Source: Desulfobacteraceae bacterium
GTDB taxonomy: Bacteria > Desulfobacterota > Desulfobacteria > Desulfobacterales > Desulfosarcinaceae
Length of the DNA: 64,000 nt
Assembly: GCA_013003715.1 (NCBI GenBank)
Contig: JABDIN010000033.1
Location: forward strand, 62,001 to 126,000
Reading direction: 5' to 3'
Under the pieces are notes generated by a model that was not told the DNA's origin, ran no database searches, and was given only the letters and a program-made list of their open reading frames with translations. This document shows positions 1-64,000 of the stretch, in pieces (positions within the stretch are counted from its first letter, which is position 1; every line of letters begins with the position of its first letter). The position numbers were made by a program, and so were the translations under genes.

Positions 1-199
1 CCGGCAATCAAATCAGGGTTGTCAGCATTTTTGTCTGTAGTTTCCACAAGCGTCCTCACGTGTGATGTTCACTCCAGGAATATGAAATTCCGTATCGGCC
101 CGGTACTTCAGATCAAGCCCGGCAGTCGTCTTATGTTTATTGATTTTTAACGGAAATGCGCAGTTGTGATTTATATGTCGTAAAGCAGGTGTCGCACCC
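1..199. other. Window edge without a supported gene
   Basis: Downstream of the SH3-domain gene (minus strand) I see no frame with convincing protein character. A minus-strand open frame covers most of it, but its first third overlaps the SH3 gene and it has no ribosome binding site that I can see. No terminator hairpin is obvious. Confidence 0.4.
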
Positions 200-634
200 C
201 TACCACAACAGGGCTTGATGAATCCACCCCTTGTCACCGTCCGCATGCTCAAGATGGACCCAGGGGCTTTTTCGTTCTATGACCTTGAACGGGATTCCCC
301 GCTCCACCGTGAATAGCACAGGATGGTTGGTTCCCGGTCCTGAGCGGACATTAATATTGTCCTTGATAACGATCACCGCAGGTGTCTTACCCAGCAGGGA
401 TTTGTGTATCCATGCTTCATCCCCTTCGAAATCACGGAAACGGTACCATTCACCGGATGTTTTGACGATCAATACGGGATGGTATTTTTCTACCATCCAT
501 ATGACATCATAGTTGTTTCCAGGCCCTGAGCGTACATTTGCCTTGTCCACCATTACCGTCATCCGTTCGGCAGCAAAGGACGTGCTCAGTGTTATCCATA
601 TCAAAAATCCGGAAAGCCAGAGAATTCGTTTCAT
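200..634 (-). CDS. Exported double SH3-domain protein
   Basis: A 144-residue secreted protein. Residues 1 to about 22 form a signal peptide (MKR, a hydrophobic stretch, then SFAA). Two bacterial SH3 domains follow, at roughly 25-82 and 88-144. Each carries the family's VRSGPG motif (VRSGPGNNYDV and VRSGPGTNHPV) and a Gly-Trp-Ile-His end (WIHKSLL, WIHQALLW). Such domains commonly bind peptidoglycan or cell-surface ligands in the periplasm; no catalytic domain is attached. The start overlaps the stop of the upstream fur-feoA gene by four bases (ATGA), so the two are probably translationally coupled. The exact role is unknown. Confidence 0.85.
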   Translation of the reverse strand: MKRILWLSGFLIWITLSTSFAAERMTVMVDKANVRSGPGNNYDVIWMVEKYHPVLIVKTSGEWYRFRDFEGDEAWIHKSLLGKTPAVIVIKDNINVRSGPGTNHPVLFTVERGIPFKVIERKSPWVHLEHADGDKGWIHQALLW

Positions 635-1320
635 ATGTCATCCGTTTGTTGCTGAACCATTATTTTTTCGGCAAGACCTCTCCCCAGAACAAGCCGTTTA
701 AAATCGGCGGCCACCACGACGCGTCCTTGATTGATATTGGAAATGATGTCCACCTTGTCACCGATTCTCAAGCCCATGGTCAATAATCGCATTCTTGATT
801 TGGCACCACCGCGAAACGCTTTGACAACCAGCCTTTCTCCCTGTTTTGCCGAAACCAGCGGCATCAACAGCGCCCGTTCCTTCAGGCAATCCGTACAGAT
901 ACCGTATAGTTCCATTTTATGTTGCAGCAGGTGGAATCCGTGGTCACCGGCGATCTGAGCCTGAAGCTGTTCCAATCGATGGTTTTCAAATTCAAAAATC
1001 AACCCGCACTTGGTGCAGATCATATGATCGTGGTGCTGTCCCAGGTGACGGTGTTCATAACGCAATTCACCATTATTGAACCTGTTTTTATCGGCAAAAC
1101 CATAACGGCACATCAGTTTCAAGGTATCACGGATAAATTCAGGTTCCAGATCAATGCCCTCGGTTCCGAGAAGTGAGGTCATCTCATCAGCGGTCAAATG
1201 TTGTTCCGTTTTTAAAAAGGCCTCCAGAACCTTGAACCGGTCTTCAAATCGATCCACGTTGTCGTGTCGAAACAACTTGATGAATTGTTCTTTTTCCTGT
1301 TTGTGTATTCGAAACTGCAT
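631..1320 (-). CDS. Fur-family regulator fused to a FeoA domain
   Basis: A 229-residue fusion. Residues 1-150 match Fur/Zur-type repressors: a winged helix, then the histidine-rich metal site (HLGQHHDH around 93-99) and two Cys pairs, C102-x2-C105 and C142-x2-C145, as in structural zinc sites of the family. Residues from about 152 to 226 are a FeoA (SH3-like) domain, with KSRMRLLTMGLRIGDKV typical of FeoA. FeoA normally acts with the ferrous transporter FeoB, or as the C-terminal domain of DtxR/MntR regulators, so its place on a Fur protein suggests iron- or metal-dependent control. No feoB is in the window. It overlaps the SH3 gene downstream by 4 bp. Confidence 0.85.
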   Translation of the reverse strand: MQFRIHKQEKEQFIKLFRHDNVDRFEDRFKVLEAFLKTEQHLTADEMTSLLGTEGIDLEPEFIRDTLKLMCRYGFADKNRFNNGELRYEHRHLGQHHDHMICTKCGLIFEFENHRLEQLQAQIAGDHGFHLLQHKMELYGICTDCLKERALLMPLVSAKQGERLVVKAFRGGAKSRMRLLTMGLRIGDKVDIISNINQGRVVVAADFKRLVLGRGLAEKIMVQQQTDDI

Positions 1321-1364
1321 GCTAAACCCCGGTCTGAAGATGAAACATCGGACGATGGTTCCCT

Positions 1365-1616
1365 TTATGCGCTGTCGGGACCGGGTATATTATAGGTCGT
1401 GCATGAGCCGCCCGAACAGGTTCGTGTTTGTGTTGATGAACCTGGTGAACCACCGGTATTTGCACCATTCATATTGTAATTCGTGGTGCTGAGTACCCGC
1501 TCCAATTCATGGGACTCGCATTTGGGACACTTCAGTTCAATCTCTTCGTTTTTGTTCATAATTAATAGCTCTATGAATTCTTCACAGGACAGGCATTTAA
1601 ATTCAAATATCGGCAT
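1365..1616 (-). CDS. FmdB-type zinc ribbon protein
   Basis: Small zinc-ribbon protein of the FmdB/CxxC_CXXC_SSSS family, 83 residues from the chosen start. The MPIFEFKC opening, the pairs C8-x2-C11 and KCPKC, and the spacing between them are typical. The tail is Gly/Ser/Thr/Cys rich (TRTCSGGSCTT), also common in the family. A longer frame reaches position 1679, but the ATG at 1616 starts the conserved domain and has an AAAGGAG ribosome binding site five bases upstream, so I use it. Function is not established for the family; regulatory or metal-handling roles have been suggested. It lies directly after recN on the same strand. Confidence 0.85.
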   Translation of the reverse strand: MPIFEFKCLSCEEFIELLIMNKNEEIELKCPKCESHELERVLSTTNYNMNGANTGGSPGSSTQTRTCSGGSCTTYNIPGPDSA

Positions 1617-1675
1617 AATTGCTCCTTTATCCGGATCGTATAAAAGAGTATGTCTAATACCATATGATTGGAGTG

Positions 1676-3373
1676 TCAAGACTTGAGCAGCTCACGGGCA
1701 TGACTCAGGGTGGCTTCCGTGATATTGACACCACCGAGCATTCGGGCGATTTCCAGGACCCGCTCTTTCGCATCGACGGCGCAAATGGTGGTGGTGGTTC
1801 GCCCTTTTGAAACGGATTTGGATATTTTAAAGTGTTGATCTCCGAATTTGGCGATCTGTGGGAGATGGGTAATGCAAATAACCTGATGGTGTGCTGCCAA
1901 TTCAGACAGCTTGATGCCGACGACTTCGGCGACCTCACCACCGATGCCGGCATCGACTTCATCAAATACGATGGTTCCCACCGCATCTGTCTCCGCCAGT
2001 ATTGCCTTCAGTGCCAGTACAACACGGGACAACTCGCCACCGGAGGCAATGGCCGCAAGTGGTTTCATGGCTTCACCGACATTTGGGGCAATCATGAATG
2101 TCGCCATATCCATACCGGAATTCGTGGCCGCATGCCCGTTTACCCGGAGGTATTCCGGTGTGGCGCTGTCCGCTTCGATGGGCCGGAGCGCCACGGAAAA
2201 TTGAGATTGTGACATTTTCAGGGAGGCCAGTTCCCGTTCAACTTTTTTGCCCAGTTTTATACCGGCCCGGGCGCGGTCTCCGGAAAGAACGGCGGCCTGC
2301 TGTTTCAATTCAGCATGAAGCGTCTCCAGACGTTTTTTAAGGTCTTTGATCCCCACACCCACATTTTCCACTTCCGATAGTTCCTGTTCAATTTCTGCAT
2401 ATTTGGTGGTGACGGCATCGAGGCTGCCCCCGTACTTTCTTTTTATCCGGTTAATGACATTCAACCGTTCATCCAATACATCCAGCCGGGTGTCATCGAT
2501 TTCCAGATTGGCAACATAGGACCTGAGATACTCGGCCACATCTTCGATCTGATATCCCGTATCCTCAACCGCGGTGGCTTTTGGTGCCAACAACGGATCC
2601 AATAGTCCGTTTTTTTCAAGTGTTTTGGCGATCTCTCCCAAATTTTCAAAAACAGAGCCTTCTGCGTTGTACAGCAAGTTCAGGCATTCCGAAACAGACT
2701 GAAACAGAGTTTCCGCATTTTTCAATCGAAGTCGTTCAACCTCCAAGGCCTTGTCTTCTTCCGGCTCAATGGTGGCATCATCAATTTCATTTTTCTGAAA
2801 AGAAAGAAGTTCAATGTGCTCTTGCTGTCTTTGCTGTCTGGAAACCAGTTTATCCAGCTTCTGAACAAGGGACTGGATATCGTGATAACATCGAGACACT
2901 CTTTCCCGTTGGTTGAGCAGGGCACCATATTGGTCTATGATCAATAAATGCTGGTCTTCTTTGAGCAGGCCCTGGTGGGCATGCTGGCCGGATATACTGG
3001 CGAGGTTCTCGGAAATTTGCGACAGGACTTGTATGGTTGCCAGGCGGCCATTGATATAAATTCGATGCCGGTCCTGATGAGAGATGATCCTGCGAATCAG
3101 CAATCCGTCGACAGGATCGTAACCGTTTTCAGCCATCACCCGCGCAGTGCTGCTCCCCGGGGATATGGAAAAGAGCGCCTCAAGTTCGGCGTTTTTTTCC
3201 CCCGTGCGGATAAGCTTTGCATTGGCCCTGGATCCGAGGATGAGATTCACGGCATTGATGATGATACTTTTTCCGGCGCCTGTCTCACCGCTCAATATGC
3301 TTAGACCCGTTGAAAAGCGTATCCGCAAATCGTCTATTATCGCAAAATTACGAATTGAAAGTTCTTGAAGCAT
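1676..3373 (-). CDS. recN: DNA repair protein RecN
   Basis: A 565-residue SMC-like ATPase of recombination repair. It holds DNA ends and supports RecA-dependent double-strand-break repair in the cytoplasm. The N-terminus has LSIRNFAIIDDL and Walker A GETGAGKS at residues 29-36. The centre (about 160-370) is a predicted antiparallel coiled coil rich in Leu, Glu and Lys. The C-terminal half carries the ABC signature ASGGELSRV, Walker B IVFDEVDAGIGG and the ITHLPQIA segment. Length and domain order match full-length RecN. No LexA-like box was recognised upstream. The fmdB-like gene follows on the same strand. Confidence 0.97.
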   Translation of the reverse strand: MLQELSIRNFAIIDDLRIRFSTGLSILSGETGAGKSIIINAVNLILGSRANAKLIRTGEKNAELEALFSISPGSSTARVMAENGYDPVDGLLIRRIISHQDRHRIYINGRLATIQVLSQISENLASISGQHAHQGLLKEDQHLLIIDQYGALLNQRERVSRCYHDIQSLVQKLDKLVSRQQRQQEHIELLSFQKNEIDDATIEPEEDKALEVERLRLKNAETLFQSVSECLNLLYNAEGSVFENLGEIAKTLEKNGLLDPLLAPKATAVEDTGYQIEDVAEYLRSYVANLEIDDTRLDVLDERLNVINRIKRKYGGSLDAVTTKYAEIEQELSEVENVGVGIKDLKKRLETLHAELKQQAAVLSGDRARAGIKLGKKVERELASLKMSQSQFSVALRPIEADSATPEYLRVNGHAATNSGMDMATFMIAPNVGEAMKPLAAIASGGELSRVVLALKAILAETDAVGTIVFDEVDAGIGGEVAEVVGIKLSELAAHHQVICITHLPQIAKFGDQHFKISKSVSKGRTTTTICAVDAKERVLEIARMLGGVNITEATLSHARELLKS

Positions 3374-3657
3374 TGGTTATCAGAATTATTTTAGACAGAT
3401 AGGCGCGCAACTGAAAACGGTTAATCAAAAAAGGTCCATGCTCTTACCGGCATCATATCATTGGGCTTTTATGGCACAAGACCTCCGGTTTGTAAACTGT
3501 AGGCTGCTGCTCTTCACTTGCCGATTCAAAAAGAACGGCGCGCACCATTGACCTTGTCCGCGGTTGGGATTACCATGGTTGAACATAGACAATGGTTTTA
3601 AAGTTCCGATGACCTTAAATTTGGCACCCACAACCTTAAAAGAAAATACGACAGGCT
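3374..3657. other. Intergenic, divergent promoter space
   Basis: About 280 bases between recN (minus) and a lipoprotein gene (plus). It must hold both promoters, but I see no strong -35/-10 pair, no hairpin with a T run and no protein-like frame. Confidence 0.4.
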
Positions 3658-4434
3658 ATGATTTCCTTTTGTTTTGCCCAAAAACCGCTCGATAATTGTA
3701 CTCATCGTTCAGCCCTTGCCCCCCTGGGCTGCCGGCTAAAGCTGATCGGAGCACTGCTGTGCTTGATCCTTGTTTTAATAGGATGTTCGGATGAAAGCAT
3801 CACTTCCGTGACCGGCGCTCCCGGCGCGGTGAACATTGGGTTTACCTTTTTTGAACTGGGTGAAAAGTCGGTTTATTCAAGGCGCACAAGAGATACCTTG
3901 ACGGATAAACTCGGCCCGATGTCAGAAGCCCGCAACACCATTATAGATTTATCCGTGCCCGACAATGCGGTGCTTTCAGACCACTTTCCAACCCTGGACG
4001 ACATAAATCAACGGCTAAACTGGCGTCCGCGTGAAAGAATAGAACATGATAATGTCAAATTGATGTTCAGATATGCCAGGCGTAAGAATATTCCCCTTGA
4101 TCTTGTGGAGATGTATTTTTCAAATCAGAGCCGGCACCCCTTGTATTTTCATGTTATTGCGAAAAAAGACGGCGGCCCTTTTTTAGAAACCTTGAAAGAA
4201 AAATACGGTAAGCCATCAGTTTTCGAGTGGGGCCGGGATCAAAGCAGAACCCTTTACTGGCAAAGAGGCAAAGATTATTTCCTGGTATCGATTTTCACCA
4301 ATCGCCACAATGAATTGGAATACCATTTTTCAATCTATTTCGTCGCTAATCTTGAAAGAATGATCGAGGCCGAAGAGGCCGCCCGTCGGCAACGACAGGC
4401 TGAAAAGGAAAACGCCGGAAAACGCGCGTTCTGA
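3658..4434 (+). CDS. Lipoprotein of unknown function
   Basis: A 258-residue protein with a long N-terminal region, a hydrophobic stretch (LIGALLCLILVLIGC) and a lipobox ending at Cys of LIGCS, so a lipid-anchored envelope protein is likely. The first 25 or so residues before the hydrophobic core are unusually long, and a later non-ATG start is possible. The mature part is soluble and mixed alpha/beta, with YLHV-type strands, ends in a charged helix (MIEAEEAARRQRQAEKE), and shows no motif I recognise. It stands alone between recN and a region of apparent decay. Confidence 0.65.
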   Translation: MISFCFAQKPLDNCTHRSALAPLGCRLKLIGALLCLILVLIGCSDESITSVTGAPGAVNIGFTFFELGEKSVYSRRTRDTLTDKLGPMSEARNTIIDLSVPDNAVLSDHFPTLDDINQRLNWRPRERIEHDNVKLMFRYARRKNIPLDLVEMYFSNQSRHPLYFHVIAKKDGGPFLETLKEKYGKPSVFEWGRDQSRTLYWQRGKDYFLVSIFTNRHNELEYHFSIYFVANLERMIEAEEAARRQRQAEKENAGKRAF

Positions 4435-4575
4435 ATTTCGCCGAATGATGGCACGTGGAGTTTTATATCGTGGGCATATACAATGCCCGAAGTGGGAAAT
4501 ACAAGATTCGATTTTTAGGGCAACCATTACGCGAGGAGCGTGTAACTGCACGACACCAAGACCACAACCTTTTAA

Positions 4576-4680
4576 ATAAAAATCAACGAGATTCTGGAAA
4601 AAATGAAAAAGGACGGCACCATTCGTAGCCTCATCAATAAGGTTGTGCGGTGTGAGGATGATTGCAAGGTGGCGTTTTAG
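4576..4680 (+). pseudogene. Possible tail of a decayed amino-acid solute-binding protein
   Basis: Directly after an in-frame TAA at 4573, the frame reads INEILEKMKKDGTIRSLINK and ends at a TAG. This resembles the C-terminal helix of family 3 solute-binding proteins, where Asn-x-x-Leu-x-x-Met/Leu-Lys-x-Asp-Gly-Thr is typical. Nothing upstream in any frame restores the rest of such a protein, so this would be a short relic. The match is short and could be chance. Confidence 0.3.
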
Positions 4681-5590
4681 TACCGATTTTTCTGAAACAC
4701 ATCGATTGGCGGCGGTCATCCTCGGCGGTGTTTCTCTTCATCTATTTTCAAGGTCAATCCCGTGCTGACACACCGTAGCGGGTATTTTCGCCATACCGGG
4801 TTTTGCTGGGCTGCCTGCAACATGTTCGGCCATCCAAAACATCCGCGGCACTGCCGGCCGGAAATTACACACGGAGGCGGATTGCCCTTTCGGATCACTT
4901 TTGTGTGAATTGTACTCAATGTCATATCCATCACCTGCGGAAGTATAGGGTCAATATGTCCGATTTATGCTGCAACCACTTGATAACCGAAGTTGATTTC
5001 ACCTGCAAGACCTGATTGCCAGCCAACGATAAATACCAAGATCATCCACCAGCCAGTGACCGTATCTGTCAATGTAATCGAAGCAAGTTCCCATAAGGTT
5101 ATTTCCAAAACAGGGGAAAATGTGTTATGAAAAAATATCTCCCGACGTGTTGGCAAACTATCCTGCGGTGATGGCGGTAGCTGGTTCGAGTTGAACGCCC
5201 TCTCTCTATTTGGCTTCGCCCTGTTTTTGCCATCGGTGGTCCCTGCATTGCACTTTGCAGCCGGCCTTCAGGAATTCACGCTCTCCCTCGTCGCAAGTGC
5301 AGTCGGAAGCCGGTCATATCCATGAACACTTCGCATTTTATGTGCTTTTTATCGCACCAGTCCGGCCGGTTACCACCAGCCGGTTGATGTCAACCCGGTA
5401 CCGTGGAAAAAAGATCCAGCAGGATTTTCGATTCAGCCACCCATTGTTTGGTCCGAACACCAATGTCCGTGTTGCCGTCATTTCATAAAATGACGCTTCT
5501 GATTGGAGATTGAATTACAAACATTGAAGCAAAGAGAATTTCCGGAAGTTTTTGCTGATTCCACGGTCCCGCCAACGTAAGGAGGCCGTC
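4681..5590. other. Gene-poor stretch, probably decayed sequence
   Basis: About 900 bases with only short frames on both strands, interrupted by stops. None has a ribosome binding site together with a recognisable domain. The base composition stays close to that of the neighbours. I see no repeat, RNA gene or terminator here. Confidence 0.4.
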
Positions 5591-5803
5591 ATGACAGATA
5601 GTGTTTATAAGGTTATTGAATTAGTCGGAACCAGTCGTGAATCATTTGAAGCGGCAGCCCGGAATGCTGTGGAAACTGCGGGTAAATCGCTTAAGGATTT
5701 GAGGGTGGCAGAGGTCGGAAAACTGGATTTGAAAGTTGAAGATGGAAAAGTAGTCGCCTACCGCGCAAGGGTGAGTCTCTCATTTAAGTACAAGCACGAG
5801 TAA
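5591..5803 (+). CDS. Dodecin family flavin-binding protein
   Basis: A 70-residue dodecin. These small proteins assemble into hollow dodecamers that bind flavins (or CoA) and are thought to buffer them in the cytoplasm. The sequence has the family pattern: VYKVIELVGTS, then an alpha helix (SFEAAARNAVETAG), then two strands with DLRVAEV and YRARVSLSFKY. The start at 5591 is preceded by AAGGAGG at the right spacing; a longer upstream frame lacks support. It is monocistronic, followed by a strong terminator at 5868-5897 and converging with htpG. Confidence 0.93.
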   Translation: MTDSVYKVIELVGTSRESFEAAARNAVETAGKSLKDLRVAEVGKLDLKVEDGKVVAYRARVSLSFKYKHE

Positions 5804-5867
5804 CCCCCGGTCTCATCACGAACCATATGTCCTGCACCGACCACCGGGAAAACGGTGGTTCAACCTG

Positions 5868-5897
5868 AAACCGGGCCGTTTGATACGGCCCGGTTTT
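5868..5897 (+). terminator. Rho-independent terminator after dodecin
   Basis: A perfect 12-bp stem, AAACCGGGCCGT with ACGGCCCGGTTT around a 5-base loop, is followed by a short T run on the plus strand. The A-rich 5' side gives a T run on the minus strand too, so it may also end htpG transcription. A smaller hairpin (CCACCG/CGGTGG) lies just upstream at about 5841-5858. Confidence 0.85.
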
Positions 5898-5944
5898 ACT
5901 GTCTGAATAGATCCCTCGATTTTTATCCTAAATGGCGCCAGTGC

Positions 5945-7870
5945 TTATTCGCCCAACGAATTGGCCATGAGTTCACCTATAGTTTTGGAAAATTCGGCGG
6001 GATTATCCACTTTTCCACCTTCGCTGATGACCGCCATATCAAATAACAATTTACTGTAATTCTTCAATATTGGATTGTCCCGATCGGTTTCAAACATGTT
6101 TTTAATTTTACCGATCACTGGATGGTCCATGTTTAATTCCAGCACACGTTTACTTTCCGGGGGCGTCTGTCCGGACGATTTCAGGATTTTTTCCATATAG
6201 GCGCTCATATCGTATGCATCGCCCGAGAGACAGGACGCCGAATCCTTCAGGCGTGTGGACGGTTTTACCTCTTTCACCGATTTTTCGAGTTGCGATTTGA
6301 TGAAACCGAACAAGGCGTTGAACTCCTCCTTTTTCTTATCGTCCACGCTGTCTAAACCCAGATCGCCTTTTTCCGCGCTTTTTAGCGGCCTTCCATCAAA
6401 TTCGGTGAGCGACTGCATGACCCATTCATCCACCGGATCGGTCATGAGAAGAACCTCATATTCTTTTTCCTTTAATTTTTCCAGGTGCGGGCTGTTCAGC
6501 AGTCCGGTAAGATTTTCACCGGTAATGAAATAAATCTCTTTCTGTTCCGTTTTCATGTTCTTGACATAGTCGTCAAGTGAGACCCACTTATCTTCGGAGC
6601 GGGTGGTTTTATATCTCACCAGTTCGGCGAGTTTTTTCTGCTTTCCAGTATCCGTGTATATGCCTTCCTTAAGAACAGCCCCGAACGCCTCATAGAAAGA
6701 CTCGTATTTTTCCTTGTCCATCGAGCTCAGCAGTTCCAATACTTTCTTGACCAGATTCTTCCGAATATTCATTACCAGGCGATCCTGCTGCAATATTTCA
6801 CGGCTGACGTTGAGGTTGAGGTCTGCGGCATCGACAACGCCTTTGATAAACCGCAGATACTCAGGCATCAGTTCCTTGCAGTCATCCATGATGAATACGC
6901 GCTTGCAGAATAGCTGAACGCCATGCTTCCGTTCGGCATTGAATAAATCAAAGGGGGGTTTGGCAGGAACGTATAACAATGCCTCATATTCGGTGGTTCC
7001 CTCGAATTTCATATGCAGGCGATCAAGGGGGGCGTTCCAATCGTGGCTTAAGTGTTTATAAAATTCTTCATACTCATCGTCTGTAATTTCATCCTTGGAA
7101 CGGGTCCAAATGGCCTTCATGGAGTTGAGTATTTCCTCCCGGACCACCTTGCGCGTTGTTTCACCTATGGACTTGCCGTCTTTATCCTTGATTTGTTCAG
7201 CATCCGGAATCGGTTCATCTTTTTCCACATCCATGGCAATGGGATAGGCCACAAAATCGGAATGTTGTTTGACGATCGAACGGATTGTCCATTCGTCTGT
7301 GAAGTCCTTCTCATCCTTTTGCGTCTTTTTGAGCGACAGGGTAATGGTGGTACCGCGTGTATCCCGCTCGGATTCTTCGATGGTGTATGCCCCGTCACCC
7401 CGGGACTCCCATTTTACAGCCTTGTCTTCTCCAGCTGCCCGGGTGACCAGCGTCACGCTGTCCGCCACGATAAAGGCACTGTAAAACCCAACACCGAATT
7501 GCCCGATGAGTTCCGGCGCCAAAAGGTCGTTATTCTGAAGCTGTTCAAACGCCTCCAAAAAGCCGGCGGTACCGCTCTTGGCAATGGTGCCGATGTTCTC
7601 CATGACCTCATCATAGGTCATCCCGATGCCATTGTCCGATATTTCCAGTGTGCGGGCAATGCCGTCGCTTTTGATTATAATTTTGAACTCCGTATCGGCA
7701 CCTAATATTTCAGGGTCGGTTTGTGACTTGAACCGCAGCTTATCAATGGCATCGGAAGCGTTTGAAATCAATTCCCGCAAAAAAATGTCCTTATTTGAAT
7801 ATAAGGAATTGATTATTAAGTTGAGTATCTGTTGAACTTCGGTTTTAAATTGATGGGTTTCCCGTTTCAT
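5945..7870 (-). CDS. htpG: Chaperone HtpG (Hsp90)
   Basis: A 641-residue bacterial Hsp90, an ATP-dependent cytoplasmic chaperone. The N-terminal GHKL ATPase domain shows [19 protein letters not shown] and [11 protein letters not shown]. The middle domain has the client and catalytic-loop region ([11 protein letters not shown]). The C-terminal dimerisation domain follows with NMDHPV. Length and order are normal for bacterial HtpG. It is transcribed alone from a good promoter at 7931-7959; no CIRCE element or other heat-shock operator was seen. It converges with the dodecin gene. Confidence 0.97.
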
Positions 7871-7930
7871 GTCGATACACTCTCCTGAATCGTGGTTTGG
7901 TATTAATGAAAATGATTACATTTTTCGAAA

Positions 7931-7959
7931 TATTATGAGCCCTAATTCAGGAATGTCAA
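7931..7959 (-). promoter_or_regulatory. htpG promoter, sigma-70 type
   Basis: On the minus strand TTGACA is followed after 17 bases by ATAATA (or 16 by CATAAT), about 60 bases before the htpG start. This is a near-consensus vegetative promoter. It argues for constitutive transcription from this site, although a heat-shock factor elsewhere cannot be excluded. Confidence 0.7.
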
Positions 7960-8071
7960 CCCCGAGATATAATAAGCTGAAAATACTTGACATATTAGAT
8001 AAATACGATGGATATAATGACTAACGTCAATCACCAGGTGGTTATGGGAATTTCGTAAGGCGGGACTAATT

Positions 8072-9574
8072 ATGGTGAGAGCAAACAATCAGCACTATGA
8101 CCTTTGTATCATTGGCGCCGGACCCGGTGGATTTGCCGGTGCGATGCGGGCGGTTGATGCCGGTAAGCGGGTTTGTCTGATAGAGAAAGGTGAAATCGGT
8201 GGCACCGGTGTGAAATGGGGTGCACTGGCCTCTAAAACCATGTGGGAACTGGCCAAGGACTATGCTGTTGCGGCCAAAAAAGACAGGGGCTATTTGGCCA
8301 AGGATCTTCAGGTTGATTACCAGGCCGTCCGGTCCACCGTAATGCAGGCGGTGAAGGAAAAACAATATCAGATGTTCTCCCAGCTCCAGACATACTCCCC
8401 GGAGGCCTGGCCGGGCCCGGGATCCGTCGTTTACAAGCAAGGCATTGGTTCCTTCGTCACAGCCAAGTCCATTCAGATTACCCTGGATGACGGTCGAAAA
8501 GAAATCGTGTCGTCAGATTTTTTCCTTGTGGCTACGGGATCTTCACCTAAGGATTTTCATCATATTCCCGTTGATCAGGATCGCATCTTGAATTCGGACG
8601 GGGTCCTGGAACTAAAGGCATTTCCAAAACGGTTGATGATCATCGGTGCTGGTGTAACCGGCTGCGAATATGCCACCATCTTTTCAAATTTTGACCAGAC
8701 CCAGGTTTACCTGGTAGACCATCAGCAACAGGTATTGCCCTATGAGGACGATGATATTATTAAGTTTGTCAGTGCGAATTTGAGCCAGAACGGGGTTCAA
8801 ATCATCCATTCAGCAGTCCTCAAGGATATCATAAAAAAGCCGGATCACCTCGAAGTGATACTCACTTTTTCGGATGGTCATGTCCAGGTCGTGGAAGTGG
8901 ATACGGTTTTAATATCCATCGGCCGGGAACCGAGCCTTGAAAAACTGAATCTTGAAAAGGCAGGTATCGCACCGGATGAGCATGGGTATTTGATTTGTGA
9001 TGACAATTGTTGTGTTAAAAATCATATCTATGCGGCCGGTGATGTGACCCATCGGCCGGCGTTGGTGAATATGGCGGTTATGGAGAGTCGATATGCCGTC
9101 AAACACATGTTTCAGATGAACAAGTACCCATTGGAGTACCGGAATATGTCCACGGTCATGTTTTTTTACCCGGCGGTGGCAGCGGTCGGGTTGAACGAAA
9201 AGGCGTGCCAGCGGAAAAAAATACCTTATCGCGTGGCCAGCTATGCCAATTCGTTGCTGAGTCGCGCTATTGCCATGCGCGCCACTACAGGGTTTGCGAA
9301 GATTATTATCAGCGATGACGAAAAACAGAAAATTCTGGGTATGCGGGCCGCAGGACCTCAGGTGTCCAACACCATCATGTCCATTGCACTATTGATCGAT
9401 CAGAACAAGGGTATCAAAGAGGTTCTGAAATCAATGTACCCGCATCCCACCATGTCTGAAGGGATACAGGAGTGCCTGCGCCTCCATCTGGACAAATCTG
9501 TCTATAAACCCCGCGCCTTTCCGGATTTATTGTCCGTTAAAGTATGGCATCCGGATAAAGGGTATGTAAGTTAA
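8072..9574 (+). CDS. Lipoamide-dehydrogenase-like flavoprotein lacking the redox Cys pair
   Basis: A 500-residue member of the class I pyridine nucleotide-disulfide oxidoreductases. It has an FAD-binding GAGPGG (15-20), an NAD(P) site GAGVTGCEYA, the second FAD motif YAAGDVT, and a C-terminal dimerisation domain with HPTMSEG. The hallmark disulfide segment is changed: where relatives read GGTC-x4-C-x2-SK, this protein has GGTGVKWGALASK (residues 43-55), with Gly46 and Ala51 in place of both Cys. It therefore cannot run the usual disulfide chemistry and is more like SthA-type transhydrogenases or another NAD(P)H:acceptor enzyme. It stands alone; a TTGACA at 7987 and TATAAT at 8013 lie upstream, but 20 bases apart. 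Confidence 0.85.
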   Translation: MVRANNQHYDLCIIGAGPGGFAGAMRAVDAGKRVCLIEKGEIGGTGVKWGALASKTMWELAKDYAVAAKKDRGYLAKDLQVDYQAVRSTVMQAVKEKQYQMFSQLQTYSPEAWPGPGSVVYKQGIGSFVTAKSIQITLDDGRKEIVSSDFFLVATGSSPKDFHHIPVDQDRILNSDGVLELKAFPKRLMIIGAGVTGCEYATIFSNFDQTQVYLVDHQQQVLPYEDDDIIKFVSANLSQNGVQIIHSAVLKDIIKKPDHLEVILTFSDGHVQVVEVDTVLISIGREPSLEKLNLEKAGIAPDEHGYLICDDNCCVKNHIYAAGDVTHRPALVNMAVMESRYAVKHMFQMNKYPLEYRNMSTVMFFYPAVAAVGLNEKACQRKKIPYRVASYANSLLSRAIAMRATTGFAKIIISDDEKQKILGMRAAGPQVSNTIMSIALLIDQNKGIKEVLKSMYPHPTMSEGIQECLRLHLDKSVYKPRAFPDLLSVKVWHPDKGYVS

Positions 9575-9681
9575 TACATAGTGTTTTTCATCTACGACGG
9601 AGATTGTTCAGAAGCGTGAACTTGATTGTTTAACCAATATTACAATGCGTTGTATTGGATTTCATGTGTCCTCCCAGGTCG

Positions 9682-9699
9682 GGTTCATAATTTTGAACC
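9682..9699. repeat. Short inverted repeat GGTTCA-n6-TGAACC
   Basis: A 6-bp perfect inverted repeat with an AT-rich 6-base centre. It has no T run, so an operator or a small RNA hairpin is more likely than a terminator. A half site with the same GGGTTCA occurs near 9769. Confidence 0.3.
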
Positions 9700-9875
9700 G
9701 GTGGTAAAAGTGTGAATATGTTTTTATTTCAAAAGTTTATGTCGATTTATGGAAATTCGGGTTCAAATTTATTAACTTTTTGCCACATTTCGAGATAGGG
9801 TAAATCCATTACAGCGGTTTGTTTCAGATTTATTTTTGCCGAAAGTCCTTCTATTTAATAGGTGGAATGTGATTT

Positions 9876-9953
9876 TTAAAATTTGAAACTCATTTCAGAC
9901 GAAACTTGGCAGGCAACTTGCATTTTGAAAAGTAAACCTAATAATTTTTTCAT
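9876..9953 (-). CDS. Tiny ORF with a very strong ribosome binding site
   Basis: The minus strand reads AAGGAGGAGAACAG then ATG, giving a 25-residue peptide that begins MKKLLGLLF, like the start of a signal peptide, and stops soon after a Cys. A perfect 13-bp hairpin sits right upstream of the ribosome binding site. It could be a leader peptide, the stump of a lost secreted-protein gene, or a by-product of the plus-strand small RNA proposed over the same bases. Only one of the two readings need be real. Confidence 0.3.
   Translation of the reverse strand: MKKLLGLLFKMQVACQVSSEMSFKF
9906..9923 (+). promoter_or_regulatory. Sigma-54 (RpoN) -24/-12 promoter
   Basis: TTGGCAGG-n4-TTGCAT matches the RpoN consensus YTGGCACG-n4-TTGCW with one mismatch. 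It keeps the essential GG (9908-9909) and GC (9920-9921) separated by 10 bases. Transcription would start near 9933. No activator binding site was identified. Confidence 0.5.
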
Positions 9954-10006
9954 CTGTTCTCCTCCTTAACGGTTATCTGATTCGATTCAGATAACCGTTT
10001 CTTTTT
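9933..10006 (+). ncRNA. Candidate small RNA with an anti-Shine-Dalgarno-like segment
   Basis: A predicted transcript of about 75 bases runs from the sigma-54-like promoter to the terminator at 9968-10006. Just before the terminator stem it is single-stranded and reads TCTCCTCCTTAAC. This contains CCTCCTTA, the same octamer as the 16S rRNA anti-Shine-Dalgarno tail, so the RNA could pair with ribosome binding sites of target messages. No open frame of useful size lies in it. The call rests only on signal arrangement. Confidence 0.35.
9968..10006 (+). terminator. Rho-independent terminator, 13-bp perfect stem
   Basis: AACGGTTATCTGA and TCAGATAACCGTT pair around a 6-base loop, followed by TTCTTTTT on the plus strand. 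On the minus strand the same hairpin would instead sit immediately in front of a strong ribosome binding site. Confidence 0.75.
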
Positions 10007-10517
10007 GGGTCCAAGGCATGGGATCACACCTGCCTGCCGGTTTTTACCGGTATTTTAATTGATACGATACCCTGACTATTGGCAAGCCTGGTCGGGAGCC
10101 TGGTAGTGGTATTGTTCGCACTTAGTTCACCTATGGATGAGAAAACAACAAACCGGAAATGGTGCCTCAGGTGAGCAATTGCATCGTATGAGAGTGATGC
10201 TGTTTGTGATGTGAGTAGAACTGGTGCGGCGGGTCGTGGTTTTTGTTCGATTGAGTAGTAAGGGAAACCCCCGAGAAGGATAAGAAAGCGCTTCTCTTTG
10301 CACGGGCCTGCCTGCCGGGATCTTTGCCGATTCTCAAAACCTTGTTTCCACGAACAACATCGGTACTGGAAATACAACATCCACTTCAGTGGTGCTCTAA
10401 TCAACTGATATTCAGAAGCAGTGCATAATGAGGTTTAGATGGATACGGTGTCTGAGTGTCATTGGATGTTTATATCGATAGAACAAGAGCAAGGGTAGAG
10501 AAAATAATTACATTGTA

Positions 10518-10609
10518 CTCCCGGGGATTTCCCTGCCCGGGCGCACCTCTTAGCGCCGTGGACAACCCCTCAACCCAAACCGTTTGTTCTCGGTTGAAAG
10601 CTGGTTGGT
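10518..10609 (-). ncRNA. Structured RNA candidate of unknown class
   Basis: The block contains a CCCGGG/CCCGGG hairpin (10520-10541), a GGCGC/GCGCC hairpin (10540-10557) and nested CAACC/GGTTG pairings (about 10564-10609). On the minus strand it lies directly downstream of TTGACA-n18-TATACG. On the plus strand it is followed by an imperfect hairpin and T run near 10631-10656, so the strand is not certain. I could not fit it to tmRNA, RNase P, SRP, 6S or a riboswitch class I know. Confidence 0.3.
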
Positions 10610-10615
10610 GAGATG

Positions 10616-10645
10616 CGTATAGGCAAAATCAAAACACCTTGTCAA
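10616..10645 (-). promoter_or_regulatory. Leftward promoter ahead of the structured block
   Basis: On the minus strand TTGACA (10640-10645) and TATACG (10616-10621) are 18 bases apart. A second leftward candidate, TTGACA-n18-TTTAAT, lies at 10728-10757. Together they suggest transcription toward the hairpin-rich block. Confidence 0.4.
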
Positions 10646-10800
10646 CAGGTTTTTTATGTTTTTTATATGCATTATCAGGCCGTCAGGGAGTACAAATTGT
10701 TCATAACTCAACCAACCCGGCGTAATTATTAAAAAGACGTATTGCTAAAATTGTCAATAACTTGCTGCCACATTGTGGGTGATCCGTATGCAATAATCCT

Positions 10801-10824
10801 CGTCATGTCCGATGACGTCTTTTT
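10801..10824 (+). terminator. Small rightward terminator
   Basis: CGTCAT and ATGACG pair around a 5-base loop and are followed by TCTTTTT. The stem is only 6 bp, and no gene that it would terminate is known, so it may end a short transcript from about 10700. Confidence 0.4.
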
Positions 10825-11068
10825 GGTGAGATAAAAGTACTTTTCGTGATGCTCAAAAGTAGTGAGGTCGGAAGTGGATACCACTTTTCAATACCGATAG
10901 GCCTAACATATTTAAATCATAAGATAAAACGGGCCTGGGAAATTGAGAGATAGCGGTTTTGTGCCCATCGAGCCAATAATTGGGCATTTTTACCTGCCGG
11001 TGATTCAAATGCCGGCCAATGGTATTGCGGAAATCCATGGGAGTGTCACACCCATTCGGTGAACATCG

Positions 11069-11096
11069 TTGACAGATAAGTTGCGGTGCCTATGTT
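11069..11096 (+). promoter_or_regulatory. Probable promoter of the superoxide dismutase gene
   Basis: TTGACA at 11069-11074, then 16 bases, then TATGTT at 11091-11096. The -35 is consensus and the -10 is 4 of 6. It lies about 125 bases before the start codon, leaving a leader that I cannot assign. Confidence 0.4.
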
Positions 11097-11223
11097 TGAA
11101 TCCAGTCCCAAAAAAACGATGGCGAATTTATGCATACGGTGCTCGCCGAATACCGGGATGTTAAAAATTTAGACAACTGGATCGAAAGTATGATTGGATT
11201 CTTTTAAAAATCGGAGGTGAACC

Positions 11224-11826
11224 ATGACGTATTCCTTACCGGAACTACCTTATAAATATGATGCCCTGGAACCGTTTTTTGACGAGCAGACCATGCGCAT
11301 TCATCATACCAAACATCATCAGACCTATATAGACAAGCTGAATGCCGCACTGAAGGGGCATGACCAGTTCCAGGACCGACCGGCAGAGTTGTTGTTGAAA
11401 AACTTGAATGAAGTTCCTGAGAATATCCGGACAGCCGTCAGGAATCATGGCGGCGGGCATGTGAATCATTCGTTTTTCTGGCCGTTGTTGAAAAAAGATG
11501 TGGTCTTCGGCGGGGATATTGCCGCCGCCATAACATCCACCTACGGTAACTTCGACAATTTTAAATCGAGATTTTCGGAATCAGCGGCCCTGCTGTTCGG
11601 CAGTGGGTGGACATGGCTGGTGGCGGATAACGGCAAACTGGACATTATGACAACACCGAATCAGGACAGCCCGGTGTCCGTGGGTGCAGTCCCTATTTTG
11701 GGTTTGGATGTATGGGAACATGCCTACTACCTGAAATATCAGAACCGCCGCCCGGAGTATATTGAGGCGTTTTTCAATATTATCGATTGGGATAAGGCGA
11801 ACAAAAATTTTAAAAAAGCGGGATAG
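11224..11826 (+). CDS. Superoxide dismutase, Mn/Fe family (Mn-type residues)
   Basis: A 200-residue cytoplasmic superoxide dismutase that converts superoxide to hydrogen peroxide and oxygen. Metal ligands are H27, H82, D162 and H166 (DVWEHAYY). Gly77 in GGGHVNH and Gln147 in NQDSP are the arrangement of manganese enzymes; iron enzymes carry the Gln in the first half instead. This suggests a Mn or cambialistic enzyme. An anaerobe would use it against transient oxygen. Ribosome binding site CGGAGGT precedes the ATG. It is monocistronic, ending in a strong terminator. Confidence 0.95.
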
Positions 11827-11856
11827 AAAGGTAAGTTGAAAATACCATGAATCTTT

Positions 11857-11892
11857 AATACCCTGTGTCTGTTTACACAGGGTATTTTTTTT
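11857..11892 (+). terminator. Rho-independent terminator after sod
   Basis: AATACCCTGTGT and ACACAGGGTATT pair around a 6-base loop, and the stem runs into an 8-base T tract. Textbook intrinsic terminator. Confidence 0.93.
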
Positions 11893-12127
11893 CAGATGGC
11901 CAATAATCGTTTCCTGGAACCGTTACAGCGATGGATTTAACCTTGTGCTCGTGTAAATCCTGAGTGGAAACAGGCAGATAGACCGGAACAGGTAATTGTA
12001 CGCAACCGGTTCATTTTGTTACAATTTCTTACATCATAGGGGTGGATAATGATATGGAATATGGGTAGGTTATAAGGATTGGCGTATATTTATAATTTTT
12101 CAGTTATTTTAATCATGGAGGTAGGTA

Positions 12128-12364
12128 ATGGCGTTTTTTGAAGCCGTATTGGAAACCATAATCGCCATCGTGGCCATCGTCATGATCTGCCAGGTGCTGC
12201 GTTCTTTTATCAAGTCACGGCACCAAGGCGCCGACAGGCATGTAAGTGACCTTGACCGGCGGATCGATCGGTTGGAGGACCGGCTGGCCAACCTCGAAAC
12301 CATTGTTCTGGATAAGGAGAGATTTCGCGAGTTTGATGATTTGGAAAAACGAAAAGTCTCCTGA
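12128..12364 (+). CDS. PspB-like small membrane protein
   Basis: A 78-residue protein with one N-terminal membrane helix (about 5-27), a basic patch (KSRHQ) and a C-terminal coiled coil with heptads of Leu and Arg (VSDLDRRIDRLEDRLANLETIV). This layout is that of phage-shock protein B, which relays envelope stress to PspA/PspC, and the LE-x-L-ETI ending is alike. No pspA, pspC or pspF is near, so it could be an unrelated membrane-anchored coiled coil. GGAGGT precedes the ATG. The HAD hydrolase starts 6 bases after its stop, so they are likely one operon. Confidence 0.65.
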   Translation: MAFFEAVLETIIAIVAIVMICQVLRSFIKSRHQGADRHVSDLDRRIDRLEDRLANLETIVLDKERFREFDDLEKRKVS

Positions 12365-12370
12365 ATTTAC

Positions 12371-13102
12371 ATGGATTATACACCCGTAAAAATTGTCAGT
12401 GTGGATATGTTCCAAACACTGGTGGACCTTGAACAGCGTCGCCATGCCATTTGGCGTGAAATATTGGACGGCCGCTATACCCGTGAACGCGCCGAGGCGG
12501 CGTGGCAGACGGGCAAAGAAGTGCTGTCGGAAATATTCAACGCCATCATTGCCGGGGAAAAGACCTTTATCCCGATGCGAGGCCTATTCAAACAATGCTT
12601 TTCCATTATTTTCGAGCGTCTGGGCGTGGCAGGTGACCCGGACCGCGCCGTAGACATCCTCAGGCGTCAACACAGCTTGAGTCGTCCTTTTGAAGATGCA
12701 CCGGGCTTTTTAGATACCATCGGCAGGATTGTTCCCATTTGTTTAACCAGTGATACGGACCATCCGATGCTCGGATCCCTGAAAGACATCTACCCCTTTG
12801 ACCAGGTGTTCATTTCGGAAGAGATAAGATCATACAAGGTGGATCCAGCCGGTAAATTATTCAACGCCGTTTTGGGGCATTATAACCTTCCTGCCCGACA
12901 TATTTTCCATATCGGAGACGCTGCCGCCGATGTGTATGGCGCTGCGTGCGCAGGCATGCAGACATGTTGGTTAAATCGAAACGACAGCCGGTGGTGCTAT
13001 GATTTTATGCCGGATTTCGAGGTGTCCGGCCTGGTGGAAGCGGAAGAATTATTGCGGACATTGATTGACGTTTCGGAAACTGGTGGGTTGCAGCGCACAT
13101 GA
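12371..13102 (+). CDS. HAD-superfamily hydrolase, dehalogenase-like
   Basis: A 243-residue haloacid-dehalogenase-fold hydrolase. Motif I is D12-M-F-Q-T-L. The nucleophile Asp is present, but the usual acid/base Asp at +2 is Phe, as in haloacid dehalogenases rather than phosphatases. Motif II is the Ser/Thr of LTSDTDH, motif III the Lys of SYKVDP, and motif IV GDAAADVYGA. A helical cap lies between about 20 and 95. The substrate is unknown. It follows the PspB-like gene by 6 bases; a ribosome binding site is weak, so coupling is likely. Confidence 0.85.
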   Translation: MDYTPVKIVSVDMFQTLVDLEQRRHAIWREILDGRYTRERAEAAWQTGKEVLSEIFNAIIAGEKTFIPMRGLFKQCFSIIFERLGVAGDPDRAVDILRRQHSLSRPFEDAPGFLDTIGRIVPICLTSDTDHPMLGSLKDIYPFDQVFISEEIRSYKVDPAGKLFNAVLGHYNLPARHIFHIGDAAADVYGAACAGMQTCWLNRNDSRWCYDFMPDFEVSGLVEAEELLRTLIDVSETGGLQRT

Positions 13103-13193
13103 CACCAGTTATGGGCCAACGGCGCCCCCATTTCTCACCACTGGATGCGGGTTAGTGGAATTGATTGGCAGCGATCTTTCCTCAAGAGAGCGT

Positions 13194-13469
13194 TTACGTC
13201 CCCCTATTCCTAATCTTAAAAGTTGTTTCGGCCGTACGATTGAGCAACGAGCGGATCTCTCCGGCCACGTCACCGAATCCCTTGCCCCGGTTACCCATGC
13301 GGGCGGCTTCCACTTCAGTGTTCAGTGCCAGAAGCTCCACCATTGTTGCCACATCTGTCAGGGCTTTCAGTGTTTTTTCCACCAGTTCCGGTGATGCGGT
13401 TGTTTTTGAATCCCCGGGGCATTTGATGGGATCTGTCGGCAATGATGATGTTGAAACAGTTGTCTCCAT
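13194..13469 (-). pseudogene. Chemoreceptor signalling-tip fragment
   Basis: A 91-residue frame whose C-terminal half matches the hairpin tip of methyl-accepting chemotaxis proteins: LLALNTEVEAARMGNRGKGF then DVAGEIRSLLNRTAETT. Sensor domain, membrane helices, HAMP and most of the coiled coil are absent, and the frame stops soon after the tip. A GGGAGA ribosome binding site lies 6 bases before the ATG, so it may still be made. I read it as a gene relic; an intentional mini-protein that would interact with CheA/CheW is less likely. Confidence 0.55.
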
Positions 13470-13700
13470 AAGTCATCTCCCGTTTACAAAGCATAATCAA
13501 ATGGATGTTTCAGAGTTGGAAATCAGTCAGGTTATCGGTAGTCGCGGCATCGAACTTTAGGTTTTTCAGAAAAATCCTTCGACGGGGCGGGGGTGGGCAT
13601 CGTTACACTCCAACTGTTATGTTGCGATTATACATTTGTTGTATCTGTACCTGATTAACAGAAATGGGACTTCCGGTAATGGGCTTGGGACAGGGGATGC
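13470..13700. other. Intergenic, nothing recognised
   Basis: Between the chemoreceptor fragment and the dispersed repeat copy at 13701 I see no protein-like frame or hairpin with a T run. Confidence 0.35.
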
Positions 13701-13820
13701 AAAACGGCAGCATTCCGCCATTTGTCATTTTGTCATTTTAAATTATATCTGTAGGTTGCATCCAAGAGCAAAAAGAAAGCGGAAGTATATACTACCATGC
13801 CGGGTCCACATGTGATCACC
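13701..13820 (+). repeat. Dispersed intergenic repeat, family A, copy 1
   Basis: About 120 bases that align with 42861-42982 in the same orientation. Shared blocks are AAAACGGCAGCATTCC (one mismatch), a CATTTTG/TTTGTCATTTT run, AAGTAT-CT-CCATGCCG and GATCACC, in the same order at nearly the same spacing. Both copies lie between genes. No terminal inverted repeat or open frame was seen. Confidence 0.5.
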
Positions 13821-13841
13821 ATCAGCGGAGCGGTCTTTTCT

Positions 13842-13870
13842 TTGACTATTTCCGCGGTTTTGTATATTCT
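13842..13870 (+). promoter_or_regulatory. Probable promoter for the DUF4388-like gene
   Basis: TTGACT then 17 bases then TATTCT, about 50 bases upstream of the start at 13922. It lies just outside repeat A. Confidence 0.4.
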
Positions 13871-13921
13871 CCACAGACCTTTTCAGCAGTTTCCATATTT
13901 ATGCACCGCAAAGGGGAATGA

Positions 13922-14533
13922 ATGCTTTTTGCCAGGGGAAAAAACAGGTGGACAAATTTAAGATCATTTTTTATTAATATCAACAAGCTGTTTTTATTCT
14001 TAAAACAGGAAGACTTCACCGGGTATGTTCATATCCTGCTTCCGAACCGCCAGGGATTGGTGTTGTTTCAGGAAGGGGATGTGGTCAATGGTTTGATAGA
14101 AGAAGGGGAAAACCGGACAAGCGGTCAATCCACGGTTCGGCAAATCCTTGGGTATGCCGAAAAATACAATGACTGCCGCATCTTCGTCGCCGAGTTTCCA
14201 CCTGAAACCGTGTCAGTTCTGTCGGAGATTTTCAGTATGCGTGTTCGCATGGTCCATGAGCGGCTCTCCAATGAATTCACGAATTTGGGCAAGTATGTCG
14301 GTCGGTTGAATGCCGCGAGGTTTACGGGTTATCTGGATGTCCGGTTTCCCAATGACCGGCGGAAAGGCGTGGAAGTAATTTTATTCCGGAACGGCCGTAT
14401 AACAGCCATTGTAGCGGCTCATCTTCAGATCAGAATGGACAATCCCGATAAGGAAAAGATGGAAAGAATCAGGGAGTATCTGACGGATGTACAACATAAA
14501 AGTTTACGATACAGCGTGTTTACCCTCGAGTAG
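13922..14533 (+). CDS. Two-module DUF4388/PATAN-like protein
   Basis: A 203-residue cytoplasmic protein with two copies of a short module: FTGYVHILLPNRQGLVLFQE then GDVVNGL near residues 36-63, and FTGYLDVRFPNDRRKGVEVI then LFRNGRITAI near 137-167. This FxGxL...G-x-L-xFx-x-G-x-l-x-a pattern is that of DUF4388/PATAN domains, found in signalling proteins of deltaproteobacteria. The function is not established; protein-protein interaction is likely. AAGGGGA precedes the start. The next two genes are on the opposite strand, one of them also DUF4388-like. Confidence 0.65.
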   Translation: MLFARGKNRWTNLRSFFININKLFLFLKQEDFTGYVHILLPNRQGLVLFQEGDVVNGLIEEGENRTSGQSTVRQILGYAEKYNDCRIFVAEFPPETVSVLSEIFSMRVRMVHERLSNEFTNLGKYVGRLNAARFTGYLDVRFPNDRRKGVEVILFRNGRITAIVAAHLQIRMDNPDKEKMERIREYLTDVQHKSLRYSVFTLE

Positions 14534-14559
14534 CGGTCGTTTACGCGAGTAGTAGTCGT

Positions 14560-14856
14560 TTATCGGATAAAAAATTTCAATCCGCCGATGGCCAGCGAAC
14601 ACATTCCCATAATTTTGAATGCCACATGGACCGTATAACCGATTTGAAAACCGTACATCGGAATGAGAAACAGCGACACATCGGCAACCAGAAATAAACC
14701 GATAGTTGCGATGATCATGTTGATTACCTTTTCGATGACACCGCCCAGATATTTTCGTCGGGCACTTAAGAATACGATATTAATCACCACGTAGACGGTG
14801 ATGGTCAGCAGAATCAGAAGTGTCATTGCCAATGGATCAAATGCCATTTCCTTCAT
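14560..14856 (-). CDS. Small membrane protein, three predicted helices
   Basis: A 98-residue integral membrane protein with hydrophobic segments near 10-31, 45-65 and 72-96, and few charged residues besides the loop ARRKYLGG. No known family recognised. A GGGAGGA ribosome binding site lies 5 bases before ATG. It is downstream of the 450-residue DUF4388-like gene on the same strand, 80 bases away, so co-transcription is possible. Confidence 0.65.
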   Translation of the reverse strand: MKEMAFDPLAMTLLILLTITVYVVINIVFLSARRKYLGGVIEKVINMIIATIGLFLVADVSLFLIPMYGFQIGYTVHVAFKIMGMCSLAIGGLKFFIR

Positions 14857-14936
14857 TCGTTTCCTCCCTGTACCAGGTGTAATCCTTTTCGCATCCGTGT
14901 CTTTTTATATTGAGTTCTATCCAGTTGGCAGAAGGG

Positions 14937-16289
14937 CTATCCGTGGCGGGACAGATCCATCAGCACGGCAAGCAATTGTTTTTTTAATTCGGTATCCGAT
15001 GCAAAACGTTCGATATCTCTGATTTTATTGCCGATTTCATTGGCTGAATCCGATGTCAGGCCGACACCCAGGAATTTTTTCAGTTCCTCCAATATATTGG
15101 TATACAGGGCATGAAAGGCGTCGATAAATATCATGGCGCTTTTAACATTCGGAAAATGGCGCGATAAGTTCCGTATAATGCCTTCTTCATTGAGACTATT
15201 GGGTTCGGCCAGATCCATATCGATAAACACCTTCTGATGCTCGGAATTCAGTTTTTTCCGGGCATCTTTGATGGATTCTTTACCGCGTAACCCCAACTCA
15301 TGAAACAAGTCACCCGTGACCATCTTATAGATATCAAAAAGCACACCAATGCTTTTGGATATTTCCTTGAATACCTTGTCTTCGTATTCAACCACTTCGA
15401 GGGTTCTACGTATCAAACCGTTTCTGGTGAGTTGAAACAGGAGTTTGGATACGGTTTGGGTGGAGGTGCCGGTGAACCGGACGAGTTGTTTCATGTTCCG
15501 GGTGCCGTCTATCAAGGAAAAGAGATACTGGGCCGGTATACTGAGACCTGAGATATAGTTGTCTTTCCGGTTTTTCAAATAAGGGGATGGGCGGAATATG
15601 ATTTTCTCGTCGGTGGTATGCGCCATAAAGCCCGAGTACCGAAACAACTTGAGGGCGACGGTCAGGGCAATTTCAATGGGCGTAATTTTTACAACCGGTT
15701 TAAAGGCCACCTGTTGTTCCATCATGCCGACATTGCCGGATGTAAACGAAAGAGACTCGAATAAATGAGCTGCCGCAACCTGGATGTGTGTCCGGGAAAT
15801 TTCCTCCATGTTCAACAGTTTTCTGTCCACCAGTAAACTGCTGAGATCCAGGCCCTTTTTTTCAGCTTCTTTTTGCAGTGAATGGAATCCGTTGTTATCA
15901 ACAGCACCTTTTTTGATGAGTTGGTTTTTAAGCTGTTCGACTACCTGGAGCGCCTGCGGATGAACCAGTTCCCCACGGGAGAACAATAGCTTTTTTACTT
16001 TTTTGCCGGACTTGACGACACCGGCGCCACTGATTCGGTTGTTGTATATGGCATACAGAAATGAGATTAAGGGCACCTGATCCAGGCGAACGCCTGAGGC
16101 GACTCTGCCGCTGATTTTTTTGAGAGTTATGGGGTCGTTGTAGGATAGAACTTTAGCCGCCAACCATTCTTCAATGGCCCGTTCATTATTACCACTGTGA
16201 AAAAATTGTGTTCCATTTTCCACATGTTTGAAAAACGGGGTGGCCGGAAAAGATGCCGGATCAATTAGTCGAATCTGCTGTTTGCCCAT
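14937..16289 (-). CDS. DUF4388-type signalling protein
   Basis: A 450-residue cytoplasmic protein. After an N-terminal helical part (about 20-90), a PATAN/DUF4388-like module (ISGAGVVKSGKKVKKLLFSR then GELVHP, about 95-125) is followed by helical regions and a winged-helix-like stretch (GTRNMKQLVRFTGTSTQTVS then KLLFQLTRNGLI, about 263-300). This order resembles type IV pilus or gliding regulators with DUF4388 domains in deltaproteobacteria. A GTG at 16325 would add 12 residues, but the ATG at 16289 has GAGGGG four bases upstream and is preferred. Partners are not identified. Confidence 0.7.
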   Translation of the reverse strand: MGKQQIRLIDPASFPATPFFKHVENGTQFFHSGNNERAIEEWLAAKVLSYNDPITLKKISGRVASGVRLDQVPLISFLYAIYNNRISGAGVVKSGKKVKKLLFSRGELVHPQALQVVEQLKNQLIKKGAVDNNGFHSLQKEAEKKGLDLSSLLVDRKLLNMEEISRTHIQVAAAHLFESLSFTSGNVGMMEQQVAFKPVVKITPIEIALTVALKLFRYSGFMAHTTDEKIIFRPSPYLKNRKDNYISGLSIPAQYLFSLIDGTRNMKQLVRFTGTSTQTVSKLLFQLTRNGLIRRTLEVVEYEDKVFKEISKSIGVLFDIYKMVTGDLFHELGLRGKESIKDARKKLNSEHQKVFIDMDLAEPNSLNEEGIIRNLSRHFPNVKSAMIFIDAFHALYTNILEELKKFLGVGLTSDSANEIGNKIRDIERFASDTELKKQLLAVLMDLSRHG

Positions 16290-16375
16290 TTGTCGCCCCT
16301 CGCTGAAACCAGGGTTTAATTTCACGCCGCCAATTTCAGCGCTGCAGGTCCACGCTTCCCGTGGCTATATTCGTT

Positions 16376-16391
16376 TTCGGAAATTTCCGAA
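16376..16391. promoter_or_regulatory. Perfect 16-bp palindrome, operator candidate
   Basis: TTCGGAAATTTCCGAA is perfectly symmetric and lies 85 bases upstream of the DUF4388-like gene (minus strand), in the 200-base gap before alr. The wider ATATTCG...CGAATAT adds symmetry. It has no T run. A regulator for it is not known. Confidence 0.35.
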
Positions 16392-16491
16392 TATCTCGGG
16401 TTCGGATCACGTTTGCAGCGTATGGCGAGTCATAGCACAATTAATATGGGGATTAAAATGATAATTGTTATATTATCAAAATATTATCTCT

Positions 16492-17649
16492 TCAATCGGC
16501 TGAATAGTAGAGGCGTGGTAAGATGGGGTTGAGTCCAGCCAGCAACTTATATTCCGATAATCCTGATATTGTCACCAGGCTTTCCACCGAAACCGGCGTG
16601 TCACGTCCTCCGCCCATCAACAGGATCTCGTCTCCGACGACGATGTCGTCGGCATCATCGCCCCGGATATAGATGTTGTTCGCCGTAACGGCCGCCACCA
16701 GGGGTAGATACCGTCCTTTGACCAGGCATAGTGCTTTATCTGCCAGATGAGAGGGATATCCGTCGGGATACCCGATGGCGCCGGTGATCATTGTTTGATA
16801 CTCAGTGGCGCGGTATATTCGATGGTAGGCTACGCTATCGCCGGACTTGATTTTTTTTACACATGAGACCCGCGCCTTGAGGGAAATGGCTGGTTTTAAA
16901 TCGATGCGCCGACGCCGGAATTCCCCGGCAGACGGATAATGACCGAAAAGCATGATGCCCGGGCGCACCAGATCCATGTGCGATTCCGGATTGTCCAGAA
17001 TCGCCGCACTGGATGCCATATGCCGAAGTTCGGGATCAAGTCCGCTTTTGGTTGCAGAACTGATGACAGCGTTGAATCGCCGGAGTTGCTCCCGATCGAA
17101 AATCTTGTCTTCCGAAAGGGAGGTGAACACGCCTTCAATCCGAATGTGCTTAAGCCGGGCGACCTTTTGTATATACGCCAATGCCATATCGTGGGGGACA
17201 CCGACACGTCCCAGACCCGTATCGATTTTAATTTGCACGCCGGTTTTTCTACCCAGCCGCCCGGCAGCAAGATTCAGGAGGTCCACATGATCTGAGAACA
17301 CAGATTGAGAGATATTTACGGTAACGATCTTTTCCGCTTCGGTTGCGGTGAACGGCCCGAGGTTCAGAATGGGGCAGGCTATTCCAGCCTCACGGAGCGA
17401 TATCGCTTCTCTTAAATAACCCACGCACAGCCCCTCCGCCCCGGATCGTTCGAGGTGACGGCCGACTTCAATATGGCCGTGACCATAGGCATTGGCCTTG
17501 ATAACCGGCATCAACGGTGCGTGGCAGATCTGCTGAATCTGCCGGTAATTGTGGGAAATCGCATCCAAATCAACTTCGATCCAGGGGCCGGACAAGTGAT
17601 GCGCTTGATGTTTTAATGCACTTGGGGATCGAAAAACAGGATAGTTCAT
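16492..17649 (-). CDS. alr: Alanine racemase
   Basis: A 385-residue PLP fold-type III alanine racemase interconverting L- and D-alanine. The PLP lysine is K51 in VIKANAYGHGH. The second-base Tyr lies in SVAYHRIYRA, and GRVGVPHDMA and DLVRPGIMLFGHYP are typical. A C-terminal beta domain ends the protein. An N-terminal extension of about 22 residues precedes WIEVDLDAISHNY. It could serve cell-wall D-alanine supply or, given the next 17 kb, D-amino-acid catabolism (the DadX role). It follows the desulfhydrase gene by 75 bases on the same strand. Confidence 0.95.
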   Translation of the reverse strand: MNYPVFRSPSALKHQAHHLSGPWIEVDLDAISHNYRQIQQICHAPLMPVIKANAYGHGHIEVGRHLERSGAEGLCVGYLREAISLREAGIACPILNLGPFTATEAEKIVTVNISQSVFSDHVDLLNLAAGRLGRKTGVQIKIDTGLGRVGVPHDMALAYIQKVARLKHIRIEGVFTSLSEDKIFDREQLRRFNAVISSATKSGLDPELRHMASSAAILDNPESHMDLVRPGIMLFGHYPSAGEFRRRRIDLKPAISLKARVSCVKKIKSGDSVAYHRIYRATEYQTMITGAIGYPDGYPSHLADKALCLVKGRYLPLVAAVTANNIYIRGDDADDIVVGDEILLMGGGRDTPVSVESLVTISGLSEYKLLAGLNPILPRLYYSAD

Positions 17650-17724
17650 CTATAATTTACTCCAAAACGGCATGAAATATTATCCAGCAAGCGGTTCAAT
17701 GGGTATTACTCCACGACCCCTCAA

Positions 17725-18714
17725 CTATAAAAACTCATGATTATAGGCAAACAATTCCGGTGTGCCGCCTGTATGCCAGAACACCACTGTCTCGTCAGGT
17801 TTGAAAAAACCCTTTCGAACGAGGTCGATCAAACCACCCATTGCCCTGCCGGTATATACCGGCCCAAGTAAAATACCCTCAAGCCGGCTGGTCATTTCAA
17901 TGGCTTCCCTTTCGCGGTCGCCGGGGATCGCATACCCGGCACCTAAATAATCACAATTCAGCAGAAAGTCCTTTTCGTGAAGTTCACAAGTTGTCCCGAT
18001 CCGATCGGCCGTGGCCTTGGCGATCCGGGCCATCACCGGTGGAAATGCGGATTCACCGGTCTTCACCTGGTCGATACTGATACCCAGGATTTTACCGGAA
18101 TATCCGTAGACGTCGGCTCCAAGCGTCAGTCCGGCCTGGGTGCCGCCAGAACTGCTGGCCACCACCACATAGTCGGCCGAAAGGCGTTTTTCCGACAATT
18201 GGTGCATCAATTCCTCAATGGCGAGAACATAGCCCACGGTTCCGATTTCATTGGAGCCTCCCACCGGAATGACATACGGCTTTTTCCCCTTGGTGCGAAG
18301 TGCTTCGGCAACCGACTCCATTTGAGCCTCACGCTCGTCACGGCTACACCAGGTCACGCAGGCGCCGAATAAATGGTCGAGGAGCAGGTTGCCGTTGGGC
18401 AGATCCGGCGGTGACCCGGAAAGCACAAGCTCACAGCCCAGTCCGGCCCTTACGGCGGCGGCGGCCGTCAACCGGCAATGATTGGATTGCGCGCCACCGG
18501 CGGTGATCACGGCATCAGCACCCCGGGACAGCGCGTCACCGATGAGGAATTCGAGCTTCCGGATTTTGTTCCCGCCCATGGCCAGACCGGTAAGGTCGTC
18601 CCTTTTTATAAGCAATCCGGGGCCGCCCAGATCGGCCGCTAATTTATGCATTTTTTCCAGCGGGGTGTTCATTTCCGCCAGGTGAAATCGTGGTAAGTTA
18701 TCTGTCTTCATCAT
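17725..18714 (-). CDS. D-cysteine desulfhydrase / ACC-deaminase family enzyme
   Basis: A 329-residue PLP fold-type II enzyme of the DcyD/ACC deaminase group. The PLP lysine is K50 in GGNKIRKLEFL, followed by AGGAQSNHCRLTAAAA and a phosphate-binding SSSGGTQAG. D-cysteine desulfhydrases split D-cysteine to pyruvate, sulfide and ammonia; ACC deaminase opens a cyclopropane amino acid in a similar way. The company of alanine racemase and D-aminoacylase favours D-amino-acid use. The two activities cannot be separated from sequence alone here. The gene is divergent from ridA, with an inverted repeat in the shared upstream region. Confidence 0.85.
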   Translation of the reverse strand: MMKTDNLPRFHLAEMNTPLEKMHKLAADLGGPGLLIKRDDLTGLAMGGNKIRKLEFLIGDALSRGADAVITAGGAQSNHCRLTAAAAVRAGLGCELVLSGSPPDLPNGNLLLDHLFGACVTWCSRDEREAQMESVAEALRTKGKKPYVIPVGGSNEIGTVGYVLAIEELMHQLSEKRLSADYVVVASSSGGTQAGLTLGADVYGYSGKILGISIDQVKTGESAFPPVMARIAKATADRIGTTCELHEKDFLLNCDYLGAGYAIPGDREREAIEMTSRLEGILLGPVYTGRAMGGLIDLVRKGFFKPDETVVFWHTGGTPELFAYNHEFL

Positions 18715-18870
18715 ATTTCTCCCTTTTAACTGTCGGACAAAAGCATGAACCGGATGGGATTAGAATGCATGTTGTTGTTGGTCAGATATACCTGCGAACA
18801 TCAGCATACGTTACCTTGGCCATTCCTGTCCACCCAAGATATTATCCTGTTTTTCAAGTTGTTGGGGAAG

Positions 18871-18913
18871 TGTCAACAAATTTATTTTATAGTTTAAAAA
18901 AAATTTGTTGACA
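18871..18913. promoter_or_regulatory. Inverted repeat between dcyD-like gene and ridA
   Basis: TGTCAACAAATTT (18871-18883) and AAATTTGTTGACA (18901-18913) are a perfect 13-bp inverted repeat with an AT-rich 17-base spacer. Each arm also carries a TTGACA hexamer that points outward, one toward each gene. This is a likely operator for divergent control of the island, perhaps by the DauR-like regulator at 29076. No clear -10 lies at 17 bases from either arm. Confidence 0.5.
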
Positions 18914-19065
18914 TAGTATAATAAATTATGGATACAGCATCCAGCAATACACCGTATTCAGTTTGGAAACGGTTTGCGTGCCGGTCTTTATTATTAGAAT
19001 GGAATTTCCTTATCTTTTTCCTCTCTCCGAAAGTTAAGAACACAGTCAATGAAAGGTGAAATCGC

Positions 19066-19443
19066 ATGCGAGAAGTCGTGAAAACCGAAAAGGCCCCCAA
19101 AGCCATCGGCCCATACTCCCAGGCTATCAAAACCGGTGGTCTGCTTTTTGTCTCCGGGCAGATTCCCCTCGATCCGGAAACAGGTGAACTGGTGGGCACC
19201 GATATCGTCACCCAGACCCGCAAAGTACTCGATAATCTCAAAGCTGTCATAAAGGCAGGTAGCAGCGAACTTGAGAATGTCGCCAAGTGCACCTGTTTTT
19301 TGGCGGATATGAACGATTTTACAGCGTTTAATGATGTTTACAAAGAATATTTCGGGATCATTGCACCCGCAAGGGAGTGTATTGCGGCTGCCGGGCTTCC
19401 CAAAGGCGCGCGTGTTGAAGTTTCAGCCATCTGTTGCTTATAG
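19066..19443 (+). CDS. ridA: RidA/YjgF family enamine/imine deaminase
   Basis: A 125-residue RidA protein, which hydrolyses reactive 2-aminoacrylate and other enamines released by PLP enzymes such as cysteine desulfhydrases. The sequence has APKAIGPYSQA, VSGQIPLDPETG, and the catalytic Arg103 in PARECIAA. The usual C-terminal VEIEAIA is VEVSAICC here, a small departure. Its place beside a D-cysteine desulfhydrase and a C-S lyase, both of which make aminoacrylate, fits the role directly. It starts the plus-strand half of the island; the transporter gene follows 84 bases later. Confidence 0.92.
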   Translation: MREVVKTEKAPKAIGPYSQAIKTGGLLFVSGQIPLDPETGELVGTDIVTQTRKVLDNLKAVIKAGSSELENVAKCTCFLADMNDFTAFNDVYKEYFGIIAPARECIAAAGLPKGARVEVSAICCL

Positions 19444-19527
19444 AACATTTTCTGCTTCCTTCTACTTGCATGAGGCGGAAATTCACACCGGGTAGTACGA
19501 ACCAATCAATACTAAAGGAGGATGAGG

Positions 19528-21150
19528 ATGAAGATTTGGAAAATCGGATTGTCATTGGTACTCACACTTGGCCTGTTGGGGGCTGATCATTCGTTTGCCG
19601 TTCGAAAAGGGGGGACCTTCAACTGGATAGCGCCCTATGGCAGTAAAATCGACACCCTGGATCCCAATAATTCGGGAGATGAGCAAAACGGTCTTGTGAC
19701 CATGAATATCTTCCGATGTCTATACCGGTGGAATGCGGCCGAGAATAAGCCCCAATTGGAATTGGCGGACGCAGTGGATATTTCTCCGGATGGATTGGTC
19801 TACACCTATTCACTGAAAAGAAATGTTAAATTCCATAACGGCCGGCAGTTGACGGCCGACGACATCATTTATACCTATAATCGAATCGCCAATCCGGATA
19901 ATGCGCTCTCCGGCACCCAAAATTTAGTGTTCATCAGGGGTGCCATGGATGTGTTCGAACACAAGGCCAAAGAGGTCGCCGGCCTTAAAAAAATAGACGA
20001 CCATAAACTGGAAATCACACTGACGTCCGCCATTGATCCGGCATTCTTTCTATACAGTTTTCCCATGTCCATCGTACCGAAGGAAGAGGTGGAACGGATG
20101 GATCGCCCATTCTCTTCAAATCCGGTGGGATGTGGACCTTTCAAATTCGTAAAATGGGTGAAAGGCAGTGAGGTGGTCCTCGAAAGATTTGAAGATTATT
20201 ATGAATCCGGAAAACCGTACCTGGATAAATTGGTTTTTAAAATCATGAGTTCCAGTGCTGCACGGGACTTATCCTATCGTGCCAAAGAGCTCGATGCGAA
20301 CCTGCTTTACGCCACCCAATACGCAGCATATAAAAAGGACCCGGAGCTGTCGAAAAACCTGGTGGAGGTGGCCGAAATGTTCACCCGATTCGTCGCCTTC
20401 AATCCGGAGTGGGAACTGGCGGACGGCAGGAAGCCGTTCTCGGATGTCCGTGTCCGACAGGCCTTTAATTATGCCATTAACACGGACTTGATCGTAAAGA
20501 AGTATGCCAAAAACAAGGCCTATCCGGCCATCAGTTTTCTGGCGCCCACGACACCCGGATATGACCCCAACGGAAAACGGTATGAATATAATCCGGAAAA
20601 AGCCAAGGCACTGATGAAAGCAGCCGGGTATGAGAAGGGGTTTGACCTCGAGATCATCGGTACCGGCGACAGCTCTTACGGGACCGGGGTCATTGAAGTG
20701 GCCATCCCCTTTCTGAAAAAAATCAATATCAGTGCTTCAGCCCTCACTTTGGAGGGTGCGGCCAAGTATAAACGCCAGGGCGACCGGAATTTTGAAGCCA
20801 TGATCTGTTCCTTCGGATCGGGCCCCGACGGGATATCTGCTTTGATGCTTTTTCACTCCACCAAAGCCAAGAAACTGCCGAACGTCGCCCGATACAAGAA
20901 TGGGGAATATGACCGAACGCTCGATTTGGCCGCCGAAACCCGGGATCCCGAACAACGGATCGCCTATGTGAAAAAAGCCAATGAAATCCTCCAGGCGGAT
21001 GCCCCAATCTGGTTCTACAACTACAATAAGGCCGTCATTGCACACCATCCCTGGGTGCACGGTATACAAAAAGTGGGTATCGAGCATATGTTCCAGGATT
21101 TCACGGAGGTATGGGTGGAAGCCACATCTCCCAGAGCCAATGCTAAATAA
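19528..21150 (+). CDS. Peptide ABC transporter substrate-binding protein (family 5)
   Basis: A 540-residue periplasmic binding protein of the Dpp/Opp family. A signal peptide covers about residues 1-24 (KIWKIGLSLVLTLGLLGADH then SFA). The mature part has TLDPNNSGDEQ, LKRNVKFHNGRQLTADDI and GCGPFKFVKW, all hallmarks of SBP family 5. The start at 19528 is chosen over 19522 because AAAGGAGG ends only one base before the latter. It should deliver peptides or N-acyl amino acids to the permeases encoded next. An intergenic hairpin after the stop may raise its level over the permeases. Confidence 0.92.
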   Translation: MKIWKIGLSLVLTLGLLGADHSFAVRKGGTFNWIAPYGSKIDTLDPNNSGDEQNGLVTMNIFRCLYRWNAAENKPQLELADAVDISPDGLVYTYSLKRNVKFHNGRQLTADDIIYTYNRIANPDNALSGTQNLVFIRGAMDVFEHKAKEVAGLKKIDDHKLEITLTSAIDPAFFLYSFPMSIVPKEEVERMDRPFSSNPVGCGPFKFVKWVKGSEVVLERFEDYYESGKPYLDKLVFKIMSSSAARDLSYRAKELDANLLYATQYAAYKKDPELSKNLVEVAEMFTRFVAFNPEWELADGRKPFSDVRVRQAFNYAINTDLIVKKYAKNKAYPAISFLAPTTPGYDPNGKRYEYNPEKAKALMKAAGYEKGFDLEIIGTGDSSYGTGVIEVAIPFLKKINISASALTLEGAAKYKRQGDRNFEAMICSFGSGPDGISALMLFHSTKAKKLPNVARYKNGEYDRTLDLAAETRDPEQRIAYVKKANEILQADAPIWFYNYNKAVIAHHPWVHGIQKVGIEHMFQDFTEVWVEATSPRANAK

Positions 21151-21203
21151 GCCTTTCGGATCATGAGGCAATCAATCCATTAACGGATTGTTGCTCTCCT
21201 CCT

Positions 21204-21244
21204 CCCTCTCTCGGTGGACTCATCCGCAGGGAGAGGGGTTTTTT
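21204..21244 (+). terminator. Attenuating hairpin between binding protein and permeases
   Basis: CCCTCTC (21204-21210) and GAGAGGG (21231-21237) pair, followed by a G and six T. The large loop (20 bases) makes it imperfect, so it could be a partial terminator that favours the binding-protein message, as is common in peptide transporter operons. Confidence 0.6.
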
Positions 21245-21268
21245 ATCTGAGGTTGATGTGGAGGAACA

Positions 21269-22198
21269 ATGATTTCGTATGTTTTACGCAGGTTGATTCA
21301 ATTTGTTCCCACCATCTTCGGTGTGACCCTTATCGTTTTTTTTCTTCTCAATGTCCTGCCCGGAAATGCGGCCATGATGGCAGGTGGAAAAAACCGGATT
21401 CCACCGGCAGCCCAGAAATTGATGATTAAAAAGTGGGGATTGGATCAGCCGGTTTACGCGCGATATTTCAAATATATAAAGGGCCTCTGCACGGCTGATC
21501 TCGGTACGTCTTTTATCAGCGGTGAACGCGTGACCGACGTGCTTGCCCCCCGTTTGTGGCCGACATTCAAATTGGCGGTCATCGCCCTGGCAATAGCCTG
21601 CGTTACCGGAATACCCTTGGGATTTTACTCCGCCCTGCGCCAGGGGACGGCCATGGATACCGTAACCATGATCGGGGCGGTATCCGGTGTATCCATGCCC
21701 CAGTTCTGGCTGGGACTGCTGCTGATGTATTTTTTCTCCGTCTATTTGAAAATCCTTCCCACAGTGGGATACGGCAACGGGGATCCAAAGTTTATTATCC
21801 TCCCTGCAATCACATTGGGGGTCGGATACATGGCGCTTCTGGCGAGAACCACCCGGGCGGCCGTCGTGGAAACCTTGTCACAGGACTATATCCGTACCGC
21901 CAGATCCAAAGGCATATCGGACCTGTTGATCAACAGGCGCCACGTGCTCCGCAACACCCTGACCATCATCCTCACCTCGGCAGGTCTCCAATTCGGATCG
22001 CTTTTAGGCGGAACTGTCGTTGTGGAAACCTTGTTTTCCTGGCCGGGTCTCGGCACCATGATGGTCAACTCCATATATTATCGGGATACGCCCATCACTC
22101 AGGGCTGCGTCATGATCATCATTGTCGGGTTTCTGGTCATCAATCTTCTCGTGGATTTATCGTATGCCCTGATTGATCCGAGAATCAAATATCAATAA
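21269..22198 (+). CDS. Peptide ABC transporter permease, DppB/OppB type
   Basis: A 309-residue inner-membrane permease. The N-terminal MISYVLRRLIQFVPTIFGVT and six predicted helices are those of DppB-type subunits. The EAA loop contacting the ATPase lies near DYIRTARSKGISDLLI. GGTVVVETLFSWPGLG is a further family motif. It forms the pore with the next permease. It is separated from the binding-protein gene by a hairpin and from the next gene by 14 bases. Confidence 0.93.
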   Translation: MISYVLRRLIQFVPTIFGVTLIVFFLLNVLPGNAAMMAGGKNRIPPAAQKLMIKKWGLDQPVYARYFKYIKGLCTADLGTSFISGERVTDVLAPRLWPTFKLAVIALAIACVTGIPLGFYSALRQGTAMDTVTMIGAVSGVSMPQFWLGLLLMYFFSVYLKILPTVGYGNGDPKFIILPAITLGVGYMALLARTTRAAVVETLSQDYIRTARSKGISDLLINRRHVLRNTLTIILTSAGLQFGSLLGGTVVVETLFSWPGLGTMMVNSIYYRDTPITQGCVMIIIVGFLVINLLVDLSYALIDPRIKYQ

Positions 22199-22212
22199 AG
22201 GAACCTTACCAC

Positions 22213-23052
22213 GTGGACAATTGGGTGAAAAAAATCCGCAAACGGACGAATCTGGTGGCTGGAACCATCGTATTTCTCATCATTGTCTTCGTTGCTGTTT
22301 TTGCACCTTACCTGGCGCCGACTCACCCCTGGGACGATGCGGATCTGATGATATCGGAGCTCCCGCCTTCCGGGGAATACCTGTTTGGTACCGATTCCAA
22401 GGGCAGGGATATTCTATCGCGGGTGATTTACGGATCACGGATATCCCTGAGCGTTGGTGTTATCAGCCAACTGATCAACAGTGTTATTGGTATTGTTTTC
22501 GGACTGACCGCCGGCTATTTCGGGCGACTATGGGATGATATCGTGGTGGCCGTCGCCAACATCATGCTTTCCATTCCCTCGTTGATATTCGCATTGGCGG
22601 TTATGGCGCTGCTGGGGCCGGGACTGATCAATGTATTCATCGCCCTGGGACTGACCAACTGGGCCTATACCTGTCGTATTACGCGTTCACAGGTGTTGGG
22701 AACAAAAAATCAGAATTATGTGAAGGCCGCAAAAGCCATGGGTTTCGGACGGTGCCGGGTGATGTTCCTTCATATTCTGCCGAACATTTTCGGTCCGATC
22801 CTGGTTATGGCTTCTCTCGGTATGGCCGATGCCATACTCATGGAGGCCTCCCTCTCGTTTTTAGGGTTGGGTACCCAGCCGCCTGTGCCCAGTTGGGGGG
22901 GAATGCTTGCCGGTGCACGGGAACAATTGTTTACGGCGCCATGGTTGTCCATTTTTCCGGGGCTGGCCATTTTTATCACCGTTCTGGGGCTCAATCTTCT
23001 CGGTGACGGATTACGTGATCTGCTCGATCCCCATATGTCCGAGACAAAATGA
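22213..23052 (+). CDS. Peptide ABC transporter permease, DppC/OppC type
   Basis: A 279-residue partner permease. It has the DppC-type N-terminal helix followed by a periplasmic part with GEYLFGTDSKGRDILSRVIY, five further helices, an EAA-loop NYVKAAKAMGFGRCRVMFLH and a terminal LGLNLLGDGLRDLLDP, all typical. The start codon is GTG at 22213, preceded by AAGGAA. It is the fourth gene of the plus-strand unit and pairs with the upstream permease. Confidence 0.93.
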   Translation: MDNWVKKIRKRTNLVAGTIVFLIIVFVAVFAPYLAPTHPWDDADLMISELPPSGEYLFGTDSKGRDILSRVIYGSRISLSVGVISQLINSVIGIVFGLTAGYFGRLWDDIVVAVANIMLSIPSLIFALAVMALLGPGLINVFIALGLTNWAYTCRITRSQVLGTKNQNYVKAAKAMGFGRCRVMFLHILPNIFGPILVMASLGMADAILMEASLSFLGLGTQPPVPSWGGMLAGAREQLFTAPWLSIFPGLAIFITVLGLNLLGDGLRDLLDPHMSETK

Positions 23053-23096
23053 CAACCGGCAGCCATTGTTTTTCATCACATTTGGAGTAATGCCCC

Positions 23097-24088
<992 letters not shown>

Positions 24089-24092
<4 letters not shown>

Positions 24093-25126
24093 AAAAAAAA
24101 TACCCTCACGACGTGGTATCTTCTTCCGGCAATATCGGGAGCGCTGCAGAAAACCCGATGCTCAGTGTTGAGGATTTAAAGGTGTATTTTCCGGTTGAAA
24201 CAGGGTTCCTTTCACGGCGTCGTGAATATGTTTATGCTGTGGATGGTGTGTCTTTCGACCTGAAAAAAGGTGAGACCCTGGGAATTGTCGGGGAAAGTGG
24301 TTGCGGAAAAACCACCACCGGAATGGCGGTATTGAATCTGGAACAACCGACATCGGGCCGGGTGGTATTCAAGGGTCAGGACATTACGGATTTCAGGAAG
24401 CTGTCCACTGAAACCCAACTGCAGCTGAGAAAGGAAATGCAGGTCATTTTCCAGGACCCCTATTCGTCCCTCAATCCCCGCACTAGTTTGGATAAGATTC
24501 TCGAAGAACCCATGAAAGTGCATGGATTGTATCCGTCCCCTGGGGAGCGGCGGGATCGCGTCGCCTATCTACTTGAAAGGGTGGGGCTGACCCCGTCTCA
24601 GGGTAAACGTTATCCCCATTCCTTCAGCGGTGGGCAACGGCAGCGCATTGGGATTGCCCGGTCACTTGCGTTGAATCCGTCCATGATCGTCGGCGACGAA
24701 CCGGTCTCGGCGCTGGATGTGTCCATCCAGGCACAGATCATCAATCTATTGATTGACCTGCAAAGTGAATTCGACCTTTCATATGTATTGATAGCCCACG
24801 ACCTGGCTGTGGTGGAGCACATCTCGGACCGAATCGCCGTCATGTACCTGGGACGGATCGTTGAGACAGCGCCCTATGACCGGCTGTTCGTCAATCCGCT
24901 GCACCCCTATACCCAGGCCCTCATGTCGGCCATACCTGTTCCGGATCCAAAGGCCCGGAAAAACCGTATCGTGTTGACCGGCGATGTGCCCAGTCCACGC
25001 CATCCGCCCAGTGGTTGCGCGTTCCATCCCCGCTGTCCGGAACGACTTGCTGAATGCTCGGAATCGGCTCCAGGGTTGCTGCACAAAGGGCAGGCTCACC
25101 ATGTCGCCTGCCATCTCGTGCGGTGA
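24089..25126 (+). CDS. Peptide ABC transporter ATPase, DppF/OppF type
   Basis: A 345-residue second ATPase of the importer. About 24 extra residues precede LSVEDLKVYFPVETGF. Walker A is GESGCGKTT, the signature FSGGQRQRIGIARSL, Walker B MIVGDEPVSALDVS. The C-terminal CAFHPRCPERLAEC matches its partner's Cys cluster. The pair should energise uptake. It overlaps dppD-like by four bases, and the D-aminoacylase begins 47 bases after its stop. Confidence 0.95.
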
Positions 25127-25173
25127 ACCCGGTACACCCCAAAAACGTCCTTACCATGAGAAACTGGTGAATC

Positions 25174-26763
25174 ATGTATGACATTCTGATTAAAAACGGG
25201 GAGATCATCGATGGTACCGGCAGACCGCGCGTCCGGATGGATCTGGCCCTTCGAAAGGACACCATCGTCGAAATGGGCACCGCCATACAAGGGCATGCGA
25301 CGGCTACCATCGATGCGGCCGGCAGCATTGTGTCCCCGGGATTTATTGATATGCACTCCCATGCTGATTTCTCACTTCCCGCGGGACCTGCCGATTCTCT
25401 CACCTGTCAGGGTGTGACCACTGCCGTCATCGGCCAGTGCGGGGAAACTCCGGCCCCCCTGCTGTCGGATACTCGTTCGGCGGTCATCGGTAACTATCAG
25501 ACCCAGGGGGGTGCCCTTCCATGGGACAGGTGGAGCGACTTTGGTTCCTATCTCAATTATTTAAAAGAGTCCGGATTGACCATGAATATCGTATCCCTGG
25601 CGGGACAGGGGACGATACGCGCAGGAGTTATGGGATACAGTGCAAAAGCAGCCACCCCTGATCAAATAACCGCCATGCAGGCGCAAGTTGAAAAGGTCAT
25701 GGAGAGCGGCGCTTTTGGTATTTCCACCGGTTTGATTTATCCACCGGGCTCATATGCCACCACCGAAGAACTCATTGAGGTCGTGCGGCCGGTTACGGCA
25801 TACAACGGCTATTATTTCAGTCATATTCGCGGAGAGGATCATGCTTTGCTGGATGCCGTGGCCGAAGCCATCCGGATTGGCCGCGAAACCGGTGCCCGGG
25901 TGCAAATCAGTCATCACAAGGTCTGTTGGCCACGGAACTGGGACATTCAGGAAAAAGCGTTGGCACTCATAGATGATGCCATTGCCGAGGGAATGGATGT
26001 GAGTGCCGACGTATACCCCTATGTGGCGGCCTCCACCGGGTTATCAAACAATTTACCGGACTGGGCCCATGAAGGCGGAAAACCGGCGATACTCGAGCGG
26101 CTTTCCGATCCGGACACCCGGCGGCAAATGATATCGGACATGAGAAATGACTGGGACGGTTCCTGGGAAAAGGTCATGATCAGCCGATGCCCGACTCAAC
26201 CGGAATTTGAGGGACGGTTCATTTCGGAACTGGCGTTGTCCACCGGGCAGGAGCCGGAAGTGTTTGTGTTTGATGCACTCCTTAGCGCGGATCTAAATAT
26301 CAGCGTTGTTTTATTTCTGATATCGGAAAACAACTTGCAACAGGTGATGTCACACCCGGCCGTGATGATCGGATCGGACAGCTATGGGTTTACAATGGAC
26401 GGGCGGGAACAAATGGGTTTGCCCCACCCTCGCAGTTTCGGCACTTTTCCCAGGGTCCTGGGACGGTATGTCAGAGATTTGGGGGTGATACCGCTGGAAA
26501 CAGCCGTACACAAAATGACGGGCCTCGCCGCACAAAAAATGGGTTTGACGGACAGAGGCCGCATTGCATCAGGGCTCAAAGCAGACCTGGTGGTGTTTGA
26601 TCCCGCGTTAATATCCGATCCGGCTACATTTGAAAATCCGTTTCAACCACCCACGGGTGTCCGGCATGTGATATGTAATGGTGAATTTGTAGTTCATGAT
26701 GGATATTTACAACAACATCTTCCGGGTCGAATCATCAAAAATTCCACCGCCAGCAGGTATTGA
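25174..26763 (+). CDS. N-acyl-D-amino-acid deacylase
   Basis: A 529-residue amidohydrolase of the D-aminoacylase family, cleaving N-acyl-D-amino acids to the free D-amino acid and a carboxylate. The metal site begins with H61-x-H63 in DMHSHADFS; C89 in VIGQCGE matches the bridging Cys known in D-aminoacylases, and YYFSHIRGED and QISHHKVCW supply further His ligands. The small beta domain is split between the two ends (IIDGTGRPRV and SGLKADLVVFDP). Directly after a peptide importer, it explains the likely import of N-acyl or D-residue compounds. The MalY/PatB gene starts 2 bases after its stop. Confidence 0.92.
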   Translation: MYDILIKNGEIIDGTGRPRVRMDLALRKDTIVEMGTAIQGHATATIDAAGSIVSPGFIDMHSHADFSLPAGPADSLTCQGVTTAVIGQCGETPAPLLSDTRSAVIGNYQTQGGALPWDRWSDFGSYLNYLKESGLTMNIVSLAGQGTIRAGVMGYSAKAATPDQITAMQAQVEKVMESGAFGISTGLIYPPGSYATTEELIEVVRPVTAYNGYYFSHIRGEDHALLDAVAEAIRIGRETGARVQISHHKVCWPRNWDIQEKALALIDDAIAEGMDVSADVYPYVAASTGLSNNLPDWAHEGGKPAILERLSDPDTRRQMISDMRNDWDGSWEKVMISRCPTQPEFEGRFISELALSTGQEPEVFVFDALLSADLNISVVLFLISENNLQQVMSHPAVMIGSDSYGFTMDGREQMGLPHPRSFGTFPRVLGRYVRDLGVIPLETAVHKMTGLAAQKMGLTDRGRIASGLKADLVVFDPALISDPATFENPFQPPTGVRHVICNGEFVVHDGYLQQHLPGRIIKNSTASRY

Positions 26764-26764
26764 C

Positions 26765-27943
26765 ATGATGAAAGTTGACTTTGACGCCGTTATCAACCGC
26801 AAGCATACGGATTCGTACAAGTGGGACAGTTATAAATCCGGTGACGGTGGCACCGATCCCATTCCCATGTGGGTTGCGGATATGGATTTCGAATGCCCGC
26901 CTGATGTAACGGCCGCCATCCAAAAGCGTGCGGCCCATGGTATATACGGTTACACCATCAGACCCCCCGCTTATTATACAGCCATTCTGAATTGGATGCG
27001 GACCCGGTATGATTGGGCTGTGGATGAATCCTGGCTTGCCTTCTGTCCTCCGGGGATCATTCCGGCTGTTCAGGCCCTGGTCCGTATGCTCACCCGTCCC
27101 GGAGATGAAATCGCGGTTCATGATCCCGCGTATGAACCGCTGGCCGAGGTGGTACTTCGGAACGGCCGCAAGCTAATCCGGCTTCCCCTCGATCAAAAAA
27201 ACAATCGTTTCACGATGGAGATGGGTGCACTGGCCGACCGCCTCTCCGCCAAAACCCGGATGCTGATCCTGTGCAATCCCCATAATCCGACCGGACGGGT
27301 GTGGACCCGGGCCGAGCTTGCCCGGCTCGTGGAGATATGTCTGACCCATGACATCTTCATCGTATCGGACGACATCCATGCGGATATTGTATACTCAGGT
27401 CATCGATACTGTCCGGTGGGCGCTGTTTCACCGGATGCCGGAAAAAATACCGCCACCCTCTATTCACCGAGTAAAACCTTCAATCTCGGCGGCCTGCAGA
27501 CCTCCACCGTTATCATTCCCGACGCGGATATCCGGCAACGGTTTAATGAAGAGCTTAAAACCGCACAGATCCGTCTGGATAATATTTTCGGGCAGGTTGC
27601 CGTCGAGGCAAGCTATGGCCACGCCGGTCCGTGGCTGGATCAGTTGCTCGCCTATCTGGAATCAAACCTGGAACTGCTCCTGCGCTTCTTTGATGACAGA
27701 ATTCCGCTTATCCACGTCATTCCTCCGGAGGGCACGTTCCTCGTCTGGCTCGACTGCCGGGATCTCGGCCTGTCCGGGAGAGACCTGGAACGATTTTTTA
27801 CTGAAAAAGCCGGCGTTCTTCTCACACCTGGAGGGGAATTCGGCGATCGATGGCGGGGATTTATGCGAATGAATTTCGCCTGTCCGCGTTCGATACTCAC
27901 CAAGGCATTGAAAAACATCGGGCAGGCTGTAAGGGCGCTATAG
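26765..27943 (+). CDS. MalY/PatB-type aminotransferase, cystathionine beta-lyase like
   Basis: A 392-residue PLP fold-type I enzyme of the MalY/PatB group, which usually cleave C-S bonds of cystathionine or cysteine conjugates to pyruvate, ammonia and a thiol. PMWVADMDFECPP at the N-terminus and the PLP lysine in SPSKTFNLGGLQT are family marks, as is NPHNPTGRVW. The frame extends upstream to 26696, inside the deacylase gene, but the ATG at 26765 starts the conserved sequence. A second ATG at 26768 is possible. Products of this enzyme include aminoacrylate, which RidA would clear. Confidence 0.92.
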   Translation: MMKVDFDAVINRKHTDSYKWDSYKSGDGGTDPIPMWVADMDFECPPDVTAAIQKRAAHGIYGYTIRPPAYYTAILNWMRTRYDWAVDESWLAFCPPGIIPAVQALVRMLTRPGDEIAVHDPAYEPLAEVVLRNGRKLIRLPLDQKNNRFTMEMGALADRLSAKTRMLILCNPHNPTGRVWTRAELARLVEICLTHDIFIVSDDIHADIVYSGHRYCPVGAVSPDAGKNTATLYSPSKTFNLGGLQTSTVIIPDADIRQRFNEELKTAQIRLDNIFGQVAVEASYGHAGPWLDQLLAYLESNLELLLRFFDDRIPLIHVIPPEGTFLVWLDCRDLGLSGRDLERFFTEKAGVLLTPGGEFGDRWRGFMRMNFACPRSILTKALKNIGQAVRAL

Positions 27944-28004
27944 GCCCCCGCAGCCACCTGATATCAAACATATACGTGAAGCACAACCGGATAGGAGTTA
28001 AGGA

Positions 28005-29021
28005 ATGAACAAGGCGATTGACCGTATCATCAAACGGTTTTTCGGATCTCAAAAAACGCCCGGTATGATTGTAACGGCCGTAAAAGACAGCCGGATAATA
28101 TACGAAGGGACGATGGGAGAGACATGCCTTAAAACAGGTATTCCGGTGGATCCGCAAACGGCTTTCCATATGGCGTCCGTGACGAAACTGTTTGTGGGAA
28201 CAGCCGTTGTTCAGCTGTGGGAAAAAGGTTTGTTGGCGCTGGATCAACCGGTGGTCGGTTATTTGCCTCGATTTCGACTCAAGGATCCGCGGCACACGAA
28301 AATTACATCAGCGCATATCCTGTCCCATACGTCAGGGATGCCGGATTTCGATAGCGACCCCTGGAGCGAACCGAGTTATGACGACCATGCCTTGGCGCGT
28401 TTTGTAACCACTTTTGTGGCCGGCAAACATCTCACGGGGGATCCGGGGCAGGCCTATCAATACTGCAACACCTTGTATGAGGTGCTGGGGGATCTGGTTG
28501 CAGTTGTATCCGGCCAACTTTTTGAGGACTATGTCCAGGACCACATTCTGCTACCACTGGGGATGAACCATAGTACATTATATAAAACCCGCATACCCGC
28601 CCGCAGGCTGGCCATGCCCCATGTGGTTGACGGCGATCAGGTTTCGGAGAGCCCTGTGTTTCCGTATAACCGGATGCATGCACCCAGCTCCACCATGTAT
28701 TCCACCGTCGGAGATATGGGGCGGTGGTTATTGGCAAACCTGAATCGCGGATGCCTTGACGGGGTTAGAATATTAAAGTCCGATAGTTTTGACCGGCTGT
28801 GGCAACCGGTAAACGAGAAGATTCCCACCATCGGCCTGAGCTGGCACCGGCGGCGGTTCAAAGAAACCCCTTGTGTATACCATGGTGGCAGCGATGTGGG
28901 ATTCCGAAGCTACCTGGCCCTTCTGCCGCAAAGAAATGCAGGGGTGTTTGCGGCGGCCAACGCGATTCCTTGTGCCGTTGAGGATTTGGTTGAAGAGTTG
29001 CTTGAAGTCCTGGCCACCTGA
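28005..29021 (+). CDS. Serine beta-lactamase-fold hydrolase
   Basis: A 338-residue class C beta-lactamase/DD-peptidase-fold enzyme. The nucleophile is in SVTKL (S-x-x-K), the second motif in YCNTLYEVLG (Y-x-N) and the third HGG in YHGGSDVGFRS. No signal peptide is visible, so it acts in the cytoplasm. This makes a D-aminopeptidase, esterase or amidase role on imported substrates likelier than antibiotic resistance. It follows the C-S lyase by 61 bases with AGGAG upstream of the ATG, and is the last gene of the plus-strand unit. Confidence 0.85.
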   Translation: MNKAIDRIIKRFFGSQKTPGMIVTAVKDSRIIYEGTMGETCLKTGIPVDPQTAFHMASVTKLFVGTAVVQLWEKGLLALDQPVVGYLPRFRLKDPRHTKITSAHILSHTSGMPDFDSDPWSEPSYDDHALARFVTTFVAGKHLTGDPGQAYQYCNTLYEVLGDLVAVVSGQLFEDYVQDHILLPLGMNHSTLYKTRIPARRLAMPHVVDGDQVSESPVFPYNRMHAPSSTMYSTVGDMGRWLLANLNRGCLDGVRILKSDSFDRLWQPVNEKIPTIGLSWHRRRFKETPCVYHGGSDVGFRSYLALLPQRNAGVFAAANAIPCAVEDLVEELLEVLAT

Positions 29022-29075
29022 CCGTGTGATATGATGGCTTGTCCTCCAGGGCGGATATTTCGTCAAAAAGGGCGG

Positions 29076-29756
29076 TTACGTGACGTTGAGACTATGGTTT
29101 AAACGGACTTTTTTGAGATAATTATAGACCGTGTATTTTGATATGCCCATGCTTGCCGCCACAAAATCCACCGAGCCTTTGATGAGAAAAGCACCCTTGC
29201 TTTCCAGTATTGTAATCAGCTCCAATCTCTCTTCGGTGGCCATGGTGGGGGGTTGCTTTCCAATCTGCGCGATGCCCTCTTCCAGAAGAGAGGAAATGGT
29301 TTCCTGAGGTGAAGAGGCAAAGGTCTCTGTCTTGTAAGGACTTTTTTTCTCTTCGACCTTAATCAAGTCTTCAACCATGGATATTGAATTTAAAAAGTCA
29401 GTGACATCAAAATTGATACAAAGCGCACCGATAACCTTGCCCTTGGCGTCACGGATAAAATTGGTGGATGATTTGACGATGCGTCCGCCCTTGGAACTCG
29501 TCCGGTAATTGCACATGTTTTGAACATCATCGCCGTGTTTGCGCAGTTCCTTGAGTACCAGGTCCGTGATCGGTGCTCCCGGTTTACGTTTTGTCAACGT
29601 GCCCGCTATGTAAATAAGCGATTTTCTCAAATTATCAAAATTATGGACAGCCACTTCGCAGTTCCGGCCGAAAGTCTCCACGATAACATCAGCAGTTCGC
29701 TTCAGGTTATTGAACAACAACTGATTTTCATCCACCACAGCACTTCGTTTTTTCAC
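29076..29756 (-). CDS. DauR/YheO-type transcription regulator (PAS_6 + HTH)
   Basis: A 226-residue regulator. Residues 18-125 form the YheO-like PAS domain (VETFGRNCEVAVHNFDNL and GKVIGALCINFDVT). Residues about 170-220 form the DNA-binding HTH_22 with GSVDFVAASMGISKYTVYN then YLKKVRL. The family includes DauR, the repressor of D-arginine use in Pseudomonas. In this island the protein most likely senses a D-amino acid or derivative. It converges with the beta-lactamase-fold gene and lies downstream of the amino-acid ABC transporter on the same strand. AGGAG precedes its start. Confidence 0.88.
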   Translation of the reverse strand: MKKRSAVVDENQLLFNNLKRTADVIVETFGRNCEVAVHNFDNLRKSLIYIAGTLTKRKPGAPITDLVLKELRKHGDDVQNMCNYRTSSKGGRIVKSSTNFIRDAKGKVIGALCINFDVTDFLNSISMVEDLIKVEEKKSPYKTETFASSPQETISSLLEEGIAQIGKQPPTMATEERLELITILESKGAFLIKGSVDFVAASMGISKYTVYNYLKKVRLNHSLNVT

Positions 29757-29919
29757 GAATAGCTCCTTTCGCTGTCTTGATTTAAAAACCCGGCTTCGCG
29801 GAAGTTAACCACTCCGATACATAAGGATAGTAGCGGATGTCAAGTATTTATCCTCCGGGACAAGCAAGATGAGATTTCGCTATACCGTTAGCCGGACGCC
29901 AGGTGCAAGATACGGTGAC

Positions 29920-30669
29920 CTAATGGGTCAGAATCTTGCCGATGAATACCGCTGCGCGATCCGTCCGGGGATTGTCAAAAAACTGGTCCGGGGATCCGGA
30001 TTCCAGCAACTCGCCCTGGTCCATAAATATCACCCGATGGGCAACCTGCCGGGCAAATTCCATTTCATGGGTGACCACGCACATGGTCATACCGTCCCTG
30101 GCCAATTGAACCATGACATCCAGTACCTCTCCAATCATCTCCGGATCCAAAGCACTGGTCGGTTCATCAAAGAGCATGATTTTAGGTGACATGGCCAACC
30201 CACGGGCAATGGCCACACGCTGCTGCTGTCCGCCGGAGAGCTGGGACGGGTAAGAATCCGCTTTGTCGGATAGACCCACACGGGCTAACTTTTCATGGCC
30301 CAGTTTGACAGCGTCGGTTTTATTGATTTTTCGGACATTAATCGGGGCGAGGGTCACATTTTCCAGTGCCGTCATGTGAGGGTAGAGGTGGAACTGCTGA
30401 AAGACAAAACCGATTTCCGCCCGGAGATTGGTGATATTGGTGGAATGGTCATGAAGTGGAAAATTGTCTACGAAGAGCTCGCCTTTTTGGAATTTTTCCA
30501 GGCGATTTATACACCGAATCAGCGTTGATTTGCCGGAACCGCTGGGGCCGCAGATCACGACGACCTCGCCGGCCGCCACCTGAAGATTCACATCTTTCAG
30601 TACATGCAGTTTGCCGAACCATTTATTGACGTCTTTGAATTTTATCATTCGATTACCCGCCGATTTCAA
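29920..30669 (-). CDS. Polar amino-acid ABC transporter ATPase (GlnQ type)
   Basis: A 249-residue ATPase of the polar amino-acid importer family. Walker A is GPSGSGKST, the signature LSGGQQQRVAIARGL, Walker B IMLFDEPTSALDPE and the switch His in CVVTHEMEFA. It has no C-terminal extension. It is the last gene of a four-gene importer whose other parts lie upstream on the same strand (binding protein, two permeases); its start is one base after the end of the permease gene. Confidence 0.96.
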   Translation of the reverse strand: MKSAGNRMIKFKDVNKWFGKLHVLKDVNLQVAAGEVVVICGPSGSGKSTLIRCINRLEKFQKGELFVDNFPLHDHSTNITNLRAEIGFVFQQFHLYPHMTALENVTLAPINVRKINKTDAVKLGHEKLARVGLSDKADSYPSQLSGGQQQRVAIARGLAMSPKIMLFDEPTSALDPEMIGEVLDVMVQLARDGMTMCVVTHEMEFARQVAHRVIFMDQGELLESGSPDQFFDNPRTDRAAVFIGKILTH

Positions 30670-30670
30670 T

Positions 30671-31339
30671 TTATAATCTTACCTGCTCAACGGCCATCCG
30701 TCGTTCCAGGTTGTTTGACAGGCGTATGAGCGGGTAAGATATGCTGAAATACAAGATGCCCACAAGGGTGAAAACCATCAAACCTTCCGGTATTCTCACC
30801 ACCGTCATCCAGCCCACCCGGGTCAACTCGATTACACCGATGACCGAGACCACTGAAGAATCTTTAATTAACAATACGTACTGGCCCACCAGCGGTGGCA
30901 GGATGGTCTGCATGGCCTGGGGCAGGATCACCAACCGCAATTGTTGAATCGGACCAAGGCCCGAAGAAGCCGCTGCCTCCCATTGCCCTTTTTCCACAGC
31001 TTTGATACCTCCCGCCACAATTTCGCACAGGAATGCAGTTCCCAATACCGAAAGGGAAATGATGGCCGCCGGAAACGCATCCAATTGTATTCCCCATTCG
31101 GGAAAAATAAAAAAAACGATGAAGATCTGCACCACAAAAGGGGTTCCCCGAATGAAGGACACATAGATACCGATAACACCGGATAATATCCGGCTGTTGC
31201 CGGCCCGCAGGGTTCCCAGCAGAAATCCGAAAATAGTGCTTAAAATCAGACTCAGACCCGAGACAGCCACCGTCATCCAAAGTCCCTTTAGAAAGAAAGG
31301 AAAAATTTCCACTAGCCGTTGCAGATAGTGTGCAATCAT
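30671..31339 (-). CDS. Polar amino-acid ABC transporter permease 2
   Basis: A 222-residue HisM/GlnP-type permease with about five membrane helices. Typical segments are GTLRAGNSRILSGVIGIYVS, FIRGTPFVVQIF and a cytoplasmic loop EAAASSGLGPIQQLRLVILP. A frame reaches position 31486, but the ATG at 31339 has GGGAGGA upstream and lies 2 bases after the stop of the previous permease gene, so it is used. It pairs with that permease to form a heterodimeric channel. Confidence 0.92.
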   Translation of the reverse strand: MIAHYLQRLVEIFPFFLKGLWMTVAVSGLSLILSTIFGFLLGTLRAGNSRILSGVIGIYVSFIRGTPFVVQIFIVFFIFPEWGIQLDAFPAAIISLSVLGTAFLCEIVAGGIKAVEKGQWEAAASSGLGPIQQLRLVILPQAMQTILPPLVGQYVLLIKDSSVVSVIGVIELTRVGWMTVVRIPEGLMVFTLVGILYFSISYPLIRLSNNLERRMAVEQVRL

Positions 31340-31341
31340 AT

Positions 31342-32010
31342 TCAGTATTCCTCCCTGAAAATAAGCTTTTTCTGGGACCAGGTTGCCAGGGAATGCAGGC
31401 AGAAGTAGATGCACAGGTAGAAAAAGGCCACTGTAAAAAAGCCTTCGGTGGGCATGAATCGTTCGGATGTGAGCATTTGTCCGCACCGGGTCAGTTCAGC
31501 AACGGAAATAAGGGACAGCAGTGAACTGTCTTTGACCAGGACAATGGCCTGCCCGAGCAGCGGTGGAATGGTTACCCCGAGCGCCTGGGGCAGGATGAGA
31601 AAACGCATCCGCTGATAGTATGATAAGCCGGACGAAACACCAGCTTCAATCTGACCATTGGGTACGGACGTGATGCCCGCCCTTACGATTTCGGCGATGT
31701 ATGCGCCGGAATTGAGCATCAATGCCAGAATCCCGGTTTGCAATTCCGGTATCCGTATGCCCAGGGTAGGCAACCCGAAATAGAAAAAATATATCTGCAC
31801 CAGCAGGGGAGTGGACCGGATGGACTCGATATAAACAATAGCGATCGCCCGTATCACCTTCCATTGGGACAATCGTCCGGCACAGGCAATGATGCCGGTG
31901 ATGATGGCCAGGAAAATGGAAGCAAAGGAAATCAAAAAAGTATTGCGCAATCCTTCGAGAAAGAGGGGCATGTACTCCAGGATAACCCTGAAATTAAATC
32001 CTTCTATCAT
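31342..32010 (-). CDS. Polar amino-acid ABC transporter permease 1
   Basis: A 222-residue partner permease of the same type, with ESIRSTPLLVQIYFFYFGLP and the ATPase-contact loop EAGVSSGLSYYQRMRFLILP. About five helices are predicted. The order binding protein, permease, permease, ATPase is the standard four-gene module. The binding-protein gene ends 116 bases upstream. Confidence 0.92.
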   Translation of the reverse strand: MIEGFNFRVILEYMPLFLEGLRNTFLISFASIFLAIITGIIACAGRLSQWKVIRAIAIVYIESIRSTPLLVQIYFFYFGLPTLGIRIPELQTGILALMLNSGAYIAEIVRAGITSVPNGQIEAGVSSGLSYYQRMRFLILPQALGVTIPPLLGQAIVLVKDSSLLSLISVAELTRCGQMLTSERFMPTEGFFTVAFFYLCIYFCLHSLATWSQKKLIFREEY

Positions 32011-32126
32011 TTTTCACCACGGCCAAGGGTATACGCCGACAGCAGGGCACAACACCCCAACTGCCGGCATAATTTCAGAAACGGATGGTATCGTGCCGGG
32101 CAACATTACAACCAGCCGGAATGGTA

Positions 32127-32933
32127 TTATTGGTGGTCTTTCTTCCAGTCCGCGGATTCCATCCAGTATTTGATATTTTTTTCATAGGTGCCGTCCTCGC
32201 GGATCTTACTGAAAAACAGGTTGATCCACTGCCACAGGTTGACAGATTCCTGACGCACGCCAAAAGACAAGGGATCCTTGCCCTGACCGAGTCGTTTCTC
32301 CAGGAGGCGCACCGAGTTGGGCGGAAAATCCGGAAGAACCGTGAGTACGGCAAGGTCATCATTGGTGCCGGCATCCACATGGCCTGCCAATAAAGCTTGG
32401 ACAATCAGCCGCCCGCTGCCTTTGTATGTCTTGATTTTAGCATTGGGCAGATATTTTTGGGCATTGGTATGGCTTGTGGATCCGAGCAGTACACCCACCG
32501 TCACCTCGGGTTTATTGACATCCTCGAGTGTCTGGTATGGCGCATCGGTTTTCGTGAATATACAGGGTTGGACATAGTACCATGGATCACAAAAGGTAAT
32601 CTTGAGCGCCCGTTTTAATGTGGGTGTCATGTCCGCTGCGAGTATGTCGGCTTTTCCCGACAACAGGGCCGGGATGAGACCGTCCCAGTCAAAATCGAGT
32701 ATTTTAAGCTTTACACCCATGCGATCCGCCATTTCCCGGGCGAATTCAACCATGGACCCCGTTTGTTTGCCGTTTTTATCCACAAACGCATATGGTGCGG
32801 AACCGGATTGAACCGCCACCCTCAGTTCCCCTCGCTTGACAATGTCAGATAATGTGCTGGCCGATGTGATGCCGGCCATTCCGATAATCAGTAACAGGGC
32901 CATTGCCGCCAGACTCATTCTGTTTACACGCAT
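32127..32933 (-). CDS. Amino-acid ABC transporter substrate-binding protein (family 3)
   Basis: A 268-residue periplasmic binding protein. A signal peptide (about 1-25, ending TSAS) precedes a family 3 solute-binding domain starting LSDIVKRGELRVAVQSGSAP. GSMVEFAREMADRMGVKL, the aspartate-rich FDWDGLIPALLSGKADI, and a C-terminal helix KIREDGTYEKNIKYW are typical. The ligand may be a polar or acidic amino acid; sequence alone does not settle it. GGAGGAGA precedes the start. The saccharopine-dehydrogenase-like gene lies 108 bases upstream on the same strand. Confidence 0.92.
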   Translation of the reverse strand: MRVNRMSLAAMALLLIIGMAGITSASTLSDIVKRGELRVAVQSGSAPYAFVDKNGKQTGSMVEFAREMADRMGVKLKILDFDWDGLIPALLSGKADILAADMTPTLKRALKITFCDPWYYVQPCIFTKTDAPYQTLEDVNKPEVTVGVLLGSTSHTNAQKYLPNAKIKTYKGSGRLIVQALLAGHVDAGTNDDLAVLTVLPDFPPNSVRLLEKRLGQGKDPLSFGVRQESVNLWQWINLFFSKIREDGTYEKNIKYWMESADWKKDHQ

Positions 32934-33041
32934 CCTCTCCTCCTTTTAGTCCTAAGGGTTTTGTTTCAGCTGATTGCTGTGGTGTCGTCTTTGTATTGTG
33001 GTGCCGGATATCTGATTGGCCAATCGCTGCATATCCAATGC

Positions 33042-34217
33042 TCAATCCGTCAAGGTCTCGAAAAGTTCCTCTAAAACGATGCCTCTGTCATTCAACTTGG
33101 AAGCGAAAGAAGGATATGGCACGTGTTGTAAGGGTGATAGTACACCTTTTTCGGGTATTTCGCCACCTGCCATCATCTGTGCGACAATGCTCGCTGGATA
33201 GCCCACACCTTTACTCATGGCCATGATGCCGGTATCAAGATCACGTTCGATGACAAGCCGGCTGGTGAGCCTCATCTTCTTGCCATCCTTTAAACCTTCG
33301 AAAATATTGAGCATGACCACCAGGTCTTTCTCATCATTCCGGTACTGCAAACGGGGTTCCAGGAATGTTGTGAGAAATTGGTGGGGAGAGATGTCACCGG
33401 GTAAGCCGGGTACGGGATCATCACTCAGAAAGTCCAGGGCTTTCAAAGGCCTCCAGAATGCACTCCAACCTGGCCATCGTAATGTATAGCGGCCGGTTTC
33501 ACCAATGGTCGATGTCACCCCCAACAGGTCGGTAAAAAGAACAGCATCACCATTGGGGATCGCCTCGAGACGGCCCAAATCCGGAAAATCAATGTGATGT
33601 ATGTTCTTTTCAAGGTGCTGTTCTTGGGCGGAAACATCTACAATGCGATTGTTTTTTATCAACCGCCCGGATCGCTTTGTCGAATTGAGAACACCATCCC
33701 AAATCCATGATATTTTATAATTAAGGGGGTTGTCACATGCTTTTTTTTCAGGAAATCCACCGCAATAAGAATTAATGAGGTGCAGTTCGTCAAATAATCG
33801 GGCGGCATGACCATAGAGGATTAAATCAATACCCGGATCCAAGCCGCATTCGGGCATGATGGCCACACCGGCGCTCCTGGCCGCCTGGTCAAGATGTGAA
33901 ATCGAGGAGGAGTAGTTGGAATTGACAATACTGACACCATTGCGCACGGCCGCATGGCCGATTTTTTCAGCGTATTTGCGCGGCAACAGGTCGATGGCGA
34001 TATCCGCCTTTTTAAACAGCGCATCCAGCGATGATTCATCGAGAACGTCCAGTTCAACAAGGTCGATTTTTGACATCTCCACAAACGGTTCGATGGCGGC
34101 GAAAGCCGTTGGATTGCTGTCCGCACATATAACCGACGATATATTGCGACACCCGGACAGGTCGCAGACAGCGGTCCGGCCCTGAATACCGCAGCCCCCC
34201 AACACTAAAACATTCAT
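33042..34217 (-). CDS. Saccharopine dehydrogenase-like oxidoreductase
   Basis: A 391-residue NAD(P)-dependent oxidoreductase of the saccharopine dehydrogenase/Lys9 family. The Rossmann motif is VLVLGGCGIQGRTAV, followed by the ADSNP/PRKYAEKIGHAAV region and the substrate domain with PECGLDPGIDLILYG. Family members act on saccharopine, carboxyspermidine or lysine. In front of an amino-acid importer, lysine or another diamino/D-amino acid is a plausible substrate. The protein continues to EELFETLTD with no truncation. It is the first gene of the minus-strand half of the island. Confidence 0.82.
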   Translation of the reverse strand: MNVLVLGGCGIQGRTAVCDLSGCRNISSVICADSNPTAFAAIEPFVEMSKIDLVELDVLDESSLDALFKKADIAIDLLPRKYAEKIGHAAVRNGVSIVNSNYSSSISHLDQAARSAGVAIMPECGLDPGIDLILYGHAARLFDELHLINSYCGGFPEKKACDNPLNYKISWIWDGVLNSTKRSGRLIKNNRIVDVSAQEQHLEKNIHHIDFPDLGRLEAIPNGDAVLFTDLLGVTSTIGETGRYTLRWPGWSAFWRPLKALDFLSDDPVPGLPGDISPHQFLTTFLEPRLQYRNDEKDLVVMLNIFEGLKDGKKMRLTSRLVIERDLDTGIMAMSKGVGYPASIVAQMMAGGEIPEKGVLSPLQHVPYPSFASKLNDRGIVLEELFETLTD

Positions 34218-34735
34218 TGCATCGTCCTCTAAACAATCCTACGTTATCCGGCGGCTGCCTGTCGTGATAAAAGTTATGCCGTCGGCTTGAGACACACGGC
34301 AGACCGGGGTAATAGAGAAATAGATTTTTTTTGGAATCCAGCATGCGCCGCAGTACATATGGTGGCATGGATAGACGTTCATACCAATACCGGATACATT
34401 CAGTCAACTAAATTTTTGTATGCCTTAAAAAAAATTGTCTTTATAATGAGGACACCTTTGCTTGAGAAACAACCTGGTTGCATATAAAAATGATCTTCCA
34501 TTCCGCCCATGTTCCTGCAAGAATAATAAAAAATGACCATCCGAATTAATTTTTCCCCTTAAGTTTGTTTCCTCTACGGTCGAAGACATAATATACGGGA
34601 TTTCTATTCATCAAAAAGCCAAAATCCGTATTAGGGCAGTAGTTTGCGGACAAGACGCAACAATATTTTCGATGGTAGCCGAATCTGTACGCCTGCTCAC
34701 TAAAAAACGCACCGACAGTGGGAAGTGGGAGTTTT
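34218..34735. other. Intergenic, nothing recognised
   Basis: About 520 bases between the saccharopine-dehydrogenase-like gene and repeat family B. Short frames on both strands have no domain or ribosome binding site support. No RNA gene or terminator was identified. Confidence 0.35.
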
Positions 34736-34891
34736 CAATATTAACCCGACAACTAAATAGGTAAAGTGGCTAATGCCTGAAATGCGTAAGAAGTTCCCGG
34801 CGGAATATACGGGGAACGCCCTTCCTGCTGTCTTTGTCACCCATAAACCAGAAACACGAATTTCATGTATTTATCCGACGGAGCAATAATA
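34736..34891 (+). repeat. Dispersed intergenic repeat, family B, copy 1
   Basis: About 156 bases that align along their length with the complement of 54371-54531. Shared blocks in the same order include AATATTAA-CCG-CAACTAA, TAGGTAAAGTG, CCATAAACCAGAAA, GTATTT-TCCG-CGGAG and AATAATA. No open frame or terminal inverted repeats were seen. The copy ends 18 bases before the next gene. Confidence 0.6.
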
Positions 34892-34909
34892 CACTAAAAG
34901 GCCTCTTGA

Positions 34910-35728
34910 ATGAATGTCGGTTTTCCATCCAGCGATGACAAAGGCCTCCTCAGAGGGGTTACGCTAAGTAATTTTCTCCAGTTAGTTGAAATGGAAGGAA
35001 ATACATGCATGCTTGAAATTTCATGCGGCAGGATAAAACAGAAAGGGTTTTTGTTCATTAACGGCGGTGTATTATTCGATGCCGAGTGCGGCTCTCTTTT
35101 CGGGTTGGGCGCGGCCAAGGAAATGATTAAATGGGTGGATGTCGAGATACTCATCAGGGAGCTGCCCAAGAGCAAGATGGTCCGGAAAATCGATGAAAGC
35201 CTGACATCACTGATACTACTGGTCCTCGGAGAAGAAAAGACCGCATTTGTGCCGGATGAATCCGCATCGGAAATGGAGATTTATGACATCGATCTGAACA
35301 TGGACAAAAATGGCGAAGACAATGAAAAACAGTCAAACACCAAACAGGAGACTACCATGGATGTACAGAAATTACATGAGACCATTGAAGTGCTTAAAAA
35401 GGATGTGGGGGACGGCTTGCTTGCAACGGACATTTTCGGTGCCGCTGACGGACAGTCCATAGCCGGCCACAATACACAACCCAAAGCAAGTGCGCTATTT
35501 AACAAATTAACCGATTTTATAACCGATGCGCTTACCGGAAGCGGATTTCCAGCATTGGGGAAATATTACATCATGGACCTTGTGGACGGCAACATGGTCA
35601 TCGTCATTCCCATGGGATCATATCGATGGGGGATGTTGGTCAACGGTGAAAAAACGCAAATGGGCTTGCTGCTCAACATTGTGATCCCAAAAATAATCGA
35701 CGGATTTGAAGAGGCGATTACAGGCTAA
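34910..35728 (+). CDS. DUF4388 domain fused to a Roadblock-like domain
   Basis: A 272-residue cytoplasmic protein. Residues about 10-110 form a DUF4388/PATAN module (LSNFLQLVEMEGNTCMLEI, GFLFINGGVLFDAECG). After an acidic linker (125-150), residues about 150-272 look like a Roadblock/LC7 fold (DGLLATDIFGAADGQSIAGH, then strands MDLVDGNMVIVIPMG and RWGMLVNG). DUF4388 proteins often accompany MglA-type small GTPases and Roadblock MglB proteins in deltaproteobacteria, but no GTPase is in the window. The ribosome binding site is weak. Two more small genes follow on the same strand. Confidence 0.7.
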   Translation: MNVGFPSSDDKGLLRGVTLSNFLQLVEMEGNTCMLEISCGRIKQKGFLFINGGVLFDAECGSLFGLGAAKEMIKWVDVEILIRELPKSKMVRKIDESLTSLILLVLGEEKTAFVPDESASEMEIYDIDLNMDKNGEDNEKQSNTKQETTMDVQKLHETIEVLKKDVGDGLLATDIFGAADGQSIAGHNTQPKASALFNKLTDFITDALTGSGFPALGKYYIMDLVDGNMVIVIPMGSYRWGMLVNGEKTQMGLLLNIVIPKIIDGFEEAITG

Positions 35729-35739
35729 GGTGCTTAATA

Positions 35740-35934
35740 ATGGGTAAAGAGCTGGAAAGAATATTCGACATCGTTGCGCAACGGGGCGGATTTGATGCAC
35801 GTATGGAATTTGCCTCGAGGACCGGTCTGTCTAAAAGCAAGGTGGCAAAGGCCAAGGACACTCCCGACTTAAAGCAAAAACTCTTGAAAATTGCAGCGGA
35901 AGTCCTCGGCCGGGAAATCAACGACTTCGACTAG
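35740..35934 (+). CDS. Small helical protein of unknown function
   Basis: A 64-residue basic, mostly helical protein (MGKELERIFDIVAQRGGFDA, SRTGLSKSKVAKAKDTPDLK). The helix-turn-helix-like spacing in the middle could bind DNA or a partner, but it is not a clear match to a family. AAGGTG lies upstream and the start is 11 bases after the previous stop, so it belongs to the DUF4388/Roadblock unit. Confidence 0.6.
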   Translation: MGKELERIFDIVAQRGGFDARMEFASRTGLSKSKVAKAKDTPDLKQKLLKIAAEVLGREINDFD

Positions 35935-36091
35935 CCCGGATACCGGCAAATGATAGATCGGTACCAGGCATTTTTGAGACGTATGAATTGAATGCCGCTC
36001 CACGGGTGCGCCCTGTTGGGCCCGGTTAGCCAGGTTGGCAGCGGTTTACCATTTTAATCATTGGAACCATCAATTCCATTTAAGGATAATT

Positions 36092-36484
36092 GTGTCAACC
36101 GAACTTAAAAAGATGCTGGAACAAATGACCGCCGAATTGGATGGAATGATTGCCGCTGCGGTGGTTTCCATCGATGACGGTCTTCTTGTGGAACGGGTCA
36201 GCAAAAAAACGGATGTCCATCCGGGACCCGCCGCGGCTTATCTGGCGCGCGTGGTGCAGTCGAACAGGGAGGCCATGAGGATGCTCGGCTGGAACCAGCA
36301 ACCGGAAGACATCCTCATTACCACCGAAGAAAGCTATTTCATCATCCGCCAATTAGCCGGAGATTTGTTTTTCCTGTTCGTCCTGACCACCCGGGATGAA
36401 TGGATCGGCCGAACACGGGCGTTGATGGCGCAATACGCAAAACAGATAACCGTCATTCTGGACCTGGTCAAAAAGAAATCATAA
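36092..36484 (+). CDS. Roadblock/LC7 domain protein
   Basis: A 131-residue single-domain Roadblock/LC7 protein: ELDGMIAAAVVSIDDGLLVE, then a helix, EDILITTEESYFIIRQL and FFLFVLTTRDEWIGRTRALM. Homologues such as MglB act as GTPase-activating partners of MglA-type GTPases in motility and polarity. The GTG at 36092 has TAAGGA upstream and begins the domain. An upstream ATG at 36035 would add 19 residues with no similarity. The gene is close to the DUF4388-Roadblock fusion, suggesting one signalling set. Confidence 0.82.
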   Translation: MSTELKKMLEQMTAELDGMIAAAVVSIDDGLLVERVSKKTDVHPGPAAAYLARVVQSNREAMRMLGWNQQPEDILITTEESYFIIRQLAGDLFFLFVLTTRDEWIGRTRALMAQYAKQITVILDLVKKKS

Positions 36485-36509
36485 TCCGGTCGGGATCTGT
36501 TTGGTATTT

Positions 36510-36944
36510 CTATTCCACCGGGTACCAGGTTTGGGTGCGGAAGAAAAAGGCGACGTATCCGCGCACTTTCAGACTTTCGCCATCCCGCCAGATCCTGCAA
36601 TTATATGTTTTGCCGTTCTCCGGGTCGAGAATTTTCCCATTGGCGAATGCATTGCCGGTTTTCTGCAAACCGGACATTATTTTCAGCCCCACCAGCGCCT
36701 TGTCCTTATTCTCTCCCGTGCAGGCGGTGCAAAGAGAATCAGCGGGTTTGCGCAGCAGTTTCACAATCCTGCCATTGATTAGCCCATCCTCCTCATAAAT
36801 CTCCACATAGGACTTTTCGGTTTTGCCATCATCATCGATGGTTTTCCACACGCCCGTCACCGTCTCTTCGGCGTGTACTGAAAGGCACAACATGATGATC
36901 AATAAAGAGATACCTGGCACTGACCGCAACATCTTTTGAATCAT
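36510..36944 (-). CDS. DUF2147 family secreted protein
   Basis: A 144-residue secreted protein. Signal peptide about 1-25 (ISLLIIMLCLSVHAEE). The mature part has GVWKTIDDDGKTEKSYVEIY, the four-Cys region around CTACTGENKDKALVGLKIM and GKILDPENGKTYNCRIWRDG, as in the DUF2147 family. Most relatives are uncharacterised periplasmic proteins. AAGGGGG lies 5 bases before the start. It stands alone on the minus strand. Confidence 0.9.
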   Translation of the reverse strand: MIQKMLRSVPGISLLIIMLCLSVHAEETVTGVWKTIDDDGKTEKSYVEIYEEDGLINGRIVKLLRKPADSLCTACTGENKDKALVGLKIMSGLQKTGNAFANGKILDPENGKTYNCRIWRDGESLKVRGYVAFFFRTQTWYPVE

Positions 36945-37036
36945 ATAAACCCCCTTGGTTTTTTTATAATTGACCTTACCATACCCGAATGACGTTTAAT
37001 CTACTCCTATTCGTTGCAACTGTGGTTTGTCCGTAT

Positions 37037-38746
37037 TTAATGAATTTCCGGGTCAAGACCCAGGGTGCCGCCCGGATTCATGATCCCATTGGGGTCAAAG
37101 TGTTTTTTGAGACATCGGAGAGCAGCCATCTGCTCCGGCCCGAGATAGGCGTCCATCCACGGGGCGGCCATTTTCCCGATACCATGATGATGGCTCAGGG
37201 CGCCGCCGCTGTCGGCGATGGCAGAGATGATGCCCCTTTGAAAATCAATATATGACCGGCTGGATTCAAATCGGCCGATGAAGATAAAATAGAGGTTGGT
37301 GCCCTGGGGATAGAAGTGGGAGCAATGTGTCATGCAAATGGTAAGGGGACGGCTTTTGATGTAGCCCCGTACACGGTCGTAGACGGGTATGAGATTGTCC
37401 CATGTCACCGAAGTCTCCAGCGTGTCTATGATGAGATTGAAATCGTTCAGGTCTTCCCGGATGTAGGGATCTGAGAAACGGCTTTGTTCCCATTTCCTTA
37501 CCGGATAACCGGTGAGGGACATGGCACCGTGTCCCCTACAGATTTTCCTGATGTTGCGGTATACGCATTTTGAGAATTTCTTTTCTCCTTCGGTATGACC
37601 TATACCGATACAGCGAATACCCGGCTTGTATCCTCTGGCAGTGATAAACATGTCCGCCAGGGTGCCGTCGATACCAAATTGTTTCAATCCGATAGCGGTC
37701 TCCTCGGCATCGGATATCCTGAGCATCGATGGCATGCCGAATTCGCCCTGGCTGATATCCCTCACCGCAGTAATCGCATCCGTCCAACCGGGGAAAATGA
37801 AACAGAACCGTTTTCGGTGTTTCGGCATGTGTCTGAAAATTCGCAGTGTCGCGTTCACCAGAACGCCGTATGTTCCCTCGCTGCCCTTGAAAAAATCATG
37901 TATCGCAGGGCCGGTGGCGGCGCTGGGGAAATTTTTTGTTTTGATGGTGCCGGCCGGGGTGACGACGTTGAGACTTAACACCAGGTCGCAGGCGTCTCCA
38001 TAGTAGGAAGACTGTTGTCCCGAGCCCCTGGCCATGATCCAGCCGCCGATGGTGGAATATTCAAAAGACTGGGGAAAATGACCGCCGGTGTACCGCCGTC
38101 CGGTATCAAAATGGTCCGGAGCATTATTCAGCAGTGATTCATATGCCGGCCCCATCATACCGCATTCCACGGTGATGGTCTGGTTTTTCTCGCTAAAATC
38201 CAGGACACGGTTCATGTGGGTCTGGGTCACCAGGATCACACCGCCCTTGACCGGACTCAGTCCCAGGGTCACCGAACTGCCGCCGCCGTATGTGGTGACG
38301 GGAATACGGTGCTGGTCGCAATAACCGACTATTTCAATGACATCTTCCGCATGACGCGGGTGTACCACTGCATCGGCGATATTCACGGCGTGATGCCGCC
38401 GCAAGGCCAGGGCCTCCTCGGTGGTCTTGCCCGAGGAATATTTCAGACGTGAGAAATCATCCGCATTCACATTTTCATCGCCGACCAAGGCGATGAAATG
38501 TGCCAGATGCCGGTCCGATATCCCTACCGGGGCTTGCGGCGGGAGCTTTACCGGTTCATCCCCTTGGGACCCGGGTTGATCGAAGTCAGCATCGGTCATC
38601 CGGAGGGCTTCTTTGAGGAAGCTGTACAGCTTGTCATTCGGATGCTTGAAGCCATCCGGTGCTCCCCATTTGAAAATCGACCGGTATGAGCCTTCAATTG
38701 GGGTGGTTCTCCGCCAACCGGGTCGATGTGGATTCGTTTTTTTCAT
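37037..38746 (-). CDS. FAD-dependent oxidase, alkyl-DHAP synthase family
   Basis: A 569-residue FAD/VAO-type flavoprotein of the alkyl-dihydroxyacetone-phosphate synthase group. The N-terminal part has a PCMH FAD-binding domain with YGGGSSVTLGLSP and TVECGMMGPAYE. The C-terminal part has the family HHHGIGK motif and a tail with FDPNGIMNPGGTLGL. Alkyl-DHAP synthases make the ether bond of alkyl glycerol lipids; related bacterial proteins (E. coli YgcU) have unknown substrates. It follows a FGGY kinase gene by 45 bases, and FadR- and GlpD-type genes are divergent upstream, so a glycerol-lipid role fits. No fatty acyl-CoA reductase is seen, so ether synthesis is not proven. Confidence 0.8.
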   Translation of the reverse strand: MKKTNPHRPGWRRTTPIEGSYRSIFKWGAPDGFKHPNDKLYSFLKEALRMTDADFDQPGSQGDEPVKLPPQAPVGISDRHLAHFIALVGDENVNADDFSRLKYSSGKTTEEALALRRHHAVNIADAVVHPRHAEDVIEIVGYCDQHRIPVTTYGGGSSVTLGLSPVKGGVILVTQTHMNRVLDFSEKNQTITVECGMMGPAYESLLNNAPDHFDTGRRYTGGHFPQSFEYSTIGGWIMARGSGQQSSYYGDACDLVLSLNVVTPAGTIKTKNFPSAATGPAIHDFFKGSEGTYGVLVNATLRIFRHMPKHRKRFCFIFPGWTDAITAVRDISQGEFGMPSMLRISDAEETAIGLKQFGIDGTLADMFITARGYKPGIRCIGIGHTEGEKKFSKCVYRNIRKICRGHGAMSLTGYPVRKWEQSRFSDPYIREDLNDFNLIIDTLETSVTWDNLIPVYDRVRGYIKSRPLTICMTHCSHFYPQGTNLYFIFIGRFESSRSYIDFQRGIISAIADSGGALSHHHGIGKMAAPWMDAYLGPEQMAALRCLKKHFDPNGIMNPGGTLGLDPEIH

Positions 38747-38791
38747 GTCGAATTGGTACTCAAAAGCTGGAAAGTTTCAATTATTGCCTAT

Positions 38792-40339
38792 TCACTCCGG
38801 GTATCCGGTGATGTCCTGAATCTGCCGGTAAACCGGTTTGAGGACAGGATATATTTTTTTATAGACCCGGTTGTACAATTTTTTATAAAGGGAAACATTG
38901 GCTGGATCGGGGTCGAAAAAATCATCGTAGGCCACCATTTCCTTTATGGCTGATTTAAAGGTCGGATGAATACCCAGGCCCACAGCGGTGACAATGGCGG
39001 CACCGAGGCCGGACGTCTCGGATGTCCTCCCCCTGACCAGGGGGAGATTGAAAATGTCCGCGGTTATCCTGCAGATCTCTCTGCTCTGGGAAGCCCCCCC
39101 GGACACGGCGACTCTCCCGACCTTGTTTTTCGATACTTTTTCAATGGTATGCAATCCGTCCAGCAGGGCATAGCCCAGACCCTCGATGACAGCACGGTAG
39201 ACATGGGCTTTTTTATGGACATCTCCGAATCCGATCATGGCGCCTTTCGCGGTGGGCTGTTTCAGGCCGGGTCCCCAATAGGGCTGGACAATGAGGCCCA
39301 TGGCACCGGGTGGTGATTGTTTCAGTAGTTTATCCAATTCCTTTTCCGGCACCGTTCCGTTTTGTTTCGCCGCCTGTACCTCTTCATGGGCGAACTCATC
39401 CTTGAACCAGGTGATCATCCAATATCCGCGAAAAATCTCTATTTCAGGATTGTAGTATCCGGGTATGGGGGCCGGATAGGGCGGCATGAAACGGATGGGT
39501 TTATAATACCGTTTCGTTGATATCTGAACGGTGGCGGTGGTGCCGAAACTCAGGCTGGCTGTCATTTCATCGAGCACCCCCATGCCAATGGTTTCGCACC
39601 CCTTGTCCGAGCCGCAGGCGATCACCGGTGTCCCCTGGGCAATACCGGTTTCGCGGGCCGCCTCCGCGGTGATCCGGCCGATCGCAGCCCCAGGCGGAAC
39701 CAGGTCCGGCAGTTTGTCGCGGTCAATGGGAAACATCAGATACGGTGACGACAATTTTCCCGCCCATTTCATTTTTCGGTAATTAAACGGCAGATGACCG
39801 ATTTGAGAGGCCACTGAATCCGTGAATTTGCCGGTGAGCCGGTAATTTAAAAACCCGGACACTTGAAGGTATTTATGGGTTTTTTCCCAGACATCGGGTT
39901 CATTCTGCCGTATCCAGTTGCATTTGCCGTCACGCTGCAGGGTTCGCAGGGCTGACTCCATTCCGATACACCGCAGGCCCATGCGCCATAGCAGATGCCG
40001 GCCGATGATATCATCGGCTTTGCGCTGATCCAGCCAGGTAATGATGGGGCGAAGGGGTTTCCCGTTGCGATCCAGATTGACCATGGTGTTGCGCATGGTC
40101 GTTACACCGATTCCGGCAACCAGGTCGAATTCAGCCGGGTATTCCCTTTTCAGGGTGGCGCAGGCGGTTTTCAGGCTTTCCCAGAATATTTCAGGATGTT
40201 GTTCCGCCCAACCGGGCTTGGGGCTTTGATAGGGGTCGTAATGAATTTGAACCTTATGCAGGAGTTCACCGGTTTCAGCGAATAGAAGGGTTCTCAGGCT
40301 TTGGGTGCCGCAATCGATTGAGAGAATCAGTTTTTTCAT
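38792..40339 (-). CDS. FGGY-family carbohydrate kinase
   Basis: A 515-residue FGGY kinase with the two actin-like ATPase halves: ILSIDCGTQSLRTLLF at the start, TMRNTMVNLDRNGKPL, the second phosphate loop SLSFGTTATVQIS, and adenosine motif VAVSGGASQSREIC. Glycerol, xylulose or another polyol is a possible substrate; none can be named safely. The neighbours GlpD and an alkyl-DHAP-synthase-like enzyme favour glycerol or a related triol. It is cotranscribed with the flavoprotein and divergent from the fadR-like regulator. Confidence 0.85.
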   Translation of the reverse strand: MKKLILSIDCGTQSLRTLLFAETGELLHKVQIHYDPYQSPKPGWAEQHPEIFWESLKTACATLKREYPAEFDLVAGIGVTTMRNTMVNLDRNGKPLRPIITWLDQRKADDIIGRHLLWRMGLRCIGMESALRTLQRDGKCNWIRQNEPDVWEKTHKYLQVSGFLNYRLTGKFTDSVASQIGHLPFNYRKMKWAGKLSSPYLMFPIDRDKLPDLVPPGAAIGRITAEAARETGIAQGTPVIACGSDKGCETIGMGVLDEMTASLSFGTTATVQISTKRYYKPIRFMPPYPAPIPGYYNPEIEIFRGYWMITWFKDEFAHEEVQAAKQNGTVPEKELDKLLKQSPPGAMGLIVQPYWGPGLKQPTAKGAMIGFGDVHKKAHVYRAVIEGLGYALLDGLHTIEKVSKNKVGRVAVSGGASQSREICRITADIFNLPLVRGRTSETSGLGAAIVTAVGLGIHPTFKSAIKEMVAYDDFFDPDPANVSLYKKLYNRVYKKIYPVLKPVYRQIQDITGYPE

Positions 40340-40543
40340 AATAAGATAGTCGTCGACGGGCTGCAGTCAGAGTTAATTATCGGTCTGGTTTTAAATAATG
40401 GTATTTGACGGATACGGCAATACTCTTTTGACGATCTCCGTCCCGTTCGTCCGAGAATTGTCGATTGACATTTAATCGTCTAAGTGGTATGACCTCTTAC
40501 CAGATATACAACGAATTGACAAACATTTTCAGGTGTATTTTCC

Positions 40544-41230
40544 ATGAAATCAACCCAATTATTACGTCCCGCCCAGCATACCGAATATCAGCTCTTAACG
40601 TCCATCTTAAACGGCACGCATCCACCGGGTTCGGCGCTTCCCAATGAAAGAAGCCTTGCCATGCACCTTGGGATTACCCGGCCAACCCTTCGCGAAGCCC
40701 TACAACGTATGGCCAGGGAAGGGTGGATCACCATTCAGCATGGCAAAGCCACCATGGTCAACGATTATGCCCTGGACGGGGGCATGGGAATGCTGACCAC
40801 CCTGTCGGCTCACCCTGAATTTTTACCCGCCGCCTATATTCTACATTTTCTGGAAGTGCGTTTGGTTCTACTGCCGGAGGTGGCTGGAATGGCGGCTGAA
40901 AAAGCGCCGGAAACCTTGCTCCGCCACTTGTCGCGGCATGAACAATTGAACGACGATAAAGAGTCTTTCGCCGAGTTCGACTGGCAATTGCAATTATTGA
41001 TGGCCACACATTCGGGGAATCCCATATTCAGATTGATAGTGAATGATTTCAGTCAATTGTTCAAGACCATGGCACCGGCATATTTCGCGATGGACGATGC
41101 CCGGAGGGCGTCCACAGGTTATTATCAGGCCCTTTCCCGCTTTATCACCGGGAACGACCGGGAAAAGGTGGTGGCCATTGTGCGGTCCGCCATGCGGGAT
41201 GCCATGGTCCGTTGGAAACAAATGAAATGA
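40544..41230 (+). CDS. GntR-family regulator, FadR type
   Basis: A 228-residue regulator. An N-terminal winged helix (LPNERSLAMHLGITRPTLRE, then ALQRMAREGWITIQHGKATM) is very close to FadR, and the C-terminal helical domain aligns with the acyl-CoA-binding domain of FadR (FAEFDWQLQLLMATHSGNPI, YFAMDDARR). FadR responds to long-chain acyl-CoA. It probably controls the divergent kinase-flavoprotein unit and the glpD-type gene that follows, overlapping by the ATGA of stop and start. Confidence 0.88.
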   Translation: MKSTQLLRPAQHTEYQLLTSILNGTHPPGSALPNERSLAMHLGITRPTLREALQRMAREGWITIQHGKATMVNDYALDGGMGMLTTLSAHPEFLPAAYILHFLEVRLVLLPEVAGMAAEKAPETLLRHLSRHEQLNDDKESFAEFDWQLQLLMATHSGNPIFRLIVNDFSQLFKTMAPAYFAMDDARRASTGYYQALSRFITGNDREKVVAIVRSAMRDAMVRWKQMK

Positions 41231-42789
41231 GCCTGACATCACTTCAACAAAACTGGGACCTGGTGGTCATCGGCGGCGGGATCACCGGGGCGGGTATTTT
41301 CAGGGAGACGGTCGGAAACAACATTCGCACCTTACTGGTCGAGCAAAAGGATTTCGCCTGGGGAACATCCAGCCGGTCTTCGAAAATGATCCACGGTGGA
41401 TTACGATATCTGAAACAAGGAAAACTTTCGCTCACCCGCCAATCGGTGAAGGCCCGGGAACGGATGATCAAGGACGCGCCGGGATTGGTGGTACCCCAGG
41501 AATTTCTGCTGCCGATATTTCGCAATCGACCGCCAGGCAAACGAAAAATGGGTATCGGATTGACCCTGTATGATTTGTTTGCCCATAAACGATACCACCA
41601 ATTTCTGGATCGCGGCACCCTTTGCACCATGGAACCGCTTCTCGCCGCCCACGATTTGGTGGGCGGTTTTAGTTTCATGGATACATCCATTGATGACGCG
41701 GGCCTGGTGTTGCGATTAATCAATGAATCCATTGACGCCGGTGGAGAGGCGCTAAATTATACAAAGGCCGTCCGGATCAACCGGTCGGCGGACGGGCAGG
41801 TTTCCGGTGTGGATCTGAAGGATACTGAAACCGGAGAAGAAATCACCGTGAACACTAACGTGGTCATCAGTGCCACCGGGGCCTGGTCGGAAAACCTCAG
41901 CCGATTACCCGGTGACGGTCTGCACCTTCGCCCCCTGCGGGGGAGCCACATCATATTCCCGTTTGAATCAATCCCGATTACCCGGCCGGTGAGTTTTTTT
42001 CATCCCGAGGATCACAGACCGCTGTTCGTCCTGCCGTGGCAGGGCAGCATCATGATCGGTACCACCGACCTTGACGATGACCAGGATCTGTCAATGGAGC
42101 CGAGCATTTCAAAGGCGGAGGTGAGATACCTGATCACGGGTATCGCATCGATTTTTCCCACCTTGAAAATCGGTTCGTCTGATGCAACTTCATCATTTAC
42201 CGGTATTCGTCCGATTCTCAGCAGGGGCAGGAGGTCGGCGTCCAAAGAGTCCCGCGAGCACATGGTCCAGGCCGAAAAAGGACTAGTGGCCATTACCGGG
42301 GGGAAGCTGACCTTGTTCAGGGAACTGGCCTTGGACGCACTTAAATCGGCCGGGCCATATTTGCGACCGGTATTAAAAACAGATAAACGTTGTGGGGAAC
42401 TCCCCCCGGTGTTCGAATCTGTTTCCCCGCAACCGGTGCGGGAATCCATACTGCCGGTTTCCATACAGCGCCGCCTGACCGGCCGATATGGGCATCGTGC
42501 CAAACAGCTCATTGAAGAGGCGCGCCCGGAGGACCTCACCCTTGTTCCCGGCACTACGACCCTGTGGGCGGAATTGCCCCATACAGCGAAAAATGAAAGC
42601 GTCCGTCATCTCCCGGATCTTTTGCTGAGGCGGGTCCGGATTGGTCTGCTGATTACCGAAGGCGGCAAGGCACATCTGAACCGGATCCAGCAATTGTGCC
42701 AACCGGTTTTACCCTGGGATGACCACCGGTGGGAAACGGAAAAAAAAGACTACCTGAACCATTGCCGTCGATATTATTCCCTGCCCTGA
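41227..42789 (+). CDS. glpD: Glycerol-3-phosphate dehydrogenase, FAD-dependent
   Basis: A 520-residue flavoprotein oxidising glycerol 3-phosphate to dihydroxyacetone phosphate, normally with a membrane quinone. FAD motif VVIGGGITGAGIFRE, SSRSSKMIHGGLRYL, VVISATGAWSENL and GSMIIGTTDLDDD-like segments are typical of GlpD. DHAP is the substrate of alkyl-DHAP synthases, so the pair makes sense. An earlier TTG at 41212 is in frame, but the ATG at 41227 overlaps the regulator stop (ATGA) and is preferred. No GlpB/GlpC partner is seen. Confidence 0.93.
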   Translation: MSLTSLQQNWDLVVIGGGITGAGIFRETVGNNIRTLLVEQKDFAWGTSSRSSKMIHGGLRYLKQGKLSLTRQSVKARERMIKDAPGLVVPQEFLLPIFRNRPPGKRKMGIGLTLYDLFAHKRYHQFLDRGTLCTMEPLLAAHDLVGGFSFMDTSIDDAGLVLRLINESIDAGGEALNYTKAVRINRSADGQVSGVDLKDTETGEEITVNTNVVISATGAWSENLSRLPGDGLHLRPLRGSHIIFPFESIPITRPVSFFHPEDHRPLFVLPWQGSIMIGTTDLDDDQDLSMEPSISKAEVRYLITGIASIFPTLKIGSSDATSSFTGIRPILSRGRRSASKESREHMVQAEKGLVAITGGKLTLFRELALDALKSAGPYLRPVLKTDKRCGELPPVFESVSPQPVRESILPVSIQRRLTGRYGHRAKQLIEEARPEDLTLVPGTTTLWAELPHTAKNESVRHLPDLLLRRVRIGLLITEGGKAHLNRIQQLCQPVLPWDDHRWETEKKDYLNHCRRYYSLP

Positions 42790-42860
42790 TCCGCTCTTTC
42801 CACTATCAAATGAAGGTATTTTATCTATTTTAAGGACTGCTTTGCTCATTAAGTGAAGAT

Positions 42861-42982
42861 AAAACGACAGCATTCCTTCCTTTGGCATTTTGATTTTGTC
42901 ATTTGACATTTTAACCATGCCTTGTATCAAAGCATGGACAATACGTTAAAGTATCTCCATGCCGAATGTGCAGACGATCACC
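42861..42982 (+). repeat. Dispersed intergenic repeat, family A, copy 2
   Basis: About 122 bases similar to 13701-13820. AAAACGACAGCATTCC begins it; then CATTTTG/TTTGTCATTTGACATTTT, AAGTATCTCCATGCCG and GATCACC follow in the same order as in copy 1. It lies in a 337-base gap after glpD. Confidence 0.5.
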
Positions 42983-43126
42983 CTGTGTTGACATCCGCAC
43001 ATGGCCCATGCTTATTATGTGGCGGATATGAATGTCGGCGGTTGACGTGAATCACCCACACCTTATCATTCGAATCCAAACCTATATCACCCATGAGAAG
43101 ATATCCGGATTACGCGGAATAATTTG

Positions 43127-43537
43127 ATGAACTGGGAAAAAGAAGACTACACCATTACCTGGGACAAAAGTCGGATCGATATAAAGGTTCTTTCCGAATT
43201 GCTCGGCGGATCCCATTGGGCAGAACACCGGTGCCGTGAGGATATTGAGAAATCGGTGGCCAATTCAATTTGTTTCGGCCTTTTTCACGGGGATGTGCAA
43301 ATCGGGTTTGCCCGGGTACTGACAGACGAAATGGCCTATGCCGTTATCCTTGACATGATCATACGGGCGGAATTCAGGGGGCGGGGGCTTGGGAACTGGC
43401 TGATGGCGTGTATCGGTTCACATCCGGTGGTGGCGCCGCTAAGACAGGTCCTGTGGACCAGCCGTGCCGTCGATTTTTACAGGGGAATCGGATTCAAGGA
43501 AGCGGCCCCCCTTAAATTAATGGCCCGATCGTGGTAA
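43127..43537 (+). CDS. GNAT-family N-acetyltransferase
   Basis: A 136-residue GNAT acetyltransferase. The acetyl-CoA-binding motif A is VILDMIIRAEFRGRGLGNWL, with RGRGLG as the pyrophosphate loop; SRAVDFYRGIGF is motif B. The N-terminal ITWDKSRIDI and SHWAEHRC segments resemble small-substrate acetyltransferases. The substrate is unknown. The ATG at 43127 is preferred over the TTG three bases earlier. It stands alone. Confidence 0.88.
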   Translation: MNWEKEDYTITWDKSRIDIKVLSELLGGSHWAEHRCREDIEKSVANSICFGLFHGDVQIGFARVLTDEMAYAVILDMIIRAEFRGRGLGNWLMACIGSHPVVAPLRQVLWTSRAVDFYRGIGFKEAAPLKLMARSW

Positions 43538-43600
43538 ATTCAGCACCTTGAAATGTAATGGATTTGTGCCGATCTTATACAAGTCGATGTTGATGAAAAC

Positions 43601-43632
43601 CGTGGGATGGGGTCGGCATTTTCGATCCCACG
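43601..43632. terminator. Possible terminator hairpin
   Basis: CGTGGGAT and ATCCCACG pair perfectly with a 16-base loop between the GNAT and Yip1 genes. No T run follows on the plus strand, so a factor-dependent terminator or regulatory hairpin is possible. Confidence 0.3.
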
Positions 43633-43678
43633 CCTATAACGTCTAAAACCGCTAACGAAAAGGAAAAAGGAGTGTATT

Positions 43679-44215
43679 ATGAATGAATTGTCGGACCGCA
43701 TGATCCGTGCCGCAAAACTGGATGTGAATCTGTATGAAGAAGTCGAAGCCGATAAGAGTACCATGGGCCAGGCCATGACGGTGGTGGTGCTTTCAAGCCT
43801 GGCCGCCGGAATCGGCATGATTGGAAAAGGCGGTGCCGGCGGGATCCTGGTTGGTACGATTACCGCCCTTGTCGGGTGGTATCTCTGGGCATTTCTCACC
43901 TATTACATCGGTACCAAATTCCTTCCCGAACCTCAAACCAAGGCTGATCATGGTGAATTACTGCGGACCATAGGCTTTGCAAGTTCTCCGGGAGTGCTTC
44001 GCATTCTGGGCATCATTCCCGGACTGGGAAGCCTGATTTTCCTGGTGGCCTCCATTTGGACGCTGGTTGCGATGGTAATTGCGGTCCGCCAGGCACTTGA
44101 CTATAACAGCACTCCTCGGGCGGTGGGGGTTTGCGTAATCGGCTGGATTATCCAGATGCTGCTGTTTGGTATATTGTTTTCCATTTTCGGCGGTGGACCA
44201 AAACCACCCATGTGA
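43679..44215 (+). CDS. Yip1-domain membrane protein
   Basis: A 178-residue Yip1-like integral membrane protein. An N-terminal soluble helix (MNELSDRMIRAAKLDVNLYE) precedes about four membrane helices with LAAGIGMIGKGGAGGILVGT, LLRTIGFASSPGVLRILGII and IPGLGSLIFLVASIWTLVAM. The PGVL/IPGLG spacing is typical of the bacterial YIP1 family, whose function is not established. GGAGTGT lies upstream of ATG. A further gene starts about 200 bases later. Confidence 0.8.
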   Translation: MNELSDRMIRAAKLDVNLYEEVEADKSTMGQAMTVVVLSSLAAGIGMIGKGGAGGILVGTITALVGWYLWAFLTYYIGTKFLPEPQTKADHGELLRTIGFASSPGVLRILGIIPGLGSLIFLVASIWTLVAMVIAVRQALDYNSTPRAVGVCVIGWIIQMLLFGILFSIFGGGPKPPM

Positions 44216-44422
44216 GTCTGAAATGAGTTTTTTCGGCGGCGTGGTGTCTAATGCATTGACAGCGAGCGGACATCCCATTGGCTATCGGGGTGGCGCAGGG
44301 CGGGTGTTCCGGCCGCACCAGCAATAACAAACACTATCTATGATATCATAAATAATTTATTAAATCAAAATGTTAGGGCGTTTTTTAGCCTCTATTGGTA
44401 TAAAAAAATCCGGATAACTTAG

Positions 44423-44998
44423 ATGCCTTGGGATGAACCGACACTGGTGGCAGGTCTGCAAAGCGGAGACGAAGCGGCGTATCGGGAATTAATACGGTGC
44501 TATCGGGACAAATTGTACCGCATTGCATATGGCATCACCCTGGACGAGGAAGAAAGCCGCGATATCATCCAGGATGTTTTTCTGCTGGTTTTCCGGAAGA
44601 TCAGCAAATTCAAAGGGGAGTCGAAATTGACTACCTGGCTGCACCGTATCACCGTCAATCAATGCCTGAACCTGAAGCGCCGCTGGAAGCGACGATTTCG
44701 GCGGTTTCACCATTCCATTGAAACTGATGACGCGGGAGAGTCTTTGTTGCCAGAATCTGAGGACTACCAGGCTGAGACGCTGTACCGCCGGAAAGAAGTG
44801 GAGGAGGCCTACCGGAATGCGCTCCGGACATTGCCTGAAGAAGCCCGCATCGTCTATGTGCTCAAGGAGATCGAAGGGCTGACGTATGAGGAGATCGGTC
44901 GGGCTCTTGGTATACTAAAAGGCACCGTGAGTTCGCGGCTGTTCCATGCGCGCCGGTGCCTGAAAGTAGCGCTGGAACCATACAGGAGAATAAAATGA
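44423..44998 (+). CDS. ECF sigma factor
   Basis: A 191-residue extracytoplasmic-function sigma factor. Region 2 covers about 20-85 (DIIQDVFLLVFRKISKFKGE, TTWLHRITVNQCLN) and region 4 about 130-185 (LRTLPEEARIVYVLKEIEGL, EEIGRALGILKGTVSSRL). It would direct RNA polymerase to envelope-stress promoters. Its gene overlaps the anti-sigma gene by four bases (ATGA). Two secreted-protein genes follow, possibly its regulon. Confidence 0.95.
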   Translation: MPWDEPTLVAGLQSGDEAAYRELIRCYRDKLYRIAYGITLDEEESRDIIQDVFLLVFRKISKFKGESKLTTWLHRITVNQCLNLKRRWKRRFRRFHHSIETDDAGESLLPESEDYQAETLYRRKEVEEAYRNALRTLPEEARIVYVLKEIEGLTYEEIGRALGILKGTVSSRLFHARRCLKVALEPYRRIK

Positions 44999-45516
44999 AA
45001 ACGTCATCCATTTCCAACCCGTCCTGTTCCACCAGGCAGCTCAGCCGTTTCCTCGATGATGAAATGTCTGAACCGGAACGGCAGGCCGTTGAAAATCACC
45101 TCAACCATTGTCCCGATTGCCGTTGTGTCCTGGAATCGTACCGGCTCCTTGGCCGGGTGGCCCGCCGGCAGGCGGACCGCGCCAGGGTCTCGGTGGATTT
45201 GGATAGCGTGGAAGATCAGGTGCTTTCCCACATCAACCGCCACCGCGGCAATACATCCGGTTGGCGGAAATGGTGGCCGCCCGGCCGGTTCCATATACCG
45301 ATATATGCCGTGGCAGCTGCAGTGGCTTGCTTCCTGATCATTTTACCGTTTTCCTTTCAGGATAACGGTCACGCCCCCAGCGCCATTATTAATTCTTTTA
45401 CAGGGTCAGTGACTTCTGTTATGTTCTATGAAACACCAAATACTCATCAGACCATCATCTGGTTCAATGAGGAATCAAATCCCAGTGGAGAACCCAATGC
45501 CGGCGAGAATACATAA
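44995..45516 (+). CDS. Anti-sigma factor with zinc finger and one membrane helix
   Basis: A 173-residue anti-sigma factor of the zf-HC2 type. The cytoplasmic ZAS domain has H-x3-C-x2-C in ENHLNHCPDCRCVL. A single membrane helix (IPIYAVAAAVACFLIILP, about 100-117) is followed by a periplasmic tail. It would hold the upstream ECF sigma factor inactive until an envelope signal arrives. The ATG at 44995 overlaps the sigma stop and has CAGGAG nearby, so it is chosen over the earlier in-frame ATG at 44956. It overlaps the next gene. Confidence 0.93.
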   Translation: MKTSSISNPSCSTRQLSRFLDDEMSEPERQAVENHLNHCPDCRCVLESYRLLGRVARRQADRARVSVDLDSVEDQVLSHINRHRGNTSGWRKWWPPGRFHIPIYAVAAAVACFLIILPFSFQDNGHAPSAIINSFTGSVTSVMFYETPNTHQTIIWFNEESNPSGEPNAGENT

Positions 45517-45946
45517 GCTTTTCCTGGCGATAGCCGTGGTCATGGCACTGATGTCCGGACCGGTTTTGGCGAGCCAAAAGGTCAATATCGGTATCAAGAC
45601 CATCCTGGCATCCGATAAAGCGGAATTTGTCGATCCCCAGTTAAAGGGGCTGATCAAAGAGTTGCGAACCGTATTCCGGTTCACTTCTTATCGCATGCTC
45701 GGACAGGACAATCTGACCATCGAGGTCGGAAAAACCGGTACGGTGCGTTTACCCGGCGGCCGGGTCCTCGAAGTGACACCCATCGGTATCCAGGGAAAGC
45801 GTTCCGAATTGGAATTAAGTATTCTCAAGAAAAAACGACGGATTTTCAATACCCGCATCAAACTCCTCAATGGCGGTGTTCTCACCGTGGGCGGCCCGCG
45901 CCACGACAATGGGTTTTTATTGTTCAATATTACCGGTCGATTTTAG
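45497..45946 (+). CDS. Secreted protein of the ECF unit, unknown function
   Basis: A 149-residue exported protein with a signal peptide (MPARIHKLFLAIAVVMALMS, then GPVLAS) and a mature part rich in beta strands (KVNIGIKTILAS, FRFTSYRMLGQDNLTIEVGK). No family recognised; a small periplasmic beta protein is likely. The start at 45497 lies inside the end of the anti-sigma gene (20-base overlap) with GGAG upstream, so translation is coupled and the three genes form one operon. Confidence 0.75.
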   Translation: MPARIHKLFLAIAVVMALMSGPVLASQKVNIGIKTILASDKAEFVDPQLKGLIKELRTVFRFTSYRMLGQDNLTIEVGKTGTVRLPGGRVLEVTPIGIQGKRSELELSILKKKRRIFNTRIKLLNGGVLTVGGPRHDNGFLLFNITGRF

Positions 45947-46111
45947 ACGATGGTCCATTCAAGGGGCTGTCGGCTTCACATCCCTTCTGCCTGAAAAATC
46001 TATGTAATTTCATATAGTTATTAATCTTATTATCTTTTTGTCTTTTTTTGTGAGTTTTCACTGTTTTCCGGTGTCTAAGCAAGTGTAGGAAAAACCAAAA
46101 GGAGGCGAATT

Positions 46112-46570
46112 ATGCAAATCAGACGATTTTGTTTCAGACTGCTCATCAGCGGCGTATTTATTATATTAATCAGCACCAATGCCTGGGCCGGCAGGGAGCA
46201 GCGGGCCCGTTGGGAAGGGGTGGCCATCGGCGTGGCCGCCACACTGGTGGGCCAGGCAATTCTGGACCACCATCATGGCGGTTATCACCAGCCGGCAACG
46301 GTGCGCGTGAATGTTGGTCCCCGTCACCGGGGACCCGGCCGCCGGCACTATCCGCCACCGCCGAGGCCCCAACGCGGCCACTGGGAAGTCCGAAAGGTCT
46401 GGGTACCGCCGGTGTGTGAAAAGGTCTGGAATCCCGGCCACTACAATCGTCGCGGTCATTGGGTGCCGGGCCATTGGATTACCGTGGAATCGGCGCCGGG
46501 GTATTGGAAGAAAGAACGGATCTGGATAGCCAGCTACATCAATCATTCCCGCCGGGCCGAGCGTTACTGA
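46112..46570 (+). CDS. Secreted glycine/histidine/proline-rich protein with YXWGXW-like repeat
   Basis: A 152-residue exported protein. A signal peptide (about 1-26, ending NAWA) is followed by a glycine-zipper-like helix (VAIGVAATLVGQAILDHHHG), a Pro/Arg/His-rich stretch and a C-terminal repeat of GHW-V...WNPGHY, RRGHWVPGHWI and GYWKKERIW. These resemble YXWGXW-repeat outer-envelope proteins. It may sit in the outer membrane or periplasm. AAAGGAGG precedes the start. The gap of 165 bases after the ECF unit leaves separate transcription possible. Confidence 0.75.
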   Translation: MQIRRFCFRLLISGVFIILISTNAWAGREQRARWEGVAIGVAATLVGQAILDHHHGGYHQPATVRVNVGPRHRGPGRRHYPPPPRPQRGHWEVRKVWVPPVCEKVWNPGHYNRRGHWVPGHWITVESAPGYWKKERIWIASYINHSRRAERY

Positions 46571-46600
46571 TGACAGTCTTCGCCCCCGCTTTCCACATTG

Positions 46601-46636
46601 TCAGGCAACCCCGGCATGCTGCCATGGGTTGCCTGA
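46601..46636. repeat. Long hairpin after the YXWGXW gene
   Basis: TCAGGCAACCC and GGGTTGCCTGA pair perfectly (11 bp), and inside the 14-base loop GGCA-TGC-TGCC adds a short stem. No T run follows. It may protect the 3' end of the message or act as a terminator that does not need a U tract. Confidence 0.4.
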
Positions 46637-46804
46637 ACGACCGGGAATCGTATCATGCAAGCCCAAGGAAAGAGCCGTTTGGATGAATTGAAATTACGGC
46701 GTTTTGTCCTTCAGACACCTTCCTGACATTTTCACTTTAAAAAAGACTGTTCACGATCCACGCTAAATCCACCGCCGTCGCCCTGTCACCCGTATTTTCC
46801 ATCC

Positions 46805-46832
46805 TTGACATGGCAGTCATGGGTACTATATT
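46805..46832 (+). promoter_or_regulatory. Promoter of the met operon
   Basis: TTGACA then 16 bases then TATATT, about 25 bases upstream of the SAM riboswitch. The spacing and the location just before the aptamer suit transcription of the riboswitch leader. Confidence 0.6.
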
Positions 46833-46857
46833 TGAAATTACTTCATTTTAACAAATA

Positions 46858-46952
46858 ATCATGCAGAGCGGCGCGAGGGATCTGGCCCGATGACCGTCCG
46901 GCAACCTGACACCAAAAGGTGCCAATTCCAGCCCGAACAGGGAACATGTGGT
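46858..46952 (+). promoter_or_regulatory. SAM riboswitch (S-box, SAM-I type)
   Basis: The leader contains AGAG, GGAT-CTGGCCCGATGA, CCGGCAACC, GGTGCCAATTCC and GGGAACAT, all conserved S-box elements in the right order. Binding of S-adenosylmethionine should stabilise the aptamer and let the downstream terminator form, shutting off metY-metX-metW. The subtype (SAM-I or SAM-IV-like) is not decided here; the P1 stem seems short. Confidence 0.9.
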
Positions 46953-46975
46953 CCTGAAGGCAAATGGATGTCGAG

Positions 46976-46997
46976 CCTCTCCGCGTGAGAGGTTTTT
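46976..46997 (+). terminator. Attenuator terminator of the SAM riboswitch
   Basis: CCTCTC and GAGAGG pair around a 5-base loop and are followed by TTTTT, 24 bases after the aptamer and 66 bases before metY. This is the expression platform of a transcriptional riboswitch. Confidence 0.85.
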
Positions 46998-47062
46998 CTA
47001 TTCTGCGTGGTGCGAAGATCAAAACATGTTCGGTTCAATCTGATACATTAAGGAGAACGATT

Positions 47063-48361
47063 ATGGAAGATACTAAGCAAGGATTTGCAACCCAGGCGAT
47101 TCACACCGGCTACTTTCCGGACAAAACCACCCATTCAAGAGCCGTACCCCTCTATCAAACAACATCCTATACCTTTGATGATACGGCTCACGCCGCGGAT
47201 CTATTCGGATTGCGCCAATTCGGCAATATTTATACGCGAATCATGAATCCCACCACCGACGTCCTGGAACAGCGTATTGCCGCGCTGGAGGGGGGTAAGG
47301 CCGCCTTGGCGACGGCATCCGGTCAAGCCGCGGAAACCCTGGCCATTCTGACCCTGGCCAAAGCCGGAGATGAAATTGTGTCGTCCACGGATCTTTACGG
47401 GGGCACGGTCAGCCTGTTTCACCACACGTTGTCGAGATTCGGCATTACCACCAAATTTGTACCGCCCCATGATCTGGAAGCCTGGCGGGACGCTATCACC
47501 GATCGGACACGCGCCTTTTTCATCGAAGGGTTGGGAAATCCCAAACTTGATCTCATCGATTTCGAGCCCATTGCCAAACTCGGCCGTGAACACGGTATTC
47601 CGCTGATCGTGGATAATACCGTCACCACTCCCTATTTATTGCGCCCTTTTGAATTCGGGGCGGCCATCGTTGTTCATTCCGCCACCAAATTTATCGGCGG
47701 TCACGGCACCTCCATCGGCGGACTGCTGGTGGACGGGGGAAATTTTGACTGGGTCGGGTCCGGCCGGTTTACCGAATTCAACGATCCCGACCCGGCGTAC
47801 CATGGTCTCAAATTTGTCGATGCCTTCGGGGATCTGGCTTTCATCCTTCGTGCCCGAGTGTTGGGGCTGAGGGATATGGGAGCGGCAATGAGCCCGTTCA
47901 ACGCGTGGACATTTCTCCAGGGGTTGGAGAGTTTGCACTTGCGAATGGAGCGCCATAGCGAAAACGGTCTGGCCGTTGCCCGTTTTCTGGAGGCACACAA
48001 TTGTGTTTCCTGGGTAAGATACCCCGGCCTGGAATCGTCCAAAACCTATCATTTGAAAGAAAAGTATCTGCCCGACGGGCAGGGTGCGCTGGTGGGCTTC
48101 GGTATCAAGGGCGGCCGTGAATCCGCCGTTAAATTTATCGAGAGCCTGAAGTTGTTTTCTCATCTGGCCAACATCGGCGATACCAAAAGCCTGGTCATCC
48201 ACCCAGCCTCCACGACTCACGAGCAATTGTCCGAGGAAGAGCAAACGGCTGCCGGCGTCACCCCCGACTTTATCCGGTTGAGTGTCGGCATTGAAGATGT
48301 GAAGGATATTATCGCCGATCTGGACCAGGCGTTGACGACCGGTGTGGGCTGCAGTCTTTAA
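47063..48361 (+). CDS. metY: O-acetylhomoserine sulfhydrylase MetY
   Basis: A 432-residue Cys/Met-metabolism PLP enzyme that makes homocysteine from O-acetylhomoserine and sulfide. [33 protein letters not shown], the PLP lysine in [14 protein letters not shown] and SIGIED-like ends mark the MetY group. AAGGAGA precedes the ATG at 47063; the frame extends upstream into the riboswitch leader but that part is not coding. First gene of the methionine operon, so sulfide is used directly. Confidence 0.95.
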
Positions 48362-48411
48362 CAGGAAACGCTGTTGGTGGACATGGACCTGTTTCGGAGC
48401 TGAGTAAGTAA

Positions 48412-49563
48412 ATGGATCGAAAATCCGTGGGATTGGTTCAATCCCATACGTATACCTTTGCTGATGCCGATGAACCGCTGGTATTGGAATCGGGAAAGAC
48501 CCTGGCGCCCGTGGCGGTGGCCTATGAAACCTATGGCTCTCCCAATGCGGATCGCTCCAATGCCGTCCTGATCTGTCATGCCCTGTCGGGCGACGCCCAT
48601 GCGGCCGGGTACCACCATCCCCATGACAAGCATCTGGGGTGGTGGGACGGCATGATCGGGCCCGGCAAGGCGTTTGATACCGACAGGTATTGGGTGATTT
48701 GCTCCAATGCCATTGGCGGGTGCAAGGGAACCACCGGCCCGGCCTCGATTCATCCCAAGACCGGCAAGGCCCATGGCTTGGATTTTCCCATCGTCACCAT
48801 ACGGGATATGGTGGATGTTCAGCAGCGATTGATCACGCACCTGGGAATCGAACGTCTTTACAGTGTGGCGGGCGGCTCCATGGGCGGATTCCAGGTACTG
48901 GAATGGGCCTTGCGATATCCGGAAAAAGTGCGTTCGGCCATTTGCCTTGCCTCTTCCGCCCGTCTCTCAGCCCAGGGAATTGCCTTCAATGCGGTTGGAC
49001 GCAATGCCATCACCAAGGATTCGGCATGGGCTGAAGGCCATTATGAAGGGGACGGCCCGGAAAATGGTCTGGCCATTGCCCGAATGGTGGGCCACATCAC
49101 CTACCTGTCCGAATTGCTCATGGATTCCAAGTTCGGCCGCCGGCTCCAGTCCGCAGATCGGCTCAGTTATGACTTTTCCACCGAATTTGCCGTGGAATCC
49201 TACCTCAATCATAAAGGTAATGCATTCAAACGCCGGTTTGACGCCAACAGCTATTTGTATATGACCAAGGCCATGGATTATTTTGATATCGAGCGGTCAT
49301 ATGGCCCTTTGAACAGGGCGTTTGCCGACATACAGGCACGTTTCATGATCGTGGCCTACAGCACGGACTGGCTTTTCCCGTCCGCACAATCAAAGGCCCT
49401 GGTACATGCACTCCTGGCCTGCAACAAGGATGTATCGTTCATTGAGGTCGATTCACCCTATGGGCACGATGCGTTTTTGGTGGAGGAGGACCGCCTCGCA
49501 CAGATCATGGCCGCCTTTCTTTCCGGTGGTGAAAAAGCAGATGTACTCGGGGGGCATTCGTGA
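48412..49563 (+). CDS. metX: Homoserine O-acetyltransferase MetX
   Basis: A 383-residue alpha/beta hydrolase that acetylates homoserine. Catalytic Ser in GGSMGGF, oxyanion region CHALSGDAHAAG, and the Asp and His of the triad near the C-terminus (TDWLFPSAQ and GHDAFL). The substrate loop HHPHDKHLGWWDGMIGPGKA is characteristic. Acetyl rather than succinyl use is inferred from the partner MetY. It follows metY by 50 bases and overlaps metW (TGATG). Confidence 0.95.
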   Translation: MDRKSVGLVQSHTYTFADADEPLVLESGKTLAPVAVAYETYGSPNADRSNAVLICHALSGDAHAAGYHHPHDKHLGWWDGMIGPGKAFDTDRYWVICSNAIGGCKGTTGPASIHPKTGKAHGLDFPIVTIRDMVDVQQRLITHLGIERLYSVAGGSMGGFQVLEWALRYPEKVRSAICLASSARLSAQGIAFNAVGRNAITKDSAWAEGHYEGDGPENGLAIARMVGHITYLSELLMDSKFGRRLQSADRLSYDFSTEFAVESYLNHKGNAFKRRFDANSYLYMTKAMDYFDIERSYGPLNRAFADIQARFMIVAYSTDWLFPSAQSKALVHALLACNKDVSFIEVDSPYGHDAFLVEEDRLAQIMAAFLSGGEKADVLGGHS

Positions 49564-50192
49564 TGAACGAGCACTATGTGGATCGGCTCAGCCGAACGGA
49601 CCGTGATCTTATCATTTCCAATGTGCCGGACGGTTCAAGGGTTCTTGACCTGGGCTGTGGGGATTGCGGCCTGCTCGTGGAATTGGCAAAAAAGAAGAAA
49701 ATTCAGGGCGTGGGGCTGGATATTGATGGTGATTTGCTGACAAAAGGATTGGCATACGGACTTTCCGTATACCATGGAAACCTCGATGACGGTCTCCCGG
49801 GGTTTCCGGATCAGTCCTTTGATTATGTGATTATCAATCAAACTTTGCAAGTGGTGAAAAATCCGTTATTAGTGTTGCAGGAAACCCTCCGGATCGGCCG
49901 TTTCGCCATTGTCGGGTTCCCCAACTTTGGACACTGGCGCCTGCGCTGGGGGCTGTTTCTCGGTGGGAGGGCGCCCAAGTCCCATGCGCTGCCGTTCGAG
50001 TGGTATGACACTCCCAATATCCGCGTACTGACCGTCACGGATTTCCGGGATTATTGCCGCCGGGAACAGATCCATGTGGTCCGGGATGCTTATCTCATCG
50101 GTTCACGGTGGCATAAAGCGAGCCGGCGATTTTCGGCCAATATCATGGCCCAGGCCGCCATGTTCGTGATTACCCGTTCCGGCACCATATAA
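49563..50192 (+). CDS. metW: Methionine biosynthesis protein MetW
   Basis: A 209-residue class I methyltransferase-fold protein. SAM-binding motif VLDLGCGDCGLL near residues 25-36, followed by GVGLDIDGD, and the MetW family segment GFPNFGHWRLRWGLFLGGRA and FEWYDTPNIRVLT. MetW works with MetX in homoserine acylation in many bacteria. Its ATG overlaps the metX stop, so the two are translated together. Confidence 0.95.
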   Translation: MNEHYVDRLSRTDRDLIISNVPDGSRVLDLGCGDCGLLVELAKKKKIQGVGLDIDGDLLTKGLAYGLSVYHGNLDDGLPGFPDQSFDYVIINQTLQVVKNPLLVLQETLRIGRFAIVGFPNFGHWRLRWGLFLGGRAPKSHALPFEWYDTPNIRVLTVTDFRDYCRREQIHVVRDAYLIGSRWHKASRRFSANIMAQAAMFVITRSGTI

Positions 50193-50306
50193 AATATGGC
50201 GAGGTGCCGGAATCTTCACGCATGCCGTAAAACAGAAATCTGTGAAACGCCGGGAAAGCATAATTATTAATTTACTGAAAACGTACTATTGTCAGGAGCA
50301 AACAAC

Positions 50307-50876
50307 ATGCTGAAAGCCTCAAGTTTACGCAAAGGTCAAGTCGTCAGTATAAACGGTCAGGCCTTTCAGGCCAAACAGATCGACACCCAGACACCATCCG
50401 CCCGGGGCGCCAATACATTGTACCGCGTGCGCTTCACGGCCATACCCGCGGGCCAGAACCTGGAGCAGACATACAAAGGTAATGACACGCTTGAAGAAAT
50501 GGTGCTGGAGCGCCGCCCGGTCAACTATTTATACAGTGATCCGGATGCCTATCACTTCATGGATACCGAGAATTATGAACAATACAGCCTGTTTGCGGAG
50601 CAGTTGGAAGAGCAGCGCGATTGGCTGACCGAGAATATGGAAGGTATCACCGCTCTCATGCTCGACGGTCAGGTGGTAACCATTGAATTGCCCACGGCCA
50701 TTGAAATGGAAATCGTGGAAACCGCCCCGGTGATCAAAGGCGCCACCGCCACCAACCGCAACAAGCCGGCCACCCTCACCAACGGCCGTGTCGTCCTGGT
50801 ACCCGAGTATCTTTGCACCGGTGAACGCATCCGCGTCAACACCGACACCGGAAAATTCATGGCCAGGGCTAAATAA
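50307..50876 (+). CDS. efpL: EF-P paralogue EfpL (YeiP)
   Basis: A 189-residue three-domain elongation factor P-like protein. The tip of domain I reads TQTPSARGANTLYRVRF with Arg33 in place of the modified Lys of EF-P, the mark of the YeiP/EfpL branch, which relieves ribosome stalling without that modification. The KOW-like N-terminus SSLRKGQVVSINGQ and the OB-fold part with GERIRVNTDTG are complete. The ATG at 50307 has CAGGAG upstream; the TTG at 50289 is less likely. Confidence 0.93.
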   Translation: MLKASSLRKGQVVSINGQAFQAKQIDTQTPSARGANTLYRVRFTAIPAGQNLEQTYKGNDTLEEMVLERRPVNYLYSDPDAYHFMDTENYEQYSLFAEQLEEQRDWLTENMEGITALMLDGQVVTIELPTAIEMEIVETAPVIKGATATNRNKPATLTNGRVVLVPEYLCTGERIRVNTDTGKFMARAK

Positions 50877-51290
50877 CGTGGGTTAACGGAGTCGACGATT
50901 GCTGGACAATGATCGGGTAAAAGGCGTTGTCGTTCATTTTCAGATGCAAAATTTTAACGTCCCATAGTCTCCCTATCATCAGATCCCTATGGTGTTGAAT
51001 GGCAGGCCAGTTGCTTTAAGAAAATATCGATATTCCGGGGAAGAATTTCCAGATATTCTTCTGACAAGGTATATTGGAGTAGAATGCTGCGAGTTGGAAA
51101 AAGCTTCCCATATCAGGAATATAAACAATTTTATTACGTCCATACTTGGAAAGTCCGCTACATGCCGATAACAGTTACAGGTGTAATTTGACAGAAGCCA
51201 CACAATATCCTTCAGGTTCCAGCCATTGAGTTAAGAGATTTTCATTTCAGTGATACACGTCATTTTTTAATCCTCTTTTCAAACAGGCGT
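50877..51290. other. Intergenic, nothing recognised
   Basis: About 410 bases between efpL and the ArsR-type gene. Short frames on both strands (about 60 and 74 codons) lack domains and ribosome binding sites. No hairpin with a T run was found. Confidence 0.35.
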
Positions 51291-51872
51291 TCAGATTATG
51301 GATTTGTCTTCCACTCGCCAATAAAGCCCTCCGCCATCCTCTCTTTCCATCATCTTATTCATAATAAACTCACGCCGAAGTGTGGCAACATCAGGATGAT
51401 GTTTAGCAATAATGCCGTTGACTTCCTTTTCCGAGTATTTAACACCTATATCAAATTTGTTTATCAACCATTTCAGGATGACCTCCCGCTTCTTGCGGCC
51501 GGCAGGAATGGCCTTGAGCTGTTCGCCATCCAGAAAGGCTTTGAATATCTTGTGCTCCCAGGCATCAGAACTGACATTTTCAGTTAAGGCGGCCATCTGT
51601 CTGGGGGTGAACCGGTCTTTATTCATCTGCTCTAGTGCTTTACTATTCAGATGATACAGATGGGTATTTCCATCAACATGCATTTGCACCAACTCGAGTT
51701 CTTTCAGCTTTGCCAAGTGGTGGGATACTGTAGGTGCTTTCAGATTGAGCAGCACCGACAACTCTTCCACACTGCGTTCCTGATCTGCCAGGATACCCAA
51801 TATTTTTAGACGGTTTTCATTGGCTAAACATTTAAAAAAATTGAGAAGGGCTTGAAACTCTTCCTCACTCAT
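51291..51872 (-). CDS. ArsR-family regulator with DUF2087
   Basis: A 193-residue repressor. Residues about 5-90 form an ArsR winged helix (FFKCLANENRLKILGILADQ, VSHHLAKLKELELVQMHVDG). Residues about 115-185 are a DUF2087 domain (LKAIPAGRKKREVILKWLIN, YSEKEVNGIIAKHHPDVATL, REFIMNKMMEREDGGGLYWR). The metal-binding cysteines of classical ArsR are absent from the recognition helix, so it senses another signal. Its start lies just inside a 50-bp palindrome that includes its ribosome binding site. Confidence 0.92.
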   Translation of the reverse strand: MSEEEFQALLNFFKCLANENRLKILGILADQERSVEELSVLLNLKAPTVSHHLAKLKELELVQMHVDGNTHLYHLNSKALEQMNKDRFTPRQMAALTENVSSDAWEHKIFKAFLDGEQLKAIPAGRKKREVILKWLINKFDIGVKYSEKEVNGIIAKHHPDVATLRREFIMNKMMEREDGGGLYWRVEDKSII

Positions 51873-51877
51873 GGCAT

Positions 51878-51927
51878 ACCACCTATTTCGATTAAAATCT
51901 AATTAGAATTTAATCGAAATAGGTGGT
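51878..51927. promoter_or_regulatory. 50-bp palindrome over the arsR ribosome binding site
   Basis: ACCACCTATTTCGATTAA (51878-51895) is the exact complement of 51910-51927, and the centre TCTAATTAGA is itself symmetric. The minus-strand arm AATAGGTGGT contains the likely ribosome binding site, 5 bases before the ATG. It could be an autoregulatory operator, and as RNA a hairpin that hides the ribosome binding site. Confidence 0.7.
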
Positions 51928-52020
51928 CGCAGTCAAGAGAAATTTCGTCATCCAATTCAGGTTTTCAAATTAGGACAATCTTAACATGGTGACTTTTCAG
52001 AAATACCAATTCGACATGCG

Positions 52021-52841
52021 TTATTCATCACGTCCATAACTTCTGTAGTTTTTTTGCAGCGATACGGCTTTTGTGGGGCATGTGGGTACACATACACCGC
52101 ATCCGATGCAGCGGTTAAGGTCAAGCGAGGATTGCTTCTTTTTCGCGGATACACTTGCCGCTCCGACTTGGCAGCGTTTTTCACAATTACCGCATCCATC
52201 GCATGCATCCGTATCTACGACAGCATAAAAATTTGAAGCCCAAAAATCCACTGGTTTAGGTAAATTTTTCTGCATACCGATCATTCCGCGGCAGCATCCG
52301 CAACATGAACAAATGAACTCGGCCTTTTCCGTATTGGATGGTTGAAGAGCCAATCCCTGAATATACTTACATTATGTTGCGGTTGGATACTTTTTGCAAT
52401 CGGAATGGTACGCATCTGCGGAAGTTTTGTACTAAGAAATTCTATTCCAAATTTTTTGTCCAATATATAATCATCAAAATTTCTTATGAACTCCGGCGTA
52501 AGTTTGCCGAGCTGATATTCGTACATCCCCACAACAAGGGGGGCATTACAATAAAGTCTTTTGCCGCCTTTAATTTTTATTTCAATCCCTCCTTTTTCTT
52601 CAGTGCGGCCAAGTAGCTCTGCTAATTTGTCTGGCGATTCAACTATATGCCCGGCTCTTTCAAATACCGTTTCAAGCGGTTCGGGTTTGTAGGTCAAACA
52701 CGTTGCGATTTCAGCCTCTTGGGATGTAAAAATGTGCTTTAGAATTCTTATCTCGGAACCTGACTTTGTGGCGGGAAAGCCTACTGCCTGACTGTCTAAA
52801 TGACGTTGAAGTTTGATATAGACATGTTCACTTTTTTCCAT
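52021..52841 (-). pseudogene. Iron-sulfur (4Fe-4S) protein gene with internal deletion and frameshift
   Basis: Two minus-strand frames that belong to one gene. The first (52841-52281) starts with AGAGGT and ATG and encodes a winged-helix-like N-terminal half ending ...IAKSIQPQHNVSIF. The second (to 52021) begins mid-protein with GLALQPSNTEKAEFICSCCG and ends with two 4Fe-4S motifs (CDGCGNCEKRC and CIGCGVCVPTCP). Intact relatives have about 100 more residues between these parts. The join near 52340-52352 therefore is a deletion that also shifts the frame. The ferredoxin part might still be expressed, but has no clear start. Confidence 0.72.
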
Positions 52842-52940
52842 ATTATACCTCTTTTTTTGGGAACTACAGGTCAGTGCGCCTTTGTCAGGAAGTTGCCCAA
52901 CGACAAGCTCACCTGGATTGAGGGCCGCAGTTCGTTGGGA

Positions 52941-53156
52941 TCAAGTTCGGCGATATATAGTTTTTCTATGTCCAACTTTAATAATCCAAACTGTAAGTTC
53001 TTTATCTTGTATGGAAGAGACAATGCGATAATGGCCTTGCCGGATACGGTAAAGTTTATGGCCAGTGAGTTTTTCTCAGCCTGTCGGGCGAGGATCGTCT
53101 CCAAGGATCTTAATACGAGAAAGGATTTCTTCAATTCGTGGTCTGAAACCTTTCAT
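52941..53156 (-). pseudogene. RelE/ParE-family toxin with in-frame TGA
   Basis: From the ATG at 53156 the frame reads MKGFRPRIEEILSRIKILGD, then DPRPTG, a TGA at 53076-53078, then EKLTGHKLYRIRQGHYRIVS and VWIIKVGHRKTIYRRT before a TGA at 52941. Apart from the first stop, the whole is a typical mRNA-interferase-fold RelE/ParE toxin (DPRP, KLTG, YRIRQGHYRIV, KVGHR). Relatives often have a residue such as Cys at this place, so one base change could make the stop. No antitoxin gene is found on either side. Confidence 0.75.
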
Positions 53157-53183
53157 GATGGCCCGCTCCTTTTGTGGATCACA

Positions 53184-54224
53184 TTAAAACACGATACGTT
53201 TCCCGGATTCCGGCAGGATAAATTCCACGCCCAGGTCATTCAGTTCGGACAACTCGTTCATAATGGTCCTCTCAGGAACATCATCCCGATTTAGGGTCGG
53301 TTTGACGTGTGTCACCACGACTTTCAACCCGTGCAGGGCCGTTTCCGGCTGGTCAGGATTGACTATTTTGGCTAAAGTACGTAATTCCTCCATCATCCAC
53401 TTCGGGGTCAGATGCCCAAACAGCAGTTTGTCCGGGCGGTGGTTCGGGAAGGAGACTTCAAGAAAAATACCGTGCAACGTGTTCTCACGCACAAGGGGTG
53501 CAACGGCATTCCAGACCTGTCGCATCTTGTCGCTTTGTTCCACTGCATCAGGGCCAACGTCTCCGAAATAGAGCAGGTAGGCACCGCCGGATTCGACCAG
53601 AAAGGCGGTCGAAAGATATCCCCCGGAATGGCTGAGTTCATAGGGAATAAGCACCATCGCAGTTCTGTCCACCGCGTGTTGTTCTCCAGGCGTCAGGCGA
53701 ACGTACTGATATTTCTTTAACTGAAAGCCCTCACCGTCATCACCAAAATTCGGCCAGATTTTCCAGTTAAACAGGTGATCCCGGATATTATCGATGGTGG
53801 AAGGCAATCCCAAAATGGGTTTGGGACTGTCATCCGGCGCATTAATGACCATTCCGGCAACATGATCAACATGGGCATGAGAAATGGCATAGGCTTTTAT
53901 ATGATGGTGCATCACAACTCCTTCCAGACTTAACGGAGAATCTGCCGGAATCTCAATGCCCTGCAGACTCCCTTTTTGCTTGGCCTGGCGCAGTCCTGCC
54001 AACAGCGTCCCGGCATCGAAAGCGATAAAATCCGTGCCCCCGGCCGGTGCCAGCAGATATGACGATAAATCAGCTTCATTCAAACCCCCTTTGGTTCCCA
54101 ATGGAATCGCCGTGAATTTTGCATTGACCGTTTCGTGATGTGTCGGTATTCCGGCACACCCGGAAAACAGGATGATGTTCAGCATGACGACAACAATACA
54201 AGAAACAGTAATATTCCTTTTCAT
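53184..54224 (-). CDS. Class II 3',5'-cyclic nucleotide phosphodiesterase-like lipoprotein
   Basis: A 346-residue metallo-beta-lactamase-fold protein of the class II cyclic-nucleotide phosphodiesterase (CpdP/PDE1) group. The metal motif is S115-H-A-H-V-D-H121, with later ligands near LSHSGGYLSTAFLV, FGDVGPD and VVVTHVKPT. The N-terminus has a lipobox ending at Cys23 (LFSGC), so the enzyme is a periplasmic or outer-membrane-anchored lipoprotein, as known for some relatives. It might degrade cyclic nucleotides outside the cell. AGGAGG-like sequence (AGGACCTCCATAAG strand) is near the start. It stands alone. Confidence 0.85.
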   Translation of the reverse strand: MKRNITVSCIVVVMLNIILFSGCAGIPTHHETVNAKFTAIPLGTKGGLNEADLSSYLLAPAGGTDFIAFDAGTLLAGLRQAKQKGSLQGIEIPADSPLSLEGVVMHHHIKAYAISHAHVDHVAGMVINAPDDSPKPILGLPSTIDNIRDHLFNWKIWPNFGDDGEGFQLKKYQYVRLTPGEQHAVDRTAMVLIPYELSHSGGYLSTAFLVESGGAYLLYFGDVGPDAVEQSDKMRQVWNAVAPLVRENTLHGIFLEVSFPNHRPDKLLFGHLTPKWMMEELRTLAKIVNPDQPETALHGLKVVVTHVKPTLNRDDVPERTIMNELSELNDLGVEFILPESGKRIVF

Positions 54225-54370
54225 ACAGGACCTCCATAAGTTGTGATATATCTTCTTTTTACTTCACGACGACAGGCTTATACAAGGACATTGTTTTATG
54301 TTAACCATGAAGAGCACAAAACATACAAATGAAAAGAATTGTACTTTTCATCGATAGACGAGCACATTGA

Positions 54371-54531
54371 TATTATTTCTCCGGCGGGAAAATACGCAAA
54401 ACGCGTATTTCTGGTTTATGGGAGGCGGTGGCTGCAAGAAGGCTTCTTCCCAGTACGTTTCGCCGGAAACTCATTACACGAATCAGCGATACGTCACTTT
54501 ACCTAATTAGTTGCCGGATTAATATTATCGA
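54371..54531 (-). repeat. Dispersed intergenic repeat, family B, copy 2
   Basis: The minus strand of this 161-base segment matches 34736-34891 on the plus strand in order and spacing, by eye about three quarters identical over the best 72 bases. It contains an inner hairpin AAATACGC/GCGTATTT at 54390-54410, which copy 1 does not fully keep. It lies between the phosphodiesterase and the SNF2 gene. Confidence 0.6.
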
Positions 54532-54666
54532 ATTTCTGCTATTTGTAACACCTTAGGGAAGTCAATAAGTAATTGAATAACTACACGAATGCTGTTATTT
54601 CAATTTGATTCAATACCACACTCTATGGATTTACTGGATTGCTGACAGATGGCCCTAAATGTCCTG

Positions 54667-54696
54667 GAGTTAGACGACCGATCGGTCGTCTAACTC
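54667..54696. promoter_or_regulatory. Perfect 30-bp palindrome, TetR-type operator
   Basis: The half site GAGTTAGACGACCGA is followed by its exact complement. Long symmetric GACCG/CGGTC-containing sites of this kind are typical of TetR/AcrR repressors. It lies 26 bases upstream of the -35 of the promoter at 54723 and 158 bases before the SNF2 gene. No tetR gene is in the window. Confidence 0.65.
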
Positions 54697-54722
54697 TCTT
54701 GCCCTTAAAAAAATCCCCTTCA

Positions 54723-54751
54723 TTGACCTTTGCACCTGAATTCCGTATATA
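54723..54751 (+). promoter_or_regulatory. Promoter of the SNF2 unit
   Basis: TTGACC at 54723-54728, a 17-base spacer and TATATA at 54746-54751, about 100 bases before the SNF2 start codon. Both hexamers are good matches to vegetative promoters. Confidence 0.55.
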
Positions 54752-54853
54752 TAGTGTTTGGCCGAAAATTGATGGGCAGGATACGGAACCATCTGTCTAT
54801 GAGGGCCTCAAAAATCATATTTACAGCATATCTGTCAATTTATTGGGTACACG

Positions 54854-57628
54854 ATGACATCCGACGATTTTTTTACACATCTGCGGCGAAAAAAGCCGAT
54901 AATTTACCGGCAGGCCGCCGCTGAGAAGCTGTTTTTTCAGCTTGATTTCGATGAGATCGGCGCCTATGTGCGGATGACGAATACCAAGGGGAAAGAGATT
55001 GTGCCGGCTGCGGAGATGTATGCCGGGACCACCCGTGAAATTCTGCGGTTGATTGAATCCATCCAGGAAAAACAGAGTTTCCAGATTGACTGGGAATCCC
55101 CGTCGGACCGTGTGTATTTGAAAGACAGCACCCCGTTGCTGCGGTTACTCGAAGAAAGCGACAATTTCGTGGGGAACCGCATGAAAAAAGTAAGGTTTGC
55201 GGAAAAACCCGGCACCCTTTCCGTTCGTGTAACCAAGGCAAAGGACCGGATCCAGGGAACACCGGTGCTGGTGCATCGGCGCAAACTGCTGAGCAATCCA
55301 CAATTGATCGACGAATCCCATGTCTATTGCCAATCCACCATTTATCGTGTCACCCCCATGGGAAGCCGGAGCGGCTACCTGAAATATTTTGAGACGGCGC
55401 TACCCGCATCCCTTCTTGAAAGATATCTTTCCCTGCTGTTTTCTCATATCGAAGGTGTCCAGGTGGATTATGACGGATATCAAGTGGAAACAGGCAGGCC
55501 CATGAGAACACAGCCCACCTTGATTTTTGAGCAGGTGGACGATGATGATACCCTTCACTTGCGTCTGTCCGGCTCGTTTCCGGGCTTTGATGCGGACTTT
55601 TTCGATGAGTTTGAAATCAACCGTGTGGCCACGGTGAACGACGCGGAAAAAACCATATCGGTTTGCGAAGTGATTCATGAAGATACCGCGGCCTCCTACA
55701 AGGACATCCGGCGGCGACTGATGCAGCATCGACGTGCCCTGAAGACCGATCGGGATTTTTTCGCGGATGATAATTTTTTTATCATTCAACCCGGATTGGC
55801 GGATCGCTTTCTTCGGTATGAACTCCCCGAACTGGTCGGCCGTTATACGTTTTTAGGGGCTGAACGCCTGACGTCATTCAAGGTAAGGCCTGTAAAACCG
55901 AAATTGAATCTCACCCTTTCCCATGGCATTGATTTTCTGGAGGGTGATGCCGCTCTCTCCATAGATGGTGAGAAATTCGCTCTGTTTGACGTACTGAACC
56001 AATATAAAAAAAACGCTTACATTACGTTGAGCGACGGTACTTACGGGTTGGTGAACCAGAGTTACATCAATAAATTAAGCCGTATCTTCAAGCGTAAAAA
56101 AAAAGGTGTGACGGTGTCGTTTTTTGATCTGCCGGCAGTTGAAGAGCTGATTGATGAGAAGATTGCCGGTGAATCCTTTGATCATGCGCGCAAGGTGTTT
56201 CTGGGGTTCAATACCCTGAGCCGGCAACGCACCCGTTACCCGAAACTCAAGGCCAAGCTCAGAACCTACCAGAAACAGGGTTACAAATGGGCGACTTATT
56301 TGAAGGAAAACAAGCTGGGCGGTTGCCTGGCGGATGACATGGGGTTGGGGAAAACCATTCAAGCCATTGCCCTGCTGGCATCCGTGTATCCGGCAGCGAA
56401 ACAACCCTCCCTGGTGGTCATGCCGCGAAGTCTGTTGTTCAACTGGGAAAACGAGATCGACAGGTTTTATCCGGAGTTGACCCATTATACCTACCATGGA
56501 AACAAACGGGATATAAAAGAAGCCACATCAAACCGCGTGATTCTCACCACATATGCCATGGTGAGAAATGATATTGAAACATTCCGGTCCATCAAATTCC
56601 ACTACATTATTCTGGATGAGTCCCAGAACATTAAAAACATGGAGTCCCAGATATCAAAGGCGGTCATGCTTCTGGACGGGGCACATCGGCTGGCACTCAG
56701 CGGTACACCCATAGAGAATAATATCAGTGAATTATATGCCTTATTCCGGTTTTTAAATCCGGCCATGTTCGGATCGGCCCGGGATTTTAACCGGGACTAT
56801 CTGGTGCCGATTCAAAAAGAAGACGACAAGGAGGTGCGGCGGGAGTTGAAAAAAAAGATTTATCCGTTCATTCTTCGCCGTCTGAAACAAGAGGTTTTAA
56901 AGGATCTTCCGGACAAGGTTGAAAAAACCATTTTCGTGGAGATGACACCCGAGCAACAAAATTATTATGAACAGCGCCGGCTGTTTTATCACCATGCCAT
57001 CCGGCAGCAAATTTCAGAGAATGGATTTCAAAAGTCCCGGTTCTTTATCCTTCAAGCCATGGGTGAGTTGAGACAAATTGCCGCCATTCCCGAGATGCGA
57101 AGTGAAAACGGCATCCGCTCCCCAAAACGGCCCATCCTCATGGAGCAGGTCGGCGAAGCCATCGCCAATTCGCATAAAGTGCTGATATTCGCTAATTATC
57201 TGCATGCCCTGGATTGCCTTTCACAGGATTTGAACGAACTGGAGATTGACCATCTGCTCATGACCGGCGCCACGCGGGACCGCAAAACACTGGTGGAACA
57301 ATTCCAGACGGATGAAACATTGAAGGTTTTTTTGATGACATTGAAAACCGGGGGCATCGGATTGAATTTAACGGCAGCCGATCATATTTTCATATTCGAT
57401 CCCTGGTGGAACCGGGCTGCCGAGAATCAAGCCATTGACCGCACCCACCGCATCGGCCAGAAAAACACCGTATTCAGTTACCGTTTGATCACCCGGGGTA
57501 CCATTGAGGAGAAGATACTCGAACTCCAGGAATATAAGAAAGCGCTGTTCGATGAGTTGATCACCAGCGACGGCGCATCCTTGAAATCGCTGGATGAAAC
57601 CGATGTGGAATTTGTATTGGGCGTGTAA
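54854..57628 (+). CDS. SNF2-family DNA-dependent ATPase
   Basis: A 924-residue Swi2/Snf2 ATPase. Residues 1 to about 470 are an N-terminal region with no domain I recognise, apart from mixed alpha/beta segments. The two RecA-like lobes follow: Walker A DDMGLGKT at 494-501, motif II DESQ at 588-591, LSGTPIENNISELYALFRFL, and the second lobe with LKTGGIGLNLTAADH, DPWWNRAAENQAIDRTHRIG and motif VI near 863. Such proteins move along double-stranded DNA and remodel protein-DNA complexes. No nuclease domain is fused. The ribosome binding site is weak. The next gene begins 49 bases later and is probably its partner. Confidence 0.93.
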   Translation: MTSDDFFTHLRRKKPIIYRQAAAEKLFFQLDFDEIGAYVRMTNTKGKEIVPAAEMYAGTTREILRLIESIQEKQSFQIDWESPSDRVYLKDSTPLLRLLEESDNFVGNRMKKVRFAEKPGTLSVRVTKAKDRIQGTPVLVHRRKLLSNPQLIDESHVYCQSTIYRVTPMGSRSGYLKYFETALPASLLERYLSLLFSHIEGVQVDYDGYQVETGRPMRTQPTLIFEQVDDDDTLHLRLSGSFPGFDADFFDEFEINRVATVNDAEKTISVCEVIHEDTAASYKDIRRRLMQHRRALKTDRDFFADDNFFIIQPGLADRFLRYELPELVGRYTFLGAERLTSFKVRPVKPKLNLTLSHGIDFLEGDAALSIDGEKFALFDVLNQYKKNAYITLSDGTYGLVNQSYINKLSRIFKRKKKGVTVSFFDLPAVEELIDEKIAGESFDHARKVFLGFNTLSRQRTRYPKLKAKLRTYQKQGYKWATYLKENKLGGCLADDMGLGKTIQAIALLASVYPAAKQPSLVVMPRSLLFNWENEIDRFYPELTHYTYHGNKRDIKEATSNRVILTTYAMVRNDIETFRSIKFHYIILDESQNIKNMESQISKAVMLLDGAHRLALSGTPIENNISELYALFRFLNPAMFGSARDFNRDYLVPIQKEDDKEVRRELKKKIYPFILRRLKQEVLKDLPDKVEKTIFVEMTPEQQNYYEQRRLFYHHAIRQQISENGFQKSRFFILQAMGELRQIAAIPEMRSENGIRSPKRPILMEQVGEAIANSHKVLIFANYLHALDCLSQDLNELEIDHLLMTGATRDRKTLVEQFQTDETLKVFLMTLKTGGIGLNLTAADHIFIFDPWWNRAAENQAIDRTHRIGQKNTVFSYRLITRGTIEEKILELQEYKKALFDELITSDGASLKSLDETDVEFVLGV

Positions 57629-57677
57629 TTCCCTGCATATCTGCATCATATGCGAATGTTTTTTGGTTTGGTAATAG

Positions 57678-60269
57678 ATGAATCTGAAACAGATACCCAA
57701 TAATTTCGAGACTTTTTACCCCACCATCGACGATCCTGAGGGATGGGTTCATGAGCACTATTTGTGCACCAATTGCGGCAAGAACGCCATCCGGCCGAAA
57801 ATAAAGATACCCAGGGGGCGATTATGCAATGAATGCGTCGGGCGATTTTTTAAGCGCAAAGGTCTTGAGATTGATGCCGCAACCTTGTCTTTGTCCGAGA
57901 TTACCCGTCAACTTTTGGGGACGAACCAGGTCTGCCAGCGGTTGATTCTGCTTTGGGGTTTCAAAGGGATAATGCGGCAATATGCAAAAGGCACCACTGA
58001 ATCGGCACACTCGCTCTTTAAATCGCTCGTACCGAATATGGGATTTGTGACACCGCATCCTTTGGCCCACGCCGTGCGTGAAGCCGCGGTCCGGGCTTGC
58101 GTTGCCGCGGGGGAAGGTGTGCTTCCCCACCTTTTGGCCGTCCGGAAACCGGAACCCTGGCAATTTTTTGCCAATATCATTTTAAGCGCCGGATCCATTG
58201 CCCCGTCCGATGAGAAAGTTCGGCGGTTGATAAAAAAAGGGGCCGCAGACGCCAGCCCCAATGTGCGCAGAATGGTATTGGTGGTTTTATCCGATACTGA
58301 GAATGAATGGGCCAGGCATTTGTTTGAAGCCCTGCTGGTGGACACGAACCCGCTGGTTCGTGAAGCCGCAGCTGAATTAAGCTTCCGGAGATCGCAGGTG
58401 AAAAGGGCGTCCGGGAAAGCAGCACCGGCCCAGAAGAAGAAGGCCCGGCATCCGAAACAATCCCCATTGGAGAAATTACTAGACCGATTCTATGCGGCGG
58501 ACTTTCTTCAATCCATATACGAGGCGTATCTGCATCGATTCAAAGATTGTTTCCCGGACAACCGGAAGGCAACACCGGTGCGCCGGAAGCCCAGGAAATC
58601 GGACCTGGTGTGGCTGCTGGCCCATGTGTATTCGGATAAAGTATTGTTTCTGAAGCTGCTGTCAGACCTGCCGAGGGCAGTGGAAAAGGTGCTGCACCGG
58701 TTGGTGTGGGATGAATTTGAATGCGATGTGGAAGATTTGCAATCGTCATTGGATGCCCAAATCGTCAATACCCGCAAAGAGCCATACTATGATGAAATGT
58801 ACGTGCATTTAAATCCGGATTACTTTATTTTCACGCTCCATTCCACCTTCGACTACCGGCGGGATTGGCGCAAACCCCAAAGATTGAACCTTCGCCTGCC
58901 GGAAGATTTAAGAACGCTGTTTAAAACGTATCTGCCGCCGCCCAGGGAATTCGACTACATACCGCTGGAGCAACCTGAGAGAACCGCTTATTTGTTTGAA
59001 GACCGTGGAGAGACCCAGGAGAGGCTTGCGGTTCTATCCCGTTATGTGCAACAGGGAAATGTAAAATACTCCAAATCCGGTAATAGGATTCTGATCGGTT
59101 CCTTGAAAAAGATGAAGGAGTATTTGCATATCAAGGAATTCTATTCGGAAGAGGATAAGGATCTACGATATCTGAGAACCCTGTTGATTGCGGAATTTAT
59201 CTCCGAAGATGCCCTGAAAACGGATATCCGGTCTCCCGAGGACTTGAAAAGCCTGTTCGCGGGATATTTCGATGGTTCCAATTTCAAGTACTATCATGCA
59301 AAGGATATGCTGGCGCACCTCAAGGGGGGAAGTCATGACGATTGGAATTATGAAAAGCGGGATATGAGGGTTCGTGGGGCCATGTGGCTCATGGTGCAAA
59401 ATCTGATGGTTGACCAATGGATCTCTTTGAAGAACATTTTTAAGTTCGCCCGGTACCGGGGCCTGGATCTGGAGGTCCTGGACAGGGGTACCGCCGAGCA
59501 TTATCTCTATTTCAGAGGCGCTATCCGCGACAGCGGGGATAAACTGATCGAGGACATGCGTATCCACATTGAACCATCCATCTATGATGAGGCCGTTATC
59601 CACCCCTACCTCCGGGGAATGATGTACCTGTTTGCCGCATTCGGTCTGCTGGATATTGCTTACGACCATCCGGAACACAAGAATCTGCAGACCACCGGCA
59701 AGCCCTACCTGAGCGTGTTCGATGGGCTGTCTTTTATCCGTTTGACCCATCTTGGTGCTTACGTGTTCGGTCAGCAGGACAGCTATGCTATCGATTTTAC
59801 GGAAAGCGCGGGTGACCTGGTACTGGACGAGAATCGGTTGATCATCTATCTGACGCAAAAGGACAGGTTAAAGAGCCTGTTGCTTGAAAATATTGGCGAA
59901 CGGGTCACGGATACCTGTTACCGGGTGAATTTCCAGACCTTCCTGAAAGACTGTGACACCATCGGTGAAATCCGGCGAAAGATAACCTTTTTTAAAGAAC
60001 ACATATCCGACCGGCCGCCATCCGTATGGGCGGTTTTTTTAAATGAGATCACCTCAAAGTTGAATCCCATGGAACCGGTGGAGAATTATGCCGTATTCAA
60101 GCTTAATCCAAGTCGGGAGCTGGTATCATTGTTCGCCACGGACAAGGTCCTGAAAAAGTATGTACGAAAGGCAGAAGATTTCAATATCATCGTCGAAAAC
60201 CGGCATATCAGCAAAGTAAAAAAGCGATTGCAGACTTTTGGATATTTTATGGATCCCACCCAGAAATGA
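57678..60269 (+). CDS. Large zinc-binding protein of unknown function, partner of the SNF2 ATPase
   Basis: An 863-residue protein I cannot assign. It opens with a four-Cys zinc motif, C30-x2-C33-x16-C50-x2-C53. Residues about 110-250 look like HEAT/ARM-type helical repeats (AVREAAVRACVAAGEGVLPH, SPNVRRMVLVVLSDTENEW), with a basic linker near 240-265. The middle (about 270-600) is helical and charged. The last 150 residues (ENRLIIYLTQKDRLKSLLLE ... VENRHISKVKKRLQTFGYFM) resemble by eye the XPB-type N-terminal helicase-associated domain, but this is weak. Right after the SNF2 gene, it is a likely DNA- or protein-binding partner. Start by weak signal (GGTAATAG). Confidence 0.85.
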   Translation: MNLKQIPNNFETFYPTIDDPEGWVHEHYLCTNCGKNAIRPKIKIPRGRLCNECVGRFFKRKGLEIDAATLSLSEITRQLLGTNQVCQRLILLWGFKGIMRQYAKGTTESAHSLFKSLVPNMGFVTPHPLAHAVREAAVRACVAAGEGVLPHLLAVRKPEPWQFFANIILSAGSIAPSDEKVRRLIKKGAADASPNVRRMVLVVLSDTENEWARHLFEALLVDTNPLVREAAAELSFRRSQVKRASGKAAPAQKKKARHPKQSPLEKLLDRFYAADFLQSIYEAYLHRFKDCFPDNRKATPVRRKPRKSDLVWLLAHVYSDKVLFLKLLSDLPRAVEKVLHRLVWDEFECDVEDLQSSLDAQIVNTRKEPYYDEMYVHLNPDYFIFTLHSTFDYRRDWRKPQRLNLRLPEDLRTLFKTYLPPPREFDYIPLEQPERTAYLFEDRGETQERLAVLSRYVQQGNVKYSKSGNRILIGSLKKMKEYLHIKEFYSEEDKDLRYLRTLLIAEFISEDALKTDIRSPEDLKSLFAGYFDGSNFKYYHAKDMLAHLKGGSHDDWNYEKRDMRVRGAMWLMVQNLMVDQWISLKNIFKFARYRGLDLEVLDRGTAEHYLYFRGAIRDSGDKLIEDMRIHIEPSIYDEAVIHPYLRGMMYLFAAFGLLDIAYDHPEHKNLQTTGKPYLSVFDGLSFIRLTHLGAYVFGQQDSYAIDFTESAGDLVLDENRLIIYLTQKDRLKSLLLENIGERVTDTCYRVNFQTFLKDCDTIGEIRRKITFFKEHISDRPPSVWAVFLNEITSKLNPMEPVENYAVFKLNPSRELVSLFATDKVLKKYVRKAEDFNIIVENRHISKVKKRLQTFGYFMDPTQK

Positions 60270-60300
60270 GTCGCCGGGTTTGGATCCGTTAAACCGCCAT

Positions 60301-60332
60301 GGGGCGCTTAATCCCCGCGGCTTGCCGCGAGG
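60301..60332. terminator. Hairpins between convergent genes
   Basis: GGGGCGCTTAATCCCC at 60301-60316 and CGCGG-CTTG-CCGCG at 60316-60329 are overlapping alternative hairpins in the 134-base convergent gap. Either may terminate the SNF2 unit or the aspartate kinase gene, but the T runs are poor (CTTTTTG on the plus strand is 12 bases further). Confidence 0.35.
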
Positions 60333-60403
60333 TGCGTCATCGCTTTTTGTCCCCGCATTGAAGATTCTCGAGTCCTTAGTAGAGCGACCCACTTCATTTC
60401 ATC

Positions 60404-61612
60404 TCAGGCATCTATCCATCTGTCATGACACAAGCGCACCGCAACCGTGATTTTCTCTTTGGGGACCAGAAGAGAGATCCTGAAGGATGTAGTCGTGATG
60501 CCGGCGATGCCGATATGATTGTCCCCGAGGAGCGTCATGGTCTCAAGTAGCACTGTATTCGTCCGGTTGAGGCCCTCACCAATCAGAGACAGTGCGGAGA
60601 GATGAATGTCGAAGCGAATATGCTCGCTCAATTGATTGGTGAGGTGATGCTTAATCTTCTCCCATCCGTATACATTCTGTGAGGATACCACAAAAGATAC
60701 ACCGGATTGATCGTTCGCCTCATTTGTGGCCGTGGCATGGAGCTCCTTCACGGGAACTTGCTCCTTCTCCATATAATCCAGTACCCATTGAAAATCAGTG
60801 ACGGCATTGCCACCGGTGATCCGGACCCGGGTGATTTCCTGCTCGCTGACCACACCCCGTACACCCGCCATGGTGCCGGGTGCCATCTTGCGGACAACGG
60901 TTTCACGCTGCCGCTCGAAGGTGCTGCGCGCATAAATGGCAATTTGCTTTTCCTTGGCAAATTGAACCGCATGGGCATTGAGCACTTTTGCGCCGGCCTC
61001 ACTCATTTCCTGCATGGCCGGATAGGATATTTCCGGCAGATGCCGGGCACCCACCACCACCGACGGATCTGCCGAATAAACCCCGTCCACATCCGAGTAA
61101 ATTTCACAGCGTTCAGCATCAAGGGCCGCTGCCAGGGCCACGGCAGTGGTGTCCGATCCGCCGCGCCCCAGGGTGGTAATGTCCCTTTTGTAGCTGACCC
61201 CCTGGAATCCGCCGATGACCACGACTTTCCCCTTGGCCATTTCATCCTGGACCCGGAACGGGCGCACTTCGATGACCTGGGCATCGTTGTGACGGTCGTT
61301 GGTAATGATGCCGCATTGGGAACCCGTGAGGGAGACCGCGTCAATGCCGCATTCGTGAAGCGCCATGCACAGCAGTGACATGGTAATGCGTTCCCCGGTG
61401 CTCAACAGCATATCCATTTCACGCCGCGGCGGACTCGCAGAGAGCTTGCGGGCCATGTCCACGAGATTGTTGGTGGTCTTGCCCATAGCGGATACCACCA
61501 CGGCCACCTGGTCCGCTTCCGCTCTGGCCATGGCGATCATCCGGGCGATCCGCTTTAATTTTTCCGCATCGGCCACACTGGAACCGCCGTATTTCTGGAC
61601 AATACAAGTCAT
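60404..61612 (-). CDS. lysC: Aspartate kinase
   Basis: A 402-residue aspartate kinase, the first enzyme of the aspartate pathway leading to lysine, threonine and methionine. [13 protein letters not shown] at the start, then [36 protein letters not shown] and the ACT domains with [20 protein letters not shown] and [11 protein letters not shown]. The two C-terminal ACT domains indicate feedback control by end-product amino acids, usually lysine and threonine. It feeds the same pathway as metYXW. It converges with the SNF2 unit. The preceding gene is a transporter on the same strand, 51 bases upstream. Confidence 0.95.
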
Positions 61613-61663
61613 GTGTCAGCCTTTCATTTTTTAAAATGACAAATGAAAAAGTTCTGTCGATTG

Positions 61664-62608
61664 TTAATTGCCTGTGTTGCCGGTTCTCGTCAAAATAGAT
61701 AATATACCGTTTTTTAACGTTAGATTTTTATCAGACCGCCCTTTCAGCGCCGTCATGTTGCCGGCCAGTACGAGGACCAAACCGGTTGCGGCGGGGAGTG
61801 TCCACACATAGCCTTCAAAGACGGTGGAGATAGCCAGGGCCACCACCGGCACGACCATGATAGCATACGCGGCTTTGTCAGCGCCAATTCTACCGAGCAG
61901 CGTCAGGTACAAGCCGAATCCTGCGATGGAACCGAATACCGCGAGATAAATCAGTGCACTGATAAACGGCAGTGTCATGGGGATGGAAAAGGATTTGCCG
62001 GTCACCATGGCCAGGATAAGGAGCAAGAGGGCCCCGTAACCCATTCCGAACGCATTGGTCTGGATTACCGGCAATCGGTGGTTCTGGTTACGGGCCGAGA
62101 CAATGTTTCCCACTGATGCCAGAAAGGCGGCGAGAAAACTCAGCGCCAGGGCATAGAAATTTTTATCCGCCAGGGAAAAAGAACTGATCTCCGGCCAAAA
62201 AATAAGGCCGATACCGGAGAGGCCCATGACCGCGCCGACGATGGTGGACAGTCTGACCGGAGACCCCAGCAGTATGAACCCATTGATGACGTTCATGAAG
62301 ATAATGGTGGAATGGGTTACGGCCACCAACCCGCTGGTCAGATAAAGTTCCGAAACATAGACCAGCCAGTAGTTGGTTGAGAACAGGAATAAGCCCTGGA
62401 GGGCCATGAACAGATGATCTTTCCGGGAAAAACGCATGCGCAGCCCTTTTATCCAGCACCAGACAATGAGTGTCGCGGATGCCAGGGCGAACCGGTAGCC
62501 GATGGATATGAGAGGGTCCACGTCGCCAATCTGATATTTGATGGCCAGCCAGGTCGATCCCCAGATCAGCACCGTGGTGATATATATGAAAATGTTTTGG
62601 GTATTCAA
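61664..62608 (-). CDS. EamA/DMT-family transporter
   Basis: A 314-residue membrane protein with ten predicted helices in two EamA repeats (VLIWGSTWLAIKYQIGDVDP near the start, FGSIAGFGLYLTLLGRIGAD in the second half). DMT proteins of this group usually export amino acids or other metabolites, but the substrate cannot be read from sequence. It lies directly upstream of the aspartate kinase on the same strand and could share its transcript. Confidence 0.88.
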   Translation of the reverse strand: MNTQNIFIYITTVLIWGSTWLAIKYQIGDVDPLISIGYRFALASATLIVWCWIKGLRMRFSRKDHLFMALQGLFLFSTNYWLVYVSELYLTSGLVAVTHSTIIFMNVINGFILLGSPVRLSTIVGAVMGLSGIGLIFWPEISSFSLADKNFYALALSFLAAFLASVGNIVSARNQNHRLPVIQTNAFGMGYGALLLLILAMVTGKSFSIPMTLPFISALIYLAVFGSIAGFGLYLTLLGRIGADKAAYAIMVVPVVALAISTVFEGYVWTLPAATGLVLVLAGNMTALKGRSDKNLTLKNGILSILTRTGNTGN

Positions 62609-62808
62609 TCCGGGTATCCTTTTTTTACATCTCTCAGTCGTTCCAAGCCGATTTAATTAAACTACCATATCCACCCCTGGCTGAACAGATACAATAATCA
62701 GGAAAAAACAGCATAACAGACACCCCCGATTTTTTACACGCTTTGTCGTGGTTTTTTTCCCGCAGATGGGTATAATGGGTGAAGCTTATCTGCAATGAGG
62801 ACTATGAA

Positions 62809-63939
62809 ATGCGCAAAATCAAACCTTTTGCCATAGAGCGATACTTCTCCAGGTATGAATTCAGTGCCCGGTATCTTCTTTCGTGCTCGGACTGTGAACC
62901 CTATGCCATGGCCGATATCCTGGAAATGGCGGATCCCGAAATCCGGAAACTCTGGGACAATCTATCCTTGTCGTATACGGAAACAACCGGCCATCCGCTC
63001 CTGCGTGATGCCATTGCCGCGACATATGACGGTATCGGCCCGGAAGACGTACTCGTTATGGCACCTGAGGAAGCCATTTTTTTAGCCATGCATGCCTTGC
63101 TTTCCCCGGGTGATCACGTGGTGTGTACTTTCCCCGGATATCAAAGTCTGTATGAAATCGCACGATCCATCGGCTGTGAGTTGTCCTTCTGGAAAGCCGA
63201 CGAAGCCTGGGGGTGGGAATTCTGCGTTCAGGACCTGGCTGAACTGGTGCGGAAGGATACCCGCCTGGTGATTGCCAATTTTCCGCATAACCCCACGGGT
63301 TTTGTCCCGTCACAAAAACAATATTCGGAGATCATCGATCTGACAAAGGCGGCAAACGCATATCTTTTTTCTGATGAGATGTATCGATGCCTTGAATTCG
63401 AATCGCGGCAAACATTACCGGCAGCCTGCACGCGGTACGAAAATGCGGTGTCTCTTTCGGGCCTTTCCAAAGCTTACGGTCTTCCCGGTTTACGAACGGG
63501 TTGGCTGGCCACGCGAAACCAAGATGTCCGCGATCGGGTGTCACGGCTCAGGGATTATACAACGATATGCGGCAGCGCTCCCGGAGAGATTTTATCAATT
63601 ATCGCGCTGCACAGCAGGGATCGAATTCTCGGGGATCAATTATCACGGGTTCGTAAAAATGCCGGGCTTGTGGCATCCTTTGTCTCAGGTTTCGACCAGT
63701 TCCTCCAACTCAGTCCGGCCATGGGCGGCTCCATTTGCTTCCCACGGGTTCTATCTCATACGGATACAACGCGGTTTTGCAAAGATCTGGTCGAGGAGAC
63801 CGGTATTATGCTGGTGCCGTCCAGTTTGTTCGATTATGGCGACCGGCATGTGCGGATCGGCTTTGGCCGTGAGGATCTGCCACAGGTGCTTGACCGGTTC
63901 GGGGCCTATTTGGCCGACCGTTATCGCGATAACCGTTAA
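62809..63939 (+). CDS. Class I/II aminotransferase-like PLP enzyme
   Basis: A 376-residue PLP fold-type I enzyme. SGLSKAYGLPGLRTGWL carries the PLP lysine, with NFPHNPTGFVPSQ and SDEMYRCLEF as the usual coenzyme contacts. The N-terminus (KIKPFAIERYFSRYEFSARY) differs from the large aspartate aminotransferase group and recalls the small branch around capreomycidine synthase and related cyclising enzymes, but the activity is unknown. The ATG at 62809 has GAGGA upstream; a GTG at 62779 would add 10 residues. A TATAAT lies at 62771 without a good -35. It is divergent from the DMT transporter. Confidence 0.85.
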   Translation: MRKIKPFAIERYFSRYEFSARYLLSCSDCEPYAMADILEMADPEIRKLWDNLSLSYTETTGHPLLRDAIAATYDGIGPEDVLVMAPEEAIFLAMHALLSPGDHVVCTFPGYQSLYEIARSIGCELSFWKADEAWGWEFCVQDLAELVRKDTRLVIANFPHNPTGFVPSQKQYSEIIDLTKAANAYLFSDEMYRCLEFESRQTLPAACTRYENAVSLSGLSKAYGLPGLRTGWLATRNQDVRDRVSRLRDYTTICGSAPGEILSIIALHSRDRILGDQLSRVRKNAGLVASFVSGFDQFLQLSPAMGGSICFPRVLSHTDTTRFCKDLVEETGIMLVPSSLFDYGDRHVRIGFGREDLPQVLDRFGAYLADRYRDNR

Positions 63940-63977
63940 ATTCAAATTATGGATTTTAACTGCTGAGGGTTCAAGTC

Positions 63978-64000
63978 ATGACCGTGAAAACGAGATGGAT
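63978..64000 (+). CDS. Possible start of the next gene, cut by the window end
   Basis: An ATG at 63978 with GAGGG eight bases upstream opens a frame (MTVKTRW...) that runs to the window edge. Only seven codons are visible, so the product cannot be judged. It would start 38 bases after the aminotransferase stop. Confidence 0.3.

Follow-up and report, generated by a model that had tools for sequence, protein, structure and literature searches.

The window analysed here is a stretch of 64,000 nucleotides from a Desulfobacteraceae bacterium (contig JABDIN010000033.1, positions 62,001 to 126,000), and the genes of interest are two neighbours on its forward strand. The first (54854..57628, + strand) is an intact open reading frame whose translation, read from the window, has 924 amino acids and consists of an N-terminal half (residues 1-460) and a motor (residues 461-924). 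A Pfam scan matched the protein to PF00176 (1.2e-73, 248.2 bits) and to PF00271, Helicase_C (4.5e-17, 62.7 bits), and the Walker A motif DDMGLGKT, the DExx box DESQ and motif VI THRIGQ can all be read in the translation. Judged by these domains and motifs the protein is unambiguously an SNF2 (SF2) DNA translocase, and the complete SNF2 motor that an earlier note on this DNA had described is present. The protein shares 47-58% identity with 12 linked orthologues. Motor matches occupy the lists of structural matches, and among the matches listed there is no assignment for the N-terminal half. SNF2 relatives in general are also present in phage and plasmid records.

The second gene (57678..60269, + strand) follows after a gap of 49 nucleotides and is likewise an intact open reading frame, encoding a partner protein of 863 amino acids; both reading frames and the spacing are as the earlier note had given them. 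The partner can be divided into a zinc-ribbon and HEAT module (residues ~8-255), a middle module (262-425) and a core (~425-863) that is predicted to resemble p52. The N-terminal module (residues 8-255, 57699..58442, + strand) carries a zinc-ribbon-like C30-x2-C33/C50-x2-C53 pattern followed by HEAT repeats. The cysteines were found at the positions claimed for them, and all four are intact in 8 of the 9 members of alignment A3 that bear the module, as judged by eye, with L048 lacking one. The HEAT-like repeats claimed for the partner are borne out by HEAT_2 matches, which are sub-threshold in the window partner (8.3e-5), reach 9.9e-8 in one relative and occur at E<=1 in 6 of the 16 A3 members, and by the predicted model (mean pLDDT 82.5), in which helical repeats at residues ~72-244 are matched by solved HEAT proteins. 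The module is missing in short partners, and in L036 it is fused to a different SNF2 motor (hhalign 99.9%; hmmsearch 5e-53, in a small set of open reading frames). On these sequence comparisons the partner is modular and its zinc and HEAT N-terminus is optional. The middle module (58461..58952, + strand) is a candidate motor-binding region. Its profile matched SNF2-paired partners and, among the SNF2-free relatives listed, none, although longer alignments with L023 and L085 do extend into it. Family scans that included Pfam, NCBIfam and PADLOC found no catalytic domain in the partner or the 16 A3 members, in agreement with the earlier note, which saw no recognised catalytic site; NCBIfam systems gave nothing above cut-off for the pair.

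The sequence 5' of the pair contains a perfect palindrome of 30 bp (54667..54696, no strand) that resembles a TetR operator by eye and whose 24-bp core would not be expected to arise by chance within the window. The pair had been said to sit behind a TetR-type palindrome, and the perfect 30-mer is indeed there. Its membership of a conserved unit did not hold up: the 400 bp 5' of the SNF2 gene contained no perfect palindrome of at least 14 bp in any of 13 relatives (L041 was left out of this check as it has almost no upstream sequence), so the palindrome is regarded as local to the source genome. Elsewhere in the genome the pattern of its 20-bp core is not matched exactly, and one site on another contig matches it with two mismatches; the palindrome was rejected as an operator of the unit. 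The claim of one shared promoter was not sustained, as sigma-70-like sites are no commoner than in shuffled sequences; no terminator-like site was found between the two genes. The neighbours had also been described as decayed, with RelE and ferredoxin relics. At 52021-52841 there are two overlapping frames that look like a split ferredoxin-type gene, but no RelE was found among the open reading frames scanned, and the nearest neighbours, a class-II cAMP phosphodiesterase and an aspartokinase-like gene, are apparently intact.

In 21 distinct loci the partner lies directly 3' of the SNF2 gene on the same strand, and at least six named phyla are represented among them. The 21 comprise 13 loci from a scan of genome contigs, the window, L020 from Fusobacterium, L033 from G375, and L080-L084, which are five loci of a single genus. 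In the genome-contig scan 13 of 16 loci have the SNF2 gene immediately 5' of the partner in the same orientation; L047 has no SNF2 gene, and in L050 (307 nt upstream) and L055 a contig end precludes judging the linkage. Among 395 genomes of the phylum, 6 contained an SNF2 match of 777-2085 bits (the next best scored 438 bits), and all 6, whose SNF2 matches count as close orthologues at >=777 bits, also contain the partner, although in G173 the two genes sit at the ends of separate contigs. The distance matrices of the two proteins are correlated (Mantel r 0.87, p 1e-4, 14 loci), and the starred groups of the SNF2 tree reappear in the partner tree. The conserved linkage in unrelated phyla that the earlier note had asked about was thus observed, and its two adverse outcomes, a partner belonging to a housekeeping family or genes unlinked elsewhere, did not occur.

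It could be argued that these are two ordinary genes that are adjacent by chance and have no joint function, as SNF2-free relatives of the partner are found beside guaA or guaB. These relatives (L031, L032 and L034) are stand-alone proteins of 690 amino acids, with guaA (L031) or guaB (L032 and L034) among the scanned neighbours, and the idea of a second motor beside them was rejected since the loci gave no SNF2 or XPB match. Additionally, the core is present in G107, a genome that is 62% complete, where no SNF2 match at 1e-120 was found; the core may therefore act without this SNF2 motor. Linkage across unrelated phyla, the co-occurrence, the correlated divergence and the fusion of the partner N-module to an SNF2 motor nevertheless make chance adjacency extremely improbable, and it is largely refuted. 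These results support the two genes as a real conserved unit with a dedicated adaptor.

Both genes are under purifying selection, and in six pairs of relatives the dN/dS was higher for the partner (0.21-0.40) than for the motor (0.05-0.14) in all six, with neighbouring genes at 0.06-0.20. A fast-evolving partner would fit a two-gene system against phages or plasmids, in which the motor scans DNA and the partner detects some foreign feature and stops replication or transcription by means other than a nuclease. The distribution is patchy as well (1 of 30 genomes of the family, and 11 of 395 of the phylum with any match). The motor domains are similar to those of ZorD, DpdE and DrmD, with ZorD as the top Foldseek match of the motor model. 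Distant relatives of the core occur on plasmids, where L024 and L026 adjoin Wadjet and L025 is near Hachiman; a PADLOC candidate-defence gene is adjacent to L048, and 125 neighbours include a type II methyltransferase and a restriction enzyme. The SNF2 motor shared with these systems falls far short of the curated cut-offs, scoring 220.8 bits against 1500 for Zorya ZorD (NF041790), 121.2 bits against 950 for DISARM DrmD (NF038318) and 44.9 bits against 500 for Dpd DpdE (NF041062), and unlike Zorya, DISARM and Dpd the window pair has no further system gene. No effector domain, including a nuclease, was found, and the partner has no PADLOC match. The identified neighbours are mainly metabolic, regulatory and transport genes that differ among loci, and no PADLOC family was found in more than 2 of the 125 neighbours (1e-10; 12 loci; 25 of 118 families listed; no background control). 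In one other genus the partner is present in 6 of 7 genomes, and two groups are syntenic with neighbours that are 70-98% identical. The one candidate tested as a third component encodes a calcineurin-like phosphoesterase of 246 aa and lies just 5' of the SNF2 gene; it recurs in two close relatives only (L044 and L045), has no further homologues in the loci searched and was rejected. A phage-borne partner was rejected too, as phage records contain no relative of it and none of the pattern matches in viral contigs was confirmed as one. A defence-like complex is not supported as the leading idea; the housekeeping neighbours, the within-genus synteny and the lack of a detected effector disfavour a defence island, while the fast evolution of the partner and the location of relatives close to Wadjet and Hachiman leave defence some probability, though a rather low one.

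The profile of the partner core matched a protein whose gene lies 1 nt 5' of the XPB gene in Gloeocapsopsis (L023; hhalign 98.9%) and a five-member plasmid set (hhalign 99.9%), and it also matched a Rhodococcus relative (L022; 9.5e-27, in a small set of open reading frames). The Rhodococcus protein scores above the cut-off for PF13625, the XPB N-terminal domain (46.8 bits), and matches the XPB model over its N-terminal part (2.2e-4); PF13625 sits N-terminally in bacterial XPB itself. Sub-threshold PF13625 matches were obtained for the linked L033 (0.0012) and for the relatives L023 (2e-7) and L024 (1.1e-5), and those of L023 and L033 map to residues ~710-835 of the partner. At E<=1 the 16 A3 members gave no PF13625 match and no match to the Pfam Tfb2 families among 20 families listed, and the Pfam scan detected no PF13625 domain, a potential pairing site for a clutch, in the SNF2 protein. 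Comparison of the core profile with XPB itself gave no match (hhalign 0.2%), and neither did comparison with the protein encoded 5' of XPB in G014 (hhalign 2.3%) or with the 'helicase-associated' proteins that lie close to XPB in Deinococcus, Actinomyces and Paenibacillus; among the latter, the Paenibacillus and Deinococcus proteins match the XPB model over its N-terminal part. These three negative results were obtained as tests and provide a rough background for the positives. A direct sequence link between the core and XPB or p52 was rejected, as a profile search of solved structures returned weak zinc-finger matches only in addition to the XPB result. From profile comparisons, the core is related to an XPB neighbour and is connected by way of its relatives with the XPB N-terminal domain.

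A Foldseek search with the partner model returned four best chains from TFIIH-containing entries (2.7e-5 to 5.6e-4), to which the global TM-scores are low (0.13-0.27; rmsd 20-22 Å). The fold results give entry titles and lengths; chains 7zs9_2 and 7o4i_2 are presumably Tfb2, and we take 8ebt_D and 6nmi_D to be p52 and 7egb_6 and 9pd3_A to be XPB. Chains 8ebt_A and 6nmi_A are named as XPB, and chain D of these entries is therefore another subunit. The four TFIIH-entry chains are absent among the 50 VIA rows, which are filled by HEAT proteins, an absence that does not count as evidence against the match. VIA rows cover residues 709-861, and together with the mapped PF13625 matches they outline an approximate candidate segment resembling the XPB N-terminal domain or p52 clutch at residues ~710-835 (59805..60182, + strand). 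The fold of the partner and its likeness to p52 are predictions from these models. PMC6422496 describes the p52 clutch as sharing the fold of the XPB N-terminal domain, and p52 as recruiting XPB and stimulating its ATPase; p52/p8 also appears as a speed limiter in PMC7708078.

Of the readings that the earlier note had listed, the remodeller with its own adaptor fits best. We consider it probable that the pair makes up a DNA translocase of two subunits, with a p52-like "clutch" regulating the SNF2 motor. The SNF2 protein would be the motor of an ATP-driven dsDNA translocase, and the partner, which has no detected enzymatic domain, would act in the manner of TFIIH p52 (Tfb2). The C-terminal core, holding the domain like the XPB N-terminal domain or clutch, would dock onto the motor, and its contacts with the motor lobes would set the ATPase rate, either by activation or by a speed limit. 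Where present, the zinc and HEAT module may serve as a detachable targeting or scaffold arm for a DNA- or protein-bound structure. Translocation along DNA could then lead to the remodelling or eviction of proteins or to the opening of damaged or stalled sites. The physical complex, the regulation of the motor and the cellular role are inferred. Like XPB-p52 (Ssl2-Tfb2) of TFIIH, the pair consists of an SF2 dsDNA translocase and a non-enzymatic partner that has a candidate clutch-like C-terminal segment and whose best Foldseek chains are from TFIIH entries. It differs in that the motor is of the SNF2 type and not XPB, the zinc and HEAT module is additional, and there is no Tfb2 Pfam match. Gloeocapsopsis XPB, with its core homologue, offers the bacterial parallel; the SNF2 motor and the unmatched proteins of the other XPB systems set the pair apart from these.

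The most likely job, at about even chances, is in genome maintenance or coupled to transcription, with defence against foreign DNA second and distinctly less likely. A narrower possibility is transcription recycling as by RapA, where the SNF2 motor and its adaptor would act on stalled RNA polymerase. CSB/Rad26, which act on stalled polymerase, are among the PDB matches of the motor as related SNF2 motors, and the zinc and HEAT arm could bind a protein. Although RapA/HepA shares the SNF2 motor, the match to the RapA model is 27.7 bits against a cut-off of 576 (NF003426), family scans found no RNA-polymerase-binding domain, a transcription theme is absent among the neighbours, and to our knowledge RapA/HepA has no adaptor of the partner's kind. 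This makes a RapA-like role quite improbable, even with the action of p52/XPB in transcription noted in PMC6422496 and PMC7708078.

Among the papers listed by searches of open-licence full text we recognised no description of such an SNF2 and partner pair. According to PMC3353954, bacteria had as of 2012 yielded no homologues of p52 and p44, and bacterial XPB was therefore thought to act without a TFIIH-like complex. The conserved pair, the Foldseek matches to TFIIH chains and the XPB-adjacent relative make that statement testable. Tentatively, there may be a bacterial TFIIH-like translocase module in which a p52-type clutch pairs with XPB or SNF2 depending on lineage; the p52 fold would then be older than, or exchanged with, eukaryotic TFIIH, and the clutch would be a general and interchangeable regulator of dsDNA translocases. 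With its two proteins, the pair also offers a minimal setting in which to study the control of a DNA translocase by a non-enzymatic clutch.

Both genes are intact on the forward strand of the window. The first (54854-57628, +) encodes a SNF2 translocase of 924 aa with matches to PF00176 (1.2e-73) and PF00271 (4.5e-17), and the second (57678-60269, +) encodes the 863-aa partner after a gap of 49 nt, confirming the order of motor and large protein described in the earlier note. The cysteine pairs C30-x2-C33 and C50-x2-C53 are present in the translation of the partner; the HEAT-like repeats proposed for it are represented by a HEAT_2 match in the Pfam scan that falls below threshold (8.3e-5). Family scans of the partner gave no match above cut-off, and PADLOC gave zero matches at E<=1. 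Additionally, a search of solved structures by sequence returned no convincing relative, and we found no recognised description of the pair in the open-licence literature. The upstream neighbour is a class-II cAMP phosphodiesterase, and an aspartokinase-like gene, an EamA transporter and an aminotransferase lie downstream. Also in this 5.5-Mb genome of 115 contigs, a putative frameshifted ferredoxin-type gene (52021-52841, -) spans two frames that overlap, of which one has 4Fe-4S motifs and the other has no match, and the core of a perfect 30-bp palindrome (54667-54696) has a single near-copy elsewhere (2 mismatches, contig C61).

The SNF2 gene and its partner are a genuine conserved two-gene unit, and the partner matches no curated family. 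Linkage in unrelated phyla, which the earlier note, together with nearby defence islands, took as support for a system, was found at 21 loci with the SNF2 gene directly upstream. These are 13 loci from a contig scan, the window, Fusobacterium vincentii L020, L033 of genome G375, and five from the genus of genome G324 (L080-L084). At least six named phyla are represented (Thermodesulfobacteriota, Pseudomonadota, Calditrichota, Omnitrophota, Bacteroidota and Fusobacteriota), besides KSB1 and UASB270, with the proviso that many records are metagenome bins whose taxonomic placement may be wrong. The first scan of wider genome contigs found no partner relative; the second used a closer alignment and gave 16 loci. 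In 13 of these a SNF2 orthologue immediately precedes the partner on the same strand, L047 has none, and L050 and L055 are not judgeable as the contig stops before the SNF2 position (L028, L029 and L030 share their contigs with L040, L041 and L051 and were counted once). The spacing ranges from -38 to 171 nt in 15 measured loci. The 2.1-Mb F. vincentii record (NZ_CP084075.1), with a single annotated feature, is classed as a plasmid; its size and the gene for DNA polymerase III alpha that adjoins the pair suggest a chromosome. In a metagenome-assembled genome (L040:2113-4975) the SNF2 gene is broken by an in-frame stop, either decay or sequencing error, and the partner is intact.

The partner is uncommon: it is present in 1 of the 30 family genomes and matches at 1e-3 in 11 of 395 genomes of the phylum, some of these being HEAT or N-module matches only. 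When 297 genomes of the phylum around G324, a sample that overlaps the 395, were searched with a profile, six matched at 1e-30; among them are G325 (N-module only) and G107, a 62% complete genome with only a SNF2-free partner form and no close SNF2. The SNF2 protein matched 15 of the 395 at 1e-120, six with 777-2085 bits and nine with 438 bits or fewer, and the partner is present in all six of the former; G173, where each gene is cut by the end of a different contig, counts for co-occurrence and not for adjacency. Over 14 loci (91 pairs, excluding the incomplete L041 and the stop-broken L040), mean identity is 54% for the SNF2 protein (motor 66%, N-terminal half 42%) and 29% for the partner. 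The two distance matrices correlate (r 0.87, Mantel p 1e-4), part of which is common species history. The starred SNF2-tree groups L042+L043, L044+L045, and these two with L051 recur in the partner tree, in which L052+G375 is starred as well, with a flag that long branches meet there; other forks are mostly unresolved in both.

Across six pairs of relatives the motor has a dN/dS of 0.05-0.14 and the partner one of 0.21-0.40, and neighbours give 0.06-0.20 (nine comparisons, five of the six pairs), with some dS near saturation and the L040-L041 motor value taken from a C-terminal piece. Both genes are under purifying selection, with the partner changing faster. This fast evolution and the sparse distribution favor a defence role for the pair, which we rank second and consider unlikely, but synteny is kept within a genus: the partner is in 6 of 7 genomes of the genus of G324 with flanks conserved within two groups, and the locus is therefore stably inherited there (the family sample holds a single genome of the window's genus). 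No effector was found, and the identified neighbours are mainly housekeeping. In raw counts, uncorrected for background, from ORFs of 110 aa or more, each of the 25 PADLOC families listed, of 118, matched at most 2 of the 125 neighbours at 12 of the 21 loci. Those listed include a type II methyltransferase, a restriction enzyme and a candidate-defence gene as well as helicase, MADS and Pycsar-cyclase models, and some of the matches are likely cross-matches.

The partner is modular. Long forms (850-904 aa, including that of the window) carry the zinc and HEAT module and short forms (597-632 aa) do not, and the genus of L080, L081 (both long) and L082 (short) has both lengths. This module also occurs in a single 1659-aa ORF (L036:8966-13945), fused to a SNF2 motor from a different subfamily with a long unassigned stretch between them. 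A profile of residues 262-425, the middle module, matches linked partners and, among the relatives listed, no SNF2-free one, making this module a candidate motor-binding region; longer alignments with L023 (a Gloeocapsopsis relative) and L085 extend into it. The SNF2-free 690-aa forms without this module adjoin guaA (L031) or guaB (L032, and L034, where the form is cut by the contig end), and none of the three loci showed a SNF2 gene. A 697-aa core relative in G424 (L085:6913-9006) is on a different contig from the paired locus.

In single profile comparisons with hhalign, rather than database searches, the core of the partner gave probabilities of 98.9% with the L023 protein, encoded 1 nt upstream of XPB, 99.1% with a Cupriavidus protein adjoining Wadjet, and 99.9% with a five-member plasmid set including the latter, versus 2.3% with another XPB neighbour, 0.2% with XPB itself and 0.1% with three "helicase-associated" proteins. 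Plasmid relatives lie directly upstream of Wadjet genes in Cupriavidus (L024:8630-10669; L026:8891-10675) and near Hachiman in Polaromonas (L025:8900-10675), a further point for defence. XPB genes occur near the "helicase-associated" proteins in Paenibacillus (L089:5197-7170), Deinococcus (L086:5585-8032) and Actinomyces (L087:80-2623); the Paenibacillus and Deinococcus proteins give matches to the N-terminal region of the XPB model and are possibly a second XPB-clutch family. The Rhodococcus relative of the core (L022) matches PF13625 above cut-off (46.8 vs 34.2 bits) and, weakly, the N-terminal region of the XPB model (2.2e-4). PF13625 is sub-threshold at the corresponding place in the linked L033 and the XPB-linked L023, and was found in none of the 16 aligned partners. 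In bacterial XPB it is situated at the N-terminus, the place given for the XPB NTD in PMC6422496, and we read the two as the same domain.

The predicted structure of the partner has a mean pLDDT of 82.5 and a pTM of 0.60. Its four best Foldseek chains, at 2.7e-5 to 5.6e-4, are from TFIIH or pre-initiation complexes and HEAT proteins come next, and residues 709-861 gave VIA Z 9.9-10.0 with two chains, from a pre-initiation complex and a repair incision complex, which we take to be XPB. Because TM-scores with the matched chains are low, the resemblance is one of local structure and of the order of domains. The partner is not filed as a member of the p52 family because the sequence test failed; according to PMC3353954 (2012), no p52 homologue had by then been found in bacteria.

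PMC6422496 describes the p52 clutch of TFIIH as having the fold of the XPB NTD, with p52 recruiting XPB and stimulating its ATPase, and PMC7708078 adds that p52/p8 also limit the speed of XPB. By analogy, the partner would dock on the SNF2 motor as p52 does on XPB and set its rate, and the zinc and HEAT arm may target the complex. No PF13625 domain was detected in the SNF2 protein of the window by Pfam scan, and the contact would therefore differ from TFIIH in detail. We hold with moderate confidence that the pair works like a motor and its clutch. Its role, ranked ahead of defence at roughly even confidence, may be maintenance or transcription-coupled work.
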